64,000 nt of DNA from Cohnella sp. SGD-V74 (GTDB taxonomy: Bacteria; Bacillota; Bacilli; Paenibacillales; Paenibacillaceae). Shown in pieces: positions 1-64,000 of the stretch (the first letter of the stretch is position 1; the number at the start of each line of letters is the position of its first letter). The DNA is taken from the NCBI RefSeq assembly GCF_003001675.1, contig NZ_PVYW01000006.1, positions 62,001 through 126,000 on the forward strand, read 5' to 3'. The notes under the pieces are model-generated. The model saw nothing but the letters and a program-made list of their open reading frames with translations. It had not been told where the DNA came from and ran no database searches. A program made the position numbers and the translations under genes.

Positions 1-66
1 GTCCGGCGCCCGAGCTCCGCAACCGCTTAAGAGAGCCGCCAACAGCACCACGATGAGTTTCTTCAT
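1..66 (-). CDS. Lipoprotein, N-terminal fragment (runs off window)
   Basis: Only the first 22 codons are inside the window. They read MKKLIVVLLAALLSGCGARA, a short positively charged start, a hydrophobic core and a lipobox (LLSGC), so the product should be exported and lipidated on the cysteine. A purine-rich ribosome binding site (GGAGGAGG) lies just upstream of the ATG at 66. It is 95 bases downstream of the MFS gene on the same strand and may be co-transcribed with it. The mature protein is outside the window, so its function cannot be stated. Confidence 0.6.
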   Translation of the reverse strand, partial: MKKLIVVLLAALLSGCGARAPD

Positions 67-161
67 ATCTTCTGCAACCTCCTCCGCCGTTGAAAGTCTA
101 TTTTCCAATTAAACGGAAAATAAGGCGAAAAGGTTGCACTCGACGCCGGAAGATCGCCGCG

Positions 162-1385
162 TCATTTCCCTGCCAGGATGGACGCCAGCTTGCGCTCTCC
201 CCTCGCGTAGAACACGATCGCGCTGACCGCGACGACCGCCATCGTCAGGAACAGCACGGTGCCGTTATAGCCGCTCAGCAGCATTCCGCCGATCCACGGG
301 CCGAGAAAATGGCCGAGGCTGGAGAACGACTGCGCCCCGTAGTACGCGCCTCTCATGCCGTCTGGAGCGATCCGATCCGTGAGCATGTTGCCTGCGGGGA
401 AGGTCAGCATTTCTCCGAAAGTGAATACGATCATCGAGAGAATAAACGTTGTCCAGCCGCTCGACAATCCGAATCCGACGTTGCCGAGGGCATAGAAGAC
501 GACGCCGATCGTGAGCACCGTCAGCGGCTTCAGTCCGTCGGCCCATTTCGTGAATGGAACCTGCAGGGCGACGACCGTCACTGCGTTGACGCTCATCATG
601 ACCGCGAACATGGCGACCCCGTCGGCGAACTTGCCCCCGACGTACTGGGACAGCGTAACCGTCATCTGCGAATAGCCGATTGCGGTCACGACGCCTCCGA
701 GCAAATAGTACCGAAGCACGATATCGCGCCTCACGACGTTCCACACCGACGCGAACGTGTTGACCGCTTTATTTTCCCCCTCGATCTTGCGGATTCCGAA
801 CTTGTTCAACAACAGATATAACGACAAAGCATATGCCCAGTAGATGCAACCGGTGATATAAAAAGGAAGCGTACTGTCGAGAGCGGCGAACAGAGCGCCA
901 AGCAGCGGCCCTACGGCAACCCCGATATTAATGGCGAGATAACGCAGCGAGAATACTTTGAACCGTCTCTCCTTATCCGTCAGATCGGCCATCAGCGCCT
1001 GGGACACCGGTTCGTAGAACGAACGGCACAAGCCGTTGAGCAAGCTGAGCAAGAAAAACAGCGCCACGCTGTCGGACATCGCGAACCCGAGAAACACGAC
1101 TCCCCATCCAACCAACGCCCCAAGCAAAATCAACCGTCTTCCGAACAAATCGGACAATGTGCCGCCGATAAACCCGCCCGCCATCCCGGCCAGCGATCCC
1201 GCTCCGATAATGGCTCCGATCATAACCGCGCCGACGTCCGTATGCTTCGCCAAATAGATCGCCAGAAAAGGCAGGCTCATCGAGGAAGCCAACCGGGCAA
1301 GAATCGTGCCCAGCAGCAAGGAATGGACGATAGGGTGGTAGGCTCGGCCGAATTCCAGGATGCTGTTGGTCCATTTGTTTGTCAT
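162..1385 (-). CDS. MFS transporter (multidrug-efflux-like)
   Basis: A 407-residue membrane protein with about twelve hydrophobic segments, the normal size for a major facilitator. The family motif between helices 2 and 3 is visible at about residues 73-87 (GGTLSDLFGRRLIL). The fold moves small molecules against the proton gradient across the cytoplasmic membrane. The substrate cannot be told from sequence, and drug or sugar efflux are both possible. The ATG at 1385 has a GGGAG site nine bases upstream. An operator-like set of inverted half-sites sits between the promoter candidate and the gene, so regulation by a dimeric repressor is likely. No repressor gene is adjacent. Confidence 0.85.
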   Translation of the reverse strand: MTNKWTNSILEFGRAYHPIVHSLLLGTILARLASSMSLPFLAIYLAKHTDVGAVMIGAIIGAGSLAGMAGGFIGGTLSDLFGRRLILLGALVGWGVVFLGFAMSDSVALFFLLSLLNGLCRSFYEPVSQALMADLTDKERRFKVFSLRYLAINIGVAVGPLLGALFAALDSTLPFYITGCIYWAYALSLYLLLNKFGIRKIEGENKAVNTFASVWNVVRRDIVLRYYLLGGVVTAIGYSQMTVTLSQYVGGKFADGVAMFAVMMSVNAVTVVALQVPFTKWADGLKPLTVLTIGVVFYALGNVGFGLSSGWTTFILSMIVFTFGEMLTFPAGNMLTDRIAPDGMRGAYYGAQSFSSLGHFLGPWIGGMLLSGYNGTVLFLTMAVVAVSAIVFYARGERKLASILAGK

Positions 1386-1407
1386 GTTCGGCCACTCCCA
1401 ATCATTT

Positions 1408-1434
1408 GTTTCATCTGATGAAACCTGGTTTCAT
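1408..1434 (-). promoter_or_regulatory. Operator-like triple half-site upstream of the MFS gene
   Basis: GTTTCATCTGATGAAAC (1408-1424) is a perfect 17-base palindrome. It overlaps a second palindrome, TGAAACCTGGTTTCA (1418-1432). Together they give three alternating GTTTCAT half-sites starting at 1408, 1418 and 1428, exactly ten bases apart. The set lies between the MFS start codon and the promoter candidate, a typical repressor position. The protein that binds it is unknown. Confidence 0.6.
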
Positions 1435-1451
1435 AAAATAACTCTATTTAG

Positions 1452-1480
1452 AATGTAATAGTACCGAACTTTCGCAACAA
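1452..1480 (-). promoter_or_regulatory. Candidate sigma-A promoter for the MFS gene
   Basis: On the minus strand, TTGTTG (1480-1475) and TACATT (1457-1452) are separated by 17 bases. The match to consensus is moderate. It lies directly upstream of the palindromic operator, which supports it. Confidence 0.4.
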
Positions 1481-1560
1481 TCTCCATCCCTATTTTTTGT
1501 ACAATAACAAGCAAAACGACGCCCTCACCCTTCTTCCCCTGACCCACGCGCATTCAGAAA

Positions 1561-1602
1561 CGCCAAAGAAGACCGCCAGGACCTGATTCGTCCTTGACGG
1601 TC
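1561..1602 (-). terminator. Rho-independent terminator of the FAD oxidoreductase gene
   Basis: On the minus strand the arms GACCGTCAAGGAC and GTCCTGGCGGTC (1602-1571) form a strong stem. They are followed by TTCTTTGG. It lies 18 bases past the stop codon at 1620. Confidence 0.7.
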
Positions 1603-1619
1603 TTCGGGCGCAGGAAGCG

Positions 1620-2960
1620 CTATTCCACCACGGCTCCGCTTGCGGCCAGCTCCTGCCGAAGAAGGCCAATGTCCAGCTCGGAAGGCAGCTTACCCAGCTT
1701 CACGGCCAAGCCCGCCGCCGTTCCGGCCGCTTGCCCGGTCGCCATGCAGCTTGGCGTGAGGCGCGTCGTCGCCAGCGCTTCGTGGGAAGTCGAGATGCAG
1801 CGGCCCCCGGCCAGCAGATTGTCGATGCCTTTGGGCAGCAAGCAGCGATAAGGGATGTCGTACGCGCCGTCGCCTTGCACCCAAGCGGCTGTCACCCCTT
1901 TGCCGGAAGGGTCGTGAATGTCGATCGGGTAGCCGCTGCGGGCGATCGTGTCCGGGAATCTGCGTCCTTGCACGACATCCTCCGCCTGCAGTGCGTAATG
2001 ACCGTCGATTCTCCTCGTCTCCCGGATTCCGATCTGCGCGCCGACGTTTGAGATCGACGCCTTCTCGAAGCCCGGCAGGTTGGCGGTCATGAAATTTGCT
2101 ACCATCAGCACTTGTTTGCGTCCGAGCTCCTCGGCTTCCGTCAAGTCCTCCACGTTCAAGCCGTTTAATCCTTGCACTCGGGTTGTGTTCACGAGCACCT
2201 CGTCGTCCGCCGGCCCCGTAAAGAACAGCACCTGATCCCGGTTGATCGGCAAGTCGGCTTGTTTCCAGTGCTTGAAGAAGCCCATCACCCCAGACAGCGG
2301 CAGCCGGTCCAGCTCCTCGAACGGCGTCTTGGCGTAAAATTCGTCGGGATGCTCGATCATATACCGCTTCACGCGGGCCAGATCGACGCCCCGCATGCGG
2401 AATTTCATCGTCATCGGCTGGGTCAGCCCGTCCCGCTCCCGCCCCTGAAGGCACGGCGCTCCGGCCAGATGGGCCAGATCGGCGTCCCCCGTCGTATCCA
2501 CGAACACGCCGCCCTTGACTTCGATTTTCCCCGATTTGGTCGCGAGCCGGACGGATACGATCCGGCCGTTCTCCGTGCGAGCCTCGTCCATCAGGCTGTG
2601 CAGAAGCAGCTTAACGCCCGCTTCCTTCAGCATATCGACGGCCAGCACCTTGTACATCTCCGGATGATACGGCGTAATCGTGTTCGTGAACCCGACCGTA
2701 TCCCGGAGATGGCCCGGCGAGCCGTTCATCCCCATCAGGCGATCGATAATTTCCTGCGCGATGCCCTTGATCACTTGCTTCCCCTGCAGCGTATGGAAGG
2801 TCATCCAAGGATACACGAGAGCCGCCGTCGACATCCCTCCGATGAACCCGTATCTTTCGATCAGAACCGTCCTCGCCCCGGTTCTGCCCGCCGCGATCGC
2901 CGCGTTCACGCCCGCCGGGCCTCCTCCGCACACGACTACGTCCGCCTCTATCGTCTTCAT
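1620..2960 (-). CDS. FAD-dependent oxidoreductase (FAD_oxidored family)
   Basis: A 446-residue flavoprotein. The N-terminus carries a Rossmann dinucleotide-binding motif (VVVCGGGPAGVNAA, residues 8-21) ending in an acidic residue (LIER). The C-terminus has the second FAD contact region (LLAGGRCIST and GQAAGTAAGLA). There is no signal peptide, so it should act in the cytoplasm. Members of this family occur in sugar-use loci of Gram-positive and Bacteroidetes bacteria, but the substrate is generally unknown. The ATG at 2960 has GGAGAG eight bases upstream. It is divergent from a LacI-type regulator, which probably controls it, and ends at a clear terminator. Confidence 0.85.
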   Translation of the reverse strand: MKTIEADVVVCGGGPAGVNAAIAAGRTGARTVLIERYGFIGGMSTAALVYPWMTFHTLQGKQVIKGIAQEIIDRLMGMNGSPGHLRDTVGFTNTITPYHPEMYKVLAVDMLKEAGVKLLLHSLMDEARTENGRIVSVRLATKSGKIEVKGGVFVDTTGDADLAHLAGAPCLQGRERDGLTQPMTMKFRMRGVDLARVKRYMIEHPDEFYAKTPFEELDRLPLSGVMGFFKHWKQADLPINRDQVLFFTGPADDEVLVNTTRVQGLNGLNVEDLTEAEELGRKQVLMVANFMTANLPGFEKASISNVGAQIGIRETRRIDGHYALQAEDVVQGRRFPDTIARSGYPIDIHDPSGKGVTAAWVQGDGAYDIPYRCLLPKGIDNLLAGGRCISTSHEALATTRLTPSCMATGQAAGTAAGLAVKLGKLPSELDIGLLRQELAASGAVVE

Positions 2961-3024
2961 GCCGCATCTCTCCTTCAGGTTGAGCGCTACAATTTCATCT
3001 TGATTATGAAGGAGAAAAAAGCTT

Positions 3025-3041
3025 AAAGTTAGTTTAACTTT
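3025..3041. promoter_or_regulatory. Palindrome between divergent FAD oxidoreductase and LacI genes
   Basis: AAAGTTA-GTT-TAACTTT is a perfect inverted repeat with a three-base spacer, in the 140-base divergent region. Its position suits an operator for the adjacent LacI protein. It lacks the central CG usual for LacI operators, so the link is inference. Confidence 0.45.
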
Positions 3042-3100
3042 TGTTTAAAAATGAGAGGTTGCGGCAGTCGCGCCGCCCTTGCAGATGGAGGAGGACGAAC

Positions 3101-4135
3101 ATGAGGCGGAAAAAAGTGACGTTGGCTCATTTGGCGGAGCAGCTCGGCCTGTCGATTCAAACCGTGTCCAAGGCGTTAACGGGAAAGCCGGGCATGTCGG
3201 AGGAAACGCGGAGCGAGGTCAGCCGGCTGGCCAAGTCGCTCGGCTATTTGACCAAGGATCAGAAACACGCGCTCGCCTACGAAAGAATCCCTCCCTACCC
3301 GATCGTGCGGCGCCGGTTCGTTCTGCTGCACAACGAGCAATTCGTCAACTTCAACCGCCTGCTTCTGGCCGGACTGCACGACCGGTTCACGGAATTCGGC
3401 CACCAAGTCGAGCCGATGCTCCTCCCTCCCGGGCTGCAGCCTCGCGATTTCGAAGACTGGGCCGAGAAGACCGGGCTTCCGTATGCGGAGGGGGTCTTTA
3501 TCGCTCCCCGAATGACGAGCGACGAGATGGAGGAACGGCTGCTGCAATTGCCCATGCCGCGCATTCTGCTTAACTTCCCGCCGCCGGAGTCCAAAGTGGA
3601 TTCGGTCATCTGGGATGTGCACGAAGCGGTGCATCAATCTGTACGCCACTTGCTGCGCGCCGGACACCGGAACATCCTGTACGCTGGCGACGCGACTTCT
3701 CAGAGGGGATTCCGCTTGCGTTGGCAAGCTTTTCAGGAGGCGATGAAGGAAGGAGGACTGAGCGCAGACGAGGACGCGCATGCGGCGGAGCCTTTTCAGG
3801 GCCGACTCGGCCCATGGATCGCCAAGTTCATGGAGCGGTTCCGGATCACTCGCCCCACCGCCGTTCTATGCGCGATCGACGAGCAGGTCGCTCCGGTGTA
3901 CTATGCATTGAAGGATGCGGGGGTGCGGATTCCGCAGGACTGCTCTCTTGTCGGCATCGTGAACGAACAGACGGAACGGCTGCCCGCGCTGACAAGACCG
4001 ATGCTGCCGATCAAGGAGAGCGGCTATCGGGCCGCCGACCGCCTTCTGTGGCGGCTGGCGAATCCCAATATGCCCTACGAACATATCCGCATTCGCGGCG
4101 ATTTCATCCCGGGGAGCACAATGCTCCGTCTTTAG
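3101..4135 (+). CDS. LacI-family transcriptional regulator
   Basis: A 344-residue repressor-type protein. Residues 4-50 form the LacI helix-turn-helix and hinge (VTLAHLAEQLGLSIQTVSKA, then a conserved Arg/Leu-rich hinge). The rest resembles a periplasmic-binding-protein effector domain. The ATG at 3101 is chosen because GGAGGAGG sits just upstream and the HTH begins at once; an upstream TTG at 3041 in the same frame has no ribosome site. It is divergent from the FAD oxidoreductase and its last four bases overlap the convergent SGNH gene. It probably senses a sugar or sugar derivative and controls the divergent gene. Confidence 0.85.
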   Translation: MRRKKVTLAHLAEQLGLSIQTVSKALTGKPGMSEETRSEVSRLAKSLGYLTKDQKHALAYERIPPYPIVRRRFVLLHNEQFVNFNRLLLAGLHDRFTEFGHQVEPMLLPPGLQPRDFEDWAEKTGLPYAEGVFIAPRMTSDEMEERLLQLPMPRILLNFPPPESKVDSVIWDVHEAVHQSVRHLLRAGHRNILYAGDATSQRGFRLRWQAFQEAMKEGGLSADEDAHAAEPFQGRLGPWIAKFMERFRITRPTAVLCAIDEQVAPVYYALKDAGVRIPQDCSLVGIVNEQTERLPALTRPMLPIKESGYRAADRLLWRLANPNMPYEHIRIRGDFIPGSTMLRL

Positions 4136-4761
4136 GCTTCTATCGCCCGCAGCCAGGCGTTCGCCAGTAAGGCATGACCGGCGGGATGAAGGTGAACGCC
4201 GTCATAAGACCAATATGCAGCCTCCGCCTTCGCGCAGGCTTGGGCGAATAATCCGTCCGCCGGCACGAGAGCCGCGCCGTACTCGCGGGCAAGCCTCCGC
4301 ACGATGTCGATCTTCGGATTCAGATCCTCTCTCCAGCGATCGTGATCGGGATAGTTCGGGAACAAGAACGGCTCGATCAGCACCAGCTTGGCGCCCATTC
4401 CGCCTTGCGCCTGCTCCAGCAGCTCCCGGTATCCGCTCTCGTAAGCATCGGCGCTTGTAGGGTTGTTCTCGGTATAGCGCCGCCAAGTGTCGTTGATTCC
4501 GATCAGGATCGACACCCAGGTTGGCCGCAGCTCCAGGCAATCTTCCCGCCATCGCCGCTGCAAGTCCGCGACCTTGTCCCCGCCCTTGCCCCGATTGAAG
4601 AATCGGACGCCGCTTCCCGGGTACTTGGCGGAGAACTGCGCCGCGGCCATAAGGGCATAGCCTCGTCCCAATTCGTCAGGCTGCTCCCGGTTGCGCCCTC
4701 CGTCCGTAAGGCTGTCGCCCTGAAACAGCACTACCGCATGATTTTCAATGATGGTTCCCAT
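4132..4761 (-). CDS. SGNH/GDSL hydrolase, probable carbohydrate esterase
   Basis: A 209-residue single-domain SGNH hydrolase. All four blocks are visible: GDS serine in FQGDSLTDGG (about residue 16), the glycine in NRGKGGDKV, the asparagine in IGINDTW, and the Asp/His pair in YDGVHLHPAGH near the C-terminus. No signal peptide is present, so it is probably cytoplasmic. Proteins of this size in glycan loci usually remove acetyl groups from imported oligosaccharides. Its stop codon overlaps the LacI gene by four bases in a convergent arrangement. Confidence 0.8.
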   Translation of the reverse strand: MGTIIENHAVVLFQGDSLTDGGRNREQPDELGRGYALMAAAQFSAKYPGSGVRFFNRGKGGDKVADLQRRWREDCLELRPTWVSILIGINDTWRRYTENNPTSADAYESGYRELLEQAQGGMGAKLVLIEPFLFPNYPDHDRWREDLNPKIDIVRRLAREYGAALVPADGLFAQACAKAEAAYWSYDGVHLHPAGHALLANAWLRAIEA

Positions 4762-5007
4762 TCCGTTCCCGCCTCATTAAGTTTTTTGGACGAGCGTCAG
4801 CTCGAGCCGTCCGGCTTCTCCTCCGATTGCTTGAGGGCTCCATCACCAGCCTAAATTATCGGACGGACTTGGGCGATGATCTAATCTTGCGGAAGTGTGA
4901 TGTTTTCGAGGAAAGGCGACTAACGAACAGGGAGGCAGGAATAAAGGAGATATCCAACGGGGGGGCTGACGTACAGCATCGCTCGGCAACATGTCATGGA
5001 ACCGGGC

Positions 5008-5808
5008 TCAGCGAATGAGCCTCAGCATTTGCACAACCAGCCTCCCATCCCCGGCGAGCTTCTTCTCCCGGCTGCGAAGCTGGGACGAACCGTCCCCGTC
5101 GAGAAAGATGCCGTCAACGAGATTCCCCACACCGATCCGCTCGACGATCGCCTCGCGAAAAGCGGCCAGCGTTCCTCTCGTCGCGCTCACGACAAGATAC
5201 AGATTCCCCTCCGCATCGTAGACGGCCGCCGACCGCAAGCTGGCTTGATCGAGCAGAGGCGCCGCCTCTTCGGCCGCCTGTCGCCGCCAGTCTTCGTCCC
5301 GGCCCAAGCTCATGCTGATGCCCCCTTGCGCCCAGAAATTCGTACGCTCCGCTACCTCGATCTCCTGGGCCTGGCGGACGATCTGCACGCTTAACCGATC
5401 CACAGCGCCGTCCCACACCAGCGTCCCTCTTGCATATTTCGCATTGGAGCCGCCGGACCCGTAATGCCCCGATTCTCCGTGTACCGGCTCGTCATTCACA
5501 ACAGCTACGCTAAGCAAGGCGTCTTCGTAGAAGAAGCCTCCGTTGATTCCGTAATAGGGAGCCGCCGAGACGTTGTTGCGGACGGTCAGAAGCTCCACGT
5601 TGGACGGCCTCGTCCGCAAGTAGTGCAGCTCCATGCCGTTGGAGGCCGTCTCCGTCCCGTACTCGTATTGTTGCGGCATATCGGGCTCGTCGCTGTCGCG
5701 AGCCCCTCCCATCCCCCCGGCCGCGAATACGATAGCCATGACGATGGCCGCCAGCCCCAGCCCCGCGATTCCGGCGATTCCGATTTTGATTTTCGTTGCG
5801 TTTTGCAT
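5008..5808 (-). CDS. Phosphodiester glycosidase (NAGPA/DUF2233) family, membrane anchored
   Basis: A 266-residue protein with one N-terminal membrane segment (about residues 8-32) followed by a single extracytoplasmic domain. The domain has the family hallmarks GINGGFF in the middle and LDGDGSSQL near the C-terminus. The family is named after the mammalian enzyme that uncovers mannose-6-phosphate by removing GlcNAc. Bacterial members are attached to the envelope and are thought to cut sugar-phosphodiesters of wall or exopolymers. The 246 bases downstream (4762-5007) hold no gene that can be supported. Confidence 0.8.
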   Translation of the reverse strand: MQNATKIKIGIAGIAGLGLAAIVMAIVFAAGGMGGARDSDEPDMPQQYEYGTETASNGMELHYLRTRPSNVELLTVRNNVSAAPYYGINGGFFYEDALLSVAVVNDEPVHGESGHYGSGGSNAKYARGTLVWDGAVDRLSVQIVRQAQEIEVAERTNFWAQGGISMSLGRDEDWRRQAAEEAAPLLDQASLRSAAVYDAEGNLYLVVSATRGTLAAFREAIVERIGVGNLVDGIFLDGDGSSQLRSREKKLAGDGRLVVQMLRLIR

Positions 5809-5891
5809 GATGATCTATACCCTCGTTTGTGCGAATTGTCGGTTTGTATTAGCAGGCGTTTCGCTGGCGTTGGCTGCATCTGTAATCCAGC

Positions 5892-6479
5892 TTACATCCC
5901 TGTCACGCGTATGTTGTCAAAAGTGTCTTTAAGCTTAAAAGAAACGCAAGGGAGCTTATCGGAGGAAATCCGGTCGCCCTCTTCATACAACTCCTTCAGA
6001 TCGTACCGCTCGCCGTCCAGCCAATATTGTTCCAACGTCCGCGCTTCTGGATCGACAAGCCAGTATTCCGGCACCTTGTGCTTGGCGTAAGCCGCCGCCT
6101 TCACGACCTTATCCCGCTTGCGCGTGCTTGGGGAAAGAATCTCGATGACCAGATCCGGCGCCCCCTCGACTCCATGCTTCTTGACGATGTCGAGTCGGCT
6201 ATGATGAATCATTATAATGTCCGGTTGGAGCACGGTAGTTCTGCTTAAAATGACATCAAACGGAGCGTAATAGATTTCATACTTCGAGCGACAGCTTTGC
6301 AAAACCAGAAATAGTTCCCTGCTCACCCCCTGATGAATCGCCATTGGCCCCGGAGACATCATTTCCAGCACACCGTCGATGATCTCATACCGGTTGCCGT
6401 CGTCCGGCATCGCCGCATAGTCGTCGTACGTCACCGGCCCCTCGCGAACAATCGGCTCTTCGTCCCGTTTCTTCTTCAT
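5892..6479 (-). CDS. Uma2-family (DUF820) nuclease-like protein, array A gene 3
   Basis: A 195-residue DUF820/Uma2 protein, a family with the PD-(D/E)xK nuclease fold and no settled function. Visible core: PDDGNRYEIIDGVLEMMSPG near the N-terminus, QPDIIMIH, GAPDLVIEILSPSTRKRDK with the candidate catalytic Asp, Glu and Lys, and EYWLVDPEARTLEQY. The ATG at 6479 is chosen because GGGGGAGCGAG is upstream and both neighbours also begin MKKK; an in-frame ATG at 6497 overlaps the previous stop codon as TAATG. It is the last gene of a three-gene tandem array. Confidence 0.8.
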   Translation of the reverse strand: MKKKRDEEPIVREGPVTYDDYAAMPDDGNRYEIIDGVLEMMSPGPMAIHQGVSRELFLVLQSCRSKYEIYYAPFDVILSRTTVLQPDIIMIHHSRLDIVKKHGVEGAPDLVIEILSPSTRKRDKVVKAAAYAKHKVPEYWLVDPEARTLEQYWLDGERYDLKELYEEGDRISSDKLPCVSFKLKDTFDNIRVTGM

Positions 6480-6496
6480 CTCGCTCCCCCAATCCA

Positions 6497-7093
6497 TTAA
6501 GTCGGCAACCGCAGCCGATCAGCTTCGTTAAAAATCTCTCCCAGCACAAAAGAAACGCAAGGCAGCTTGTCCGAAGAAACCCGATCGTCCTCTTCGTATG
6601 TCTGCGCCAATTCGTAATACTCGCCGGCCAGCCGATATTGCTCCAACGTCCGCGCCTCGGGATCGACTAGCCAGTATTCAGGTACCTGGTGTTTGGCGTA
6701 AACAGCCGCCTTCACGACCTTGTCCCGCTTGCGCGTGCTTGGGGAAAGAATTTCCACGACCAGATCGGGCGCACCTTCGATTCCGTGCGGCTTGACGATC
6801 TCCAATCGGCTGCGATGAATCATGATAATGTCCGGCTGAAGCACGGTAGTTCTGCTTAAGATGACATCAAGAGGGGCATCAAAAATGACATATTCCGAGC
6901 GACAGCTCTGCATAAGCAGAAATTCCAGTTCTCCGCTCACCGCCTGATGGATCGTCATCGGCCCAGGAGACATCATTTCCAGCACACCGTCGATGATCTC
7001 GTACCGATTGCCGTCGTCCGGCATCGCCGCATAGTCGTCGTACGTCACCGGCTGCTCGCGAACGATTGGCTCTTCTTCCCGCTTCTTCTTCAT
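6497..7093 (-). CDS. Uma2-family (DUF820) nuclease-like protein, array A gene 2
   Basis: A 198-residue paralogue of its neighbours, starting MKKKREEEP at the ATG at 7093, with AAGGAG about ten bases upstream. The nuclease-like core is intact (QPDIIMIH; GAPDLVVEILSPST; KRDK; EYWLVDP). The segment between the conserved HQ and SCRSEY (AVSGELEFLLMQ) differs from genes 1 and 3, while flanking residues are nearly identical. The gap to gene 1 is 24 bases, so the genes are one transcript. The family is called a putative restriction endonuclease in databases, but no cognate methylase is present here. Confidence 0.8.
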   Translation of the reverse strand: MKKKREEEPIVREQPVTYDDYAAMPDDGNRYEIIDGVLEMMSPGPMTIHQAVSGELEFLLMQSCRSEYVIFDAPLDVILSRTTVLQPDIIMIHRSRLEIVKPHGIEGAPDLVVEILSPSTRKRDKVVKAAVYAKHQVPEYWLVDPEARTLEQYRLAGEYYELAQTYEEDDRVSSDKLPCVSFVLGEIFNEADRLRLPT

Positions 7094-7117
7094 CGCGATT
7101 GCACTCCTTCCCATCCT

Positions 7118-7711
7118 TTAAGTCGGCAACCCCAACCGATCAACTTCGTTAAAAATCTCTCCCAGCATAAAGGAGACGCACGGCAGCTTGTCCGAGGAAA
7201 CCCGGTCTTCTTCTTCGTATGTCTGCGCCAATTCGTAACGCTCGCCGTCCAGCCGATATTGCTCCAACGTCCGCGCTTCGGGATCGACAAGCCAGTATTC
7301 CGGCACTCGATGCTTGGCGTAAGCCGCCGCCTTCACGACTTTGTCCCGTTTGCGCGTGCTTGGGGAAAGAATCTCCACGACCAGATCGGGCGCACCTTCG
7401 ACTCCGTGCGGCTTCACAATCTCGATCCGGCTGCGGTGAATCATTAAGATGTCCGGCTGAAGCACGGTAGTTCTGCTTAGGATGACATCAAAAGGAGCCA
7501 AAAACATGACATACTCCGAGCGGCAGCTCTGTAAAAACAGAAATAGCTCTCCGCTCACCCCCTGATGAACCGTCATCGGCCCCGGAGACATCATTTCCAG
7601 CACACCGTCGATGATCTCGTACCGATTGCCGTCGTCCGGCATCGACGCATAGTCGTCGTACGTAACCGGCCCCTCGCGAACAATCGGCTCGTCTTCCCGC
7701 TTCTTCTTCAT
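7118..7711 (-). CDS. Uma2-family (DUF820) nuclease-like protein, array A gene 1
   Basis: A 197-residue first gene of array A, starting MKKKREDEP at the ATG at 7711 behind GGAGGAAGCGGG. The reading frame stays open for 41 codons upstream, but those codons cross the leader hairpin and promoter and are not conserved in array B. Core residues are intact (QPDILMIH; GAPDLVVEILSPST; EYWLVDP). It is read from a strong promoter at 7806-7834 through a terminator-like leader, the same arrangement as array B at 45.1-47.8 kb. Confidence 0.8.
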   Translation of the reverse strand: MKKKREDEPIVREGPVTYDDYASMPDDGNRYEIIDGVLEMMSPGPMTVHQGVSGELFLFLQSCRSEYVMFLAPFDVILSRTTVLQPDILMIHRSRIEIVKPHGVEGAPDLVVEILSPSTRKRDKVVKAAAYAKHRVPEYWLVDPEARTLEQYRLDGERYELAQTYEEEDRVSSDKLPCVSFMLGEIFNEVDRLGLPT

Positions 7712-7733
7712 CCCGCTTCCTCCCTCGCTACGA

Positions 7734-7785
7734 CAAAAGCACCTAACAAAGCCACACGTATTGTGTTGGACTTTGTGAGGTGCTT
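7734..7785 (-). ncRNA. Conserved leader hairpin of Uma2 array A (attenuator-like or small RNA)
   Basis: On the minus strand AAGCACCT...AGGTGCTT, ACAAAG...CTTTGT and ACAC...GTGT nest into one long stem (7785-7737), followed by a short T run. It starts about 14 bases after the expected transcription start and ends about 23 bases before the first gene. Array B has the same structure at 45196-45249. It resembles an intrinsic terminator, so most transcripts may stop here. Whether it is an attenuator, a small RNA or only a protective 5' structure is not known. Confidence 0.65.
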
Positions 7786-7805
7786 CCTCGACTACTGTTC
7801 CTTTT

Positions 7806-7834
7806 ATTATGTTAAAAATGCAGGAATCTGTCAA
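7806..7834 (-). promoter_or_regulatory. Strong sigma-A promoter of Uma2 array A
   Basis: On the minus strand, TTGACA (7834-7829), a 17-base spacer, then CATAAT (7811-7806). The -35 is perfect and the -10 one base off consensus. The same boxes and spacing occur before array B. Confidence 0.8.
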
Positions 7835-7884
7835 ACTTGACGCTCGGTCATGAGTGCCTCGGCGACATATCCGATCTTAGCACC

Positions 7885-8034
7885 GCGAGGCACCTTTTTG
7901 GCCTTCACACGCGGCCCTCAGGCCTCCAGCTCGCGGCCCTCAATCCGCCGAGGCACTTTTTTGGCCTCGGCACGCGACCGTCAGTTCCGCCGAGGCACTT
8001 TTTTGGCCTCCGCATGCGGCCCTCAGACCTCCAG
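7885..8034. repeat. Three degenerate direct repeats downstream of the 748-residue FAD oxidoreductase gene
   Basis: Three copies of a unit close to CCGAGGCACTTTTTTGGCC have GAGGCAC starting at 7887, 7950 and 7992. The spacings of 63 and 42 bases are both multiples of 21. Each unit is followed by a partly conserved CGCGGCCCTCAG tail. An inverted copy of the core (GTGCCTCG, 7854-7861) precedes them. They lie between the Uma2 array A promoter and the stop codon at 8048. No function is evident. Confidence 0.6.
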
Positions 8035-8047
8035 CACGCAGCCTCCG

Positions 8048-10294
8048 CTACCCGTACACCCGAATCTCCGCCAGCTCCGCCCGCTCGCCGCCGTTGGTGG
8101 AGCGCACGACGAGGCGAACGCGGTCTGTCTCGGCCGCTGCGTCCAAGCGGTGGACCCGCTTGCGCTTGCGGTTGTCCCGGCCAACGGCAACCGTCTGCCA
8201 GCGGCCGTCGACCCACGCCTCCAGCTCGTAATCTTTGACCAGCTCCGGAATGACGGGGAAAGGCGTCTCATGGTGGTGCAAGTTGATCAGGTCCTCGTTC
8301 ACGTCGTCGTTAAACGTCAGGTGAATCTCCGACACCCGCGTCCGCTTCGACAACTCGACTTCGAGCCACTCTTCCCGGCCCGCCTCCATTCGCTCCGACA
8401 CCCACATGTGCGGGCCGCCGTAGGGACGAGCGTAGCCATCTATCGCCTTGTCTGCCGAATACGCTCCCGTATCGACAGAGAAGCAGAACGGCTGACGAAC
8501 AAGGCGCCGCATGTTCCATTCGACGACCGGTTGGTCCGGCCGATGGTCTTCGAGATCCGGGGACACGTCCGGCAGCGTCTTGCGTTCGAACGCCAGCACG
8601 CCCGTCAGCGGAACAGCCGACTTGAACAGGCTGACAACCTCGTTCGCCCGCACGATGACGAAGACGTTCGCGGCTTCATCCAAGCCCGTCTGAGCGAAAG
8701 GGATATCGATCCATTGCCGCTCGCCGGCGCGAACCGACACGACTACCCGCTCCAGCAGAGCGGCCGGCACGTAGTTTTCCGGACGTCCCGTCCCCCACAG
8801 CTCGACCGTCAGCTCCGTGTCGTCCGCGGCCGACAGCAGCAGCTCGATCCGGCCCGTCGGTCCGTCGACCGGGAACAGCAGTCCGACGTCGATGCCCAGC
8901 GGGTACGCCTCCGAAGGCCGGTCCAGCCGAATCCGCTTCAGGACGCTCGAAGCTCTCGCCCTTCCTCCGAGCGCCGCATCGCCGGCTTCCTCGTTCTTGA
9001 GCCCGATGATGGAGCTGTCGCTCCTGAGCATCGTCTGCTGAAGCTCGGCCAGATGCCGCTCCCTCAGCTCCCGCGGCGTAATCCCCTTCCGCACGGACAG
9101 CGCCGCGCCAACTCCTGCCGCTTCCCCCATGACCGCGCACGTCGCCATTACTCGGGTCGTGCCGAAGGCGACGTGGGTCGCGCTAATATTTCTCCCGGCG
9201 AACAGCAGGTTGCTCACGTTCTTGGAATACAGGCTGCCGAACGGAATATGGTAGATGCCGTCCGGGTGGAGATGCTTCGAACCGCTCTCCGAAGCGTACA
9301 TCCCTTGCGGCGGATGCAAGTCGATCGACCAGCCGCCGAAGGCGACGCGGTCGTCGAACGGACGCTGCGCCAGCACGTCGTTCTGCGTCAGCACCGTATC
9401 GCCGATAAACCGGCGGTACTCGCGCTTGCCCGGAAGCGAGCCGACCCACTCCAGCGTCATCGTCTCCGCGTCGAAATTCCCGGAATTTTTGATATAATCC
9501 CAAATGCCATAGATGACGGACCACAGCTCGTCGCGAATGCGCTCGTTCTCATGCACCGTGTCCAGCTCGCCGCCCCACTCGATCCACCAGTAATGGCAGC
9601 CCGAATCGCCGCTGCGAATGACTCGCTTGATCGGAATCGACGTCGTCGTAATGTCCTTGGCGAACGACGGGGGGACGAAGCGAATCGGCTTGCCCGTATC
9701 CTTCGTATAGAACAGCAGCGTGCTGCCGAGCGTAATGTCGTCCGCAACCTTCGGCGCCCAATCTTCGTCATATTCGTGACGCGCCTCCCGTCCGAGCCGG
9801 TAGGCCGCGCCCGCCAGGAAGCCGACCAAGCCGTCGCCCGTGCAATCGAGGAACGCCTCGCTTTCGAAGCGGATCAGCCGCTCCGAGCCCATCATCCACC
9901 CGGTCGCGCTGCGAATGACGCGGTTGTCCCTATCTCCGTCCGCTTCGACCTCGCGCACGTCCGTGTTCATGTACAGCGTCACGTTCGGCTCGGCCCGTAC
10001 CGCCTCAAGCAGCGTCAGATCCCACAGGTACGGATTGCCCTCCGGATTCCGGTACTGGTTTTCCACGAACAACTCGCCCATAATGCCCGTCTCGCGAGCG
10101 TACCGGTTCACGCCGTGGCTGGTCGCCCCGCATACCCAGACGCGCACCTCCGAGCTGGAGTTGCCCCCGAGCACGGGGCGATTGTGGACGAGCGATACCG
10201 TCATGCCTTGCCTGGCCGCCGCTATGGCCGCGCTGATTCCGGCCAACCCGCCGCCGACGACCGTAATGTCCGTTTTCACCGTTTCGCGTTTCAT
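8048..10294 (-). CDS. FAD-dependent oxidoreductase with C-terminal carbohydrate-binding-like domain
   Basis: A 748-residue protein. Residues 9-25 form the FAD Rossmann motif (ITVVGGGLAGISAAIAA), followed by the family segment VLGGNSSSEVRVW. A second flavin contact lies at NLLFAGRNISATHVAFGTTR. The last roughly 150 residues (for example RVSEIHLTFNDDVN) look like a discoidin-type beta-sandwich, which often binds sugars. No signal peptide is seen. It follows two CUT1 permease genes on the same strand, so it probably oxidises or processes an imported sugar. Intergenic repeats flank it on both sides. Confidence 0.8.
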   Translation of the reverse strand: MKRETVKTDITVVGGGLAGISAAIAAARQGMTVSLVHNRPVLGGNSSSEVRVWVCGATSHGVNRYARETGIMGELFVENQYRNPEGNPYLWDLTLLEAVRAEPNVTLYMNTDVREVEADGDRDNRVIRSATGWMMGSERLIRFESEAFLDCTGDGLVGFLAGAAYRLGREARHEYDEDWAPKVADDITLGSTLLFYTKDTGKPIRFVPPSFAKDITTTSIPIKRVIRSGDSGCHYWWIEWGGELDTVHENERIRDELWSVIYGIWDYIKNSGNFDAETMTLEWVGSLPGKREYRRFIGDTVLTQNDVLAQRPFDDRVAFGGWSIDLHPPQGMYASESGSKHLHPDGIYHIPFGSLYSKNVSNLLFAGRNISATHVAFGTTRVMATCAVMGEAAGVGAALSVRKGITPRELRERHLAELQQTMLRSDSSIIGLKNEEAGDAALGGRARASSVLKRIRLDRPSEAYPLGIDVGLLFPVDGPTGRIELLLSAADDTELTVELWGTGRPENYVPAALLERVVVSVRAGERQWIDIPFAQTGLDEAANVFVIVRANEVVSLFKSAVPLTGVLAFERKTLPDVSPDLEDHRPDQPVVEWNMRRLVRQPFCFSVDTGAYSADKAIDGYARPYGGPHMWVSERMEAGREEWLEVELSKRTRVSEIHLTFNDDVNEDLINLHHHETPFPVIPELVKDYELEAWVDGRWQTVAVGRDNRKRKRVHRLDAAAETDRVRLVVRSTNGGERAELAEIRVYG

Positions 10295-10309
10295 TCGAAT
10301 GCCTCCGTT

Positions 10310-10459
10310 TCGTAAAACCCCGTTTCTCTAACCTCGCACTGTTAATTCCGCACCGTCAGTTCTCGTATCGTCAGTCCCCTATCGTCCTTCCACGTATCGT
10401 CAGTTCCGTTTCTCCAACCTCGCACCGTTTCTCCGTTTCGCCAATTCCCGTACCGTCAG
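10310..10459. repeat. Degenerate repeat patch between permease and FAD oxidoreductase genes
   Basis: On the minus strand four related units near ACTGACGATACG are seen (about 10459-10448, 10403-10392, 10376-10365, 10360-10350). A longer unit, GTGCGAGGTTGGAGAAACGG, occurs twice. The first unit contains the TGA stop codon of the permease at 10456, so the array looks like slippage or duplication starting from the gene end. It is not a CRISPR: units are short and spacing irregular. Confidence 0.55.
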
Positions 10460-11289
10460 CCCTTAACGGCCGAGCTCGCAATGCCCTGGATAATATATTT
10501 CTGGCCGAGCAGGAAGATCGCGATCATCGGCACGATCGCCGCGGACGAAGCCGCCATCATCCCGTTGTAGTCGACGTTGTTTTCGAGAATGAAATTTTGC
10601 AGGCCAAGCGGAATCGTGTACAGCTTCGGACTCGTCAGGAACACGAGCGCATTCTCGTAATCGTTCCAGTGCCACGAGAAATCGATGATCGCGAACGTGG
10701 CCAGCGCCGGCTTGGCCAAAGGCAGAATCAACCGGAAGAAAATCTTGAAATGCCCTGCGCCGTCCAGGAACGCCGACTCCGTAATCTCCCGCGGCACGCC
10801 CATGAAAAACTGCCGAAGCATAAACACTCCGAAGATCGAGAACATGCCCGGCAAAATGAGCGCCCAGTGCGTGTTGTAGATGTTCATCCAGTTGAACATG
10901 ATGAATTTCGGCACGAATATGACCTGCGGCGGTATCATCATCATCGACAGGTACACAAGGAACAGCGTGTTGCGGCCCTTGAACTCGACTCTGGCAAACC
11001 CGTAAGCCGCGAAGGCGGACAGGAACACGGCGCCTGCCGTACTGATCAGCGATACTTTCAGCGAATTCATATAATAGGGAACAAAGTTATAGTTGCCCGT
11101 CCAGATTCGCTTGTGATTGCTCCAATCCAGCTTCGAGGGAAGCCAGCGGGAGAACACCTCGCTCGCGCTCTGGAACGACGTGCTGATCATCCACAAGAAA
11201 GGAACGATCATGAACGCGCCGGCGACGAGCATCAGGACGGTGACGAGCAAGCGGCTTTTCGACAAGCCGGCCGTTGGGTTCATCCGCAA
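10456..11289 (-). CDS. Sugar ABC transporter permease, CUT1 family (MalG type)
   Basis: A 277-residue inner-membrane permease with six hydrophobic segments. The ATPase-docking EAA loop is visible (ITESAFLDGAGHFKIFFRLI, about residues 165-185). The sequence ends SAVKG, the typical MalG-type tail. It pairs with the MalF-type permease nine bases upstream and with the lipoprotein encoded before that. No ATPase gene is present in the operon. Confidence 0.9.
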   Translation of the reverse strand: MRMNPTAGLSKSRLLVTVLMLVAGAFMIVPFLWMISTSFQSASEVFSRWLPSKLDWSNHKRIWTGNYNFVPYYMNSLKVSLISTAGAVFLSAFAAYGFARVEFKGRNTLFLVYLSMMMIPPQVIFVPKFIMFNWMNIYNTHWALILPGMFSIFGVFMLRQFFMGVPREITESAFLDGAGHFKIFFRLILPLAKPALATFAIIDFSWHWNDYENALVFLTSPKLYTIPLGLQNFILENNVDYNGMMAASSAAIVPMIAIFLLGQKYIIQGIASSAVKG

Positions 11290-11298
11290 TTCTCCTTT

Positions 11299-12183
11299 CT
11301 AATAGTGGACCCAGCGCTTCTGACCGATCCATTGCACGATCGTGATGACCAGGATGACGGCGAACAAAAACCAGGACACCGTCGACGCGTAGCCCATCTC
11401 GTAATAGCTGAACGCCGTCTTGTAGACGTAGAGCGACAGAATCGTCGTGCTTCCGCTCGGGCCTCCCTGCGTAATCGCTTGAATGATCGCGAACGACTTC
11501 ATCGTCATGATCAGCCCGGTCACGAGCAGCAGGAACGTCGTCGGACTGACGAGCGGCCAGACGATTTTCCACGTAATCGTGCCCTTGCCCGCGCCGTCGA
11601 TCGTCGCCGCTTCCATCTGCTCCGCCGACACCTCCTGAAGCGCGGCCAAGTAGATAATCATGTTGTAGCCGAGCATGAACCACACTTGAACGATATCGAT
11701 GGCATACATCGCCGTATCCGAATCGGCGAACCAGCCGGGAGGCGAAGCGATGCCGATCCATCTGAGCGCCTCGTTGATCGGTCCGTGCGAAGGCTGGAAC
11801 AGCAGCATCCAGACGAACGCGACGGCGACGCCGCTCGAGATGTACGGGAGGAAAAACATCCCCCGCAGCAGCCCCTTCAAGTACACGCTGCGATTCAGCA
11901 CCAGCGCGACCAGGAACGCAAGGACGAGAGAGACCGGGACGGAGAGCAGAAAAATTCCGGTATGCTTGATCGCCCGATAGAACTGATCGTCCTGGAACAT
12001 CCGCTTCAGGTTGTCGAGACCCGTGAACGAGACGTTCGGGTTGGCAAATTGGTAGTTGGTGAACATCAGTCCGAACGAGAACAGCGCAGGGATGATGAAG
12101 AAGAGCAGAATGCCGACCATGTTCGGCAGAATGAAAGCGTACCCCGCCCATTGCTGCTTGCGCATCCAGCTATGCCGTTTCAC
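11299..12183 (-). CDS. Sugar ABC transporter permease, CUT1 family (MalF type)
   Basis: A 294-residue permease with six membrane segments beginning near residue 12 (AGYAFILPNMVGILLFFII). Its EAA loop reads EQMEAATIDGAGKGTITWKI. It forms the channel with the MalG-type subunit encoded immediately downstream. It is separated from the upstream binding-protein gene by a strong hairpin at 12221-12259, which probably lowers permease expression relative to the binding protein. Confidence 0.9.
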   Translation of the reverse strand: MKRHSWMRKQQWAGYAFILPNMVGILLFFIIPALFSFGLMFTNYQFANPNVSFTGLDNLKRMFQDDQFYRAIKHTGIFLLSVPVSLVLAFLVALVLNRSVYLKGLLRGMFFLPYISSGVAVAFVWMLLFQPSHGPINEALRWIGIASPPGWFADSDTAMYAIDIVQVWFMLGYNMIIYLAALQEVSAEQMEAATIDGAGKGTITWKIVWPLVSPTTFLLLVTGLIMTMKSFAIIQAITQGGPSGSTTILSLYVYKTAFSYYEMGYASTVSWFLFAVILVITIVQWIGQKRWVHY

Positions 12184-12220
12184 GGAATCGCCGCCTTTCT
12201 AGATTGCTTTATAGATACGA

Positions 12221-12259
12221 CGAAGAGAAGAAGGAAGCCGTCGTCCCTTCTTCTCTTCG
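12221..12259 (-). terminator. Intercistronic hairpin after binding-protein gene
   Basis: Arms CGAAGAGAAGAAGG and CCTTCTTCTCTTCG pair perfectly over 14 bases around an 11-base loop. There is no clear T run. Such hairpins after binding-protein genes stabilise the upstream mRNA or act as partial terminators, so the lipoprotein outnumbers the permeases. Confidence 0.65.
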
Positions 12260-12272
12260 CGGGTCAAGCTAT

Positions 12273-13610
12273 TTACTTGATGAATTCCTCGTGCCGCTTC
12301 GCCATGTTGGCGAGCGTCGTATCGAGATCCTGCTTGTTCAGGAAGTACTTCTCGTACTCTTCCTTGCGGGCGTCGATCACCTGCTGCGGGATGCTCAGCT
12401 GGAACGATTCGAAGCTGCCGAACACGACCTTGTTCAAGGAGTCGACGTCGTACATGTTCTCCACGCCTTGGAGCAGCAGCTTGATCGCCTCGTCGCTGGA
12501 TACGCTCTTGGAGGAAGGCAGGCGTCCTCCGCTCGCCATCGGCAGCATGCCTCCGTCGGCGTACCACTTGGCGAATTTCCATGCCGCGTCCTGGTTTTTC
12601 GACTTGGCGTTGACCGAGAGCGCGTCGCCGAGTCCGCCCGGATATTTGAAGTCCTTCTGATCGGCGGTTACGCGCGGCACGGTAGCGAACGCGATCTGGA
12701 AGTCGTGCGGGAATTCGGCCAGGTTGTTGGCGTTGCGGAAAATAAACTCCCCTGCGCTCAGCATCGCCGCTTCGCCCTTCAGGAACATCGTGTCGACCGG
12801 CATTTTGCTCGTCAGCTGTTCGCCGTATTCGGGCGTCGACTTATCGACGAACATCATGTCGTGCAGCGTCTGAAGATGACTTTTCCACAGCTCGTTGTTG
12901 AAATTGGACTTGCCTTCGGCGTTCGTGTCACCCAGGCCGGCGATCGTGCCGTCGAGCGTCGCCGTATAGCTGGAATCGTGCTGGAGCAGGCCGTAGACGT
13001 TGTCCTTCTTCAGCTTGACGGCGTACGCCTTGAGGTCGTCCCATGTCCAGTCCAGCGGAGGAACCGGCAGACCGGCATCGTCCAGCATCTGCTTGTTCAG
13101 CCAAATGAACGACATGTTCTTCTTCGTCGGCATGCCGTAGTACTTGCCGTCGATCTTCCACAGCGCGGCGTCGGGGCCCATCTGCGCGTCGATGTCGTAG
13201 TCCGCCTTCGCGCTCAGATCGAGAGCGACTCCGGCGTCCACGCGCTTCTGCAGCCGCGTCAGCGAGTAGCTGATGAACAAGTCGGCGTCCTGTCCGGTCA
13301 TCAGCGCCGTATCCAGCTTCAGGTTGCCGCCGTCGTCGTTGACGTAGCGCAGGTACTCCACCTCGATGTCCGGGTTTTCCGAGTTCCACGCGTCGATGAC
13401 CGCTTGCGGTCCGGCTTCCGCCGGAACGGCGCCCCACAGCGTCAGCTTCGTCTTGCTTCCCGAGCTTCCCGAATTGCCCGAGCTTTCCGAGCTGCCGGAA
13501 GGCGAGGAAGCACCGCCCTCCTTCGCGTCCCCGTTGCTTCCGCAGCCAGCCAGCAGCCCCGCCGTCAAGACGACGCTCATCGACGCCATCCACCATTTGC
13601 TTTTCCTCAT
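12273..13610 (-). CDS. Sugar ABC transporter substrate-binding lipoprotein (CUT1)
   Basis: A 445-residue family 1 extracellular binding protein. The signal peptide ends in the lipobox LLAGC with the lipidated cysteine at residue 23, followed by a Ser/Gly-rich linker. Family features include the NPDIEVEYL segment early in the mature protein and the C-terminal WKFAKWYADGG region. The ATG at 13610 is chosen because AAGGGGGAAA precedes it and the signal peptide starts there; the frame is open for 30 more codons upstream. It lies downstream of the YesN/YesM pair, which likely controls it. The sugar bound cannot be told. Confidence 0.88.
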   Translation of the reverse strand: MRKSKWWMASMSVVLTAGLLAGCGSNGDAKEGGASSPSGSSESSGNSGSSGSKTKLTLWGAVPAEAGPQAVIDAWNSENPDIEVEYLRYVNDDGGNLKLDTALMTGQDADLFISYSLTRLQKRVDAGVALDLSAKADYDIDAQMGPDAALWKIDGKYYGMPTKKNMSFIWLNKQMLDDAGLPVPPLDWTWDDLKAYAVKLKKDNVYGLLQHDSSYTATLDGTIAGLGDTNAEGKSNFNNELWKSHLQTLHDMMFVDKSTPEYGEQLTSKMPVDTMFLKGEAAMLSAGEFIFRNANNLAEFPHDFQIAFATVPRVTADQKDFKYPGGLGDALSVNAKSKNQDAAWKFAKWYADGGMLPMASGGRLPSSKSVSSDEAIKLLLQGVENMYDVDSLNKVVFGSFESFQLSIPQQVIDARKEEYEKYFLNKQDLDTTLANMAKRHEEFIK

Positions 13611-13700
13611 TCGTATTTCCCCCTTATGCAGGTTGTCTTGCTCTACGTCTTTCACTTTATCATCGCTCGGCGCGTTGGGGGATGAACGGGCTTTGGGCAT

Positions 13701-14471
13701 TCATAGAACGGATTTTGGATGTTGCTTGCGGAATTCGCTCGGCGTCGTCCCGCACCAGCGCTTGAAAATCTTGATAAAATAGTTGTCGTTCTCGAAGCCG
13801 ACCTGTCGGCCGATCTCGCTGACCGTGCGGTCCGTCTCCGCGAGCAGCATTTTCGCAGCTTGAATGCGCCGGTTCTGGACGTAGTGGGTCAGCGTCGAGC
13901 CGGTCTTCTTCTTGAACAGGTCGCTGACGTAGCTGGCGTCCATCCGAATGAACTCCGCCAGCCCCTTCAGCGTGATCTCCTCCGCGTAGCGTTCCTCGAT
14001 GTAGGCGATAATCCGGTTCAGCTCGGGATGATCCGTCGGCCCGGTCTGACCGGTCCCCGGAAACCACTTGTCGACTTTGCGCAGCTTCTCGCGCTGCTCC
14101 AGCTCCCGCACGACTTTGTCCATCGCCTGCTTCAGCTCCCGCACGTCCAGAGACAGCTTAAGCAAGTACCCCGAGGCTCCGTGCTCGAGCGCCTGCCTGG
14201 CGTATTCGAACTCGCTCATCGCGGTCAGCATGACGAAGCGGCAGTCGAAGCCTTCCTCCCGGGCCGCCTTAAGCAGCTTCACCCCGTCCATGACCGGCAT
14301 GATGATGTCGGTCATCACGACGTCCGGACGCAGCTCGCGGATCAGCTCCAGCGCTTCCTTGCCGTCGCCGGCCTCCCCGACGATCTCCATCGGCAGACCG
14401 GCTTTCGCGAACAGCTTGCGTATGCTGGCCCGCGCGGGCTGCTCATCCTCGACGATCAACGTCCTCCACAT
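13701..14471 (-). CDS. YesN-type response regulator (receiver + AraC HTH)
   Basis: A 256-residue response regulator. The receiver domain occupies residues 3-120 with acidic pocket E8/D9, phospho-acceptor D55 (VVMTDIIMP) and a conserved Lys in LLKLS. An AraC-type double helix-turn-helix fills residues 155-256. The start lies inside the histidine kinase gene, with a 29-base overlap that implies translational coupling. It should bind DNA when phosphorylated by that kinase and switch on the importer genes just downstream. Confidence 0.9.
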   Translation of the reverse strand: MWRTLIVEDEQPARASIRKLFAKAGLPMEIVGEAGDGKEALELIRELRPDVVMTDIIMPVMDGVKLLKAAREEGFDCRFVMLTAMSEFEYARQALEHGASGYLLKLSLDVRELKQAMDKVVRELEQREKLRKVDKWFPGTGQTGPTDHPELNRIIAYIEERYAEEITLKGLAEFIRMDASYVSDLFKKKTGSTLTHYVQNRRIQAAKMLLAETDRTVSEIGRQVGFENDNYFIKIFKRWCGTTPSEFRKQHPKSVL

Positions 14472-16257
14472 GGCCGATTTCCTCCTCCTTCTCGTACGGT
14501 TTCGCCAGGAGCAGGGGCATGTTCATGACGGCCCGCGTCCCTTTTTCCAGCGGCTCCAGCGTCAACCCCGCGCTCTGGTTTTTGAACATCAGCTCAAGCG
14601 TTTCCCGAATGTTGCGCACGCCGACGCTCTTGCGCTTGCGTTCCGCTCTCTTCTTGGCCGCGGCCTCCAGTCCGATCCCGTCGTCGACAACTTCCAGGAC
14701 CAGCTGCGAATGGCGGGTCGAAGCCTTCACCGTAATGCGGCCGCTTTCCGGCGACTGTCCGAATCCGTGCAGCAATGAATTTTCCACGAGCGGCTGCAGG
14801 CAAAACTTAGGGATAAGCGCATAGCGCAGCTCATCGTCCACCTCGTAGCTCACCGTTATGCCATGGCCGAACCGCGCCCGCTGGATGCTCATATATGAAT
14901 CGATCAGCACGATCTCGTCCTTGAGCAGAATGAGATCGACCTCCGTGTTCAGCGTCGTCTCCAATATTTTCCCCAAAGATACGCAAATGTCGTAAATGTC
15001 GTCATCGTCCTTGTCCAAGGCGATGCTCTTGATCGTGTTCAGCGTATTGAGCAGAAAATGGGGATTCATCTGTGCCAGCAGCACCTGGAACTTCACGAGC
15101 TGCTTCTGCCTCTCCTCCAGCTTAAGCCGCTCCAGCAGCTCGTTGATGTTGTCGATCATCGAATTGAAGCTGCGGGTCAGCGCCAAAATTTCTCCCCTTC
15201 CGTTTTCCGGCAGCTTCACCTTCAGGTTGGACTTGACGACGCCTTCCATTTTCCGCTGGAACAGCTTCAAGGGAACGGTGATCGTAGACGAAATCAAGTA
15301 GGTCAGCAGCACGAGCAAGAGCAGAATCGCGCCGAAGCCGGCGAAGAAGCGCTGCCTCTGCTTGTCCACTTCCCTGAACAATTGGGATAGCGGCACCTTC
15401 TTCACCAGGTAACCGTCGATCTCCTGGATTCTGCTGTACGTATAGAGCGTCTTCGTCTTGTCGTCGGTCAGGGAGGAGGAAGACAGCTCTTCCGGGGAGG
15501 CCAAAATGCGCGAGAGAATCGCACCGTTGATCTCTTCGTCCTTCAGCGACCGCACCATCGTCTTGCCGGAGGAATCGAGCAGGAAATAGGCGCCTTCCTC
15601 CTGGCGGCCCTTGGTCGCGCGGCCGAACCATCCCTCGTAATCGATGCTGAAGCGCCCGTAGGCGTAAGTCTTCAGATTGTCGTCCCGCAGCACCTGGTAC
15701 AGGCTCAGCATCCGGCGGCTCGTCGACCACTCGCGGATGACATAGTTCGTATCGCCGGGATTCCAGACGTATCTGTCCCCGCCTTTTCGCTGCAGCTCCT
15801 CGACCCAGGGCTCGGACCGGATTGCCTCGTAGTTCAGCGCGTCTTTGGGCAGGAACGAGGTGTAAACGTTTCCATGAAAATCAACCAGCGTATAGTACAC
15901 GGTCGCCCCCGTCAGGAAAAAGCTGTTTTCGATTGCGGCGAACTTGTTCTCGACCGCTTTTTTTCGGTTAATCTTGTCCAACTGCTCCGGATTTTTCATC
16001 ACCGATCGCAAATACGTGTCCTGCTCCAGCATCATCCCCGTCTTCATGACGAGGCTCATCAGATCGACGAGGCCGGTCTGAATGCCTTGGAGCTGTTCCA
16101 TGTTTTTGGCCGACGCGTTCTCCTGCAGCAGCCGCTCCGTGTCCTTGAAGTTGGAGGCGACCAGCAGGGCGATCGGCGCCAGCACGAACAGGAGCACGGC
16201 CAGCAGTATCCGGTTTTTGAACGTGCCCGGCGTTAATCTTCGCAACCATCGCGTCAT
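14443..16257 (-). CDS. YesM-type sensor histidine kinase
   Basis: A 604-residue membrane sensor. An N-terminal membrane helix (about residues 14-36) is followed by an extracellular sensing region of about 250 residues. A second helix is near residue 300, then a HAMP segment (PLKLFQRKMEGVV). The His_kinase domain carries the phospho-acceptor in QMNPHFLLNTLNTI at about residue 400. The ATP-binding domain has the N box (LVENSLLHG) and DDGIGL. YesM kinases sense extracellular oligosaccharides or binding-protein complexes. A cre-like sequence lies inside the gene at 15861-15874. Confidence 0.9.
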   Translation of the reverse strand: MTRWLRRLTPGTFKNRILLAVLLFVLAPIALLVASNFKDTERLLQENASAKNMEQLQGIQTGLVDLMSLVMKTGMMLEQDTYLRSVMKNPEQLDKINRKKAVENKFAAIENSFFLTGATVYYTLVDFHGNVYTSFLPKDALNYEAIRSEPWVEELQRKGGDRYVWNPGDTNYVIREWSTSRRMLSLYQVLRDDNLKTYAYGRFSIDYEGWFGRATKGRQEEGAYFLLDSSGKTMVRSLKDEEINGAILSRILASPEELSSSSLTDDKTKTLYTYSRIQEIDGYLVKKVPLSQLFREVDKQRQRFFAGFGAILLLLVLLTYLISSTITVPLKLFQRKMEGVVKSNLKVKLPENGRGEILALTRSFNSMIDNINELLERLKLEERQKQLVKFQVLLAQMNPHFLLNTLNTIKSIALDKDDDDIYDICVSLGKILETTLNTEVDLILLKDEIVLIDSYMSIQRARFGHGITVSYEVDDELRYALIPKFCLQPLVENSLLHGFGQSPESGRITVKASTRHSQLVLEVVDDGIGLEAAAKKRAERKRKSVGVRNIRETLELMFKNQSAGLTLEPLEKGTRAVMNMPLLLAKPYEKEEEIGHVEDVDRRG

Positions 16258-16350
16258 CTTCGGTGCCTCCCGTAAGCGCTCGGATCGTATTGATCGTTAT
16301 GTTAATGGAAAATGGAGCTCCGGTCCAGCTTCTTCAACCGCCGAGTCGTC

Positions 16351-17157
16351 TCAGCCGCCTTTGGACTGCCGTTTGCGATAGGCGCCGGGAGAAATTCCGT
16401 ACGCCGCGCGGAACACCCGGTGAAAGTAGGTATAGCTGCTCAGTCCGGTCTCGTAGGCGATCTGCTCCAGCGACAGAACGCTGTGCTCCAGCAGGTCGAC
16501 CGCATGCGCCAGCCGAAGCTGCTGAACGTACTGCATCGCGGACATGCCGAAATGCTCCTTGAACAGATGAACGGCGCGCGATACGCTCAGCCCGGCATGG
16601 CCGGCGATCTCCTCCAGTCTCAGCGGTCTCGGCGCGTTCTCCTCGATGAAGTTCCGCATCCGGATCGCGTGAAAAGCCGCGGCGGACTGCGCCGTCGGAG
16701 CCTCCTCCAGCGCGCGGTCCAGGAGCAGCAGAAGCGTGCGGACGATCAGGGAGATCAAGTCGGGGTGTCCGCCGTCCAACCTCCTTTTTTCCAGAAACAG
16801 CTGATGCCACGTCGCCTTGATGCGCTCGTCCTCGGCGATTTTGCGCAGCTTTGGCCGCCTTTTTTCCGCCCACCACTCGTCCATGCCTTCCCCCGTGCAC
16901 ATAATAAAGTAGTCTCCGCTGGGCTTCATTTTTCCGTCGGACGTTCCGATTCTCAGCTCGTACAGATCTCCCGGCTGGAACAACAGCAAATCTCCGGGCA
17001 TCAGATCGGTCATCTTCCCGTCGACGAGCGCCTGGCAAGTCCCTTCGAGCTGCAATCGGATGATATAGGTATCAAGACCATTCCGGTATTCCTGCTTAAA
17101 AGGCTCCTGATGTCTGGAATGACCGCATAACTGAACGCTAATCGCGCTGATCGCCAT
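16351..17157 (-). CDS. AraC-family transcriptional regulator (cupin sensor)
   Basis: A 268-residue one-component regulator. The first 130 residues look like an AraC-type cupin sensor (MPGDLLLFQPGDLYELRIG). Residues from about 165 to the end form two helix-turn-helix units, with the signature LEQIAYETGLSSYTYFHRVF in the second. It is divergent from the GH30 gene across about 130 bases, so it probably activates the GH30-GH3 operon in response to a sugar. Confidence 0.85.
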   Translation of the reverse strand: MAISAISVQLCGHSRHQEPFKQEYRNGLDTYIIRLQLEGTCQALVDGKMTDLMPGDLLLFQPGDLYELRIGTSDGKMKPSGDYFIMCTGEGMDEWWAEKRRPKLRKIAEDERIKATWHQLFLEKRRLDGGHPDLISLIVRTLLLLLDRALEEAPTAQSAAAFHAIRMRNFIEENAPRPLRLEEIAGHAGLSVSRAVHLFKEHFGMSAMQYVQQLRLAHAVDLLEHSVLSLEQIAYETGLSSYTYFHRVFRAAYGISPGAYRKRQSKGG

Positions 17158-17248
17158 GTTCTCCCGCCTCGGTTCGGATCGTCTAGAACGACCATATCGT
17201 ATAGGTTTACAATCATATTGTTTCTACAAATGCCGAGCTTCTTCCTCC

Positions 17249-17254
17249 TATAAT
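17249..17254 (+). promoter_or_regulatory. Candidate -10 box for the GH30-GH3 operon
   Basis: TATAAT, a perfect -10 hexamer, lies 34 bases upstream of the GH30 start at 17288. No good -35 is found at 16-18 bases, which fits an activator-dependent promoter next to a divergent AraC gene. Confidence 0.45.
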
Positions 17255-17287
17255 AAAGTACGAATACACTTATGGAGGTTAATGATC

Positions 17288-18640
17288 ATGAGCCAAAGAA
17301 AGATCAGAGTCATTCAAACCCACCAGCAATCCGAAGACCGGCTGACGGAGAAAGCCTCGCTGACCTTCCGTCCGGACGAGCATGGCGTCGAAATGCCGTT
17401 AATCAATATTTACGAAGACTTGACTTACCAGGAGATCGTCGGCTTCGGCGGCGCCATTACGGAAGCTTCCGCCGTGACCGCGGCCAAGCTTGGCGAGAGC
17501 AATCGCGACGAAATCATCCGATCCTATTATGACGCGAAAGACGGCATCGGCTATACGATCTGCCGCACGCACATCAACAGCTGCGACTTCTCCCTCGGCA
17601 ACTACGCTTACGTCGAAGAGGAAGATCCGACGCTGGCCAACTTCGATATCAGCCGCGACAAGGAAACGCTGATCCCGTACATCAAGCAAGCCGCGAATAC
17701 GGCCGGAGACGGCTTCCTGCTGTACGCCTCCCCCTGGAGTCCGCCGAAATGGATGAAGACGACCGGGGAAATGAACAACGGAGGCAAGCTGAAGCCGGAA
17801 TACCGCGACGCTTGGGCGCTCTATTACGCGAAATTCATCGAGGCCTACGAAGCGGAAGGCTTGCCGGTATGGGGACTGACGGTGCAGAACGAGCCGAAAG
17901 CGGTTCAGCGCTGGGACTCGTGCATCTATACGGGCGAAGAGGAACGGGACTTCGTCAAAAACCATCTCGGACCGACGCTCGAAGCGGCCGGCCTGTCCCG
18001 CGTCAAGCTGATGATCTGGGATCATAACAAGGAGCGCCTCTACGACCGGGCCAAAGTCGCCTTCGAAGATCCGGAAGCTTCGAAATACATCTGGGGCGCG
18101 GGCTTCCACTGGTATTCGGGCGATCACTTCGAGTCGCTGTCCGCCGTGCACGACCGGTTTCCGGACAAGCAGCTCGTCTTCACCGAAGGCTGCCACGAAG
18201 GCGGCGTGCAGATCGGCTCCTGGAAAAGCGGCGAACGCTACGCGCACGACATCATCGGCAATCTGAACAACTGGATGTCCGCCTGGACGGACTGGAACAT
18301 CGTGCTCGACGAGCAGGGCGGCCCGAACCATGTGGGCAACTATTGCGACGCCCCGATCATCGCCGACACCCAGTCCGACTCGCTGACGTACCAGAGCTCC
18401 TACTACTACATCGGGCATTTCAGCAAATACATCCGCCCGGGAGCCGTACGGATCGGCAGCACGAAATATACCGACAAGCTGGAGACGACCGCCTTCCGCA
18501 ATACCGACGGCACGATCGCCGTCGTCGTGCTGAACCGGACCGACGAAGCCGTTCCGTTCACGCTGCGCAATAACGACGAGCTGGCGGAGACGTCGATTCC
18601 GGCTCACGCCATTCAGACTCTGCTGTTCGATAACCCTTGA
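17288..18640 (+). CDS. Glycoside hydrolase family 30
   Basis: A 450-residue GH30 enzyme, complete for the family and without a signal peptide, so cytoplasmic. Conserved parts: YQEIVGFGGAITEAS (residues 47-61), acid/base glutamate E202 in TVQNEP, and nucleophile glutamate E300 in LVFTEGC, followed by a C-terminal beta domain. Family members cut beta-glucosidic, beta-xylosidic or related bonds. Together with the GH3 and acetyl xylan esterase neighbours this points to hemicellulose oligosaccharides. The ATG at 17288 has GGAGG nine bases upstream; an ATG six bases earlier is too close to that site. Confidence 0.9.
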   Translation: MSQRKIRVIQTHQQSEDRLTEKASLTFRPDEHGVEMPLINIYEDLTYQEIVGFGGAITEASAVTAAKLGESNRDEIIRSYYDAKDGIGYTICRTHINSCDFSLGNYAYVEEEDPTLANFDISRDKETLIPYIKQAANTAGDGFLLYASPWSPPKWMKTTGEMNNGGKLKPEYRDAWALYYAKFIEAYEAEGLPVWGLTVQNEPKAVQRWDSCIYTGEEERDFVKNHLGPTLEAAGLSRVKLMIWDHNKERLYDRAKVAFEDPEASKYIWGAGFHWYSGDHFESLSAVHDRFPDKQLVFTEGCHEGGVQIGSWKSGERYAHDIIGNLNNWMSAWTDWNIVLDEQGGPNHVGNYCDAPIIADTQSDSLTYQSSYYYIGHFSKYIRPGAVRIGSTKYTDKLETTAFRNTDGTIAVVVLNRTDEAVPFTLRNNDELAETSIPAHAIQTLLFDNP

Positions 18641-18657
18641 GAGGAGCCGGTACGATC

Positions 18658-20898
18658 GTGAAGAAAGCTTGGATAACGCCCGACATTCGCACGAAGGCGC
18701 AACAACTGTTGGCCCGGCTGTCCCTCGAACAGAAAGCCGGCCAGATGACCCAGTACGACTGGGGCTTTAACCCGATCAATCCCGATACCGGCCTGTCCCA
18801 GCGGGACGTCATCTCCGAGCAGATCGCGCAGGGTCACGTCGGATCGGTGTTTAACCTGGCCGGAGCCGAGGAAGCGAACCGGCTGCAGAAGCTCGCCCTC
18901 GGCGAAGACGGCGAAGGCGTGCCGCTGCTGATCGGCCGCGACGTCATTCACGGCTACCGGACAGTGTTCCCGATCCCGCTCGCTCAGGCTTCCGCCTGGA
19001 ATCCGGCGCTCGCCGGAGCGACCGCGGCGGCGGCTTCGCGGGAAGCGCTGGCCGACGGCGTCGCCTGGGTGTTCGCGCCGATGATCGACGTCAGCCGCGA
19101 TCCCCGCTGGGGCAGAATCGCCGAGAGCATCGGCGAAGACCCGTATTTGGCTTCCGCCTACGCGGAAGCTTGGGTTCGCGGCTCGCAGATCGACGGAGAC
19201 GGCAAAGGCAACGACGATGGCGATGGCGGCGATGGTAGCGGTGATGGCGTCGGGGCGGACACGGCGGTCGCAAGCTGTCCGAAGCATTACGCCGGATACG
19301 GCCTGGCCGAAGCCGGACGCGACTACAACACCGTCGACTTGTCGGACCGCGTGCTGCGCGAAGTCATCCTGCCTCCGTTCCGGCAGGCGGTCGAAGCCGG
19401 AGCGCTGACGATCATGGCGTCGTTTAACGAGGTGAACGGCGTTCCGGCCTGCGCGAACCGGTATTTGCTGACGACGATTTTGCGCGAGGAATGGGGCTTC
19501 GAGGGCGTGGTTGCCAGCGACTACAACGCTTTGCAGGAGCTGATCACGCACGGCGTCGCGGCTGACGAGGAAGAAGCCTGTCTGCTCGCTCTTCGCGCCG
19601 GCACCGACGTCGATATGGCGTCGGGAATCTACATTCGCCACCTGCCGAGACTCGTGCGCGAAGGCAAGGTACCGGAGAGCCTCGTGGATGAAGCGGTGCT
19701 GCGAATACTGGCCGTCAAGCTGAAGCTTGGACTGCTGGAGCGCCCGTTCGTCGCGCCGAGCGACTATGCGACGGATGAGCGCCTGCCTGCGGAGCATATC
19801 GCCCTCGCCAGGCAGGCGGCACGCGAATCGATCGTCCTGCTGCGCAACGAAGGCGGCGTCCTGCCGCTGAGCAAGAGCGCGCGGGCGATCGCCGTCATCG
19901 GGCCGCTCGCGGACAGCCGCAAGGACCCGCTCGGCTGCTGGGCGTTCGACGGCAGGCCGGACGACGTCGTGTCCGTGCTGGAAGGCGTCCGGCAGGCGGC
20001 GGATCAGGAAGCCGTCGTGTCGTATGCGAAGGGCTGCGAGGTGGACAGCGATTCGGCTTCCGGGGAGAGCGACTTGGCCGAGGCGCTGGAGGCGGCGGGT
20101 AAAGCGGACGTTGTCGTGCTGGCGCTGGGCGAGACGTTCGAGATGAGCGGCGAAGCCCGCTGCCGGACGAACCTCGACTTGCCGGGCGGACAGAGACGGC
20201 TCGTCGAAGCCGTCTCCAAGCTCGGCAAGCCGATCGTCGCCGTGCTGCTGACCGGACGCCCGCTGGCGATCCCGTGGCTTCAAGAGTACGCGGACGCCAT
20301 CGTGCAAGCCTGGCATCTCGGCGTGCAGAGCGGCCACGGCATCGCCGACGTGCTGTTCGGCGACTATAATCCGGGAGGACGGCTGACCGCTACGTTCCCG
20401 CTGAACGTCGGGCAGGTGCCGATCTATTATTACCGCAAGAAAACGGGACGCCCTCCCGGCGGCGTGTATACGTCGTATTATCTCGACTCTTCTACCGATC
20501 CGCTGTACCCGTTCGGCTTCGGACTGAGCTACACTTCGTTCCGTTACGGGGAAATCCTCTGCGCGAAACCGCGGGTCGCGCTCGGAGAGGCGTTCGAGCT
20601 GTCTGCCCAGGTGACGAATACCGGAGACCGCGAAGGCGAAGAAGTCGTCCAATGCTACGTCCGGGACGAAGCGGCCAGCGTCACGCAGCCGCTGAAGAAG
20701 CTGGTCGGCTTCCGCAAGATCCGGCTGAAGGCAGGCGAGTCGGAAGTCGTAACGTTTGTTCTCGGCGAGGAGTCGCTTGCGATCATTGACGCCGACATGA
20801 ACGCAACCGTCGAGTCCGGCGACTTCACCGTCTGGATCGGACCGAGCTCGGCCGAAGGCGAATCCGTCCGTCTGACGGTCGAAGCTCCCGCGCAATAA
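18658..20898 (+). CDS. Glycoside hydrolase family 3 (beta-glucosidase/beta-xylosidase)
   Basis: A 746-residue GH3 enzyme with the usual three parts: TIM barrel, alpha/beta sandwich and C-terminal fibronectin-like domain (from about residue 640). The catalytic nucleophile is D288 in VVASDYNAL. There is no signal peptide. The GTG at 18658 follows GAGGAG and lies 17 bases after the GH30 stop, so the two are one operon. Residues 179-200 are an unusual Gly/Asp-rich insertion between GSQ and TAVASCPKH, encoded by GATGGC-like micro-repeats. Substrate (glucoside or xyloside) cannot be fixed from sequence alone. Confidence 0.9.
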   Translation: MKKAWITPDIRTKAQQLLARLSLEQKAGQMTQYDWGFNPINPDTGLSQRDVISEQIAQGHVGSVFNLAGAEEANRLQKLALGEDGEGVPLLIGRDVIHGYRTVFPIPLAQASAWNPALAGATAAAASREALADGVAWVFAPMIDVSRDPRWGRIAESIGEDPYLASAYAEAWVRGSQIDGDGKGNDDGDGGDGSGDGVGADTAVASCPKHYAGYGLAEAGRDYNTVDLSDRVLREVILPPFRQAVEAGALTIMASFNEVNGVPACANRYLLTTILREEWGFEGVVASDYNALQELITHGVAADEEEACLLALRAGTDVDMASGIYIRHLPRLVREGKVPESLVDEAVLRILAVKLKLGLLERPFVAPSDYATDERLPAEHIALARQAARESIVLLRNEGGVLPLSKSARAIAVIGPLADSRKDPLGCWAFDGRPDDVVSVLEGVRQAADQEAVVSYAKGCEVDSDSASGESDLAEALEAAGKADVVVLALGETFEMSGEARCRTNLDLPGGQRRLVEAVSKLGKPIVAVLLTGRPLAIPWLQEYADAIVQAWHLGVQSGHGIADVLFGDYNPGGRLTATFPLNVGQVPIYYYRKKTGRPPGGVYTSYYLDSSTDPLYPFGFGLSYTSFRYGEILCAKPRVALGEAFELSAQVTNTGDREGEEVVQCYVRDEAASVTQPLKKLVGFRKIRLKAGESEVVTFVLGEESLAIIDADMNATVESGDFTVWIGPSSAEGESVRLTVEAPAQ

Positions 20899-20901
20899 CA
20901 C

Positions 20902-20962
20902 AAGGGCATGTCGTTCTCCCCAGCAGCTCGAAGCTGCGAGGGAACGCGACATGCCCTTCTTT
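20902..20962. terminator. Bidirectional terminator between GH3 and acetyl xylan esterase genes
   Basis: AAGGGCATGTCG (20902-20913) pairs with CGACATGCCCTT (20947-20958). The inner part also pairs (GCAGCT with AGCTGC), giving one very long stem. A CTTCTTT tail follows on the plus strand. It can serve both convergent genes. Confidence 0.85.
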
Positions 20963-20984
20963 GCGCTGCCGTCGGCGTGCAAGC

Positions 20985-21953
20985 TTAAGCTTGCCGACCG
21001 GCCAGGAAAAACTGAATCGTCTTGTCCGTCGAACCCGGCAGATGCTCGTGGCCGAAGTCCGGATAGATCACGAGCCGCTTGGGCGCGGTCATTTTGTTGT
21101 AGGCCGCGAATTGCGTGGACGGCGGGCAGATCGTGTCCATCAGTCCGACGAACATGAGCACCTCTCCGCGAATCCGATTCGCCAAATACTGCAAGTCGAT
21201 ATAACCCAACCTCGTGAAAATCTCGTCCTCGCGCTCGTGCAGCGGATCGAAGTGACGGAAGAAAGTCCGCAGCTCCTGATACGCGTCCTTCGCCAAGTCC
21301 ATCTCCCAGGTCCGCTTGTAATCGCACAGAAACGGGAATACCGGAGCCAGCTTCTTCACTCTCGGCTCCAGCGCCGCGCAAGCGATCGTCAGCGCGCCGC
21401 CCTGCGAGCCGCCGGCCGCGTACACGCGCTCGGGATCGACTTCCGGCAAGCCGATTGCGATACCCGCAAGCTGCGCCGTGTCGAGGAAAATATGCCGGAA
21501 CAGCAAGTTATCCTCATGATCGTCGAGCCCGCGAATAATATGCCCGTGATGCGTCGTCCCTTTTACCCCGCCGGCGTCTTCCGAAGAGCCGCCTTGACCG
21601 CGGCAGTCCATCGCCAACACGGAAAACCCGAGCGAAGCATACGCCAGCTTGTCCGACCAGTCCCCGGCGTTGCCGGTATACCCGTGGAACAACACGACCG
21701 CTGGATGCGGCTCGGCGATGTTGCGCGGACGAACGTATTTCGCATGGATGCGCGCGCCGCGGACGCCGGTGAAATAAAGATCGAAGCATTCGGCGGACGG
21801 CGTCTGGAAGGCGCTCGGCACAAGCTCGACCTGAGGGTCCACCGCCCGCATCTCCGCAAGCGCCCTCTCCCAGTACGCATCGAAATCGGCCGGACGCGGA
21901 TTGACTCCCTGATACTGCTTCAACTGCTCAAGCGGCATGTCGATTAACGGCAT
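20985..21953 (-). CDS. Acetyl xylan esterase (AXE1/CE7 family)
   Basis: A 322-residue alpha/beta hydrolase, the usual CE7 length. The catalytic serine is S183 in GGSQGGAL, the acid is in LMDTICPP and the histidine in FGHEHLPG. There is no signal peptide, as in known intracellular CE7 esterases that strip acetyl groups from imported xylo-oligosaccharides. The ATG at 21953 is preferred because GAAAGGGA precedes it and MPLIDMPLEQL is the usual family start. It is convergent with GH30-GH3, with which it makes a functional hemicellulose set. Confidence 0.88.
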   Translation of the reverse strand: MPLIDMPLEQLKQYQGVNPRPADFDAYWERALAEMRAVDPQVELVPSAFQTPSAECFDLYFTGVRGARIHAKYVRPRNIAEPHPAVVLFHGYTGNAGDWSDKLAYASLGFSVLAMDCRGQGGSSEDAGGVKGTTHHGHIIRGLDDHEDNLLFRHIFLDTAQLAGIAIGLPEVDPERVYAAGGSQGGALTIACAALEPRVKKLAPVFPFLCDYKRTWEMDLAKDAYQELRTFFRHFDPLHEREDEIFTRLGYIDLQYLANRIRGEVLMFVGLMDTICPPSTQFAAYNKMTAPKRLVIYPDFGHEHLPGSTDKTIQFFLAGRQA

Positions 21954-22108
21954 GATTGGAACATCCCTTTCGGAGGAAAATGAAGATGATGAAGCGCTTC
22001 CGTTCCTCCACATGTTACCACAACGTCACTGGAGTTCAACTTTAAAAAATAGCGAAAACAGGCCATCGGACTACAAATTCACGCCAGCCCGCAGCCCGAT
22101 TGGACCGA

Positions 22109-23311
22109 TCAGATCGGCATCTTCTTCCACACCATCAGAGCGGCTCCGGTCGCGACGGCGTCCTCCCGAAGCTCGCCCTTGGTGAACACCGGCTCGTATT
22201 CCGGATAATAGTATACGTTCTTGCGCGCAATGCCTATCGCGGTCTCGTAAAATCGGTCGTACGAGTTGATCAGCGTCCCCCCGAGCACGATCGTCTCCGG
22301 ATGCAGCATGTTGATCATGTTGGCCAGCCCGATGCCCAAGTAGGAAGCGGCCTGCCTGAACAGCTCCTCGACGTGCGGATTGTTCTGCCGAAGCTCCTGC
22401 AATAGAAGCTCGTAGCGGATCCGTTCCGGGGACGCCTGCAGCCGCTCCGGCCATCCTCCGCCGCTGATTTTCGCCCGGGACTGCGCCAACCGCTCCAGCG
22501 CCTGCACGGACGCGTACGCTTCGAGCGCGCCGAAGTTGCCGTCCTCGTTCAGCCTCGGTCCGTCCGTCTGAATGATCATCTGGCCGATCGCGCCTTCCAT
22601 ATCCAGCGATCCGTGTATGATCTGGCCGTAGGACATCATCGCGGAACGCAATCCGACCCCGGCATGCACGTACAGCATATGCTGCGGCTTGGAACCTCGC
22701 ATCGCCCGCTGCTCGCCCATGAGCGCCGCGTTGGCGCCGTTTTCCAGCTCTGCCGGGAATCCGGTCTTCTCCTCGATCATTCGGCAGATCGGCACGTCCA
22801 CCCAGCCCGGCGACGAGAAATACCGCGGCTTCATGATGACGCCACGTTCCCTGTCGAGCGGACCTACAGCGCCTATGCCTATTCCGACGACTTTGCCGGG
22901 ATCGACTTTATGGTCGTTAAGAATGGTTTTCATATTGGCGGCGGCATGCTCGACGACGCGTTCGGGCGTCATCGCTTCGTCCATGCGCCAGCGCGTGAGC
23001 GACATCGGGTTCATGCGCACGTCATAGAAGCCGAGCGTCGAGGAGAACCGGGAAATCTCCAGCCCGAAGAAATAGCCGTACTCCGGATTCGTCTCGTACA
23101 GAATCGGCCGCCTGCCCCCGCTCGATGGTCCGAACCCCGAAGCCAGAATCAGTTTCTCGGATACCATCTCTTCCAACATGCGGGTCAAGGTGCTGCTGGT
23201 CATCGAAGAACGATCCAGCAATTCCGCCTTGGACACCGTGCCATGCTCCGCGATATAAGAGTAGATCAGGCGTTTTGACGACGGCATGCCGTTGTTTCGT
23301 TGCAGACTCAT
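22109..23311 (-). CDS. ROK-family regulator (NagC/XylR type) with degenerate zinc motif
   Basis: A 400-residue protein with an N-terminal winged helix (KRLIYSYIAEHGTVSKAELL, residues 13-32) and a C-terminal ROK domain (GIGIGAVGPLDRERG). Typical ROK proteins have a CxCGxxGC zinc site and a GEIGH sugar-contact motif. Here the equivalent stretches read NEDGNFGALE and EGAIGQM, so cysteines and the histidine are missing. It may bind a different ligand or no sugar. It is divergent from the chromate transporter pair across a 234-base region holding two direct repeats, and may regulate either those genes or the esterase downstream of it. Confidence 0.82.
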   Translation of the reverse strand: MSLQRNNGMPSSKRLIYSYIAEHGTVSKAELLDRSSMTSSTLTRMLEEMVSEKLILASGFGPSSGGRRPILYETNPEYGYFFGLEISRFSSTLGFYDVRMNPMSLTRWRMDEAMTPERVVEHAAANMKTILNDHKVDPGKVVGIGIGAVGPLDRERGVIMKPRYFSSPGWVDVPICRMIEEKTGFPAELENGANAALMGEQRAMRGSKPQHMLYVHAGVGLRSAMMSYGQIIHGSLDMEGAIGQMIIQTDGPRLNEDGNFGALEAYASVQALERLAQSRAKISGGGWPERLQASPERIRYELLLQELRQNNPHVEELFRQAASYLGIGLANMINMLHPETIVLGGTLINSYDRFYETAIGIARKNVYYYPEYEPVFTKGELREDAVATGAALMVWKKMPI

Positions 23312-23418
23312 CGGTATTCCTCACTTATCCAAGTAACCACATTGGAAATCTACTAAACATTATAGCCGATTTCCGGCTCCGGGACTACTAGATAACCGGA
23401 TCTCTCTTTGCACAAAAA

Positions 23419-23508
23419 TCCAAAATGAAATTAAGTTAAATCTATACCGCTCATCAAAAGAACTAATAGTCCATTTTAAATAAAACTTAATTCCAAAATG
23501 AAATAAAG
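23419..23508. repeat. Direct repeat pair in the ROK/chromate-transporter divergent region
   Basis: TCCAAAATGAAATTAAG (23419-23435) and TCCAAAATGAAATAAAG (23492-23508) match at 16 of 17 bases and are 73 bases apart, almost exactly seven helical turns. The second copy overlaps the promoter area before the chromate transporter gene (TATACT at 23513-23518). Binding by the ROK protein on one face of the DNA is a plausible inference. Confidence 0.5.
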
Positions 23509-23545
23509 ATGGTATACTAGAAATCACAGAGAGGAGGAAACGCAT

Positions 23546-24154
23546 GTGAAAGCCAACTGGAAGTTGATCGGCTCGCTGTTTGCGACCTTTCTGAGAATGG
23601 GACCGTTAACGTTCGGCGGGGGGTATGCTCTCATCCCGGTGATCGAAAAAGAAATCGTGGAGAAACGCAAGTGGCTGCAAAGCGAAGAAGTCGCCGACAT
23701 CGTCGCGGTGTCCGGTTCCGTTCCGGGAGCGGTCGCGGTCAATTCGGCCACGCTGATCGGCTATCGAATCGCCGGCCTCGGCGGGGCGCTGTCGGCGCTG
23801 CTCGGCATTTTCCTCCCTACGTTCGTCTTGATGATCGGCCTGTCTTTGGTGTATGTTCAGATGAAGGACAACCCGAAGATCGAAGCCGCCTTCCTTTCCA
23901 TACGCGCGACCGTCGTCGCCATGATCGTCTATGCCGCCATCAAGATCGGCAAAACCGCCGTCGTCGATTTCGCCACGGGCGCGCTCGCGGCGGTTGCCGT
24001 CTGCCTGCTGCTCTTCGGCGGAAGCTTCGTCCACCCCGTCTGGGTCATCGTGTTCGGCGCGCTGGCGGGCATCGCCGTCGTGAAGATCAGAGCTCTGCTC
24101 GGCAGAAAAACGAAGCTGGAGGAAAAAGAACCCGTCTACGACTACATGATCTAA
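23546..24154 (+). CDS. Chromate transporter, first half-size subunit
   Basis: A 202-residue membrane protein of the CHR family, short-chain form. The family signature is seen at the N-terminus (FLRMGPLTFGGGYALIPVIE), and about five or six membrane segments follow. Short-chain members work as pairs encoded by adjacent genes, and the partner is the next gene. Proposed role is chromate (with sulfate-like oxyanion) export across the cytoplasmic membrane. The start is GTG at 23546 with GAGGAGG upstream; the overlapping ATG is followed directly by a stop codon. Confidence 0.85.
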   Translation: MKANWKLIGSLFATFLRMGPLTFGGGYALIPVIEKEIVEKRKWLQSEEVADIVAVSGSVPGAVAVNSATLIGYRIAGLGGALSALLGIFLPTFVLMIGLSLVYVQMKDNPKIEAAFLSIRATVVAMIVYAAIKIGKTAVVDFATGALAAVAVCLLLFGGSFVHPVWVIVFGALAGIAVVKIRALLGRKTKLEEKEPVYDYMI

Positions 24155-24178
24155 ACTCGACGACAATGGGGAATGGTT

Positions 24179-24718
24179 ATGCTTATCGATCTGTTTCTTA
24201 CTTTTTTTATGGTCGGGCTTGTGTCCTTCGGGGGCGGCTATGCGATGATCCCGCTTATTCAGGAGGAAGTGCTGAACCGTCACCAGTGGATGGACGCGGT
24301 CCAGCTCGCGGACATCGTCGCCGTCGCCGGCATGTCGCCGGGCCCGATCGCGACCAATATCGCGGTGGCCGTCGGCTACCATCAAGCCGGTCCGATTGGA
24401 GCGGTCGTCGCTTCGACGGCGATGATCCTCCCCTCGCTCGCTTTAATTTTGGCTGCGGGCAAGCTCATTATGCGCTATCGCGACAACCAACTGGTCAAGT
24501 CGTCCTTCTTCGGACTTCGCCCGACCGTCGCGGGTATGATCGTCTATGCGGCGATCGTATTCGCGCAAAATTCCGGCATCACGATGGACTTCGGCTGGCA
24601 GACGTGGAGCCAGATCGCGATTTTCTCCGGGTCCTTGTTCGCCCTGATCTATTTGCACAAGCATCCCTTTTCCGTCGTCTTGCTGTCCGGGCTCGTCGGT
24701 ATCGCGGTATACGGATAA
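24179..24718 (+). CDS. Chromate transporter, second half-size subunit
   Basis: A 179-residue partner of the upstream subunit, carrying the same signature (FFMVGLVSFGGGYAMIPLIQ) and about five membrane helices. The gap is only 24 bases, so both are on one transcript. Of two in-frame ATGs the one at 24179 is preferred because GGGGA lies seven bases upstream; the ATG at 24173 directly abuts it. A palindromic repeat element begins 20 bases after the stop codon. Confidence 0.85.
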   Translation: MLIDLFLTFFMVGLVSFGGGYAMIPLIQEEVLNRHQWMDAVQLADIVAVAGMSPGPIATNIAVAVGYHQAGPIGAVVASTAMILPSLALILAAGKLIMRYRDNQLVKSSFFGLRPTVAGMIVYAAIVFAQNSGITMDFGWQTWSQIAIFSGSLFALIYLHKHPFSVVLLSGLVGIAVYG

Positions 24719-24738
24719 GCGGCGGCGGCATTCGCGCT

Positions 24739-24891
24739 AGGGCGTGTATGCAACCTCCGAGGACAGCAGATATGGCCCGAATTTTCGTTCCATGCAAGGA
24801 ACTTTTGTGAAGGCGTACCGGGGGTACGTCAAGCAAAAGCGACGCAGCAGGGGGTGATAGATGCCCCTGAGCGGGTTTGCATACACGCCCT
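24739..24891. repeat. 153-bp element with 15-bp perfect terminal inverted repeats (MITE/REP-like)
   Basis: AGGGCGTGTATGCAA at 24739 is repeated in inverse as TTGCATACACGCCCT ending at 24891. Inside lie several smaller palindromes: GTTCC/GGAAC, GTACC/GGTAC nested in CTTTTG/CAAAAG, and GGGG/CCCC around TGATAGATG. No target duplication was recognised. It separates the chromate transporter genes from the FGE gene and shares GATAGATGCCC with the element after that gene. Confidence 0.6.
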
Positions 24892-24916
24892 GGATCGCAC
24901 GAGAGGAGCAAAACCT

Positions 24917-25891
24917 TTGGAACACCCCGTGGTAAAAGCCTGCTGCGCGGCGAGCCGGAACGATGGCCTAGCAGGGACGCATTCCGAGCCATCCCCTTCC
25001 GCGCCGCCGTCCGCGAAGCAATGCTCCAGCAGTCCGATCGAAGGACTGGTGAAGCTGTCCGGCGGCGAATTCGTCATGGGAACCGATTCCCGGGATGGAT
25101 TCGCGTCGGACGGCGAGGGACCGGAGCGCCTCGTGCGCGTCGATCCCTTCTATATCTCGCCGCATGCCGTTACGAACGCGCAATTCGGACGGTTCGTGGA
25201 AGAGACCGGTTACGTTACGGAAGCCGAGCGATTCGGCTGGTCGTACGTCTTCCATCTGTTCGTATCGGAAGAAACGAAGCGGGAGGTCGTCAGCGTGCCG
25301 CAGGCGACGCCCTGGTGGTACATCGTGAACGGAGCCTATTGGGCGAAGCCGGAGGGACAGGACTCGGACATTCGGGACCGCATGGATCACCCGGTCGTTC
25401 ACGTATCCTGGCACGATGCGGAAGCTTACTGCAGCTGGTCCGGCCAGCGCCTGCCGACCGAAGCGGAGTGGGAGTATGCGGCCAGAGGCGGCCTCGAGCG
25501 GAAGACGTATCCGTGGGGCGATCTGCTCAAGCCGGACGGGGAACACCGCTGCAACATCTGGCAGGGCAAATTCCCGGTCAAAAACAACGCAAGCGACGGC
25601 TACGAGGGGACGGCTCCCGTCGATGCGTACAAGCCCAACGGTTACGGGCTGTACAACATGGCGGGCAATGTGTGGGAATGGTGCGCGGACTGGTTCACTC
25701 CGGCCTACCACCGGGCGACTCCGAACGTCAATCCACGGTTCGACCAGCCTACCGGCAAACGTTCGATGCGCGGAGGCTCGTACTTGTGCCACCGCTCCTA
25801 CTGCAACCGGTACCGCGTCGCCGCCAGAAGCTCCAATACGCCGGACAGCTCCACAGGCAACTCCGGCTTCCGGGTCGCTTATTCGGAATAG
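24917..25891 (+). CDS. Formylglycine-generating enzyme (FGE, SUMF1 family)
   Basis: A 324-residue FGE-sulfatase domain protein. It carries the true FGE copper site, C291 and C296 in GGSYLCHRSYCNRYR, followed by RSSNTPDSS. This pair separates real FGE from SUMF1-fold relatives. The enzyme turns the Cys of CxPxR sulfatase motifs into formylglycine, using oxygen and copper. TTG at 24917 is preferred as start because AGAGGAGC sits eight bases upstream; earlier in-frame codons lie inside the repeat element. No sulfatase gene is recognised in this window, so the client must be elsewhere. Palindromic elements flank the gene on both sides. Confidence 0.88.
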   Translation: MEHPVVKACCAASRNDGLAGTHSEPSPSAPPSAKQCSSSPIEGLVKLSGGEFVMGTDSRDGFASDGEGPERLVRVDPFYISPHAVTNAQFGRFVEETGYVTEAERFGWSYVFHLFVSEETKREVVSVPQATPWWYIVNGAYWAKPEGQDSDIRDRMDHPVVHVSWHDAEAYCSWSGQRLPTEAEWEYAARGGLERKTYPWGDLLKPDGEHRCNIWQGKFPVKNNASDGYEGTAPVDAYKPNGYGLYNMAGNVWEWCADWFTPAYHRATPNVNPRFDQPTGKRSMRGGSYLCHRSYCNRYRVAARSSNTPDSSTGNSGFRVAYSE

Positions 25892-25892
25892 A

Positions 25893-26115
25893 GAAGGGGT
25901 TGCCCCGTAAGTAAAAGAGTCGTACCGAACGATTATCGATGGATGCAGGGTAATGGGCACCTATCTCCCTCCGCTGCTATACGATCCTGAAATGGGAACG
26001 GTAAACCCGTTAAGAGGTGATTTCAGGATCGTATGAGGCAGTCTCCGGGAGATAGATGCCCATCCTTTTGTTCATTGATAATCTTGTACGCCCTTACTTA
26101 TGGGACAGCCCCTTC
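25893..26115. mobile_element. 223-bp MITE-like near-perfect inverted repeat
   Basis: Nearly the whole element is one inverted repeat with arms of about 100 bases and a loop of about 26 bases. Terminal arms are GAAGGGGTTGCCCCGTAAGT (25893) and its imperfect inverse ending at 26115. Inner arms are ATACGATCCTGAAAT (25979) against ATTTCAGGATCGTAT (26020), and TGGGCACCTATCTCCC (25954) against GGGAGATAGATGCCCA (26047). The GGGGCTGTCCC-type end resembles termini of some Firmicute IS elements. It begins two bases after the FGE stop codon and ends six bases before the stop codon of the convergent gene, so its hairpin could terminate both transcripts. Confidence 0.75.
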
Positions 26116-26121
26116 GTTGAT

Positions 26122-26991
26122 CTATCTAAAGTATTGAGCCAGATGCTCCGCCGACTTCACGATTCCTTGGCGCTCGGCTTCGATCGTTCCCCAGTAGCGG
26201 TGATCCTCCAGCTCGATGCCGATCGCGCCCTCGTAGCCCAGCCGGTCGAGACGGACGGCGACCTTGCCCCAGTCGACTTCTCCGTGTCCGGGAATCGTAT
26301 AGCGCCAAGAGCCTTCCGAGAAGCCGTACTTCGCTCCGAACGTCGCGGTGAGCGTTCCGCATTCGTACAGCTCGTCGTGCAAAATTTCCGTATCTTTGCC
26401 GTGGCAGTGGTTGATCCGTTCCCCGAATTCAGACAGTGCCCGCAAATAGTCGATGCCCAGACGAACGAGATGGGACGGATCGTAATTCAAGCCGAAGTGC
26501 TTCGACGGAATCGCCTCGAACATCGCCCGCCACATCTCCGGCGTACAGCCGAGCGTCGGATAATGCGGAGCCGGTCCCGGCCAACCCTCGATTGCGATGT
26601 AGACGCCCGTACGCTCGGCATGGGCGACCACCTCCGGGAACGTCTCCCGCCAGATCGCGAATCCGTCGGCACGAGGCAGTGTCGCGTCCTCGGGCACGAG
26701 ACACATGAACATGACCTTGCCCCCGAGAGCCGCCATTCCGTCCATCTGTTTCTTCACCGACACGATGGCGTCCGCCCGTCTCGCTTCGTCCCGGCTCAGC
26801 AATTGCGCGACACCGTGGGCGTCCACCGAACCGATTGCGAGGCCGGCCTTGTCGCATGCCGACTTGACGTCCGTCGTCAGCTCAGGCACGTCAAGCGCGT
26901 CGAGTCCGGCTTCAGCCGCCCAAGCGGCAACCGCTTCGATGCCCTCCTTCCCGATTCGGGGAGGGATTCTCATTCCGATAGGAAGCTTCAT
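26122..26991 (-). CDS. Sugar phosphate isomerase/epimerase (xylose isomerase-like TIM barrel)
   Basis: A 289-residue AP-endonuclease-2 / xylose-isomerase-like TIM barrel. Metal-site features are seen in IAIEGWPG, FGLNYDPSHLVRLG, NHCHGKDTE and, near the end, IGIELEDHRYWG. It overlaps the upstream Gfo/Idh gene by four bases (ATGA), so the two are coupled. Such pairs usually isomerise or oxidise unusual sugars, inositols or their keto forms in the cytoplasm. The exact substrate cannot be read from sequence. Confidence 0.85.
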   Translation of the reverse strand: MKLPIGMRIPPRIGKEGIEAVAAWAAEAGLDALDVPELTTDVKSACDKAGLAIGSVDAHGVAQLLSRDEARRADAIVSVKKQMDGMAALGGKVMFMCLVPEDATLPRADGFAIWRETFPEVVAHAERTGVYIAIEGWPGPAPHYPTLGCTPEMWRAMFEAIPSKHFGLNYDPSHLVRLGIDYLRALSEFGERINHCHGKDTEILHDELYECGTLTATFGAKYGFSEGSWRYTIPGHGEVDWGKVAVRLDRLGYEGAIGIELEDHRYWGTIEAERQGIVKSAEHLAQYFR

Positions 26992-27983
26992 GCCCGAACT
27001 CCTCCTTCCGCGCGCGCGTCTTCGATTGGGGAATAACCCGCCGCTTCGTACACCATCTCCGAAAACTTCACGACCCGGTAGGCGAATTCGCCGCTAACCG
27101 CCACTTCTCGCCTTCCGAGGATCGCGTCGACGAAGCTCTTGTCCTGGTTCGTCGTCTGCTCGGGAAGCTCGGGAACAATCGGTTCCTGGCGCAGACGGCG
27201 CAGCGTAATGCGGCCGTTGTCGTAGAAAATGCCGCCCTCGTCGCCGCAGAAGGCGTACGTCTCATGCCAGCACGGCGCATAGCCGACCAGATTCAGCCCG
27301 CCTACCGCGCCTTCCGCGAAACGAATCGAGGTAAACGTGTCGATCTCGACCGGGGAGCCCTGCTTGTGCAGCTGCGTCTTGACCTCGATCGGCGTCAGCC
27401 CGGTCGTCCACAGCATCACGTCGATAATATGGCTGCCCGAATCCATCAGGAAGCCGCCGCCCGACAGCGCCGGGTCCTGCCTCCAACTGCCGGGGGTTCC
27501 CTGCCTCCACTCCTGGTACAGCGAAGCCGTCACCGACGTCAGCTTGCCGATCTCGCCCCGCGCGATCGCCTCTTTAATATATAGAAACTCCGGTTGAAAA
27601 TGCCGCTGATACGACACCTGCAAAATTTTCCCCGACCGCTTCGCCGTCTCGATCAATTGCTCCGCTTCGGCGGAGCTGCAGGTCATCGGCTTCTCGATCA
27701 GCGTGTGCAATCCTTTGTTCAGCGCATCCGTCGCCTGCTCATAGTGCAGCGTATGCGGCGAGCAGATGACGACGGCGTCCAGTTCGATCTTCTCCAGCAT
27801 CTCGCGATAATCCTCGAACTGCGCCGCTTCGCGCAACTCGAATTTTCCGACAAACCTGTCCCTGCTCCGCTCGCTCGTGTCCGCGATCGCAACAATCTCC
27901 GCCTCCGGCAGCTCCAACAGCTGCCGTCCGTGCCATTCCGCGATTCCTCCCGTGCCGATCATGCCGATACGCAATCTGTCCAT
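26988..27983 (-). CDS. Gfo/Idh/MocA-family oxidoreductase
   Basis: A 331-residue NAD(P)-dependent sugar dehydrogenase-like protein. The Rossmann motif RIGMIGTGGIAEWHG is at the N-terminus and the catalytic lysine lies in TLIEKPMTC. The second half is the alpha/beta dimer domain. The ATG at 27983 has GGAGGG seven bases upstream; an in-frame ATG six codons earlier lacks a good site. The partner isomerase is coupled downstream. A CcpA-type cre lies about 90 bases upstream. Confidence 0.87.
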   Translation of the reverse strand: MDRLRIGMIGTGGIAEWHGRQLLELPEAEIVAIADTSERSRDRFVGKFELREAAQFEDYREMLEKIELDAVVICSPHTLHYEQATDALNKGLHTLIEKPMTCSSAEAEQLIETAKRSGKILQVSYQRHFQPEFLYIKEAIARGEIGKLTSVTASLYQEWRQGTPGSWRQDPALSGGGFLMDSGSHIIDVMLWTTGLTPIEVKTQLHKQGSPVEIDTFTSIRFAEGAVGGLNLVGYAPCWHETYAFCGDEGGIFYDNGRITLRRLRQEPIVPELPEQTTNQDKSFVDAILGRREVAVSGEFAYRVVKFSEMVYEAAGYSPIEDARAEGGVRA

Positions 27984-28070
27984 GGTTGGCCCTCCATCCA
28001 TCTGGATTCGGATAAGACAAGATCAGGGTATCAGATCGCACCGCCCATGTGTATCCAAAAACGCGACATC

Positions 28071-28084
28071 TGTATACGTTTGCA
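28071..28084 (-). promoter_or_regulatory. Candidate catabolite-responsive element (cre)
   Basis: On the minus strand TGCAAACGTATACA fits the relaxed cre consensus TGNAARCGNWWWCA at every position. It lies about 90 bases upstream of the Gfo/Idh start, suitable for repression by CcpA. No promoter hexamers are clear, and the rest of the 280-base gap (27984-28263) holds nothing else recognised. Confidence 0.5.
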
Positions 28085-28263
28085 CGCCGAACCTACAAGC
28101 GATAGTCCGTCTCCTAAAGACGATCGAGCGGAACCCCGCCGGCCACTCCCGCGATCTCTTCCGCCTCCGCGGATCTTCCGATCGATCGGGCGCATCTCGT
28201 TCAACATCTACCTCCCGCCCGGACGAGACGTTGGCCCGAATGGCGAGCGCGCCCCGTTCCGGC

Positions 28264-29403
28264 TTAATGGCTTAGAAATCCGAGCACACGCAAGCCGGTT
28301 CCGGCGCTTCTCCCGTCTTTGTTCGCCGTATTCCTCAGCTCGACGCGCAGCTCCCCCCGCTCCCTCTCCGCCGGAAACAGCAGAATGACGGGGCGGTAAG
28401 CGACCGTGCACCAGTCGTCGAACGGATTCGCTTCCCTGAATTCGCCACCGTTGACCGAATATTCGAAGATGCCTGTATCCGGGCCGCACAGCAGCACGAC
28501 TCCGGCCCCCCTGCCGATCGTCCGGAACGTCAGGGATGCATCCTCCCGGTCGGCATGAAGATGGCGGATCGGATAGCGCCAGTTCATCAACGCTCCCGGC
28601 TCCCGGTCCGAGGTGGCGAACCCGTCGGCCGATTCGGCGATGCCGATATCCAGCAGCTTCGCCTCCCCGTAGTGACCGTGGACGAGAGGCTCTGGCAGCA
28701 GCCCGGTCGGTTCTTCGCCCTCGGCCGCATCGTCGGCCTCTTCGCCGGCGGACAGAGCGAAATTCAGGCATTCCCGCACCGTCGACGCATAGAGCGCGTA
28801 CCCTTGGTCGTTCGGATGAATCCGGTCCGGCGCCAGCTCCTCCCAGCGGATCGCTCCCGCTTCCGCCAGCGTGCGAACCCGGAAGGCCAGATTGACCGAC
28901 GGAATGCCGTATCGAGATGCGACCTCCTCGTGAGCGGCGATCGTGAGCGGCAGCTCCTCAGAGATATTCCGATCCGAGGCGGCGTAGACGAATACGATGT
29001 CCGCGCGCGGCATCAGACGGCGGCATTGGCGTACGATGCCCTCCATGCCGCGAAGCGCCGCCTCCCGGACATTCGCTCCGTAATCCCAGTCGTTGACCGC
29101 GAACTCGACGAACAGCAGATCGATCTCATCTTCTCCGAACGCATGGAGCGCCAGCCGATGCGCCCCGAACGCCGACGTCGTCCCTCCGACGCCAGCGTTA
29201 ACGCTCTTCGTCCCTTCTCCGAATCGCTCCGCCAAGTATTCGGCCGTCCGAGCCCGCCAGCTCGTCGCTTCGGCGTCCGAAGCGCCGGCCCCCTCGGTTA
29301 TCGAACCCCCGAGGAAGGCCGCGGCGATCGGCTCGCCTCGGCGCGCCTTGTCTCGCACATTCGGGAGCCCGCTTCGCAGAAGCAATTCCCGCGGGCCGGT
29401 CAT
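28264..29403 (-). CDS. SGNH/GDSL hydrolase with C-terminal extension
   Basis: A 379-residue protein. Residues 1-200 are an SGNH hydrolase: serine block AAFLGGSITEG (about 28-38), NAGVGGTTS, EFAVNDWDY for the asparagine block, and DRIHPNDQGYALYA with Asp and His. The last 180 residues look beta-rich (MNWRYPIRHLHADR; FEYSVNGGEF) and may form a second sandwich domain, as in some carbohydrate esterases. There is no signal peptide. The start overlaps the stop of the GH95-like gene by four bases, so an esterase acting on the same imported glycan is likely. Confidence 0.82.
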   Translation of the reverse strand: MTGPRELLLRSGLPNVRDKARRGEPIAAAFLGGSITEGAGASDAEATSWRARTAEYLAERFGEGTKSVNAGVGGTTSAFGAHRLALHAFGEDEIDLLFVEFAVNDWDYGANVREAALRGMEGIVRQCRRLMPRADIVFVYAASDRNISEELPLTIAAHEEVASRYGIPSVNLAFRVRTLAEAGAIRWEELAPDRIHPNDQGYALYASTVRECLNFALSAGEEADDAAEGEEPTGLLPEPLVHGHYGEAKLLDIGIAESADGFATSDREPGALMNWRYPIRHLHADREDASLTFRTIGRGAGVVLLCGPDTGIFEYSVNGGEFREANPFDDWCTVAYRPVILLFPAERERGELRVELRNTANKDGRSAGTGLRVLGFLSH

Positions 29404-31805
29404 GTCCCTGTCCGCTCCTCTCCCGGTTCCGCGTTCGCTGCCGGTACGAGACGAAGCTTCTCTCCCGCTTTCGTTTCCGTTCGCAGAACGTCGCCCTCCA
29501 GTTCAAACGGGGCGCAGCCATCCCGCATGCACAATGCCGCGGCTCCGTTCCAAGGATTGTACACTTCCAGCTTCGAGCCCGCTTCGCTGACGATCTCCAT
29601 CTCCCTCACCTGCCCGCCCTCCCATACCGAGCTGACGAGAAAGCCGCCGACCGCACGCAGCGTGCGGAATTCCGCGCGCTTGTCCACCGGCCAGTTCGGG
29701 AACAGGCGAACGATGCCGTTGTAGCTCTGCATCAGACATTCGTTGACGACCGCGGGCAGCGCGAAGTTCTCGAACCATACGCCCATCGGCGCCATGTAAT
29801 CGAACGGCGTCGTATCCGAATACCGGCCGCCCGCTTCCAGCAGCATGTCGGTGCACGTTCCGTTCGGCAGCATGCAGTATTCGATCTGCCGCTTGAACCG
29901 CTCCAGGTCGAGCCGGCCCAGGCGGGCTCCGGCCAAATTCAGAAACACCAGCTCGTTCCCGCCCTCGTTGCGATGGTTAAGATAGGAGTTGACGGCGATC
30001 CGGTACTGCTCCGGCGGCGAATGCAAGCCGTGGTCTTCCCCGGGAAACACGGTCGCGATTCCGTTGGGCACGTTGTACACGACTTCGGGGTCCTCTCCCG
30101 GCACGGAGACGAACACGGTCCCCCGCTCCGATTCGGCGGTCGGGTATTCGGGATAACGGCCGGCAATCTCCCGAACCTCGCCCAGAAGCTCCGCTTCTTC
30201 CTTCTCCAGCCCGAGCGCCTCGCAAGCTCCCTCGAACGCGCGGAACAGAAATTTCGTCAGCGTCAGATCGACGATGCAGTCGCGGTTGCGGCGAAAGCCG
30301 GGAGTCAGCTCGTACAGCTCGGGAACGACGGTCGGATAAATATGATAATTGTCGTCCCCCCACTCCGGTCCCCGGGCATCGGGCCGCTTCATGTAGTCGA
30401 CCATGAACAGTACGGCGTCCTTAATCGGCCCGAACGCGCGCGCGGCCAAAAAGTCCTTGTCCATCGTGTACAGATAATGCCACCACAGGCTCTGGACCGT
30501 CCACGGCGTTTCGCAGATTTCCCAGCCCCAGTGCGGCACGGGATACGGCATCATCGTCATTTCCACCGGATAGGCGGAATGGGGAAAATAAGCCCCGCGT
30601 AAGCCGTAATACTCGCGGGCCCATCTGCGGCTGACGGGCAGCACATGGTCGACCATACTGACGTAGGCGAGGTGCTTGTCGACGTGATTGCTGGAGAACG
30701 CGACCCAGAACGGCTGCTGCGTGTTGTAGTTCATATGGTAGTCGCCGTGCCATTCCGAACCGATTCGGCCATAGCTCCAATTCGCGAACAGCCCCGGGCA
30801 CGCCGCCTCCGGCTTGACCGAGCAGTGGAAGAAATACAGGTTGCGATACCAGACCCGTTCCAGAAATTCATCTTCAAGCGCAACACCCGACCGGGACCAG
30901 AAGCTCGCCCAGTCTTCCCGCGCGGCCTCGAACGCCGCTTCGAAAGCGTCCGGGGAAGGAGCAGCGATCGTCTCCGCCGTCCCGGCTACCGCCGAATCGG
31001 CTCCTTCGTCCAACTGAACGCAAGCGACGAAGCCCGACTCCCGCCCGAGCGCCGCCTCCAGCTCGCTTCCGCTTGCCCGGAAATTCGCGCCTGACGGAAG
31101 TCGAACCGACAAGCGAAAAGCTTTGTCCTTGATGGAGCCGCCTCTTCCCTCAATGTCCGAAGGCAGTTGCTGCCTGAACGAGATCTGTCCGGCCGCTTCG
31201 TCCACGAGCCTCTCGCAAGCGGGAAGCTCCTTCGGCGTATGCGGATCGGGAAGCAGACGGATGCGGTTAAAAGGAGAAATGTCCGGCTCTCCCGATTCCG
31301 TATCGCGCAAGGCGATCCACAGCCGATCCGCGCGCTGGTCCGCGAATACGTCGAGCGTCGCTTCGCGTCCGCCGATGAGGAACCGGATTTCGCAGCGCCC
31401 GTTCTCGAGCCGCAGCGTATGTCCGAGCACCTCCGTCGTCCTGCGGTCGAACCCGAGCAGCAGCGAGCCGCAAGGCATCGGACGCGGATAGGGAAAATCG
31501 TAGTTTTCGCCGGCCATGGCGACATATTCCTTGTACCACGGCTCGTCGCTCAGCGACTCGTAATGGGACGGTATTTCTTTCAACCGGGCGAACAAGTCCT
31601 CGAACGTTCCGATTCGCTCCCGATTGTTTTCCGCGATACGGATGTCCCATACGTTGTTATGGCCGAAGTGAATGACGACGGCGTCGGGGCGGGTCGTCAC
31701 GACCGCGCCCATGCCTCCGTTGCCCAGCAGCGCTCCTTCGAAGAACGTCGCCGCCGGTTTATCTCTGCGAAGCGCGTGAGCGCTCGCCCGTTCCAATGCG
31801 TTCAT
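29400..31805 (-). CDS. Glycosidase of the six-hairpin (GH95-like) type
   Basis: An 801-residue cytoplasmic protein. The start region FFEGALLGNGGMGAVVTT resembles the GH95 opening (xxALPLGNGRLGAMV). The centre (WHGDYHMNYNTQQPFWVAFS) matches the helical barrel where GH95 has its catalytic residues. The end (VYNPWNGAAALCMRDG) resembles the GH95 C-terminal sandwich. Overall similarity is distant, so alpha-L-fucosidase activity is not assured. The ATG at 31805 follows GGAGGA; 23 further upstream codons in frame lack support. It lies downstream of an importer and is coupled to an SGNH esterase. Confidence 0.7.
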   Translation of the reverse strand: MNALERASAHALRRDKPAATFFEGALLGNGGMGAVVTTRPDAVVIHFGHNNVWDIRIAENNRERIGTFEDLFARLKEIPSHYESLSDEPWYKEYVAMAGENYDFPYPRPMPCGSLLLGFDRRTTEVLGHTLRLENGRCEIRFLIGGREATLDVFADQRADRLWIALRDTESGEPDISPFNRIRLLPDPHTPKELPACERLVDEAAGQISFRQQLPSDIEGRGGSIKDKAFRLSVRLPSGANFRASGSELEAALGRESGFVACVQLDEGADSAVAGTAETIAAPSPDAFEAAFEAAREDWASFWSRSGVALEDEFLERVWYRNLYFFHCSVKPEAACPGLFANWSYGRIGSEWHGDYHMNYNTQQPFWVAFSSNHVDKHLAYVSMVDHVLPVSRRWAREYYGLRGAYFPHSAYPVEMTMMPYPVPHWGWEICETPWTVQSLWWHYLYTMDKDFLAARAFGPIKDAVLFMVDYMKRPDARGPEWGDDNYHIYPTVVPELYELTPGFRRNRDCIVDLTLTKFLFRAFEGACEALGLEKEEAELLGEVREIAGRYPEYPTAESERGTVFVSVPGEDPEVVYNVPNGIATVFPGEDHGLHSPPEQYRIAVNSYLNHRNEGGNELVFLNLAGARLGRLDLERFKRQIEYCMLPNGTCTDMLLEAGGRYSDTTPFDYMAPMGVWFENFALPAVVNECLMQSYNGIVRLFPNWPVDKRAEFRTLRAVGGFLVSSVWEGGQVREMEIVSEAGSKLEVYNPWNGAAALCMRDGCAPFELEGDVLRTETKAGEKLRLVPAANAEPGEERTGT

Positions 31806-31914
31806 GCCTTGTCCTCCATACGAAAAGCCGCCCCGATAAGCAGACGATCGGACGCCTGAACAATAACCGGTCATCCGCGACCTCTCTGCTTATTGGAACG
31901 GCCCCTTTATTTTC

Positions 31915-33591
31915 TTAGGAACCCGCTTTCGCCGACGCGTCGTACGCCGATTGAAGAATCTCCAGATAACGGCCCAGCTTCAGGTTCTCAAGCCCTTTGA
32001 CGTAGCTGTCCCAATCCTTGTCCAAATCCTTGTTGCCGGTCACGAATTGCAGCGCGTTCTGCTCGATGTAGTTGCGGATGTTCGTCTGCAGAATGCTCGA
32101 CTCGTCCAAGGTGGCCGGATCGACCCACAGCGACCAGATCGGGAACAGCTCCTGAGGCTCGCGGCCTTCGTATTTCAGCGTCGCCTCGTACAGGCGGCGT
32201 TCGTAGTTGGCCGGATCGTAGATGTCCGTGCCTTGAACCCAACTGTCGCGATAGTCTTTCGGCATATAGAAGTGGCCCATGCCGCTCCAGCCCGCGTTGC
32301 GCGGCGGCTCCCCTTGCTTGCCGGGAATCGGCTTGACTTTAGGCTCCACGTTCTCCCCGAGCGCCTTGTCGCCCGGCGCCGGATCTTCCCAATCGATGCC
32401 CTTCATGCCGTTGGCGCCGTTCGTCTGTCCTTCCGGCGTGTACATGTAGTCGACCAGCTTGATCAGCGCGATTTTCGCTTCTTCGCTCGCCTTGTTCGTG
32501 ATGACGAACTTGGCGCCCGGCGAGACGCCGCCGTTGTCGTGCGTTGCGAACGAGGCGTTCGGCCCTTGCAGCGGAGGTACCGGATTGTAGTCGGCCGCAC
32601 GCGCTCCGTCCAGGTTGAGGAAGATCGCCGGGTGCATGCCCGCTCCCGCGCCGAGAATTTCCGCGTCCGCGTTCTCCCCGATCTTCTTGAACGCTTCGGC
32701 GTTCTGCGTGAACGCGCCCGGATCGATCAGCCCTTCGTCGTACAGCGACTTGACGTAAGCCAGCCCTTCCTTCCATTCCGGCTTGACCGCGGCGGATTCG
32801 ACCTTGCCGTTCGAGAAGTTCAAATAGTTGCGGTCGTCGTTGTAGACGAACGGGTTCATCAGGAACGGCAGCACGCGTACGCCGAACTCTTCCGTGGAGC
32901 CGCTAAGGGCGACTTCGTCGGCTTTGCCGTTTTGATTCGGGTCCTGCGTCTTGAACGCCTTCAGCACGTTCTTGAATTCCTCCGGCGTCGTCGGCATTTG
33001 CAGACTCAGCGCTTCGAGCCATTTGGTGTTGATCCACATTTTGTTCGGATAAGAGCAGTGGAAGCATTGCGTATAGGCCCCCAGGCCGTAAATGTTGCCG
33101 TCCGGCGCGGTGTTGAGCAGCTTCAAATCGGCGTTGCTCTCGAACGCCGCCTTGACGTTAGGCGCGTACTGGTCGATCAAGTCGTTCAGCGGCACGATGA
33201 CGCCTTGCTGACCGAACTTCAGCAGATCGGATTGCGAGAACTGGTCGATATAGTGGGTCAAAATGTAGGCATCCGGGTAATCCCCGCTCGCCAGCGAGAT
33301 TTGGCGCTTCTCCTTGGCTCCGTCGGAAGGAATCGTCTCGAATTTGAACTTGATGTTGAACTTCTCCTCGACGTGCTGCGTGTATTTGTTGGTCGCCAGG
33401 TCGATGCCCTGCTCCTGGACGGCGAACACCCGGATTTCCACCGGCTTGGACGGGCTTTCCGCCGGCGAACCGGAAGCGGATGCCCCTTGGGAAGGCGACG
33501 CGTTCGAGCCGGAATTGTTGCTTGAGCAAGCCGCGAGCGCAAGGCTCAGAACGAGCAGGACGGACAGTAAACTCCAAGTCGCTTTTTTCAT
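31915..33591 (-). CDS. Oligosaccharide ABC transporter binding lipoprotein (LplA/YtcQ type)
   Basis: A 558-residue extracellular binding protein with lipobox cysteine at residue 22 (LALAAC) and a Ser/Gly linker. The large size and motifs such as LASGDYPDAY and the VDYMYTPEG segment fit the LplA/YtcQ class that binds long oligosaccharides. The ATG at 33591 is preferred because AGGGGAGC precedes it and the signal peptide begins there. A possible internal -10 (TATACT on the minus strand, 33631-33626) could raise its expression above the permeases encoded upstream. Confidence 0.88.
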   Translation of the reverse strand: MKKATWSLLSVLLVLSLALAACSSNNSGSNASPSQGASASGSPAESPSKPVEIRVFAVQEQGIDLATNKYTQHVEEKFNIKFKFETIPSDGAKEKRQISLASGDYPDAYILTHYIDQFSQSDLLKFGQQGVIVPLNDLIDQYAPNVKAAFESNADLKLLNTAPDGNIYGLGAYTQCFHCSYPNKMWINTKWLEALSLQMPTTPEEFKNVLKAFKTQDPNQNGKADEVALSGSTEEFGVRVLPFLMNPFVYNDDRNYLNFSNGKVESAAVKPEWKEGLAYVKSLYDEGLIDPGAFTQNAEAFKKIGENADAEILGAGAGMHPAIFLNLDGARAADYNPVPPLQGPNASFATHDNGGVSPGAKFVITNKASEEAKIALIKLVDYMYTPEGQTNGANGMKGIDWEDPAPGDKALGENVEPKVKPIPGKQGEPPRNAGWSGMGHFYMPKDYRDSWVQGTDIYDPANYERRLYEATLKYEGREPQELFPIWSLWVDPATLDESSILQTNIRNYIEQNALQFVTGNKDLDKDWDSYVKGLENLKLGRYLEILQSAYDASAKAGS

Positions 33592-33699
33592 TCGATGTAG
33601 CTCCCCTTTGCATGTTCGAGTTATTAGTATACCAAGCTGGACCTTCCGTTTCACCGCCTACATCGTCCTCACCGCCTTTACGGATTTCCGAATCGCGAA

Positions 33700-34608
33700 T
33701 CAGCCTTTGACGGAACCGACGAGCATCCCTTGCACGAAGTACCTCTGAACGAACGGATAAATAATCAAGACCGGCAGCGTCGCGACAACGATCAGGGAAT
33801 ATTTGAGCAGCTCCGCCATCTCCGCCCGCTGCACTTGAATGCTTGGATCCATGACCCCCGCGCTGTTGTTCTGGATGATGATGCTGCGAAGCACGAGCTG
33901 CAGCGGATACAGCTTGTCGGACTTCAAGTAGATCAGCGCGTCGAAATACGCGTTCCACTGGCCGACGGCGTACATCAGCACGAGCACGGCGACGATCGGC
34001 TTGGACAGCGGAAGCACGACGCTCCACAGAAACCGCCAGTCGCTGCAGCCGTCGATCTCGCTCGCTTCGACGAGCTCTTCCGGGATCGTCGACTGGAAGA
34101 ACGAGCGTGCGATGATGACCTGCCACACCCAGATCGCGTTCGGAATGAGCAGCGCCCAGCGAGAGTCGATCAGCCCCATCTCCTTGACGACCAGGTAGGT
34201 CGGAATCAGCCCGCCGCTGAACAGCATCGTGAACGTGACGAGCATCAGAATCGCGCTGCGCCCGAAAAACGTTTTGCGCGACAGCGGATAGGCCAGCATA
34301 ATCGTCAGCGTAACGCTGATCACCGTTCCCGCGGACATGTAGAACAGCGAGTTGCCGTAACCCGTCATGATTTGCGGGGTTTTGAAGATCGTCTCGAACC
34401 CTCTGAACGACACGTCGACCGGCCACAGCCACACCTTGCCCGACGTAACCGCGGACGGACTGCTGATCGAGCTGCTGACAATATAGATAAGCGGGTACAA
34501 GACGGCGATAAGCACGAGGCTTAAAATCGCGTAAATCGCGAACATAAACAGCCGGTCGCCGGCCGACTCCCGGATTCGGCGCCGGGGCGCCGCCGTAGAA
34601 ATGGCCAT
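33700..34608 (-). CDS. ABC transporter permease (LplC/YtcP type)
   Basis: A 302-residue permease with six membrane segments and the EAA loop EELVEASEIDGCSDWRFLWS. It ends GMLVGSVKG, as LplC-type proteins do. It is 19 bases downstream of the LplB-type gene and upstream of the binding-protein gene. The cytoplasmic ATPase is not encoded here and is expected to be shared. Confidence 0.9.
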   Translation of the reverse strand: MAISTAAPRRRIRESAGDRLFMFAIYAILSLVLIAVLYPLIYIVSSSISSPSAVTSGKVWLWPVDVSFRGFETIFKTPQIMTGYGNSLFYMSAGTVISVTLTIMLAYPLSRKTFFGRSAILMLVTFTMLFSGGLIPTYLVVKEMGLIDSRWALLIPNAIWVWQVIIARSFFQSTIPEELVEASEIDGCSDWRFLWSVVLPLSKPIVAVLVLMYAVGQWNAYFDALIYLKSDKLYPLQLVLRSIIIQNNSAGVMDPSIQVQRAEMAELLKYSLIVVATLPVLIIYPFVQRYFVQGMLVGSVKG

Positions 34609-34627
34609 ATGAATCTCTCTCCTTTTC

Positions 34628-35551
34628 TCACCAGATGCTCGTGTTCGACAGGCGTTTGGCCAAAGTGTTGACCGTGACCAGCAAAACCAGGTTGATCACC
34701 GAGTTGAACAGCCCGACCGCAGTCGCGAAGCTGTAATTCGCGTTCAGCAGTCCGATGCTGTAGACGTAGGTGGCGATAACTTCCGAAGACGGCAGGTTCA
34801 GCGAATTTTGCAGCAAATAGATTTTCTCGAAGCCCAGAGACATGACGTTGCCGACGTTCAGAATGAGAATGATCGTAATCGTCGGCAGAATGCCCGGCAA
34901 GTCTACGTGAATGATCTTCTGCAGCCGCGAGGCTCCGTCCACTTTGGCCGCTTCGTACAGCGTCGGATCGATGCCCGCCAGCGCCGCCAAGTAGATGACC
35001 GCGGCATAGCCGGCCGTCTGCCAAATATCCGAGGTGACGTAGATCGTACGGAACATGCCCGGCTCGCCCAGGAAGTTGATCGGGTCAAAGCCGAAGTATT
35101 GGAGCGCGACGTTCGCGAAGCCGAGTCTCGGCGCCAGAAACAGCATGATGATGGAAACCATGACGACCGTCGAAATGAAATAAGGCGCAAACGTAACGAG
35201 CTGCACGAACTTCTTGAACCGGGCGCTGCGCACTTCGTTCAGCATCAGCGCGAGCAGAATCGGAATCGGGAATCCCGCCAGCAGTAAAAACAAGCTGAGC
35301 AGCAGCGTATTTTGGAGCAGCGTCCAAAAAATCGGATTTTCGAAAAACGCGTTGAAATGCTTCAGTCCGACCCAGGGGCTGCCCCAGATTCCTTTGATGA
35401 CGTTAAAGTCTTTGAAGGCGAGCACCGCGTTCGCCATCGGGTAATACTTGAAAATCAAAAAGAACAGCAGCGGCGGCAATACGAGCAAGTACAGCTGCCA
35501 GTGGGCTTTGAAGCTCTTGAGCGCTCGTTCCCGGAATCCTCTCCGCTCCAT
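34628..35551 (-). CDS. ABC transporter permease (LplB/YteP type)
   Basis: A 307-residue permease, first gene of the second importer operon. It has the LplB-type opening (HWQLYLLVLPPLLFFLIFKY) and the segment FNVIKGIWGSPWVGLKHF. The EAA loop is PTLYEAAKVDGASRLQKIIH. About 130 bases upstream lies a motif also found before the adjacent regulator gene, so the regulator may activate this operon. Confidence 0.9.
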   Translation of the reverse strand: MERRGFRERALKSFKAHWQLYLLVLPPLLFFLIFKYYPMANAVLAFKDFNVIKGIWGSPWVGLKHFNAFFENPIFWTLLQNTLLLSLFLLLAGFPIPILLALMLNEVRSARFKKFVQLVTFAPYFISTVVMVSIIMLFLAPRLGFANVALQYFGFDPINFLGEPGMFRTIYVTSDIWQTAGYAAVIYLAALAGIDPTLYEAAKVDGASRLQKIIHVDLPGILPTITIILILNVGNVMSLGFEKIYLLQNSLNLPSSEVIATYVYSIGLLNANYSFATAVGLFNSVINLVLLVTVNTLAKRLSNTSIW

Positions 35552-35681
35552 ATGAATGCGCTTTAATGTCGTTGCTTCCGAAACCGTGGTCGATTGCAGA
35601 ACGATCCCTCCTTGTGTGACGCCGTTGATGTTGCGAGCGCTTTCGTGGCTTGATCATAGTGCATTCCGGCGCCGGTTGTGT

Positions 35682-35697
35682 AGGTACAATTCGGTCG
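35682..35697 (-). promoter_or_regulatory. Motif shared with the regulator promoter (copy 1)
   Basis: On the minus strand CGACCGAATTGTACCT lies 25 bases before a TATGAT hexamer (35658-35653). A near copy precedes the membrane AraC regulator gene at 38456-38472. An activator site just upstream of the -35 region is the natural reading. The remaining gap to 35907 contains only the regulator terminator, and the gap from 35552 to 35652 holds no gene. Confidence 0.45.
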
Positions 35698-35810
35698 TTT
35701 TGCGTCCCGTTCTCCCGATTTGAGGGGGCCACTTTTCCGTACCTGGGCCGATTTTCGCAAGCGTATTCACGGTACGGTCGGGTGGCCGGCGCACTTCCTC
35801 CGCACATGCG

Positions 35811-35868
35811 GAAAAGAGCCGTCCCGCAAAGCCCGGGCGGATGCCCTCGGCTCTGGCGAAACGGCTCT
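35811..35868 (-). terminator. Terminator of the membrane AraC regulator gene
   Basis: On the minus strand AGAGCCGT (35868-35861) pairs with ACGGCTCT (35822-35815) and is followed by TTTTCC. The loop is long (about 38 bases) and has inner pairing. It lies 40 bases past the stop codon at 35908. Confidence 0.6.
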
Positions 35869-35907
35869 ATGCGAGTACGATACTCGATCTGAGGGGACAA
35901 ATTTCCG

Positions 35908-38193
35908 TCAATCGTCCTGGGCGCTGCGATACGCGCTCGGGGACACCCCGGTTACACGCTTGAACGCCCTGCGGAACGAATGGGAGCTGTTGTAGCCGAC
36001 CAGCGCGGCGATTTCGTCGATCGTATGCCCGGGCTCCTTCAGCAGCCGCTCGGCGCGATCCATCCGCACCCGTTCGATGTAATCGGACAGATTGTCCCCC
36101 ACCACTTCTTTGAACACTTGAGAAATGTATTTCTCCGGTCTTCCGACCTGTTCGGCGAGACTGTACAGGCTCATTTCCGATTGGCCGTAATGCTGCTCGA
36201 TCAGTTGCTTGAGCTGCTCGACGATGCGGACGTGCTGATCGTTCTTCTTGCTGGCGACCATGCCGCACAGCGCCTCCATCACTTCCACGAACTCGTCGCG
36301 CAGCTGATCGACGGCTTCCGTCGGCTGAATCGCGACGATGCGGTTTCTCACCGGCTCGATCGCTTCCGATTCGGCGAACGTCTTCTGGTCCAGCAGCTTG
36401 AGCAGCGTCCCCTTCATCTCCAGGGAGAGCTGCTGCCGCATCTCCGCCGAGAGCTCGCGGGCTTCGGTGTTCTGCTCGACGATTCTGTCGATCAGACGCC
36501 GCGCTTCCCGGCCTTCGCCGGCCCGGATCGTGCCGATCAGGCGCATCTCCACGTCGAGCGGATAATAGTACGTCTCGCTGCTCAGCGCCGTCTCGCCGTA
36601 CCAGTATACGGGCTTCGCCCCGAACGGGGCGGCGTTCTCCAGCGTCTGCTTCGCCTGCTCGTAAGCGTGGCTGATGTCCGACACCGATCCGAACCGGGCG
36701 CTGACGGCCGCCTTCGCCGAAATCTTGTATTCCTTGAACAGCGATTCGGCCAATTGATTCAGCATCGCGTCAACCTGCTCCTGGACGTAGGAACCGCTGT
36801 CCGTCTCCTCGTTGACGAACAGCACGACCAGCTTGTCGGCGCCCAGGTCCGTCGTCGGGACGGTGCCGGCCAGCTCTTGCAGCGATTGCTTCAGCACGAG
36901 GCGCGCGGCTTGCAGCTCGTTCAGCACCTCGACGTTGTCCATACCGGAGTAGCCGTTGATCTGCACGATCGCGGCGAAGCCGGCGTTGCCGCTCAGGCCG
37001 GCGTTGGATTGAACGGCCGCGGCGATAATCTCCTCGCGGGATTGGAACTCTCCGGCGATCAGGCGCTTGTAGAACGCGTCCCGGACGATCGGCTGCTGCC
37101 GCTTCAGCTCCGATTCAAGCTGCTTGTTGCTCAGAATCATCTCGGAGATGTTGCCGTGCAAGAAGTCGTAGACGTTGCTGTCGGCGGTCGTCTCCTGGCC
37201 CAGCGCCGTCAGCAGACGATGAATCGGAGCGCTGTTCCGGTAGGCGAGCGCCAGTCCCACGAGCAGACCGACGAGCACGGCTCCCCCGGTGACGGACAAG
37301 GAAATGCGCTTGATCTTGTTGGCGTTCTCCATCAGCGCTTCCTTCGGTATGCCGGCGTGATACACCCATCCGTTCGTGGACGAACGGATCGTCACGACCA
37401 GATCGTCCTCGTAAAACTGGCTCGTCCGGCTTCCGTCGAACCGCGGATCGGAGGCGAGCGCCTCCGCCATCGAATCGCTGTTCCCTTGGCGGCTGATCGT
37501 ATTGCCGTTCGCGTCGAGGATATGAACCCAGCTGCCGTTCTGATTCGTGATTCCCGACAGCATCTCGGCGATCACCTTCTCGTCGATGATGACGACTACG
37601 ACGGCCGGAGAGGATTCTCCGAAGCTGTCCAGCGGCAGCGACTGCATATAGGTAACGACCGACGTCCGGGAAACCGGGGTGACGAACGGACGAAGCGGCA
37701 TCATCTCCCTGAAGTGCGTCTTGTTCAATACGTCGCTTTCCCATTCGGAGACGGACATATCCTCGTAGCTGTAGCTCTCATAATAATGCTCGGGTCGGAA
37801 AAAGGCCGATCCCGGCGTCAGCACGACATCGTAATTGCGGAGATAGATGAAAAAATGACGCAAAAAATCGTTCGTCTGGCCGTACGTCGTCAAATCCCGG
37901 GTCATTTTCCAGATGCCGTATACGTTCTGTTTCTCCTCCGACAAAGGATCGGTCATCAGCACGTTCAGATCGGCCTGGATGGCGATCTGTCTGGTGAAGC
38001 CCTCCACCTCGGCGATTCTGCGTTCAAGCAGCTCCTTGCTCTTCTGCAGCTGCGTCACGCTGTTCTCTATGGAAATCGACTCCGTGACGGAGATGGACGT
38101 GCGGTAGGACATGAACCCGGCCAGACTGGGAATAATTAATATCAACAGATACGAAAACAAGAACCTTCTGAACACTTTCGAATAACGAATCAT
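35908..38193 (-). CDS. Membrane-anchored AraC-family regulator (YesS/YtdP type)
   Basis: A 761-residue one-component sensor-regulator. A membrane helix at about residues 12-32 is followed by an extracellular cache-like region. A second helix is near residue 300, then a cytoplasmic linker. AraC-type double helix-turn-helix covers about 660-760 (SLAEQVGRPEKYISQVFKEV and IDEIAALVGYNSSHSFRRAF). The length equals that of Bacillus YesS proteins. The ATG at 38193 has a GGGGGG ribosome site; the frame stays open upstream without one. It lies just upstream of the second importer operon and shares a promoter motif with it. Confidence 0.87.
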   Translation of the reverse strand: MIRYSKVFRRFLFSYLLILIIPSLAGFMSYRTSISVTESISIENSVTQLQKSKELLERRIAEVEGFTRQIAIQADLNVLMTDPLSEEKQNVYGIWKMTRDLTTYGQTNDFLRHFFIYLRNYDVVLTPGSAFFRPEHYYESYSYEDMSVSEWESDVLNKTHFREMMPLRPFVTPVSRTSVVTYMQSLPLDSFGESSPAVVVVIIDEKVIAEMLSGITNQNGSWVHILDANGNTISRQGNSDSMAEALASDPRFDGSRTSQFYEDDLVVTIRSSTNGWVYHAGIPKEALMENANKIKRISLSVTGGAVLVGLLVGLALAYRNSAPIHRLLTALGQETTADSNVYDFLHGNISEMILSNKQLESELKRQQPIVRDAFYKRLIAGEFQSREEIIAAAVQSNAGLSGNAGFAAIVQINGYSGMDNVEVLNELQAARLVLKQSLQELAGTVPTTDLGADKLVVLFVNEETDSGSYVQEQVDAMLNQLAESLFKEYKISAKAAVSARFGSVSDISHAYEQAKQTLENAAPFGAKPVYWYGETALSSETYYYPLDVEMRLIGTIRAGEGREARRLIDRIVEQNTEARELSAEMRQQLSLEMKGTLLKLLDQKTFAESEAIEPVRNRIVAIQPTEAVDQLRDEFVEVMEALCGMVASKKNDQHVRIVEQLKQLIEQHYGQSEMSLYSLAEQVGRPEKYISQVFKEVVGDNLSDYIERVRMDRAERLLKEPGHTIDEIAALVGYNSSHSFRRAFKRVTGVSPSAYRSAQDD

Positions 38194-38455
38194 GAAGACC
38201 CCCCCGCGATGAGAGCGCTGCCACAACGAACCGACGCCGATTGGCGATTCGTCGGCGGAAACGGCGAGGCAACGCCTGAGCCGCTCGATCTCCGGCGTTG
38301 CCTGATTGACGGAATTTATCTCTCTAGATGATACACAAACCGACGGACAAACGGTATACGTGATCTGCTTCCAGTCGGACTCGCAAAGCGCTCCCCGCAC
38401 CGGATGTTAGCGTTTTCCGTATCGAAAATATTAGCCGAACGGCCCGGGTCCGTAA

Positions 38456-38472
38456 AGGTACAATTGCGGTCG
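38456..38472 (-). promoter_or_regulatory. Motif shared with the importer promoter (copy 2)
   Basis: On the minus strand CGACCGCAATTGTACCT matches the importer copy (35682-35697) apart from one inserted base. TAATAT follows 24 bases after TTGTAC, almost the same spacing as in the other copy. The 518-base region 38194-38711 contains this motif, the two terminator hairpins listed below and no supportable gene. Confidence 0.45.
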
Positions 38473-38552
38473 CGGACGTACGATTCTCCTCTCGGAAGGC
38501 CTGAAATTCCTTATCGTGTCGGGCTCGGCTGCCCGGATTGTCGCGTTTCACG

Positions 38553-38604
38553 CAAGCAAAAACGCCTTCGGCGTCCTCTGGACGATGAATGCGTTTTGTC
38601 GGAG
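38553..38604 (-). terminator. Terminator-like dispersed repeat, copy 1
   Basis: On the minus strand ACAAAACGCATTC...GAAGGCGTTTTTGCTTG forms a long hairpin with a T run. The 52-base sequence is nearly identical to 50729-50780 on the other strand. It lies downstream of the DeoR gene and upstream of the AraC regulator, insulating the two. Confidence 0.7.
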
Positions 38605-38651
38605 ACGATTCAGATAAGGATAGCGGATTTTTATACTTGCTGAATCGTCAA

Positions 38652-38694
38652 GAAGACGTCCCTTCCGCCTCGCGAGCGGCACTGGGACGTCTTC
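38652..38694 (-). terminator. Terminator of the DeoR-ended sugar operon
   Basis: GAAGACGTCCC (minus strand, 38694-38684) pairs perfectly with GGGACGTCTTC (38662-38652), then TTGA. It lies 18 bases past the stop codon of the DeoR-type gene. Confidence 0.65.
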
Positions 38695-38711
38695 GAATTG
38701 CTTGGCTCAGC

Positions 38712-39479
38712 TTACTCCGCGACATCCAACAGAACGCCCGATTCCCGGCAAGCCAGCGCAAGCGCTTCGTCGGGCTGCCGATCGGTGACGATTCGCTGCA
38801 CGCCTGACAGGGGCGAGAACGAGATCAGCATCTTCGTTCCGAACTTGGAGCGGTCGGCGACAATCGTCGTCTCCGTCGCTTGCCGGATCGCGATCTGCTT
38901 GATCTCCGCCTCGTAGATGTTGGAATTGCTGAAGCCGTGTTCCGCGGTAATGCCGGTCGTGCCGAGGAAGGCGCGATGGAACGCCATCCCGGACAGGCTC
39001 TGCACCGCCAGCGGTCCGGAAAGGGAATGCGTCGCCTCGATGTAGGTGCCTCCCGTCATCATGACGGAGATCTGCTTGCCGGCCAACTCGGTTACGACGT
39101 TAAGCGCGTTCGTGACGACCGTAACGTTCATTCCGTGCGGCAAATAGCGGGCGATCTGCGAGGTCGTCGTCCCGCCGTCGATAAAGACCGACTCCCCGGG
39201 CTTGATCAGCGCGGCGGCATGCCGGCCGATTCGGGCCTTCTCGTCGGTCAGCAAGGAGACACGCTCCTGCAGCGCGACGTCCCTGCCGACGAAGATGACC
39301 CCGCCGAACGTGCGCTTGACTTCTCCCGTCTCCTCGAGCTTCTCCAGATCGCGGCGAATCGTCATCTCGGTCACGCCGTACGTTTCCTTCAACGTCGACA
39401 CCCGAACCTCGCCTTCCCGCGAAATCTGGTCGAGCATCTGCTGCTGCCTTGCGTTTAAGCTGTAGTAAGTCCCTTTCAT
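38712..39479 (-). CDS. DeoR/GlpR-family transcriptional repressor
   Basis: A 255-residue repressor. The winged helix-turn-helix is at residues 8-60 (RQQQMLDQISREGEVRVSTL and VTEMTIRRDLEKLEE). The sugar-phosphate-binding DeoRC domain follows (FIDGGTTTSQIARYL; GTTGITAEHGFS). It is the last gene of a six-gene catabolic operon. The ATG at 39479 follows GGGAGG. It probably binds the inverted repeat at 44430-44465 before the first gene and releases it when a phosphorylated intermediate accumulates. Confidence 0.88.
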   Translation of the reverse strand: MKGTYYSLNARQQQMLDQISREGEVRVSTLKETYGVTEMTIRRDLEKLEETGEVKRTFGGVIFVGRDVALQERVSLLTDEKARIGRHAAALIKPGESVFIDGGTTTSQIARYLPHGMNVTVVTNALNVVTELAGKQISVMMTGGTYIEATHSLSGPLAVQSLSGMAFHRAFLGTTGITAEHGFSNSNIYEAEIKQIAIRQATETTIVADRSKFGTKMLISFSPLSGVQRIVTDRQPDEALALACRESGVLLDVAE

Positions 39480-39533
39480 TGCCCCGCGGCCTCCCGATCG
39501 TCCCATTCGCTATGCCTCTATTATCGCTTTCCG

Positions 39534-40583
39534 TCACACGACGTTCAACTCCAATCGATACTCGATCGATTGACCGGGCGCCAGGACGAGCGGTCCTCCG
39601 CGGCGGCGTTCCGCCTCGCGTCCTTCGACGAAGCAGTTGGACGGCTCCAGGCCAAGGACGTGCTCGCCCGCTCCGGGCATCCGCCACTGGACGAGCAGCG
39701 GAAGCGTGTCGGCCGACCAGCGGAGAGCAACCTCCGTCGCCCTCGCTCCTCCGGCAGCCGGAAATTTCGGTTGAACGATTCTCGTCTCGGCCATGCCTTC
39801 CCCATCGGCCGCCTCTTGCCTCAAGGTATGATAGAACACCGTTTCCTCGACAGCCGGATCCGGCGCCTCCCAGGAAGCACAGCTTTCCGGCGCCGCTCCG
39901 CCTCCGCCCGGGCGGACTTCGCAGTCGGCTTCGGGAAACCGGATTTCCGTCCGCTCGTCCAGCAAGGGGAATCCGAAGTTGAAGTGGTAGAGCATCATAT
40001 GCTCCGCGGGCCGGAAGCCGAAGTTCTCCACTCTGTCCCGGATCGCGACGCGATTGTCCCCAAGCCTGCCGGACAGTTCCCGCGTCAATCTTAGCTTGCT
40101 TCCGAAGATCGCCGTTTCCTCCAGGACGCCGGTTACGCTCCATTCCAGCTCGTCTCCGACCCACTCTTCGCGAATACAGACGCTGCGGGCCGGAGTGTGA
40201 TGCACTCTGCCGTGCAGACCGTAGCTGCCGGAATCGTCCGCGGAAGGAGAACCGACATGCGCCAGTCCGCAAGTCATCAGCAGTCCGCCCGAAGCCGTAC
40301 GCAGCCAGCCCATGCCTTCCGATTCATAGAAGGCCGGGTGAACGTTGCCGTTCGGGGATTGCCAGGAAATCGGCGTTCCCCACAGCTGCGCCAGAGAGAT
40401 GTCCATTCCTTTGGAGGGAACGATCTCGAACGCAAGGCCGGCGCCGGTCCGCACTTCGATCAGCTCCGTCCCCGCTTCCTTGCCCTCCGTCAACGTCATT
40501 CGCCTGACTCCGCCAATCTGACCGACGCCTCCGACGCGCGCCTCGACTTCCCTTCTCGTCCAATGCTTGCCGTACAAGCGCAT
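39534..40583 (-). CDS. Aldose 1-epimerase-like protein (DUF4432)
   Basis: A 349-residue galactose mutarotase-like beta-sandwich protein of the DUF4432 group. Visible are GMDISLAQLWGTPISWQSP, YGLHGRVHHTPA with likely catalytic histidines, and HMMLYHFNFGFPLLD. It should interconvert alpha and beta anomers of an aldose before isomerisation. It is 21 bases after the isomerase gene in the operon, which supports that role. Confidence 0.82.
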   Translation of the reverse strand: MRLYGKHWTRREVEARVGGVGQIGGVRRMTLTEGKEAGTELIEVRTGAGLAFEIVPSKGMDISLAQLWGTPISWQSPNGNVHPAFYESEGMGWLRTASGGLLMTCGLAHVGSPSADDSGSYGLHGRVHHTPARSVCIREEWVGDELEWSVTGVLEETAIFGSKLRLTRELSGRLGDNRVAIRDRVENFGFRPAEHMMLYHFNFGFPLLDERTEIRFPEADCEVRPGGGGAAPESCASWEAPDPAVEETVFYHTLRQEAADGEGMAETRIVQPKFPAAGGARATEVALRWSADTLPLLVQWRMPGAGEHVLGLEPSNCFVEGREAERRRGGPLVLAPGQSIEYRLELNVV

Positions 40584-40604
40584 GCCGGTTCCCCCTTTCT
40601 CCCG

Positions 40605-41159
<555 letters not shown>

Positions 41160-41170
41160 TCAGCCTCCTC

Positions 41171-42397
41171 TTATTTGCCGACATCCGGGGACCAGATTCC
41201 GTCCGCGGATTCGCGCGACCAGCCGGGCAAAGACAGCTCCGTTTCCCGCTGCGGCCAGCCGGCCGCGATTCGGCTCTGCAAGCCGTCCCATCCTGGGATG
41301 CCGCTCACCGCATCGGCCCGTTCCACGTTAAACGCGCCTGTGCCTACTGCCGCCAGCAGCGTCTCCTCCGCCGACAGCCCCTTGAGCATTCCGGCCAGGA
41401 AACCGGCGATCGTACAGTCCCCGGCCCCCGTCGTTCCGGCGACTTCGACCCGGTAGCACGGGGCAAGCATTTCCTTGCCTTGCCAAGATTCCAGCTTTCC
41501 GGCAGCGGGCGCGCAAAGCCCCATCTTGCGCAGGCGTTCCGGACTGCCTGTCGTTCGAACGTACAGCCCGTGCTCGCCCAGCTTTAACGCGACTACCGCA
41601 GCCCCCATGCCGAGCAATTCTTCGGCAAGCGAGGACAGCAGCGGTCCGTCCGCATACGCAAGCAGCTCGGTCGTGCCGTGGCGCTCGGAAAACTCGCGGT
41701 ACCGGGACGGTCTGAGCATATATAAAATTTCTTCGAAACTGGGCAGGAAGACGTCGACATGCGGCAGCGAACGCTTCAGAATCGCTTGCCAGTCGGCTTG
41801 GCCCGCAAGCGACTCCGGGTCCGGACGGGCCAGATCGAGCGATACGGTCAGCCCGCACGACTTGGCCGCAGACAGCGTTCTCTCCAGCTCCGCGCCGCCG
41901 TCCTCGTACATCCGCCGCATCAGCGGAGGGTAACCGAAGTGAAACAGCCTAGCTCCCGCCAACGCGGCTTGGGGTACGTCGTCCGCAGAGAACGTATCGT
42001 TGGCGCCCGTGCAATGCAGGAAAATCCGATCGACGCCCGGAGGATTGATGACGATCGTATAGGAGCTGGATTCGCCCGCCCCTACGATCATTCCATCGGT
42101 CAGCCCCTCCCCGTATCCTTTAAGGATAGACAGAATCGCCTCGCCGAACAGGTCGTCTCCGACCTTGCCCATCAGCTTTACCGGGAACCCGAGACGATGC
42201 AGGGCGATACCGGTATTGGGCACCGCGCCGCCCGTCGAAAGCTGCGCGGCCCCGATGTCGACCAGCTTGCCCGGGACGAGCAATTCCCCGATCGCTTGGC
42301 CCGGCTTGCCGCCATGCATCGCCGGAATGACGTCAAGGCAAATATGTCCGGCAACGACGACCTCGGCAGCGGATGCGGAGGAATCGCTTTTGTTCAC
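41171..42397 (-). CDS. PfkB-family carbohydrate kinase
   Basis: A 408-residue ribokinase-type kinase. The substrate region GGAVPNTGIALHRLG and the catalytic GTTGAGDCTIAGF with its aspartate are intact. It is about 80 residues longer than most ribokinases. Start is GTG at 42397, overlapping the stop of the oxidoreductase by four bases, with GGGGGA upstream. The frame remains open much further upstream but only as a shadow of the oxidoreductase. It should phosphorylate the ketose made by the isomerase, feeding the aldolase. Confidence 0.87.
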   Translation of the reverse strand: MNKSDSSASAAEVVVAGHICLDVIPAMHGGKPGQAIGELLVPGKLVDIGAAQLSTGGAVPNTGIALHRLGFPVKLMGKVGDDLFGEAILSILKGYGEGLTDGMIVGAGESSSYTIVINPPGVDRIFLHCTGANDTFSADDVPQAALAGARLFHFGYPPLMRRMYEDGGAELERTLSAAKSCGLTVSLDLARPDPESLAGQADWQAILKRSLPHVDVFLPSFEEILYMLRPSRYREFSERHGTTELLAYADGPLLSSLAEELLGMGAAVVALKLGEHGLYVRTTGSPERLRKMGLCAPAAGKLESWQGKEMLAPCYRVEVAGTTGAGDCTIAGFLAGMLKGLSAEETLLAAVGTGAFNVERADAVSGIPGWDGLQSRIAAGWPQRETELSLPGWSRESADGIWSPDVGK

Positions 42398-43560
42398 GCC
42401 CCGTTCCCCCAGTCCACGACCGCGGTTCCGCCCGTCTTGTCGGATTCCAGAGCCGCGGTGAACAGGCGATGGCTGTCTGCCGCTTCCTCCGGCAATGCGC
42501 ATGTGAACGACTGCTGCATGCCATCCTTGCCATGAACGATCTCGTCGCAGAACGCCGCCCACATCTGCAGGATCGAATCGGAGAACCCGAATTCGAAGAT
42601 GCCGCCGGTAATCGTGCCGTAAGCCGACTTGTACGGCGCGTCCACGACATGCCAAGCCTGCTGGCCTCCCGGCGTGTAGGGAAGGGACGCCACCTGCTTC
42701 GGATTTTTGGTCGTGAATTCCGCGGACATCTCCGTACCCTGGATGCGGATAAACCATGTATTCGCATGTCCCGGCGCGATCCGTTTCGTCGACAGCACCA
42801 TCGGGAACTGCTGGCCGGCCGTCTTCACGTCGCAAGCGAGAATCGCGTTGTCCCAGGTCTCGCACGGCGCCATGCCCCCCTTGCCGTCCGGACGCTCTTC
42901 GACGATCTTGGAGAGCAGCGCCCGCACGCTTGCGGGCTTCCAGCCGAAGCGCAGCGGCAGATGCAGCACGTGAAGGCCGAGGTCGCCCATACAGCCATAC
43001 TCCCCGTTCGTCGCGATCCGCCGCTTCCAATTGATCGGCTTCGTCGGATCAAGGTCGCTGGAATGCCAGAAGCCGGCCTCGACCTCGATGATCCGTCCGA
43101 ATTTGCCCTCGTTCACCCACTGAACGATCTGCTGCGCGCCCGGGAAGAACGGAAATTCCGACGAGCTGCGCACGACCACTTGCGGGTTTTCCCGGATGGC
43201 CGCCATAATCGCCTCGTTCGCTTCCAGGTCGATGCCGAACGGCTTCTCTCCCAGCAAATGCTTGCCCGCTTGGATAATATCGATATAGATCCGCTCGTGC
43301 AGATTATGCGGAACCGCGCAGTAGATCGCTTCCACCGCCGGATCGGCGAGCAGTTCCTTGTAATCCGTATACGCGCGCTCCACGCTCGGCACATTTTCCT
43401 CGAACCACTGCGTCGCCGCCGGATTCGCGTCGCACACCGCCACGATGCGCGGCTCGAAGTCGACGCCGGTCAGATGGCACCAGCGCGCGGCCGCGCTGGC
43501 GAACTCCTTGCCCATCAGCCCGCAGCCGATGACGCCGAACGATACGATCGTTTTCGCCAT
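42394..43560 (-). CDS. Gfo/Idh/MocA-family oxidoreductase
   Basis: A 388-residue NAD(P)-dependent dehydrogenase-like protein with Rossmann motif VIGCGLMGKEFA and catalytic lysine in LLGEKPFGID. Its start overlaps the aldolase stop by one base (TAATG) and its stop overlaps the kinase start. In a ketose-kinase-aldolase operon it could reduce or oxidise the sugar before phosphorylation, or handle a non-standard group. No direct evidence fixes the reaction. Confidence 0.87.
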   Translation of the reverse strand: MAKTIVSFGVIGCGLMGKEFASAAARWCHLTGVDFEPRIVAVCDANPAATQWFEENVPSVERAYTDYKELLADPAVEAIYCAVPHNLHERIYIDIIQAGKHLLGEKPFGIDLEANEAIMAAIRENPQVVVRSSSEFPFFPGAQQIVQWVNEGKFGRIIEVEAGFWHSSDLDPTKPINWKRRIATNGEYGCMGDLGLHVLHLPLRFGWKPASVRALLSKIVEERPDGKGGMAPCETWDNAILACDVKTAGQQFPMVLSTKRIAPGHANTWFIRIQGTEMSAEFTTKNPKQVASLPYTPGGQQAWHVVDAPYKSAYGTITGGIFEFGFSDSILQMWAAFCDEIVHGKDGMQQSFTCALPEEAADSHRLFTAALESDKTGGTAVVDWGNGA

Positions 43561-44408
43561 TATCGCTGCGCCTCCCTCAGGATCGCCAAAGCCTGCTCGG
43601 CCCCCGCTCCCTCATGAACGATGCTCATCAAAGCCGAAGTCATCGCGCCCGGCGTCGGATGCTGCACGACGTTACGGCCGTAGACGATACCCGCCGCTCC
43701 CTGGTTCATCAGCTCGACCGTCCGGCTCACAATTTCCTCGTCGCTTGCGCGTCCTCCTCCGCGAACGAGCACCGGAATGCCGGACGCGACCTCGATGACG
43801 CGGTGATACTCGGTCACGTCGTCGCAAGGATCGGCTTTGATCACGTCCGCTCCCAGCTCGACCGCTTGCCGGACGAGAGGCATGATTTTGCGAATGTCGC
43901 CGTCGACCATATAACCGCCCTTCTCTTCGTTAGGCAGCATGACCAGCGGTTCGACCATCAGCGGCATGCCGTATTTATCGCTTTCCGTCTTCAGCAGCGA
44001 GACGTTGCGCACGCATTGATGATGCAGCTCCGGCTGGTTCGGCAGCAGCAACAGGTTGACGCATACCGCTACGGCATCCAATCGCACCGCCTGCTCGATC
44101 GCACGGTCGATCAGCTCGCTGAACAGATGGCGCGGCAGCACGTTTCCATAGATATTGGCGGCGTCCGTGCGCAGCACGAGGCCGGGCTTCTTCTTGCCCG
44201 GGATCTCCTGCAGCAATCTCGCTTGCCCGGTGCTGAGCTGAATACAGTCCGGTCCAGCCTGAACGACCGTTTCGATAGCGCTTTTCATATTTTCAATGCC
44301 GGCAAGAAAGGAATACTCGTTGAAAAAGCCATGGTCGATCGCAACGTCGAAGCATTTGCCTTGCTCGCTGAACATCCGGTTAAGCCGCGGTTTGAATGAG
44401 GACATCAT
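43560..44408 (-). CDS. Class I aldolase (DeoC/LsrF/FbaB-like)
   Basis: A 282-residue TIM-barrel aldolase. The Schiff-base lysine is K191 in LGADVIKADP, with conserved FDVAIDHGFF near the N-terminus and GIPVLVRGGGRAS before the phosphate-binding end. It should split a ketose (bis)phosphate into two three-carbon-type fragments. It is the first gene of the operon. Two adjacent ATGs (44408 and 44405) follow AAAGGAG, and either could serve. Confidence 0.85.
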   Translation of the reverse strand: MMSSFKPRLNRMFSEQGKCFDVAIDHGFFNEYSFLAGIENMKSAIETVVQAGPDCIQLSTGQARLLQEIPGKKKPGLVLRTDAANIYGNVLPRHLFSELIDRAIEQAVRLDAVAVCVNLLLLPNQPELHHQCVRNVSLLKTESDKYGMPLMVEPLVMLPNEEKGGYMVDGDIRKIMPLVRQAVELGADVIKADPCDDVTEYHRVIEVASGIPVLVRGGGRASDEEIVSRTVELMNQGAAGIVYGRNVVQHPTPGAMTSALMSIVHEGAGAEQALAILREAQR

Positions 44409-44429
44409 GTTTGCTCCTTTGTTGTTTTA

Positions 44430-44465
44430 TGTTCGTTTATAACATTATATTAATTTAAACAAACA
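44430..44465 (-). promoter_or_regulatory. Inverted-repeat operator, probable DeoR-type site
   Basis: TGTTCGTTTA (44430) and TAAACAAACA (to 44465) are inverted and match at nine of ten positions, 16 bases apart. They bracket a TATAAT-like -10 on the minus strand (44449-44444), so a bound repressor would block the aldolase operon. The DeoR-type gene at the operon end is the obvious binder. Confidence 0.6.
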
Positions 44466-44496
44466 ATAATGTCGAGCAGTATTTGATCGTTTTGCG

Positions 44497-44529
44497 AAAA
44501 ACAAAAGACGCGAATCTACGATCCGCGCC
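44497..44529 (-). terminator. Terminator of the GNAT gene
   Basis: On the minus strand GGCGCGGAT-CGTAG-ATTCGCGTC forms a stem (two wobble pairs) followed by TTTTGTTTTT. It lies 16 bases past the GNAT stop codon. Confidence 0.8.
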
Positions 44530-44544
44530 CGGTTCCGCCCCCTC

Positions 44545-45054
44545 TTATTGATCGAGAGAAATTTCCTTTTCCATAACATAGTCGTCCATAACAAAGCCCC
44601 CTCCGATATCCGCCGCTTGCTCGCGAACGGTCCGGAAGCCCTTTTTCTCGTAAATCGCGATCGTGGACGCATTATGCCGATTCACGGTGAGCCAGATCGC
44701 GCCCAGCCTGCGTTCCCTGCACAGTTCCTCCAAGAAGCTCATCGCTTCGCTGGCGTATCCTTGACCTCTACAAGCCTTGAGAATGTAGAATTTGCTCAGC
44801 AGCAGCTTCGTCTCCTCCGGCTTGATCCCCATATAGCCGACGTTCTCTCCGTCCGCCTGCATGAAGTAGTACTCGTAGCCTTGGCGCTCGATTTGGTCCG
44901 TCATGGCATGGGCGGATTGAAACTTGTCCAGCATGTAGTCGATCTGCCCGGTCGAAATGATGCTGACGAAATACTCGTTCCAAATTTCCGAGGCCAATCG
45001 GGCCGCAGCCTCTACGTCTTCCCTTGTTTCTACTTGCCGAAAAGAAAGCCTCAT
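44545..45054 (-). CDS. GNAT-family N-acetyltransferase
   Basis: A 169-residue GNAT protein. The acetyl-CoA loop is seen in ILKACRGQGYASEAM (about residues 93-107), then AIWLTVNRHNASTIAIYEKK, the usual C-terminal strand and helix. The acceptor cannot be predicted. It is divergent from Uma2 array B, sharing a 218-base intergenic region, and closes with a strong terminator. Confidence 0.85.
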   Translation of the reverse strand: MRLSFRQVETREDVEAAARLASEIWNEYFVSIISTGQIDYMLDKFQSAHAMTDQIERQGYEYYFMQADGENVGYMGIKPEETKLLLSKFYILKACRGQGYASEAMSFLEELCRERRLGAIWLTVNRHNASTIAIYEKKGFRTVREQAADIGGGFVMDDYVMEKEISLDQ

Positions 45055-45147
45055 AGCGTCTCATCCTTCCTCTTCACTCTCTCTTCATCCTACCCTCTCG
45101 TCCGCTCTGTCGCAAATCGCCAGAACCGACGACCTCAACGCCCAATA

Positions 45148-45176
45148 TTGACAACCCCTGATGAATTCGGCATAAT
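45148..45176 (+). promoter_or_regulatory. Strong sigma-A promoter of Uma2 array B
   Basis: TTGACA (45148-45153), 17-base spacer, CATAAT (45171-45176), followed by AAAGGAA. Boxes, spacer length and the first transcribed bases agree with the array A promoter on the other strand 37 kb away. Confidence 0.8.
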
Positions 45177-45195
45177 AAAGGAAATCAAGTCGAGG

Positions 45196-45249
45196 AAGCA
45201 CCTCTCAAAGTCGGACACGTTCACGTGTTTCTTTGCGGGGTGCTTTTTG
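45196..45249 (+). ncRNA. Conserved leader hairpin of Uma2 array B (attenuator-like or small RNA)
   Basis: AAGCACC (45196) pairs with GGTGCTT (to 45245), CAAAG (45206) with CTTTG (45231), and ACACG (45215) with CGTGT (45224). A five-base T run follows. Outer stems and the preceding GTCGAGG are the same as in array A, while loop bases differ. It ends 24 bases before the first gene, nearly the same distance as in array A. Paired changes in the arms would show that the RNA structure is selected. Confidence 0.65.
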
Positions 45250-45272
45250 ATTATGTACCGGAGGCGGGGAAA

Positions 45273-45869
45273 ATGAAAAAGAAGACGTATGAGGAATTGG
45301 TGAAGGAATCGCCCGTTACCTACGAGATGTACGCGAATATGGAGGATGACGGCAATCGCTACGAGATTTCGGACGGGGTTCTGGAACTGATGAGTCCTTC
45401 TCCGGCATTTATTCATCAGTTGTTGCTCGGAGAAATCTTATTCAGGCTGAATGCAAGCTGCCGAAATGAGTTTATTATTGCAGTTGCCCCGGTAGACGTG
45501 ATCCTCTCTGATACCGAGCTTCGACAGCCCGATCTCGTCATGGTTCACATAAGCCGAACGCATATCATCAGCAACCGTGGCATTAACGGCGCTCCCGACC
45601 TCGTCGCCGAGATTACGTCCAAACATTCTCTCAAGCGAGACAAGCTGACAAAGCGCAACGTCTACGCCAAGTATGGCGTGCGCGAGTATTGGATTATCGA
45701 TCCGTCCAACTTTACCTTGGAGCAGTATGAATTACAAGACGACGATTATGAGCTGATCGATGTCTATTCCGGTGAGGAACCGATTCGCTCTCGCACTGCC
45801 CCTTGCGTTTCTTTCAGCATGGACGAGCTTATTCGCAGTCTTCCCATTCCGCCAGAACAGTTGAACTAG
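45273..45869 (+). CDS. Uma2-family (DUF820) nuclease-like protein, array B gene 1 (type a)
   Basis: A 198-residue Uma2 protein starting MKKKTYEELVKESP, with GGAGGCGGGG upstream. The core has RQPDLVMVH, NGAPDLVAEITSKHSLKRDK with candidate Asp, Glu and Lys, and EYWIIDPSNFTLEQYEL. Gene 3 is its close copy, exactly 1284 bases downstream, and differs mainly between FIHQ and NEFII. It is the first gene of a four-gene operon and is read through the leader hairpin. Confidence 0.8.
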   Translation: MKKKTYEELVKESPVTYEMYANMEDDGNRYEISDGVLELMSPSPAFIHQLLLGEILFRLNASCRNEFIIAVAPVDVILSDTELRQPDLVMVHISRTHIISNRGINGAPDLVAEITSKHSLKRDKLTKRNVYAKYGVREYWIIDPSNFTLEQYELQDDDYELIDVYSGEEPIRSRTAPCVSFSMDELIRSLPIPPEQLN

Positions 45870-45917
45870 CACGCTGGCAGCATGGCTTCCAACTTTCACA
45901 AGAAAGGAATGATTCGA

Positions 45918-46502
45918 GTGGAGAAAGACAAAAGAGCCGCCGACAAAGTGAAAGAACAGCCGGTAACCTACGAGATTTATGCGGAAATGCCCGATGACGG
46001 CAATCGTTACGAGGTGATCGACGGGGTGCTGGAACTGATGTCTCCTAGTCCTACGGCTTCTCATCAATCTATTGCAGTGGATCTTTGCTTTGAACTGAAA
46101 CAAAGCTGCAGATCGGATTACTTGATCTACGTCGCGCCGCTGGATGTTATCTTGAGCGACACGAATGTCGTGCAGCCCGACGCGATTATGATCCATCGCA
46201 ACCGAAAGCATATTGTCACTTCCAGAGGAATAGAAGGTCCGCCGGATCTGGCCGTAGAGGTTCTCTCCCCAAGCTCGCGGAAACGGGACAGGTTGAAAAA
46301 GAGGGCGGTGTACGAGAAACACGGCGTCCCGGAATATTGGATCGTCGACCCCGAGGCGCGGACATTGGAGCAGTTTCACTTGGACGAGAACGGGAAATAT
46401 GAGCTGATCCAGCTATACGAAAATGACGAGCAGGTCGTGTCAAGCAAACTCCCCTGCGTCTCCTTTGCGGTCAGCCAGCTATTCGGGGATGTGCTGCAAT
46501 AG
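45918..46502 (+). CDS. Uma2-family (DUF820) nuclease-like protein, array B gene 2 (type b)
   Basis: A 194-residue Uma2 protein. The GTG at 45918 is chosen because the matching codon in its twin (gene 4) is the ATG at 47202 and AGAAAGGA precedes both; an ATG at 45882 and one at 45909 are in frame but not conserved. Core: QPDAIMIHRNR, GPPDLAVEVLSPSSRKRDR, EYWIVDPEARTLEQFHL. It is more like the array A proteins than its type a neighbours are. Confidence 0.78.
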   Translation: MEKDKRAADKVKEQPVTYEIYAEMPDDGNRYEVIDGVLELMSPSPTASHQSIAVDLCFELKQSCRSDYLIYVAPLDVILSDTNVVQPDAIMIHRNRKHIVTSRGIEGPPDLAVEVLSPSSRKRDRLKKRAVYEKHGVPEYWIVDPEARTLEQFHLDENGKYELIQLYENDEQVVSSKLPCVSFAVSQLFGDVLQ

Positions 46503-46556
46503 CGGGAAAGTCGCGGTGAAGTTCCCGAAAGCGAAGAAGAACCGGAGGCAAAGAAA

Positions 46557-47153
46557 ATGAAGAAGAAAACGTACGAGGAATTGGTGAAGGAGTCGCCCGT
46601 GACCTACGAGATGTACGCGAATATGGTAGACGACGGCAACCGTTACGAGATTTCGGACGGGGTGCTGGAATTGATGAGTCCTTCTCCTCTATTTATTCAT
46701 CAATTCATCTGCCATAAGATGCAAGTCATACTTGACGGTAGCTGCCAAAACGAGTTTATCATTCTGGCCGCTCCGCTCGACGTAATTCTATCGGACACCG
46801 AGGTTCGGCAGCCCGATCTCGTCATGATCCATCTGAGCCGCACACACATTATCAGCAAAAGAGGTATTAACGGCGCTCCCGACCTCGTCGTCGAGATTAC
46901 GTCCAAGCACTCTCTTAAGCGGGACAAGCTGACGAAGCGCAACGTATACGCCAAGTACGGGGTGCGCGAGTATTGGATCGTCGACCCATCCAACTTTACT
47001 TTGGAGCAGTATGAATTACGCGAAGACCATTATGAGCTGATCGATGTCTATTCCGGTGAGGAACCGATTCATTCCCGTACTGCTCCCTGCATTTCTTTTA
47101 GCATGGACGAGCTCGTACGCAGCCTCCCCGTTCCGCCGGATCAGTTGACATAG
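46557..47153 (+). CDS. Uma2-family (DUF820) nuclease-like protein, array B gene 3 (type a)
   Basis: A 198-residue duplicate of gene 1, starting MKKKTYEELVKESP. Most of the chain is identical to gene 1, but the segment after FIHQ reads FICHKMQVILDGS against LLLGEILFRLNAS in gene 1. The candidate catalytic residues are kept (NGAPDLVVEITSKHSLKRDK). Spacing to gene 2 is 54 bases. Confidence 0.8.
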   Translation: MKKKTYEELVKESPVTYEMYANMVDDGNRYEISDGVLELMSPSPLFIHQFICHKMQVILDGSCQNEFIILAAPLDVILSDTEVRQPDLVMIHLSRTHIISKRGINGAPDLVVEITSKHSLKRDKLTKRNVYAKYGVREYWIVDPSNFTLEQYELREDHYELIDVYSGEEPIHSRTAPCISFSMDELVRSLPVPPDQLT

Positions 47154-47201
47154 CCGACTAGAAGCGCCAACTCCAAGTTTCCCAAGAAAGGAAGATTTCG
47201 A

Positions 47202-47786
47202 ATGGAGAAAAGCAAAAAAGCCGCGGACAAAGTGAAGGAGCAGCCAGCAACTTACGAGACTTATGCGGCATTGCCCGACGACGGGAACCGTTACGAGGTC
47301 ATCGACGGGGTGCTGGAGCTGATGTCTCCTAGTCCTACGACCTCTCATCAATCCATATTAGTGGAATTGATCGATGTGCTGCGTCAAAGCTGCAAATCGG
47401 ATTACCTGATCTACTTCGCTCCCCTAGACGTCATCCTGAGCGATACGAACGTCGTGCAGCCCGACGCGATCATGATCCATCGCAGCCGAAAGCACATTGT
47501 CACTTCCCGGGGAGTAGAAGGCCCGCCGGATCTGGCCGTGGAGGTCCTCTCCCCAAGCTCGCGAAAACGGGACAGGTTGAAAAAGAGGGCGGTGTACGAG
47601 AAACACGGCGTCCCGGAATATTGGATCGTCGACCCCGAGGCGCGGACATTGGAGCAGTTTCACTTGGACGAAAGTGGGAAATATGAGCTGATCCAGCTAT
47701 ACGAAAATGACGAGCAGGTCGTGTCAAGCAAGCTTTCTTGCGTCTCTTTCGCGGTCAGCGGCCTTTTTGCGGACGTGCTGCAGTAA
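47202..47786 (+). CDS. Uma2-family (DUF820) nuclease-like protein, array B gene 4 (type b)
   Basis: A 194-residue duplicate of gene 2, with the same length and an ATG at 47202. From PPDLAVEVL to the end it is almost identical to gene 2, while the stretch after SHQS differs (ILVELIDVLRQSCK against IAVDLCFELKQSCR). It is the last gene of the array and is convergent with cardiolipin synthase. Confidence 0.8.
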   Translation: MEKSKKAADKVKEQPATYETYAALPDDGNRYEVIDGVLELMSPSPTTSHQSILVELIDVLRQSCKSDYLIYFAPLDVILSDTNVVQPDAIMIHRSRKHIVTSRGVEGPPDLAVEVLSPSSRKRDRLKKRAVYEKHGVPEYWIVDPEARTLEQFHLDESGKYELIQLYENDEQVVSSKLSCVSFAVSGLFADVLQ

Positions 47787-47792
47787 CCGAAA

Positions 47793-47822
47793 GAAGCCTC
47801 GGCTTGGCAGCAAAGGCTTCTC
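47793..47822. terminator. Hairpin between Uma2 array B and cardiolipin synthase
   Basis: AGAAGCCT (47793) pairs with AGGCTTCT (47815). On the minus strand TTTCGG follows, on the plus strand CGATTG, so the T runs are weak. Its place between convergent genes suggests a terminator. Confidence 0.45.
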
Positions 47823-47870
47823 GATTGCCCGGTTTAGGCTGGCGATGCGAGAGCGATCATCGTTGATCCC

Positions 47871-49319
47871 TTACAGGATCGGAGACAGCAGCCGGGACAC
47901 CGACTCCTTGATCCGAATCCGCCGCGACCTCTGTCCGTACCGCTCCAGCGTCAACGCCTCGGACACCTTGATGTCCTCCCGGAACGCCTCCGCCAGCTTG
48001 GCGGAAACTTCCCGGTCGTACAGGAAGGCGTTCACCTCGAAATTGAGCTTAAAGCTTCGCACGTCCATATTCGCCGTGCCGACGGAGGCGATCTCCTCGT
48101 CCACGACGATCGTCTTGGCATGAATAAATCCGTTGCGGTACAAGTAGACGGATACGCCCGTTCTGAGCATCACCCCGATATAGGACAGAGTAGCCCAGTA
48201 GATGAACGGATGATCCGGCTTGTCCGGAATCATAATGCTCACTTGCACGCCCGACAGGGCGGCGATTCGCAGCGCGTCCAAGTAGCCTGCGTCCGGCACG
48301 AAGTAGGGAGTCTGGATCAAGATGGACCGTTTGGCGGAGGAGATCATTTTCACGTACCCGTTCTTGATATACTCCAGCTTCGATTCCGGCCCGCTGGCTA
48401 CGATCTGCACCCCGGCTGCGCCGAATGCCGCTTCCGGTTCGGGGAACAGCTCGGGACGATAATGAATGTCCGCTCGGGAAGCATAATTCCAATCGAGGAT
48501 AAATCGCGTCTGCATGGCATGAACCGCTCCGCCGCGAACTCTCAGATGCGTATCCCGCCAATAGCCGAATTTCGGATCCAACCCCAAGTATTCGTCCCCT
48601 ACGTTAAAACCGCCCACGTACCCGACTTTGCCGTCGATGATGACGAGCTTGCGATGATTCCGGTAGTTGAGCCGAACGTTGATCAAACGGAACTTGGACG
48701 GGAAGAAAGCCTCCGCGATTCCGCCCGCATCTCGAAGCTCCTGAAGGATGCGCCTGTTCAGCCTTCGCGAACCCAACTCGTCGTACAGCAGCCGGACACT
48801 CACGCCGCTTCGCGCCTTTGCCGCCAGCGCCCGGATCAGCTTCGTTCCCAAATCATCCTTCTGAATGATGTAGTACTGAACGTGGATGTGATCTTGGGCC
48901 TCCGCGATATCCCGGAACAGCCGGTCGAACTTCTGCTTGCCGTCCAGCAGCAGCTCCACCTCGTTGTCTTCGGTATACAAGGCTTTATTCGCTTTAAGGT
49001 GCATCGCGATCAGATCGTGATAATCGCCCGCCGCCGGATTGCCCATCGCGTGTCCGTCCGCGCTTATGAGGGCAAGCTGCTCTCTGGCCGCTTCCTCCGT
49101 TCCGGTGCGGTCGATCTCCTTCCATTCGAAAAGCCGGCTCCTCCTGTAGTTTTGCGCGAAAAACAAATAGAGCGCGAAACCGAGCAGCGGGATGAAGTAC
49201 AGCACGAGCAGCCACGCCCAAGTCGAGCCGATATCCCTTCTCTCCCGGAAGATGATCACCGATGCGAGCGTCATATTCAGCACAAGAACCAAACTTAGTA
49301 ACAAGGAAAGAACATTCAT
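47871..49319 (-). CDS. cls: Cardiolipin synthase
   Basis: A 482-residue phospholipase-D-type enzyme of the usual bacterial length. Two membrane segments at the N-terminus (about 2-24 and 34-54) precede two HKD catalytic motifs: HRKLVIIDGKVG and HAKTIVVDEEIASVG. It joins two phosphatidylglycerol molecules to cardiolipin and glycerol at the cytoplasmic membrane. The ATG at 49319 has GGAGG eight bases upstream; an in-frame ATG six codons earlier overlaps that site. Confidence 0.93.
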   Translation of the reverse strand: MNVLSLLLSLVLVLNMTLASVIIFRERRDIGSTWAWLLVLYFIPLLGFALYLFFAQNYRRSRLFEWKEIDRTGTEEAAREQLALISADGHAMGNPAAGDYHDLIAMHLKANKALYTEDNEVELLLDGKQKFDRLFRDIAEAQDHIHVQYYIIQKDDLGTKLIRALAAKARSGVSVRLLYDELGSRRLNRRILQELRDAGGIAEAFFPSKFRLINVRLNYRNHRKLVIIDGKVGYVGGFNVGDEYLGLDPKFGYWRDTHLRVRGGAVHAMQTRFILDWNYASRADIHYRPELFPEPEAAFGAAGVQIVASGPESKLEYIKNGYVKMISSAKRSILIQTPYFVPDAGYLDALRIAALSGVQVSIMIPDKPDHPFIYWATLSYIGVMLRTGVSVYLYRNGFIHAKTIVVDEEIASVGTANMDVRSFKLNFEVNAFLYDREVSAKLAEAFREDIKVSEALTLERYGQRSRRIRIKESVSRLLSPIL

Positions 49320-49430
49320 GTCGATAACCTCCGGCATCCGTTCGTTCGTCCGTTCCGCCGCCTAAGCAGTCTGTTTCGATATTAACAGGGACTTGGCGTG
49401 GATTCTATAAGATTTTGAGTTACGCACCGG

Positions 49431-49506
49431 TTATCAACAACTTAATCCACATATCCACAACTTTATCAACAGTTTACACACAGTTTACTCCTGATTTACA
49501 CACAAC
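49431..49506 (+). promoter_or_regulatory. Cluster of DnaA-box-like sequences
   Basis: Four nonamers one base from the DnaA consensus TTATNCACA lie in one orientation within 41 bases: TTATCAACA (49431), TAATCCACA (49443), ATATCCACA (49451) and TTATCAACA (49463). TTTACACACA-like repeats follow at 49473 and 49496. The stretch is AT-rich in a GC-rich genome. It lies between cls and the rhomboid gene. No dnaA, dnaN or other origin genes are near, so it is more like an accessory DnaA-binding cluster than an origin. Confidence 0.5.
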
Positions 49507-49582
49507 TCTATTTCAGCTGCGTCGCTTTGGAGATCAAGCTTCCCGATGGTATAGTAATAAGCATAACGAACAAAGGAACGGG

Positions 49583-50209
49583 ATGACCATGATCTTCCAA
49601 CGCAACGAAACGTTTCGCGGATACTTGCGCGCCTATCCGGTTACGTCGATCTTTCTGGCGGTTAATTTGATCGTATTCGTGCTCGATTATCTGATCCTCG
49701 ACAGAGAGCTGACGCTCAGAGGCATCTTCTATTTGGACCCGGATTACGATCCTTACGGTTTAAGCGAGCCATGGAGGTACGTCACTTCCATCGCGCTGCA
49801 CGGCGGGTGGGATCACCTGCTGTTCAACTGCTTCTCGACGCTTATTTTCGCGCCCCCGCTCGAACGGCTGCTCGGACATTTTCGATACTTCGTGTACTAT
49901 GTCCTGGCGGGCATCGCAGGCAATCTGCTGAGCGCGATCGTTTACGCCGGCTCGCTGCATTTCTCTCTCGGAGCTTCAGGGGCAATCTACGGCTTGTTCG
50001 GAGCTTACTTGTTTCTGGCCGTCTTCCGCAAGTTCGCCTTGGATGAGGCCACCCGGAAAACGATCTTTATTTCCATTGCATTCGGAATCATCTACTCGCT
50101 TATCGTACCGAATATCAACATTTGGGCCCATCTTGGCGGCGCTTTGGCCGGATTCGGCTTGATGGGATTGTTCGTCGCAAGCAAAACCAAAAAATACGGC
50201 CGCGGATGA
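49583..50209 (+). CDS. Rhomboid-family intramembrane serine protease
   Basis: A 208-residue membrane protein with six likely helices. Catalytic serine S132 sits in GASGAIYG and histidine H183 in NIWAHLGGALAG. The oxyanion-side HxxxxHxxxN motif is H73, H78 and N82. Rhomboids cut membrane proteins within the bilayer; the substrate here is unknown. The ATG at 49583 follows AAAGGAACGGG; earlier in-frame codons cross the DnaA-box-like region. Confidence 0.9.
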   Translation: MTMIFQRNETFRGYLRAYPVTSIFLAVNLIVFVLDYLILDRELTLRGIFYLDPDYDPYGLSEPWRYVTSIALHGGWDHLLFNCFSTLIFAPPLERLLGHFRYFVYYVLAGIAGNLLSAIVYAGSLHFSLGASGAIYGLFGAYLFLAVFRKFALDEATRKTIFISIAFGIIYSLIVPNINIWAHLGGALAGFGLMGLFVASKTKKYGRG

Positions 50210-50272
50210 AACAAAGTTGTGACGATTCGGTAGCAGATCTCGATTCGAATGCCGTTCCCTGCACGAATGCGT

Positions 50273-50300
50273 TTGACCTCAAGGCAAATTATGCTAAAAT
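50273..50300 (+). promoter_or_regulatory. Candidate promoter for the 118-residue unknown gene
   Basis: TTGACC (50273-50278), 16-base spacer, TAAAAT (50295-50300), about 60 bases before the start at 50363. Both boxes are one base off consensus. Confidence 0.5.
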
Positions 50301-50362
50301 GTTCATTGGTACTTTCTGGGGGATGCCGGATCGGATTACGACGAATTGAGAGGAAACGCATC

Positions 50363-50719
50363 ATGAACCGTATCAATAACGCGTTACGATTCTTCAAGGT
50401 TACGGGGGAGCTGCGCAAGGATAAATGCGAATTCAAGATCGCTCCATGGAAGCTGCTTCTGGAAACTCAACGGTACTACGAGATTAAACCGGAGAATGGC
50501 GCGGTCAAAAGAATCTACAAAGAAAAGCTCAATACGACGGTTGTCGAAACAAAACAATACGCCAACGGCACGCTGTGCTGCTCGGCCTTCTGCACGGAAG
50601 ACCGCATCGAGGAGCTTCAGCGGACCATTCTCAAGCAATTGCAGACGAGCATTAAGACGTACATGGAGGATCTCCAGCTGAACCTGACGGCGCTGAACCG
50701 CTATACGTCCAACCTCTAA
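50363..50719 (+). CDS. Conserved-looking small protein of unknown function
   Basis: A 118-residue soluble protein that I do not recognise. It is rich in Lys, Glu and Thr, and two cysteines lie close together (TLCCSAFCTEDR). The C-terminal third (EELQRTILKQLQTSIKTYME) is probably one long helix that could form a coiled coil. GAGAGGA lies nine bases before the ATG at 50363. It has its own promoter candidate and terminator, so it is a single-gene unit and very likely real. Confidence 0.7.
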   Translation: MNRINNALRFFKVTGELRKDKCEFKIAPWKLLLETQRYYEIKPENGAVKRIYKEKLNTTVVETKQYANGTLCCSAFCTEDRIEELQRTILKQLQTSIKTYMEDLQLNLTALNRYTSNL

Positions 50720-50728
50720 CATTCACAA

Positions 50729-50780
50729 CTCCGACAAAACGCTTTCTTCGTCCCAAGGACGCAGAAGGCGTTTTTGCTTG
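50729..50780 (+). terminator. Terminator-like dispersed repeat, copy 2
   Basis: CGACAAAACGC (50732) folds back on GCGTTTTTGC, with CGTCC/GGACG at the top and a T run inside the right arm. It is nine bases after the stop codon. The 52 bases match 38553-38604 (other strand) with only a few changes. Confidence 0.8.
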
Positions 50781-50876
50781 GTTCGCGCGGCCGCGGACAA
50801 GCATTTCTGCCGCGAATGCGTTACACTGGAAATAGCGGTTTCAACTTAATTAATGAGAGCATTGGAGGAATGTACA

Positions 50877-51608
50877 GTGGAAATCATTTACCATGGACAC
50901 TCTTGCATCCAGATCGTCACGGAAGGCAAGTCGCTGCTGTTCGACCCGTTCCTGAGAGGCAATCCTCTGGCGGTAACGAAGGCGGAAGACATCCGCGCCG
51001 ACTACATCTTGCTCACTCACGCGCATACGGATCATATTCTCGACGCGGAGCCGATCGCTCGCGCAAGCGACGCCACCATTGTCGCCACCTTCGAGCTGGC
51101 CATGTACATGTCCGCCCGCAAGAAGCTGAAGACGATCGATATGAACATCGGAGGAACGGTCGATCTGGGCTTCGCCAAGGCGAAGATGATTCAGGCGTTC
51201 CACAGCTCCGGCATCTTCCTGGAAGACGATCAGATCATTTACGGCGGCATGCCGGCCGGCTACATCGTGCAGACCGAAGGCTTGACGCTGCTCCATGCCG
51301 GAGATACGGCGCTGTTCTCGGACATGAAGATGATCGGCGACCGCCATCCGATCGATATCGCTTTCCTGCCGATCGGCGACCACTACACGATGGGACCGGA
51401 CGATGCGCTGCAGGCGGCCGAATGGTTTGGCGCCAAGCTCGTCATTCCGGTACACTACAACTCGTTCCCGCCTATCCGCCAAGACGCCGAAGCCTTCGCA
51501 CGGTGTCTGGACGCCCAAGGGCAACGCGGCTACGTGCTCGCTCCGGGAGAAAAGCTGGAAGTTACGGCTTCGTCGCTGCAACGGCTGACCGCTCGGGACG
51601 GCAAATAA
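50877..51608 (+). CDS. UPF0173-family metal-dependent hydrolase
   Basis: A 243-residue metallo-beta-lactamase-fold protein. The metal motif THAHTDH gives ligands H48, H50, D52 and H53, with further ligands in LLHAGDTAL and PVHYNSF. UPF0173 proteins are widespread in Firmicutes with no proven substrate. The GTG at 50877 follows GGAGGA by eight bases and gives the family start MEIIYHGHS; an earlier in-frame ATG at 50853 is less likely. Confidence 0.87.
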   Translation: MEIIYHGHSCIQIVTEGKSLLFDPFLRGNPLAVTKAEDIRADYILLTHAHTDHILDAEPIARASDATIVATFELAMYMSARKKLKTIDMNIGGTVDLGFAKAKMIQAFHSSGIFLEDDQIIYGGMPAGYIVQTEGLTLLHAGDTALFSDMKMIGDRHPIDIAFLPIGDHYTMGPDDALQAAEWFGAKLVIPVHYNSFPPIRQDAEAFARCLDAQGQRGYVLAPGEKLEVTASSLQRLTARDGK

Positions 51609-51748
51609 CGGATACGAAGCTGAATCGTCGCAAGCGAGGCGTAAAGTCCGAATAATACGATTACAGGTCGCAATCGGACAGTGACCGAACGTCCCGTTAG
51701 CCATTAATCTACTTCTAGACCCGCAATCGGAGAAGGAGAAGATTAGCG

Positions 51749-53122
51749 ATGAGCGATTCGGCAAGCGGCAAAGGATCGGTCCCCGATCATTGGAAATGGT
51801 TTACGGAAGCCCGGTTCGGCATGTTCATCCACTGGGGCCCCTATTCGGCTTACGGGAGAGGGGAACAGGTGCTGTTCCGGGAACACATGGATCACGAGGA
51901 ATACGCCCGAACGGCCTGCGCCTGGAACCCGGAGCGCTTCGACGCGCGCCTCTGGGCAAGAACGGCCAAAGAAGCGGGCATGAAATACGCCTGTTTGACG
52001 ACGCGCCACCATGACGGCTACTGCCTCTGGGATTCCCGGTATACCGACTATACGAGCGTCCGGCAAGCGCCCGGCAGAGATTTCGTGAAGGAATTCGCGG
52101 ACGCGTTCAGAGCCGAGGGCTTGCGAGTCGGCCTCTACTACTCCTGGCTGGATTGGCGGATTCCCGCCTTCTTTGACGGACCGGACAAAGATCCCGAAGG
52201 CTGGAAAACGATGAAAGAATACATGCACAACCAAGTGATCGAGCTGCTGACCGGCTATGGCCGCATCGACCACTTCTTCTTCGACGGCTCCTGGCCCCGG
52301 AACGCGGACGAGCTGGGCAGCTCGGAACTCGTAGCCAAAATGCGGCAGCTGCAGCCCCATATTCTGATCAACAACCGGCTCGGAGCCAATGCAAACCCGA
52401 ATAAAATATCCGCGGACGGCGGAATGGGCGCCGGGGAATCGGACGAATTGGGGGATTTCGGCACGCCCGAGCATGTCATCGTCCCGGACCCTAATCGCCT
52501 CTGGGAATCCAACCAGGTCACGACATGGAGATTATGGGGATACTCCGTCGGGGAACGTTGGCGGCCTGCGGATTATTTGCTCGACATGCTGTGCGAATGC
52601 GCCGAGAAAGGCGGCAACAAAGGCGGGAACCTTCTGCTGAACGTCGGCCCGCAGCCCGACGGACAACTTCCCCCGGAGTACGTGGAGCGGGCGCTGGCGA
52701 TCGGGAAATGGCTCGACGTTCACGGAGAAGCGATCTACGGCTCGGACGGCGGCAACGTGACGGAATTCGTGACCAGAGGAAGACAAACGACGAAAGGGAA
52801 CAATCTGTACTTGATCGTCCGGTTTTGGGACGGCCGTCCCGAAATGAGGCTGCCCGATCTGGTTACGCCGGTCAAGCGAGTGACACTGCTGACGACCGGC
52901 CAGGAGCTCGACTTCGTTCAACGCGGGGAAGAGCTTGTCATCAAGGGCTTGCCCCTTGAGCGTCCGACGAAGCTGTTTCCGGTCATCCGGATAGAGTGCG
53001 AGCATAAGCCGACCGCCAACCAGTGGGGCCGGGAACGGTTATGGGGAGGAGATCCGGGACGCGTCGCCGACTGGGCGAGAACCCGGGGAACGTCGCCGTA
53101 TCGGGACGGAATGTCTCGTTGA
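51749..53122 (+). CDS. Alpha-L-fucosidase (GH29)
   Basis: A 457-residue GH29 enzyme without signal peptide, so cytoplasmic. Conserved features: WFTEARFGMFIHWGPYSAYG at residues 17-36, the histidine pair in TTRHHDGYCLWDS, nucleophile D179 in HFFFDGSW, and GGNLLLNVGPQPDGQL. It removes terminal L-fucose from imported oligosaccharides. AAGGAGA precedes the ATG. It is followed by an AraC regulator on the same strand. The nearby aldo/keto reductase could belong to fucose catabolism. Confidence 0.9.
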   Translation: MSDSASGKGSVPDHWKWFTEARFGMFIHWGPYSAYGRGEQVLFREHMDHEEYARTACAWNPERFDARLWARTAKEAGMKYACLTTRHHDGYCLWDSRYTDYTSVRQAPGRDFVKEFADAFRAEGLRVGLYYSWLDWRIPAFFDGPDKDPEGWKTMKEYMHNQVIELLTGYGRIDHFFFDGSWPRNADELGSSELVAKMRQLQPHILINNRLGANANPNKISADGGMGAGESDELGDFGTPEHVIVPDPNRLWESNQVTTWRLWGYSVGERWRPADYLLDMLCECAEKGGNKGGNLLLNVGPQPDGQLPPEYVERALAIGKWLDVHGEAIYGSDGGNVTEFVTRGRQTTKGNNLYLIVRFWDGRPEMRLPDLVTPVKRVTLLTTGQELDFVQRGEELVIKGLPLERPTKLFPVIRIECEHKPTANQWGRERLWGGDPGRVADWARTRGTSPYRDGMSR

Positions 53123-53169
53123 GCCTCACTCCGATAGTGGACGAGGGCCTGCAAGCGATGTAAAATGAC

Positions 53170-53207
53170 AGGGCGCGGCCTCTCCCGGCTTACGGGTGCC
53201 GCGCCCT
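53170..53207 (+). terminator. Hairpin between GH29 and AraC genes
   Basis: AGGGCGCGGC (53170-53179) pairs perfectly with GCCGCGCCCT (53198-53207). The tail ATTCG is not T-rich. It may end the GH29 transcript or structure the 5' region of the AraC mRNA. Confidence 0.5.
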
Positions 53208-53233
53208 ATTCGTCGGAAAGCGAGGCTGCACCC

Positions 53234-54112
53234 ATGAAATGCTTGGAGTTATCCATCCCTCCGCTGCCGCAATTCGTCATGGCCGGATTCACCGTATGGC
53301 CGGCCGGGACCCGGCATTTCGCACGCAGCATCGACGTATACGACGTGCTGGTCGTCGCTTCCGGCAAAGTCTACATGACCGAGGACGGAATTCCGTACGA
53401 AATCGGGGCCGGAGAACTGTTCGTGCTGACCCCCGGATCGCTGCATTACGGACATCGCGGCTGCGATGTCCAGACGGAAATTTACTGGCTGCATTTTATC
53501 CATTCCCGTCCGGTTCGCGCGCTGGCCTACGATGAAATCCCTTGGCTGTCGGTGCTCCCGGGAGGCAGCAGCAAGGATGAAACTCCTCCGCCGCATTGCA
53601 TGTACATTCCGAAGCAAGCCGCTCTGGACATGACGCTGTTCCGGCCGCTTCTGGACCGAATGGTCCGGCTGCACGGCCGCATTCGAATAGAAAACGCTTT
53701 GGAGCTCCACATGCTGCTGACGGAATTTTTGTTCCGGGTGCAGCAAATCGCGGGTCGGCAGTTCGTCGCCCCTTCCCAAAGAGTCTCCTATCGGTTTATG
53801 GAATACGCCGAGTCGCATTATGCGTCGCCGTTCAAAAGGCGGCACGTGGAAGAAGCGCTGCACTATCGCTACGACTACATCGCGCGCTGCTTCAAGAAGC
53901 ATGCGGGAATGACGCCGGTGGAATACGTGCAGCACGTGCGAATGGAAGAAGCCCGCAGGCTGCTGGTGTCCACCGAGATGACCGTCCGGGAAGTCGGAGA
54001 AGCCGTCGGCCTGCCGGACGGCAATTATTTTATCAAGACGTTCCGCAAGACGACCGGCCTCACTCCGGGAAAATACCGAGCGTTTAACGCGATTCGGGAA
54101 CCCTCTCCGTGA
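53234..54112 (+). CDS. AraC-family transcriptional regulator (cupin sensor)
   Basis: A 292-residue regulator. An N-terminal cupin sensor (GKVYMTEDGIPYEIGAGELF) is followed by two AraC helix-turn-helix units in the last 100 residues (RHVEEALHYRYDYIARCFKK and VREVGEAVGLPDGNYFIKTF). The ATG at 53234 is the first codon giving a normal sensor start; the in-frame extension crosses a hairpin. It is convergent with the third glycan locus and follows the fucosidase, either of which it could control. Confidence 0.85.
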   Translation: MKCLELSIPPLPQFVMAGFTVWPAGTRHFARSIDVYDVLVVASGKVYMTEDGIPYEIGAGELFVLTPGSLHYGHRGCDVQTEIYWLHFIHSRPVRALAYDEIPWLSVLPGGSSKDETPPPHCMYIPKQAALDMTLFRPLLDRMVRLHGRIRIENALELHMLLTEFLFRVQQIAGRQFVAPSQRVSYRFMEYAESHYASPFKRRHVEEALHYRYDYIARCFKKHAGMTPVEYVQHVRMEEARRLLVSTEMTVREVGEAVGLPDGNYFIKTFRKTTGLTPGKYRAFNAIREPSP

Positions 54113-54147
54113 AACGATTGCCGCGCGCGGCGCTGTCCGAAGAAGAA

Positions 54148-54176
54148 ACAGGCCTGGGCGCCCCCAGGCCTGTTTT
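54148..54176. terminator. Bidirectional terminator
   Basis: ACAGGCCTGGG (54148) and CCCAGGCCTGT (to 54172) form a perfect GC-rich stem with a four-base loop. TTTTCTC follows on the plus strand and TTTCTTCT on the minus strand, so it serves both convergent genes. Confidence 0.88.
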
Positions 54177-54179
54177 CTC

Positions 54180-56231
54180 TTATTTCCACGGCTCCTCGTA
54201 GGATGGATCGTTCGCGAATCGCGAAATTCCCAGCTCCAATGTCGTGTGACAGCCGGCCCCGAGTTCGACGAGCAGCCACTTGCCGTTCAGCTCCTCCTCC
54301 CGGTATTCCGCCGACGGGGCGGAGATGCCGGAAGGCATCTTCTCCATCGTCGTCGAACCGCCAACCTTGCCCCCTTCTCCCGCGGAGGCTCCTCGCGCTT
54401 CGTATTTGACTCCGGTGAACCGATGTTCCCCGAACGCTCCCGCTTGCACGATCGCCCGCCGCGAGCGCGTCGGATGAAGATTGACGAGCTTGACGGCGAC
54501 TCCCCCCTCGTCCAGCTTCTCCACGAGAGCGGCCACATCCGGCGGCAGGCCCGGCCGCTGGGCGTCCGCGTCGTAATAGCGCAGCATCGCCATGAGCAGG
54601 CCTCCGTTATACAGTGGAGACGGCGCTCCCATCGTCAATTGGAGCAGCCCCTCGAGCGTGACAGGATTGCGAATCTGAATGTAATCGTCCTTGTATCCGG
54701 CCGGATCTTCGGTATCCGTATTCATGAAGTCGAGCCGTTGATAAGCTTGGGCGAGATTGTACTTCAAGATTTCGACCGGATAGGACGGATACTCTCCTTG
54801 AAGGTAAGAGACCCATGCGTAGTCGTGTCCCGCCTGATCCTTCGCCCGGACATAACGAATGTCGTTCCAATCCGGATTGCGGTAATTGCGCAGCCGGTTC
54901 AGGCGCTCCAGATCGTCCGGGCGCATCGACATGTACCACAGATGGGTCGGGTAGACCGGATCCATCGGCTGGAATTCGAACCAGCCGTCCTTCCAGAGCA
55001 CGGGAGGATTCTCCTTCTGGAAAGCGACCGACGTCTCCCCGCCCTCGAAGAGAACGTTGTCTCCTTGCATCTCGTAACCGTACCAGCCGGGATCCCCGTA
55101 TTTGTACGGCACGAACTTCGTTCCCTCGTGTTCGACCGAGCGGCTTTCCAGCGTCTCCAGCTGACTCCGGAGAAATTCCAAATAACCGGAATCGCTCATG
55201 AGCAGCATCGCGTTCTCCCCCGCAGCGGCGACGCCTTGGCCGATACTCACCCAGCCATGAGGCCACGTCCACCCATACCAGCCGCCGTACCACTTGCCCC
55301 CGTTATGCTCGCCGATGACGCCGCTTAACCCGACGTTGTCGGGAATAACGCCGCCGTTTTGCTTCGTTCTTTCCATCCAGGCCTCGACGTACCTCTTGAC
55401 CCAAGCTTTGTACTTCGGATCGCCGGTATGCAAGTACGCGTTCGTGACCATGCTCGTAGCCAGCAGGTTAAGCGGAACATCCCCCTTGGACATCCGCTCA
55501 GCGACCGCCGCTCCAAGAGCGAGGGCTCCCGCTTCGTGCTTGATGTCCTCCAGGGAACGGACCCCCGGAACGTCCTGGAACGGAAGACCGTAATACTTCA
55601 TCCAATCCTGATAATACCAACCGTCGCTATTGCGCCGGATATTCCGGTCCGTCGCCCCCTTGCTTCCGGAATGCGGATACGGGATCATCGCCAGTTCCTC
55701 GTCGAAGTTGACGGCGTCGGGATCCTCGTTCAAGAAAAAGCCCGCGAACCGGACAGCCCTCTCCCGGGTAACCGCGTGCTGGGGATCCATCAGGGCCATG
55801 TGGTAAAACATCGTGTACCCTTCCCCTTGATGGAACCAGTCGTAGCCCTGCTCGTATTCCTTCTCGATCATCTTGTGTCCCGTGCCCGTATCGTACTTCG
55901 CGAATTGCCGGGTAATCGCGTCGAACTCCTTCAGGCTCAGGTCCTTGAACTTCTCGTGCCCTCCGATCGCGTAATAGAGCGGCCAGTTGAAGAAGCTCTC
56001 GTACATGTCGTCGAGCGCGTCGATACCGATATGATCGTCTCTCGTCGGCCACATGATCGTTCCGTCGGGACGAATATAACGTTCGACGAGCGGGTCGACC
56101 GCCTCGTTCATGACGTCCATCAGCCGCCGTTCGAGAATCGCCCATTCCGGAGGCTCGATGAACGGCCGGTCCGCGCGGATGACCGGCATCTCCTTCAAGC
56201 TTCCGTTCTTGCCGGACAGCGGTTTATTCAT
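54180..56231 (-). CDS. Large protein of unknown function in sugar locus
   Basis: A 683-residue soluble protein that I do not recognise. It is rich in aromatic residues and has motifs such as HIGIDALDDMYESFFNWPLY, QGYDWFHQGEGYTMFYHMAL, IPYPHSGSKGATDRN and GWYGWTWPHGW. The helical first two thirds followed by a beta-rich last 100 residues suggest a six-hairpin toroid, as in many glycosidases and lyases, but this is inference. The ATG at 56231 has AAGGAT upstream, and its start overlaps the RraA-like gene by eight bases, so they are coupled. The opening acidic and tryptophan-rich segments could form an active cleft. Confidence 0.8.
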   Translation of the reverse strand: MNKPLSGKNGSLKEMPVIRADRPFIEPPEWAILERRLMDVMNEAVDPLVERYIRPDGTIMWPTRDDHIGIDALDDMYESFFNWPLYYAIGGHEKFKDLSLKEFDAITRQFAKYDTGTGHKMIEKEYEQGYDWFHQGEGYTMFYHMALMDPQHAVTRERAVRFAGFFLNEDPDAVNFDEELAMIPYPHSGSKGATDRNIRRNSDGWYYQDWMKYYGLPFQDVPGVRSLEDIKHEAGALALGAAVAERMSKGDVPLNLLATSMVTNAYLHTGDPKYKAWVKRYVEAWMERTKQNGGVIPDNVGLSGVIGEHNGGKWYGGWYGWTWPHGWVSIGQGVAAAGENAMLLMSDSGYLEFLRSQLETLESRSVEHEGTKFVPYKYGDPGWYGYEMQGDNVLFEGGETSVAFQKENPPVLWKDGWFEFQPMDPVYPTHLWYMSMRPDDLERLNRLRNYRNPDWNDIRYVRAKDQAGHDYAWVSYLQGEYPSYPVEILKYNLAQAYQRLDFMNTDTEDPAGYKDDYIQIRNPVTLEGLLQLTMGAPSPLYNGGLLMAMLRYYDADAQRPGLPPDVAALVEKLDEGGVAVKLVNLHPTRSRRAIVQAGAFGEHRFTGVKYEARGASAGEGGKVGGSTTMEKMPSGISAPSAEYREEELNGKWLLVELGAGCHTTLELGISRFANDPSYEEPWK

Positions 56232-56967
56232 AGCCGTTATCCTTCTTCCATTGCTCGAACTCAAGCTTCGCCTCGGCGTTCGGCGGATAATGGGTGTGAA
56301 GCGAAGCGCCTTCGTCCAGCTTCATTCTGATCCAGCGCTCCTCCAATTCGTCATGGGCCCGCGCGATCTTGACGATCTCTTCCACGCATTGCGGCGGAAT
56401 CGCGACCACTCCGTCGCGGTCCGCCAGAATAATGTCGCCCGGGATGACCGGAACGCCTCCGCACCGAATCGGTTCATTCAGCCCGACCGACATGAGCGAG
56501 CGCGGAATCGCGCCGCCGTGGACTCCTTTCGCGTATACCGGGAAATCGACGGATATGACCCGCTGCAGGTCGCGGATGCAGCCGTCGACGACGATCGCCC
56601 GGCCGCCCAAATATCGGATTCTCCGCGTGAAAATATCCCCGACGACTCCGGTCTCCATATGGCTGCCCGTATCGATGACGAGCACGTCGTTAGGGCCGAT
56701 CGACTCAAGCGCCGATCGGTGCGGCGATCCCGTCAGCGATTCGTATTGCTGCTTCACGAGGTCTTCCCTTAAAGGAATAAACCGCAGCGTGACGGCGCGG
56801 CCGACCGCGCTTGGCTGGTCTTCAGGAAAGCTCATCGGCAGGATTCCCTGCATGTACGCGTTGCGGTAGCCCATCTCCACCAGAGTGTGGGCAGCGGTAC
56901 TGACGCTGACCAGCTTTAATTCCTCCAACAGCTCGTCGGAAATCTCGTGCGTGTTGTGAACGGACAT
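56224..56967 (-). CDS. RraA-family / HMG-aldolase-like protein
   Basis: A 247-residue RraA-fold protein. The divalent-metal and pyruvate motif is visible as GDIFTRRIRYLGGRAIVVDG then CIRDLQR, and PGDIILADRDGVVAIP follows. Catalytic members are class II pyruvate aldolases or oxaloacetate decarboxylases; others regulate RNase E, which is unlikely in this phylum. With the aldo/keto reductase upstream it may finish breakdown of a sugar acid to pyruvate. Confidence 0.83.
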   Translation of the reverse strand: MSVHNTHEISDELLEELKLVSVSTAAHTLVEMGYRNAYMQGILPMSFPEDQPSAVGRAVTLRFIPLREDLVKQQYESLTGSPHRSALESIGPNDVLVIDTGSHMETGVVGDIFTRRIRYLGGRAIVVDGCIRDLQRVISVDFPVYAKGVHGGAIPRSLMSVGLNEPIRCGGVPVIPGDIILADRDGVVAIPPQCVEEIVKIARAHDELEERWIRMKLDEGASLHTHYPPNAEAKLEFEQWKKDNGYE

Positions 56968-56995
56968 CTTGTTTCTCCCCTTTAATAATGAATGA

Positions 56996-57901
56996 TTACG
57001 CGAATAAGGATGGATAACCTGCGAACAGCTCCCTGACCCGGCGCTCGTCTTCCGGCCGCAACCCTGCGCCGTCGCAATAGGAAGCGTTCCGACGAAGAAT
57101 GTCCGCGCGGATCGTGCCCGTCAGCGAGACGTGAATGTCGGGATTGCCGAAGCTGAAACGCATGCCCGGCTCGACCAGGCCGCCCTTGCGGCCGCCGCTC
57201 AGAAACCGCAGCTTGTCCATCCGCTCCCGTCCGGCTCGGATCGTCCCTTCGTCGATGAACTCGGCCGGATCGTCCGCCAGAACTCCCATCCCCATAATGC
57301 TGCCGCTGACGACAGCGATATCCTTCTCCCGGGCGAGCGGCAGAATTTCGCGTTCCGCGGAAAAGTCGACCAGCATGTAACGCGCGTAAAATTGAATCGC
57401 ATCAAACTCGTCGAGCAGCATATAACGCTTCAGCAAATCCAAGTCCCGCGTCGTGACGCCGATAAACCGGATCTTCCCGTCGTCCCGCAGCTTCCGCAGC
57501 GCCGGGATCGTCTCGTTCACGATCGTCTCGAACGGCTGTTTCTCCACGTCGTGGATCTGCAGCAGATCGATTCGGTCCGTCCGCAGCCGCTTCAGGCTCT
57601 GCTCGACCGAGTCGATCGTGCTCGCGTAACCGTACGACAGATCGCAGCGGACCGCTTTGGTCGCGAGCACCACTTGCTCCCTCTTGCCCCCGGACAGCGC
57701 GCGTCCGATTCTTTCCTCGGACTTGCCCGATCCGTACAGCGGGGCGGTATCGATAAAATTGATTCCCAGATCGATCGCTTCATGCACGAGGCGATCGATC
57801 TCCGCCTCGTCGATCTCTCCGAAGCCGCCGCCGATCGGAGCCCCGCCGAGTCCGAGCTTTGATACCCGAAGCCCGGTTTTGCCGAATCTCGTATACTCCA
57901 T
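56996..57901 (-). CDS. Aldo/keto reductase (aldose dehydrogenase-like)
   Basis: A 301-residue AKR barrel. The catalytic tetrad is visible: Asp and Tyr in FIDTAPLYG, Lys in LATKAVR and His in LLQIHDV. C-terminal parts resemble D-threo-aldose (L-fucose) dehydrogenases, which oxidise L-fucose to its lactone. A GH29 fucosidase is nearby, but oxidation of another sugar is equally possible. It lies after a strong hairpin that follows the binding-protein gene and 28 bases before the RraA-like gene. Confidence 0.85.
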   Translation of the reverse strand: MEYTRFGKTGLRVSKLGLGGAPIGGGFGEIDEAEIDRLVHEAIDLGINFIDTAPLYGSGKSEERIGRALSGGKREQVVLATKAVRCDLSYGYASTIDSVEQSLKRLRTDRIDLLQIHDVEKQPFETIVNETIPALRKLRDDGKIRFIGVTTRDLDLLKRYMLLDEFDAIQFYARYMLVDFSAEREILPLAREKDIAVVSGSIMGMGVLADDPAEFIDEGTIRAGRERMDKLRFLSGGRKGGLVEPGMRFSFGNPDIHVSLTGTIRADILRRNASYCDGAGLRPEDERRVRELFAGYPSLFA

Positions 57902-57924
57902 CCTCTCTCCCTCCGGTCGTTCGC

Positions 57925-57985
57925 GGAACGCAAGAGGAGAGCTCCGATTGGCGAATGGCCAGCGCGCGCTCTCCTCCTTGCGTTC
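57925..57985 (-). terminator. Intercistronic hairpin after third binding-protein gene
   Basis: On the minus strand GAACGCAAGGAGGAGAGC (57985-57968) pairs with GCTCTCCTCTTGCGTTCC (57942-57925) with one bulged base. No T run follows. It probably acts as a partial terminator or mRNA 3' stabiliser, like the hairpin at 12221-12259. Confidence 0.65.
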
Positions 57986-57988
57986 ACC

Positions 57989-59524
57989 TTATTTGCCGTT
58001 CGCTTGTTTCCAAGCGTCGATTTGCTTCTGCTGTTCGGCGACGATCTTGTCCGCGCCGGCCGCTTTCAGCTTTTTGAGCATCTCGGCCAATCCTTGCTCC
58101 GGATCGACGGATCCTGTCTCGAGCAGCGGCACGTATTGCGTCGTTACGGTGCTTACTTGCGCGATCTCGGTTTTCACCGGCGTCGGGTCGAAGCTGAAGC
58201 CAAGCAGCGGCGACGCCTTCGCCGTCTCGTTGATCTTGATCGTCTCTTCCCAAGTGCCGGGCTGCTGGCCCTTGCGGTAGAAGCTGTTGAACTGGTTGCC
58301 GAACTCCCAGTCGGAATTCGGGTTGTAGCCGCCTTCCGTAATCGGTTCGACCGTGTGTTCGTCCAGCTTCGTATAGTGCTTGCCTTCGATTCCGTGCGCG
58401 AGAAGGTTGAACAGCTCCTTGTCGCTGTACAGAAGATCGAGGAACATTAGCGCTCTTTCCGGATTTTTCGAAGTTTTGCTGATGCCCGTCAACGTCGCGA
58501 TAATGGACGTCGTCAGCAGGTACGGCTCGGACAGCTTGACGTTAACGACTTCCCTGCCGCCCAGAGCGACGGCCATCTCGGCTTCCCCGCCCGGCTTCAC
58601 GTTGCCCTCGTTCACGACGACCGGCTTGCCCGCCTTGCGGTCTCCGGACGTGTCGGCCAGCGTCGCCGCGTCTTTGCGGAAGTAGCCTTTCTGGTACCAG
58701 TCCCGCATCAGCTTCAGAAGCGATTTATACTCGTCGGTCTCGTACATGTTGACCACTTGCAACGATTCGTCGGCGATGCGGATGACGCCTACGCCGCCGC
58801 TGATCGTCTCGAAGCCGTAATGCACGGTCGAGTTGCCGAACTTGCCGCTCTTGTCGTTCTCGTACGGCACGAGTTCCGGGTGGTTCGTCTTGACCGCTTC
58901 GAGCAGCGGCTCCAGGTCTTCGTATTTCTTGACCGTGGACGGGTCGAACCCATACTTGTCGGCGATTTCCTTCTGAATCGCCAGCCCGTTCGTCATCGCC
59001 CAGATTTGATAGTTCGGCACCGAATAGATTTTGCCGTTCACCTTCACCGCTTCCCAACCGACTTCGGGAATCGTGCTCATGATGTTGGGCGCGTATTGCG
59101 GCAGAAGGTCGTCAAGCGGAACGAAGGCGCCCTTGCTGACATTGACGAAGTAGTTGTTCGCCCAGCTGGACGTGAAAGCGAGGTCGTATTCCTCGCCGGA
59201 AGCGTTCACGAGCTGCATTTTCTGGTCGAAGTTGCCCCAATCGATTGCCTTCAGGTGCAAGGTAACGTTCAGCTTTTCTTTCAGAATCTTGTTCATCTCC
59301 GCTTCGACGGACGCGACGTCCGCCTGCGGATTTCCGGCGAAGTACCAGGTCAGATCCACGGGCTTCAGATCGGCCGGCGCGGCGGAAGCCGCCCCGGATG
59401 CAGCCGGACTGGACGACGCGGCGCCTTTATCCGAGTTGCCGGAGCCGCATGCGGCGAGCACGGTCGTCGACAGAAGACCGAGCGTAAGGAACGTGCTGAC
59501 GAACTTCTTTGTTTGTTTCAGCAA
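57989..59524 (-). CDS. Oligosaccharide ABC transporter binding lipoprotein (third system)
   Basis: A 511-residue extracellular binding protein. The signal peptide ends in LAAC, with the lipidated cysteine at residue 26. Sequence class is the large LplA/YtcQ type (SYLLTTSIIATLTGISKTS, RALMFLDLLYSDKELFNLL). It follows the two permease genes, and sugar-processing genes follow it, so the transporter and catabolic genes probably form one transcript weakened by a hairpin. Confidence 0.88.
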   Translation of the reverse strand: MLKQTKKFVSTFLTLGLLSTTVLAACGSGNSDKGAASSSPAASGAASAAPADLKPVDLTWYFAGNPQADVASVEAEMNKILKEKLNVTLHLKAIDWGNFDQKMQLVNASGEEYDLAFTSSWANNYFVNVSKGAFVPLDDLLPQYAPNIMSTIPEVGWEAVKVNGKIYSVPNYQIWAMTNGLAIQKEIADKYGFDPSTVKKYEDLEPLLEAVKTNHPELVPYENDKSGKFGNSTVHYGFETISGGVGVIRIADESLQVVNMYETDEYKSLLKLMRDWYQKGYFRKDAATLADTSGDRKAGKPVVVNEGNVKPGGEAEMAVALGGREVVNVKLSEPYLLTTSIIATLTGISKTSKNPERALMFLDLLYSDKELFNLLAHGIEGKHYTKLDEHTVEPITEGGYNPNSDWEFGNQFNSFYRKGQQPGTWEETIKINETAKASPLLGFSFDPTPVKTEIAQVSTVTTQYVPLLETGSVDPEQGLAEMLKKLKAAGADKIVAEQQKQIDAWKQANGK

Positions 59525-59617
59525 TTGAGTAACCTCCCTAGTATGATGAGATCATGATGAAGCTATTGTAACGGCGCGAGCCGCGACAACCTTGGAAAAT
59601 CCGGATCCGGTCCGGCG

Positions 59618-60502
59618 TCAGCCTTTCACCGCACCGACCGTCAACCCTTTAATAAAGTATTTCTGGAAGAAAGGAAACACAAACAGGATCGGGCCCGCGG
59701 CCATAATGGCGATCGCCATCCGCGCCGTCTCGTTGGGCATTTGCGTAACGTCGATGCTGATGTTGGCCGACTGCATCGACGTGGACAGAAACTGGATATT
59801 GTTCATGATTCGGTACAGCATATATTGAAGAGGGATCAAATTCTGATTGTCGATAAAGAGCATCGCCAGCCACCAGTCGTTCCAATAGACGAACGCGATG
59901 AACAACCCTACGGTAGCGAGCGCCGGCTTGGATAGAGGCAGGATGATCCGGTAAAAAATTTTCCATTCGCCCGCGCCGTCGATTTTGGCGGATTCCACGA
60001 GCGCCAGCGGAATATCCGACAGAAATCCTTTCATGAGCAGAACGTGCCAGGGCATGATCACGTAAGGCAGGATCAGGGCCAAATACGAATCGTCGATCAT
60101 CAAATATTTCTTGATCAGAATGTACCAAGGCACGAGTCCTCCGCTGAACAGCATCGTGAAGAAAACATAAAAGGACATTTTGTTCGATCCGCGGAAATCT
60201 CTGCGCGACAGCGCGTAGCTTAGCTTAGCCGTGAGCAGCAGGCTGAGCAAGGTGCCTATCGCGGTAACGAGAATCGATACCGTGTAGCCGGTGATCAGCT
60301 GCTTCGGACTTTGCAGCAAATACTCGTAGGCGTTTAAGGTGAAGCTTTTCGGAATAAGACTGTACCCGTACATCGCGATATCCGTTTCCTCGGACAACGA
60401 GATGGAGATGACGTAGACGAACGGAACGATGCAGAAGATCGAAAATACGGTAAACCACAGGATGATGACCCGTCTGCTCCAGACCGATTGGCGCGTATTC
60501 AT
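59618..60502 (-). CDS. ABC transporter permease (LplC type, third system)
   Basis: A 294-residue permease with six membrane segments, EAA loop LALVESAKIDGAGEWKIFYR and the terminal GLTVGAVKG. It is 18 bases after its partner gene and 93 bases before the binding-protein gene. No ATPase gene is present. Confidence 0.9.
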   Translation of the reverse strand: MNTRQSVWSRRVIILWFTVFSIFCIVPFVYVISISLSEETDIAMYGYSLIPKSFTLNAYEYLLQSPKQLITGYTVSILVTAIGTLLSLLLTAKLSYALSRRDFRGSNKMSFYVFFTMLFSGGLVPWYILIKKYLMIDDSYLALILPYVIMPWHVLLMKGFLSDIPLALVESAKIDGAGEWKIFYRIILPLSKPALATVGLFIAFVYWNDWWLAMLFIDNQNLIPLQYMLYRIMNNIQFLSTSMQSANISIDVTQMPNETARMAIAIMAAGPILFVFPFFQKYFIKGLTVGAVKG

Positions 60503-60520
60503 GAGGCTGGCTTCCTTTCC

Positions 60521-61450
60521 TTAGAAAATGGCGTTGTCCCGGTTGATTTTCCTCACGACCCAGTTGACCGAGACGACCAGAACGAACCCGACGATCGATT
60601 GGTACAAGCCTACCGCGGATGCCATTCCGATATCGCCTGAGACGCGCAGCGCCCGGAACACGTAAGTATCGATGACGTCCGTCGTCTCGTACAGGGCGCC
60701 GGAATCGGCGGTCAGGAAGTAGAACATCCCGAAATCGGAGTAGAAAATGCGTCCGACCTGCAGCAGCGTTACCAGAATGATCAGCGGCGCGATCAACGGA
60801 ATGGAAATCCGGATAATCTGCTGCCATCTGGTCGCTCCGTCGATCGCCGCCGCTTCGTAATAAGATTTGTCGATGCCGAGCAAGCCGGTGTAGATGATCA
60901 GGGTCGAATAGCCGACGTTCTTCCACAAATACGCCAAACACAAAATAAACGGCCAATATTTCGATTCCAAATACCAATTGATCGGCTCCATCCCGATTCG
61001 CTCGAGCAACCCGTTCATGACGCCCATCTGCGGGTTGAGCAGCGCGTAAGTGACGTAGCTCACGACGACCCACGACAGGAAATACGGGAAAAACAACGTC
61101 GTCTGGAACACTTTGACCGATCTGCGGGTCAGCTCCATCAGCATCAGCGCGAACGAGATCGAGACGACCGTGGACAGCGCGATGAAGCTGAGGTTCAGGC
61201 CGATCGTATTGCGGGTAACCTGCCAAGCGGCATCCGATTTGAAGAAGAACTCGAAGTTTTTGAACCCGACCCACGGACTCCCCCAGAAGCCGTCCGCGAA
61301 ATTGAAGTCTTTGAAAGCGACGATGACTCCGAACATCGGCATATAACTGAATACCAATACGAACAGTAATCCGGGGAGGGCAAGTCCGATTAATCCCTTA
61401 TGCCGCATCGACTCTTTCCATATTTCGTTTATTCTGTTTCCCAAACTCAT
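60521..61450 (-). CDS. ABC transporter permease (LplB type, third system)
   Basis: A 309-residue permease. The opening segment GLIGLALPGLLFVLVFSYMP and the segment FNFADGFWGSPWVGFKNF are typical. The EAA loop reads KSYYEAAAIDGATRWQQIIR. The ATG at 61450 follows AAAGGAG by nine bases; the frame is open for 21 more codons upstream without a site. A terminator separates it from the AraC regulator upstream. Confidence 0.9.
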   Translation of the reverse strand: MSLGNRINEIWKESMRHKGLIGLALPGLLFVLVFSYMPMFGVIVAFKDFNFADGFWGSPWVGFKNFEFFFKSDAAWQVTRNTIGLNLSFIALSTVVSISFALMLMELTRRSVKVFQTTLFFPYFLSWVVVSYVTYALLNPQMGVMNGLLERIGMEPINWYLESKYWPFILCLAYLWKNVGYSTLIIYTGLLGIDKSYYEAAAIDGATRWQQIIRISIPLIAPLIILVTLLQVGRIFYSDFGMFYFLTADSGALYETTDVIDTYVFRALRVSGDIGMASAVGLYQSIVGFVLVVSVNWVVRKINRDNAIF

Positions 61451-61561
61451 TGCCCGGACTCCTTTGCTGCGAATTTCTCGTTGCGTCTGCCTTCTCCATA
61501 CTAGCCGGGTCAAGCTCGGATACCTAGTGCAAATCGCGCCCGCCGCTCTCTTTTCGACTGT

Positions 61562-61606
61562 AAAAAGAGGCCCCCGCTGTACTTTACAGTCGTACAGTCG
61601 GGCGCC
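61562..61606 (-). terminator. Terminator of the second membrane AraC regulator gene
   Basis: On the minus strand GGCGCCCGACTGTAC (61606-61592) pairs with GTACAGCGGGGGCC (61582-61569), followed by TCTTTTTA. It lies 16 bases past the stop codon. Confidence 0.85.
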
Positions 61607-61622
61607 CCGGGGCGATTATTCG

Positions 61623-63992
61623 TTATTCCTTGTCCTGAATGCGCTGCAGATTGCGGCTCAGAACGTATTCCTTCGGCGTCGTGCCGTACTTCTTCTTGAA
61701 CAGCTTGTAGAAGTAGCTCTCGTTCTCCACGCCGATCTTCTGCAAAATTTCCTTCGTCGTCAAGTTCGTGCTCTCCATCCATTCCACCGCTTTGGCCAGC
61801 CTCGTCTCCGTAATGTAGTCGGCGACCGACAGATTCATCCTCGCGTTGAACAGCCGACTGACCGTCTTGGAGGAGGTGCCCAGCTTGTCCGCGACGAATT
61901 GCAGGCACATGGCCGGATTCGCGTAATCCGCCTCGATCAGCTCGCGGATCGCTTCTACCAGAATCGTCTGCTTCTCGCTTTCCGCACTCTCCGCCTTGGA
62001 GAGAATGTCCTTGAGCAGCGCCAGCAGCTGGCGATGGAACTCCGCCAACGTCTCCGCCTCGTACAATCGCTTGGTCAAGCTGCCGAAGTTCACTCTCACC
62101 GGCTCCACTTTGGCGCGGTTCAGCTCCTCGACCGTCGCTTTGATCGAATTCACCAGATTCATCGCCGAGAACATCGCGTTATTGTAGCTGAATCCGCTCA
62201 GCTCCACGAATATTTTGGAGAGCGCCTCTTCTCCCTCGGCCGTATTGCCGCTCTTGATCGCTTCCGTCAGCTTCTTCTCCAGAGCGGCGGAATATCCCAG
62301 CTGCCCGTTTTCTTCGTTGCCCCGTATTTTCTCGTTCGTCAGAATGCAGGACTTGCCGAACAGCATCCGGTAAGCGGTGCCGTTAAGCGCTTCGTAGTAT
62401 TTTTCCGACAGTTCCCGGCAATCGTTCGCGGGGTCCCCGATGAACACGGATACGGACAGGTGAAAATACTCTTCTATATAATGCTGCGCCTGCTTCCACA
62501 GCCCTTCCAGCTCCTCCGAAGGCCCGGCCGCGTTGACGATGAACGCGACGAAGTCGTTTTTCATGTCGACCGCTTCACACGGATAGGAACCGCCCAGCAG
62601 CTCCGTCGAAATGTTCGTGATGCCGAACGCGCACAACGACTGATCGAACGGGCTGAGCTTCTGCCTGAACGCCTGATAATCGTCGATTTTGACGATGCAG
62701 ACGACCATCGGTCGCCGGAAGTCGAGCGCAATGCGGTAAGCGTCGGCGGCTTGATCCCGTTCCTGTTCCGCCATGGACGTGCTGTCGATCAGCAGCTTGC
62801 GCAAAAAGTACGATTTCATGACTTCCTGCTCCGAGCTCTTCCTTCGGTGATATTCGTTGATCAGGTCGATGGAGTGGCGGAACGCTTCGTTCAAGTAAGT
62901 GAATTCGTCCTTCGGCTCGCCGATCCGGGACAATGGCTCCGCATGGCCGACCCGCTTGACCAGATCGCCGATCGGCCTGTAGATTCTGCGGGAGATGAGC
63001 ACGGCGATGACGATCGCGATTGTCAGGAACACGCATGTCGTAACGAGGAACGTCGTTTTGAGCGCGTCCACCTTCCGGAACACCTGGTCGAACTTCTGCG
63101 CTTTGATCAGCGTCCAGTTCATTTTCTCCACGTTCGCATAGGTGATCAAATACGTTTCCCCATCCAGCTCGGTCCGGAAATACCCGGTCGGCTCGTCCGA
63201 TTGCGCCGCGTCGCGATAGTCCAGATAGGACTGCCTCATCGCCGCCAGCAAAGGCCTCTGCTCCGGATCATGGCCGACGATGTCCGTCTCCTGATCGAGA
63301 ATAATGACCTCCTCCTGCTTGCTCTGATCGACCAAATTGACTTTGTCGATGTTCTGCAGCAGCCAATCGGTGCTCGCGTTGACGATCAAGGCGCCCATCG
63401 GCAAATTGTTGTCATCCTTGAAATCGTACATGAAGTAGCTGACCACGTTCTCCGAACCGCCCGCGCTGCCGCCCGCCTCGTATTCCATCTTGCGGGGGAT
63501 CGGCTTCAGGATCGGAATTTCCCGGCCGGAGTGCAGCAGCTTGTCGAAGTTCGCATCCTTGAACAGGAGTTCGCCCGTCGTCGTATAATACGTGTCGGAT
63601 TTCCGGTTGTAGAGGTAGATCGACCGGATGAACGGGTTCGAGTTGACGATCGAGGTTTGCAGGCTGTTGATCTCCTTCATCAGTTCGATGAAGTCGATCT
63701 CCTCGCTGTACATGATCGACCGGATTTCCGGATTGTAGTACAGCGAGATGACAGAATTCAGAATCATATCGTCCATGTAATCGATATTGTATTTGACCTG
63801 GAACAAAATTTTCTTGTTCGCTTGGTATTCGTTGTTCAGTATCGCTTGACCGGACATGTTGTACGCGATCAGGGCAAACGTGGACAGCGGAAGCAGCATC
63901 GCCACGATGATCCAGACGAGAATCGTATTCAGAAACTTGCGCCGTTTGTGTCGCTTGGAGGATTTCGATATCGGGATTCGCAAGAGGTTCAC
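61623..63992 (-). CDS. Membrane-anchored AraC-family regulator (YesS/YtdP type)
   Basis: A 789-residue sensor-regulator. A membrane helix (about residues 20-43) is followed by an extracellular cache-like region, a second helix near residue 325, a long cytoplasmic linker and an AraC double helix-turn-helix (about 690-785, with LQFVADKLGTSSKTVSRLF and TTKEILQKIGVENESYFYKL). It should sense an extracellular sugar and activate the third importer operon just downstream. The start given is GTG at 63992; the frame is still open at the window edge, so the true start may lie outside. Confidence 0.85.
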   Translation of the reverse strand: MNLLRIPISKSSKRHKRRKFLNTILVWIIVAMLLPLSTFALIAYNMSGQAILNNEYQANKKILFQVKYNIDYMDDMILNSVISLYYNPEIRSIMYSEEIDFIELMKEINSLQTSIVNSNPFIRSIYLYNRKSDTYYTTTGELLFKDANFDKLLHSGREIPILKPIPRKMEYEAGGSAGGSENVVSYFMYDFKDDNNLPMGALIVNASTDWLLQNIDKVNLVDQSKQEEVIILDQETDIVGHDPEQRPLLAAMRQSYLDYRDAAQSDEPTGYFRTELDGETYLITYANVEKMNWTLIKAQKFDQVFRKVDALKTTFLVTTCVFLTIAIVIAVLISRRIYRPIGDLVKRVGHAEPLSRIGEPKDEFTYLNEAFRHSIDLINEYHRRKSSEQEVMKSYFLRKLLIDSTSMAEQERDQAADAYRIALDFRRPMVVCIVKIDDYQAFRQKLSPFDQSLCAFGITNISTELLGGSYPCEAVDMKNDFVAFIVNAAGPSEELEGLWKQAQHYIEEYFHLSVSVFIGDPANDCRELSEKYYEALNGTAYRMLFGKSCILTNEKIRGNEENGQLGYSAALEKKLTEAIKSGNTAEGEEALSKIFVELSGFSYNNAMFSAMNLVNSIKATVEELNRAKVEPVRVNFGSLTKRLYEAETLAEFHRQLLALLKDILSKAESAESEKQTILVEAIRELIEADYANPAMCLQFVADKLGTSSKTVSRLFNARMNLSVADYITETRLAKAVEWMESTNLTTKEILQKIGVENESYFYKLFKKKYGTTPKEYVLSRNLQRIQDKE

Positions 63993-64000
63993 CTTCGTCC

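Follow-up and report, generated by a model that had tools for sequence, protein, structure and literature searches.

What does one promoter and leader do in front of two separate arrays of Uma2 genes? The question is raised by a stretch of 64,000 nucleotides from the genome of Cohnella sp. SGD-V74 (the window), in which array A, on the minus strand, holds three Uma2 genes and array B, on the plus strand, holds four, both opened by the same promoter and hairpin. Uma2 proteins form a large family of nucleases whose role is not settled, and an RNA leader standing before dozens of their genes in several genera offers a handle on their control and possibly on what keeps a Uma2 nuclease safe.

An earlier note on this DNA had claimed that both arrays begin with TTGACA-17-CATAAT and a hairpin with a T run, and the coordinates could be confirmed in the window. 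In array A, the -35 element (TTGACA, 7829..7834, minus strand) matches the consensus exactly and is separated by a 17-nt spacer from the -10 element (CATAAT, 7806..7811, minus strand). The leader hairpin (7735..7792, minus strand) consists of outer, middle and apical helices and a T run, with GTCGAGGAAGCACCT forming the 5' start of the leader (7792-7778), the hairpin proper extending over about 7785-7737 and the T run lying at 7738-7735 (tract TTTTG). It is followed on the same strand by gene A1 (7118..7711; PF05685 domain at C6:69184-69657, start placed by eye at ATGAAGAAG behind the ribosome site), gene A2 (6497..7093; PF05685) and gene A3 (5892..6479; PF05685). Array B presents, on the plus strand, an exact consensus TTGACA (45148..45153), a 17-nt spacer, CATAAT (45171..45176) and a leader hairpin (45189..45248; hairpin about 45196-45245, T run 45244-45248), then the PF05685 genes B1 (45273..45869, start by eye), B2 (45918..46502, GTG start by eye), B3 (46557..47153) and B4 (47202..47786). 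Both promoters agree with the consensus at 11 of 12 positions; the hairpins begin 18-19 nt after the -10 element and are followed by a T run of four (A) or five (B) and by the ribosome site, and all seven genes match PF05685 at 90-125 bits against a cut-off of 27. With the covariance model R2, introduced below, the leaders score 79.8 (A) and 79.3 bits (B), both copies being among the six used to build it. Directly upstream of promoter A, at 7921-8026 of the window, a 42-bp unit is repeated in tandem, about 2.5 copies in all. The five neighbouring proteins that were scanned do not resemble a defence island; they comprised a glycosidase-like protein (below cut-off), a FAD oxidoreductase, an acetyltransferase, a phospholipase-D-type protein and an aldolase.

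The two window leaders fold with z-scores of -2.9 and -4.0, with 1 and 0 of 200 shuffles, respectively, doing as well. They had been described as two copies of one attenuator-like or small-RNA module, and the same promoter and hairpin do head both arrays. A strict terminator scan (continuous stem, at least five T) called neither leader; a looser custom scan called both. Over 464 kb (the window plus 400 kb of contig 1) the custom scan found 463 terminator-like hairpins, and only the two window leaders have a promoter with at most two mismatches directly upstream.

Two ordinary leaders might resemble each other by chance, a reading consistent with the behaviour of loose versions of the motif. 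With up to two mismatches, GTCGAGGAAGCACCT gave 19 matches genome-wide compared with 61 for a reversed control pattern, and with up to three mismatches it gave 4 in the window compared with 2.3 expected; since the loose motif is no commoner than the control, only near-exact copies and structure carry weight. The exact 15-mer occurs four times in the 8.24-Mb genome, each time upstream of Uma2, and this, together with the 57 of 76 model matches before Uma2 reported below, refutes chance likeness, to which we give practically no credence. Inspection by eye added two altered copies, at C6:147.5k and C25:26.3k, and with the final model the host genome contains six leaders at E <= 1e-6, all six before Uma2. 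By position, 15 of its 22 Uma2 matches belong to units headed by a leader, and the remaining 7 (C30, C24, C6:318k, C25:50k, C22 and two at C20) stand outside such units. One open frame of 585 aa in this genome (G000:C6:145142-146740) contains three Uma2 domains.

The covariance model R2, built from the six host-genome copies, was run on 37 Cohnella genomes, 22 of which contain Uma2, and a match was taken as linked when the same strand carried a Uma2 domain or fragment no more than 600 nt downstream. Linked matches made up 57 of 76 at E <= 1e-5 and 54 of 70 at E <= 1e-6, and the wider tally at E <= 1e-3 (59 of 90) is biased in that above about 2.8e-4 just two known Uma2 cases entered and, for E > 1e-5, opposite-strand palindrome echoes were left out; it bears none of our conclusions. 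Among the 54 linked leaders, one (G020:C4:180869) has as its first follower an XRE-type HTH gene (L132:201-629, plus strand, PF01381), behind which come a second leader and Uma2. The 16 unlinked matches at E <= 1e-6 divide into 5 before Uma2 remnants, 2 before coiled-coil genes and 9 before other genes or no clear gene. The five ahead of remnants, recognised by eye, are L073, L075, L082, L083 and L100, to which L227 is added from outside Cohnella; coiled-coil repeat protein genes follow L076 and L088, in two Cohnella genomes, and other genes, named by eye, include topB (L077) and htpG (L081, L099). Leader-like hairpins before htpG occur in genomes G009 and G031, and in L081 a repeat that we take to be CIRCE-like lies between hairpin and htpG. 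At L096 (G020:C34:48151-50216), a leader without Uma2 adjoins a phospholipase-D-type gene that by eye resembles the gene following array B; this is perhaps a lost Uma2 array.

A second model, R3, made from 58 sequences, was run over 394 genomes of the family and found a match at E <= 1e-6 in 32, of which 26 were Cohnella. In two genomes of one further genus of the family (G367 and G369) all four matches precede a Uma2 gene or fragment, and single matches in G108, G136, G312 and G384, as well as two in Cohnella G022, do not lie before Uma2. An order-wide draw of 392 genomes yielded a match in 21, and in two other families, f6 and f7, 8 of 11 matches were found before Uma2, one before a remnant (L227) and two before neither; f6 carried the leader in 7 of 104 genomes, a count to be read with the fact that these large searches scored few candidates per genome, so that a missing match does not prove absence. 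The expectation that further copies would precede Uma2 genes elsewhere was therefore borne out, many being found in Cohnella, in another genus and in two other families. We conclude that a conserved candidate RNA leader is real, strongly tied to Uma2 in Cohnella and sporadic in other Paenibacillales, and the patchy distribution would fit a moving, decaying cassette. A single exact pattern scan of viral contigs, a weak probe for phage spread, gave no match.

Across the genus, other hairpins, beginning near GAGGAAGCACCTC and finishing in a long run of T, precede genes, named by eye, for an HRDC protein (L034, L091, L105-L111, L113), a comM-like protein (L036, L092) and a comEC-like protein (L025, L112). 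A shared regulon with these genes was considered and set aside because their hairpins score far lower and have no upper hairpin of the CAAAG/ACAC type. They may represent a separate set of terminator leaders, some of them before DNA-uptake genes.

The anatomy of the leader was surveyed in 59 copies, namely the Uma2-linked model matches including the hand-picked L165 and L065, the rows of A4 being without those two. An exact TTGACA is present in 58 of the 59, CATAAT in 51 and a spacer of 17 or 18 nt in 58, the exception (L137) belonging to a Uma2 fragment below cut-off. The hairpin starts 16-24 nt after the -10 element in 57 of 59 leaders and 11-19 nt from the predicted transcription start in the 57 leaders that were folded. 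It has three tiers, an outer helix AAGCACCYC/GRGGTGCTT, a middle helix CAAAG/CTTTG and, beyond a 4x2 interior loop, an apical helix ACAC/GTGT, and it is single, no tandem RNA repeats being visible among the 59. The 9-nt stretch at the stem end contains 4-8 T in all 59 (some rows include the last two stem bases) and the T content 10-40 nt beyond the stem end is 12.6%; in many copies the T tract is short or interrupted. The ribosome site of the first Uma2 gene usually lies about 10 nt or less behind it.

The stems are also conserved as stems. In an alignment of 58 leaders, 55 of them distinct, standard pairs account for 97.8% of cells and four pairs have changed on both sides, so that the stem covariation anticipated for a genuine RNA structure is present in the form of pair-preserving changes. 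The covariation score of 0.144 compares with 0.118 +/- 0.004 in shuffled alignments, none of 500 shuffles scoring as high, and exceeds all slid controls, a result to be weighed against the facts that the structure guided the alignment and that kinship among sequences can by itself beat shuffles. Further pair types in the same 58 leaders were as frequent as in shuffles (13 versus 12.5, with 231 of 500 as high). From the same alignment RNAalifold predicted 16 pairs, 15 of which are shared with our structure.

A dyad this close behind a strong promoter, 16-24 nt from the -10 element in 57 of 59 copies, could in principle be a DNA operator, that is, a repressor site just past the start in which the hairpin is incidental, and the XRE-type gene behind one leader could be taken as a hint of such a repressor. 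The pattern of substitutions argues otherwise: G-U cells outnumber mismatches (55 versus 19, 13 of the 19 falling at the outermost pair), and the spacing between the half-sites is unequal, the interior loop measuring 4 nt on one side and 2 nt on the other in 48 of the 50 rows compared, after removal of five whose apex differs or is misaligned. A repressor site would also leave unexplained why all 59 copies have a T-rich stretch on their 3' side. Because of the G-U pairs and the unequal spacing in particular, we regard an operator as very unlikely.

If the hairpin acts as RNA, is its sequence constrained beyond pairing? Where the Uma2 proteins behind two leaders are less than 40% identical (389 leader pairs), the middle and apical helices remain 92% and 93% identical and the outer stem 84%, compared with 30% for the interior loop, 36% for the promoter spacer (better of two registers), which is near chance, and 35% for the 14 nt after the hairpin. 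The earlier statement that outer stems are kept and loops differ thus holds for the outer stem, but the middle and apical helices are conserved too and the variation lies in the interior and terminal loops. That the helices stayed 92-93% identical while the spacers drifted indicates that they are held by more than pairing, although the size of this effect is inflated, since a model search selects for likeness, and the measured conservation is in part an artefact of retrieval because the first model was built from host-genome copies.

This difference also bears on the alternative that the leader is constitutive, either a weak terminator or a 5' stabilising hairpin without any binder, doing no more than holding expression low or protecting the mRNA, whose sequence persists by descent and cassette spread. 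Such a leader would suit a hairpin near the predicted 5' end with neither an anti-terminator nor an aptamer-like loop in sight, and similar promoter-proximal hairpins stand, by eye, on the HRDC-protein, comM and comEC genes of the genus. What it accounts for less well is that promoter spacers and post-hairpin DNA have drifted near to chance when the helices have not, that the 4x2 interior loop has been kept and that the apical sequence is fixed, which a plain terminator would not need. We consider a constitutive leader unlikely, but likely enough to be taken seriously.

The folding of the leader limits the kinds of control that can be envisaged. In an ensemble calculation the 5' arm was in the hairpin at a probability of at least 0.9 in 43 of 57 leaders, and no competing anti-terminator fold was clearly seen in any of the 57, the 11-19 nt upstream of the hairpin leaving little room for one. 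No pseudoknot was seen in the leader. Masking of the ribosome site found no support as a mode of control, as the sites are mostly open (45 of 55 over 0.5). A premature terminator with low read-through is the most economical account. Among Uma2 paralogues less than 60% identical, leaders were slightly more alike within than between genomes (difference 0.044, reached in 3 of 2000 shuffles; computed on 54 of the 57 leaders, as the other three have no protein), a likeness that recent duplication within species could explain equally well as a shared trans factor.

The reading to which we incline, with somewhat more confidence than doubt, is that of a 5' leader with a premature terminator and low read-through, whose upper hairpin would be read by a protein, likeliest Uma2 itself. 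The near-consensus sigma-A-type promoter would start an RNA with the three-tier hairpin as its first structure; many polymerases would stop at the T-rich tract, giving a free hairpin RNA some 60-75 nt long, and the remaining ones would read through into the Uma2 gene or array, resulting in low expression. A sequence-specific RNA-binding protein reading the hairpin would then alter the read-through. The sequence itself shows the anatomy of the leader, its conservation and pairing and its association with Uma2; termination, low read-through, protein binding and the identity of the binder are what we infer from it, the involvement of such a protein because the upper hairpin is kept in sequence, not just in pairing, and no anti-terminator partner is visible. 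Uma2 is the likeliest reader, which would amount to feedback control, because it is the most frequent follower of the leader in every family found and because several leaders stand before Uma2 remnants; strong leaders before unrelated genes weaken the idea of Uma2 as a necessary binder. We accordingly hold the terminator-leader part of this account with moderate confidence and the assignment of Uma2 as the binder with low confidence.

What is known of the Uma2 proteins themselves leads to a further alternative. The residues D88, D110, E114, D124 and K128 (gene A2 numbering) are kept in 65 or 66 of 66 leader-linked rows, the other row having a gap or X, and we take these acidic and lysine positions to form a PD-(D/E)XK-type core. 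Gene A2 has solved relatives in 9y1l (E 1.6e-38), 6okh, 3ot2 and 1wdj, which are Uma2-type by sequence, and a Pfam scan of two window genes returned Uma2 only, with no ToxN/CptN/TenpN-type endoribonuclease. In a tree of 113 Uma2 domains the leader labels cluster (15 changes versus 35.8 when shuffled); these labels were assigned by a text pattern, which overlooked at least L052, L177, L178 and L185, all four of which do have model matches, and genes lying inside an array were labelled 'none'. For these reasons the number of gains and losses was not used. Two leader-less host Uma2 proteins carry an in-frame N-terminal Phd/YefM antitoxin domain (L010:547-1284, minus strand, and L012:627-1352, plus strand; PF02604 at 29.3 bits, just under the cut-off of 29.8, and at 37.4 bits, above it), a fusion that hints at a toxin role for Uma2. 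In PADLOC, Uma2-like profiles are entered as the candidate PDC-S03, a name absent from the open-licence PubMed Central literature. Published passages describe Uma2 either as a PD-(D/E)XK nuclease or as of unknown function, and those of PMC2701414 regard it as probably a solo toxin that seldom has an antitoxin and occurs mostly in cassettes of paralogues.

Could the short hairpin RNA, then, be the antitoxin? Present in excess, it would bind and inactivate a harmful Uma2 nuclease, with the terminator setting the ratio of RNA to mRNA as in type III toxin-antitoxin systems and AbiF/RCd22. The order of the parts is the same as in the passages on AbiF/RCd22 (PMC12373285) and type III loci (PMC5086642), and the solo-toxin label in paralogue cassettes (PMC2701414), the Phd/YefM domain fused to two leader-less Uma2 proteins (L010, L012), the sequence conservation of the upper hairpin across paralogues and the retention of the family's acidic and lysine residues in leader-linked Uma2 all agree with it. 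Set against these points, there is no sign of Uma2 toxicity, neither RNA repeats nor a pseudoknot were seen, a single leader serves three to four different Uma2 proteins per array, and unrelated genes also lie behind leaders. We find an inactivating RNA of this kind fairly improbable. We give slightly less credit still to the more specific proposal that the leader is the missing partner of 'solo' Uma2, a prematurely terminated single-hairpin RNA that would hold the nuclease inactive, its terminator doubling as antitoxin. If this were true, leader-less Uma2 proteins would have to be kept safe otherwise, for example by the fused Phd/YefM domain in two of them, and the cassette spread through Paenibacillales would amount to a nuclease system under RNA control, different in kind from type III toxin-antitoxin.

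The leader defines a candidate RNA family without a match in Rfam 15: nothing in the window exceeded the thresholds, leader A had no match at E <= 10, and leader B had three far below the gathering scores, the best at E 0.34. In open-licence PubMed Central we found no paper combining 'Uma2' and 'RNA leader', and for Uma2, DUF820 or COG4636 together with RNA terms only PMC9067536 and PMC2701414, among the matches listed, paired a Uma2 name with an RNA term. The earlier note knew of no described RNA leader for Uma2, a statement that needs qualifying, as a different candidate RNA that precedes Uma2 genes by about 400 bases has been published (PMC9067536); beyond that RNA, the passages on Uma2 consulted here contain no mention of a shared RNA leader. 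As described there, the RNA in question, CRISPRCas_45, is likewise predicted to be structured and precedes genes of the Uma2 family, but it lies about 400 bases upstream, at type V-A CRISPR loci in Eubacterium, and we set it apart from our leader by description only. The genes that follow the leader are clear members of Uma2/DUF820/COG4636 (PF05685; PADLOC PDC-S03).

Classical attenuators have an alternative anti-terminator fold. The trait that the Uma2 leaders display is a terminator-like hairpin between the promoter and the first ribosome site, and such a hairpin between promoter and gene is likewise found in the premature-terminator leaders and attenuators of PMC2965389. LoaP-controlled leaders, in the passages of PMC12691694, similarly combine a conserved leader hairpin with an intrinsic terminator in Bacillota, but their UNCG hairpin is separate from the terminator. 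LoaP itself was rejected as an antitermination factor here, as none of the 37 Cohnella genomes has a protein above the NF033641 cut-off, the sub-threshold matches present in 36 of 37 being of the NusG type. The type III toxin-antitoxin systems ToxIN, CptIN and TenpIN share the order of one promoter, an RNA, a terminator and a nuclease-type gene and differ, according to the passages of PMC5086642, in their repeated RNA units with pseudoknots and their ToxN-type endoribonucleases, none of which was seen at the Uma2 leaders. AbiF/RCd22 of Clostridioides difficile, in turn, has an AbiF protein and, besides the terminator, two separate abiF RNA motifs in the account given in passages of PMC12373285, whereas at the Uma2 leaders no conserved RNA was seen besides the terminator-like hairpin, and the gene encodes a Uma2 nuclease, with no AbiF (Abi_2) by Pfam. 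What the two have in common, going by the same passages (PMC12373285), is a sigma-A promoter, a short RNA, a Rho-independent terminator and a toxin-like gene reached by read-through, no promoter being predicted between that RNA and the gene.
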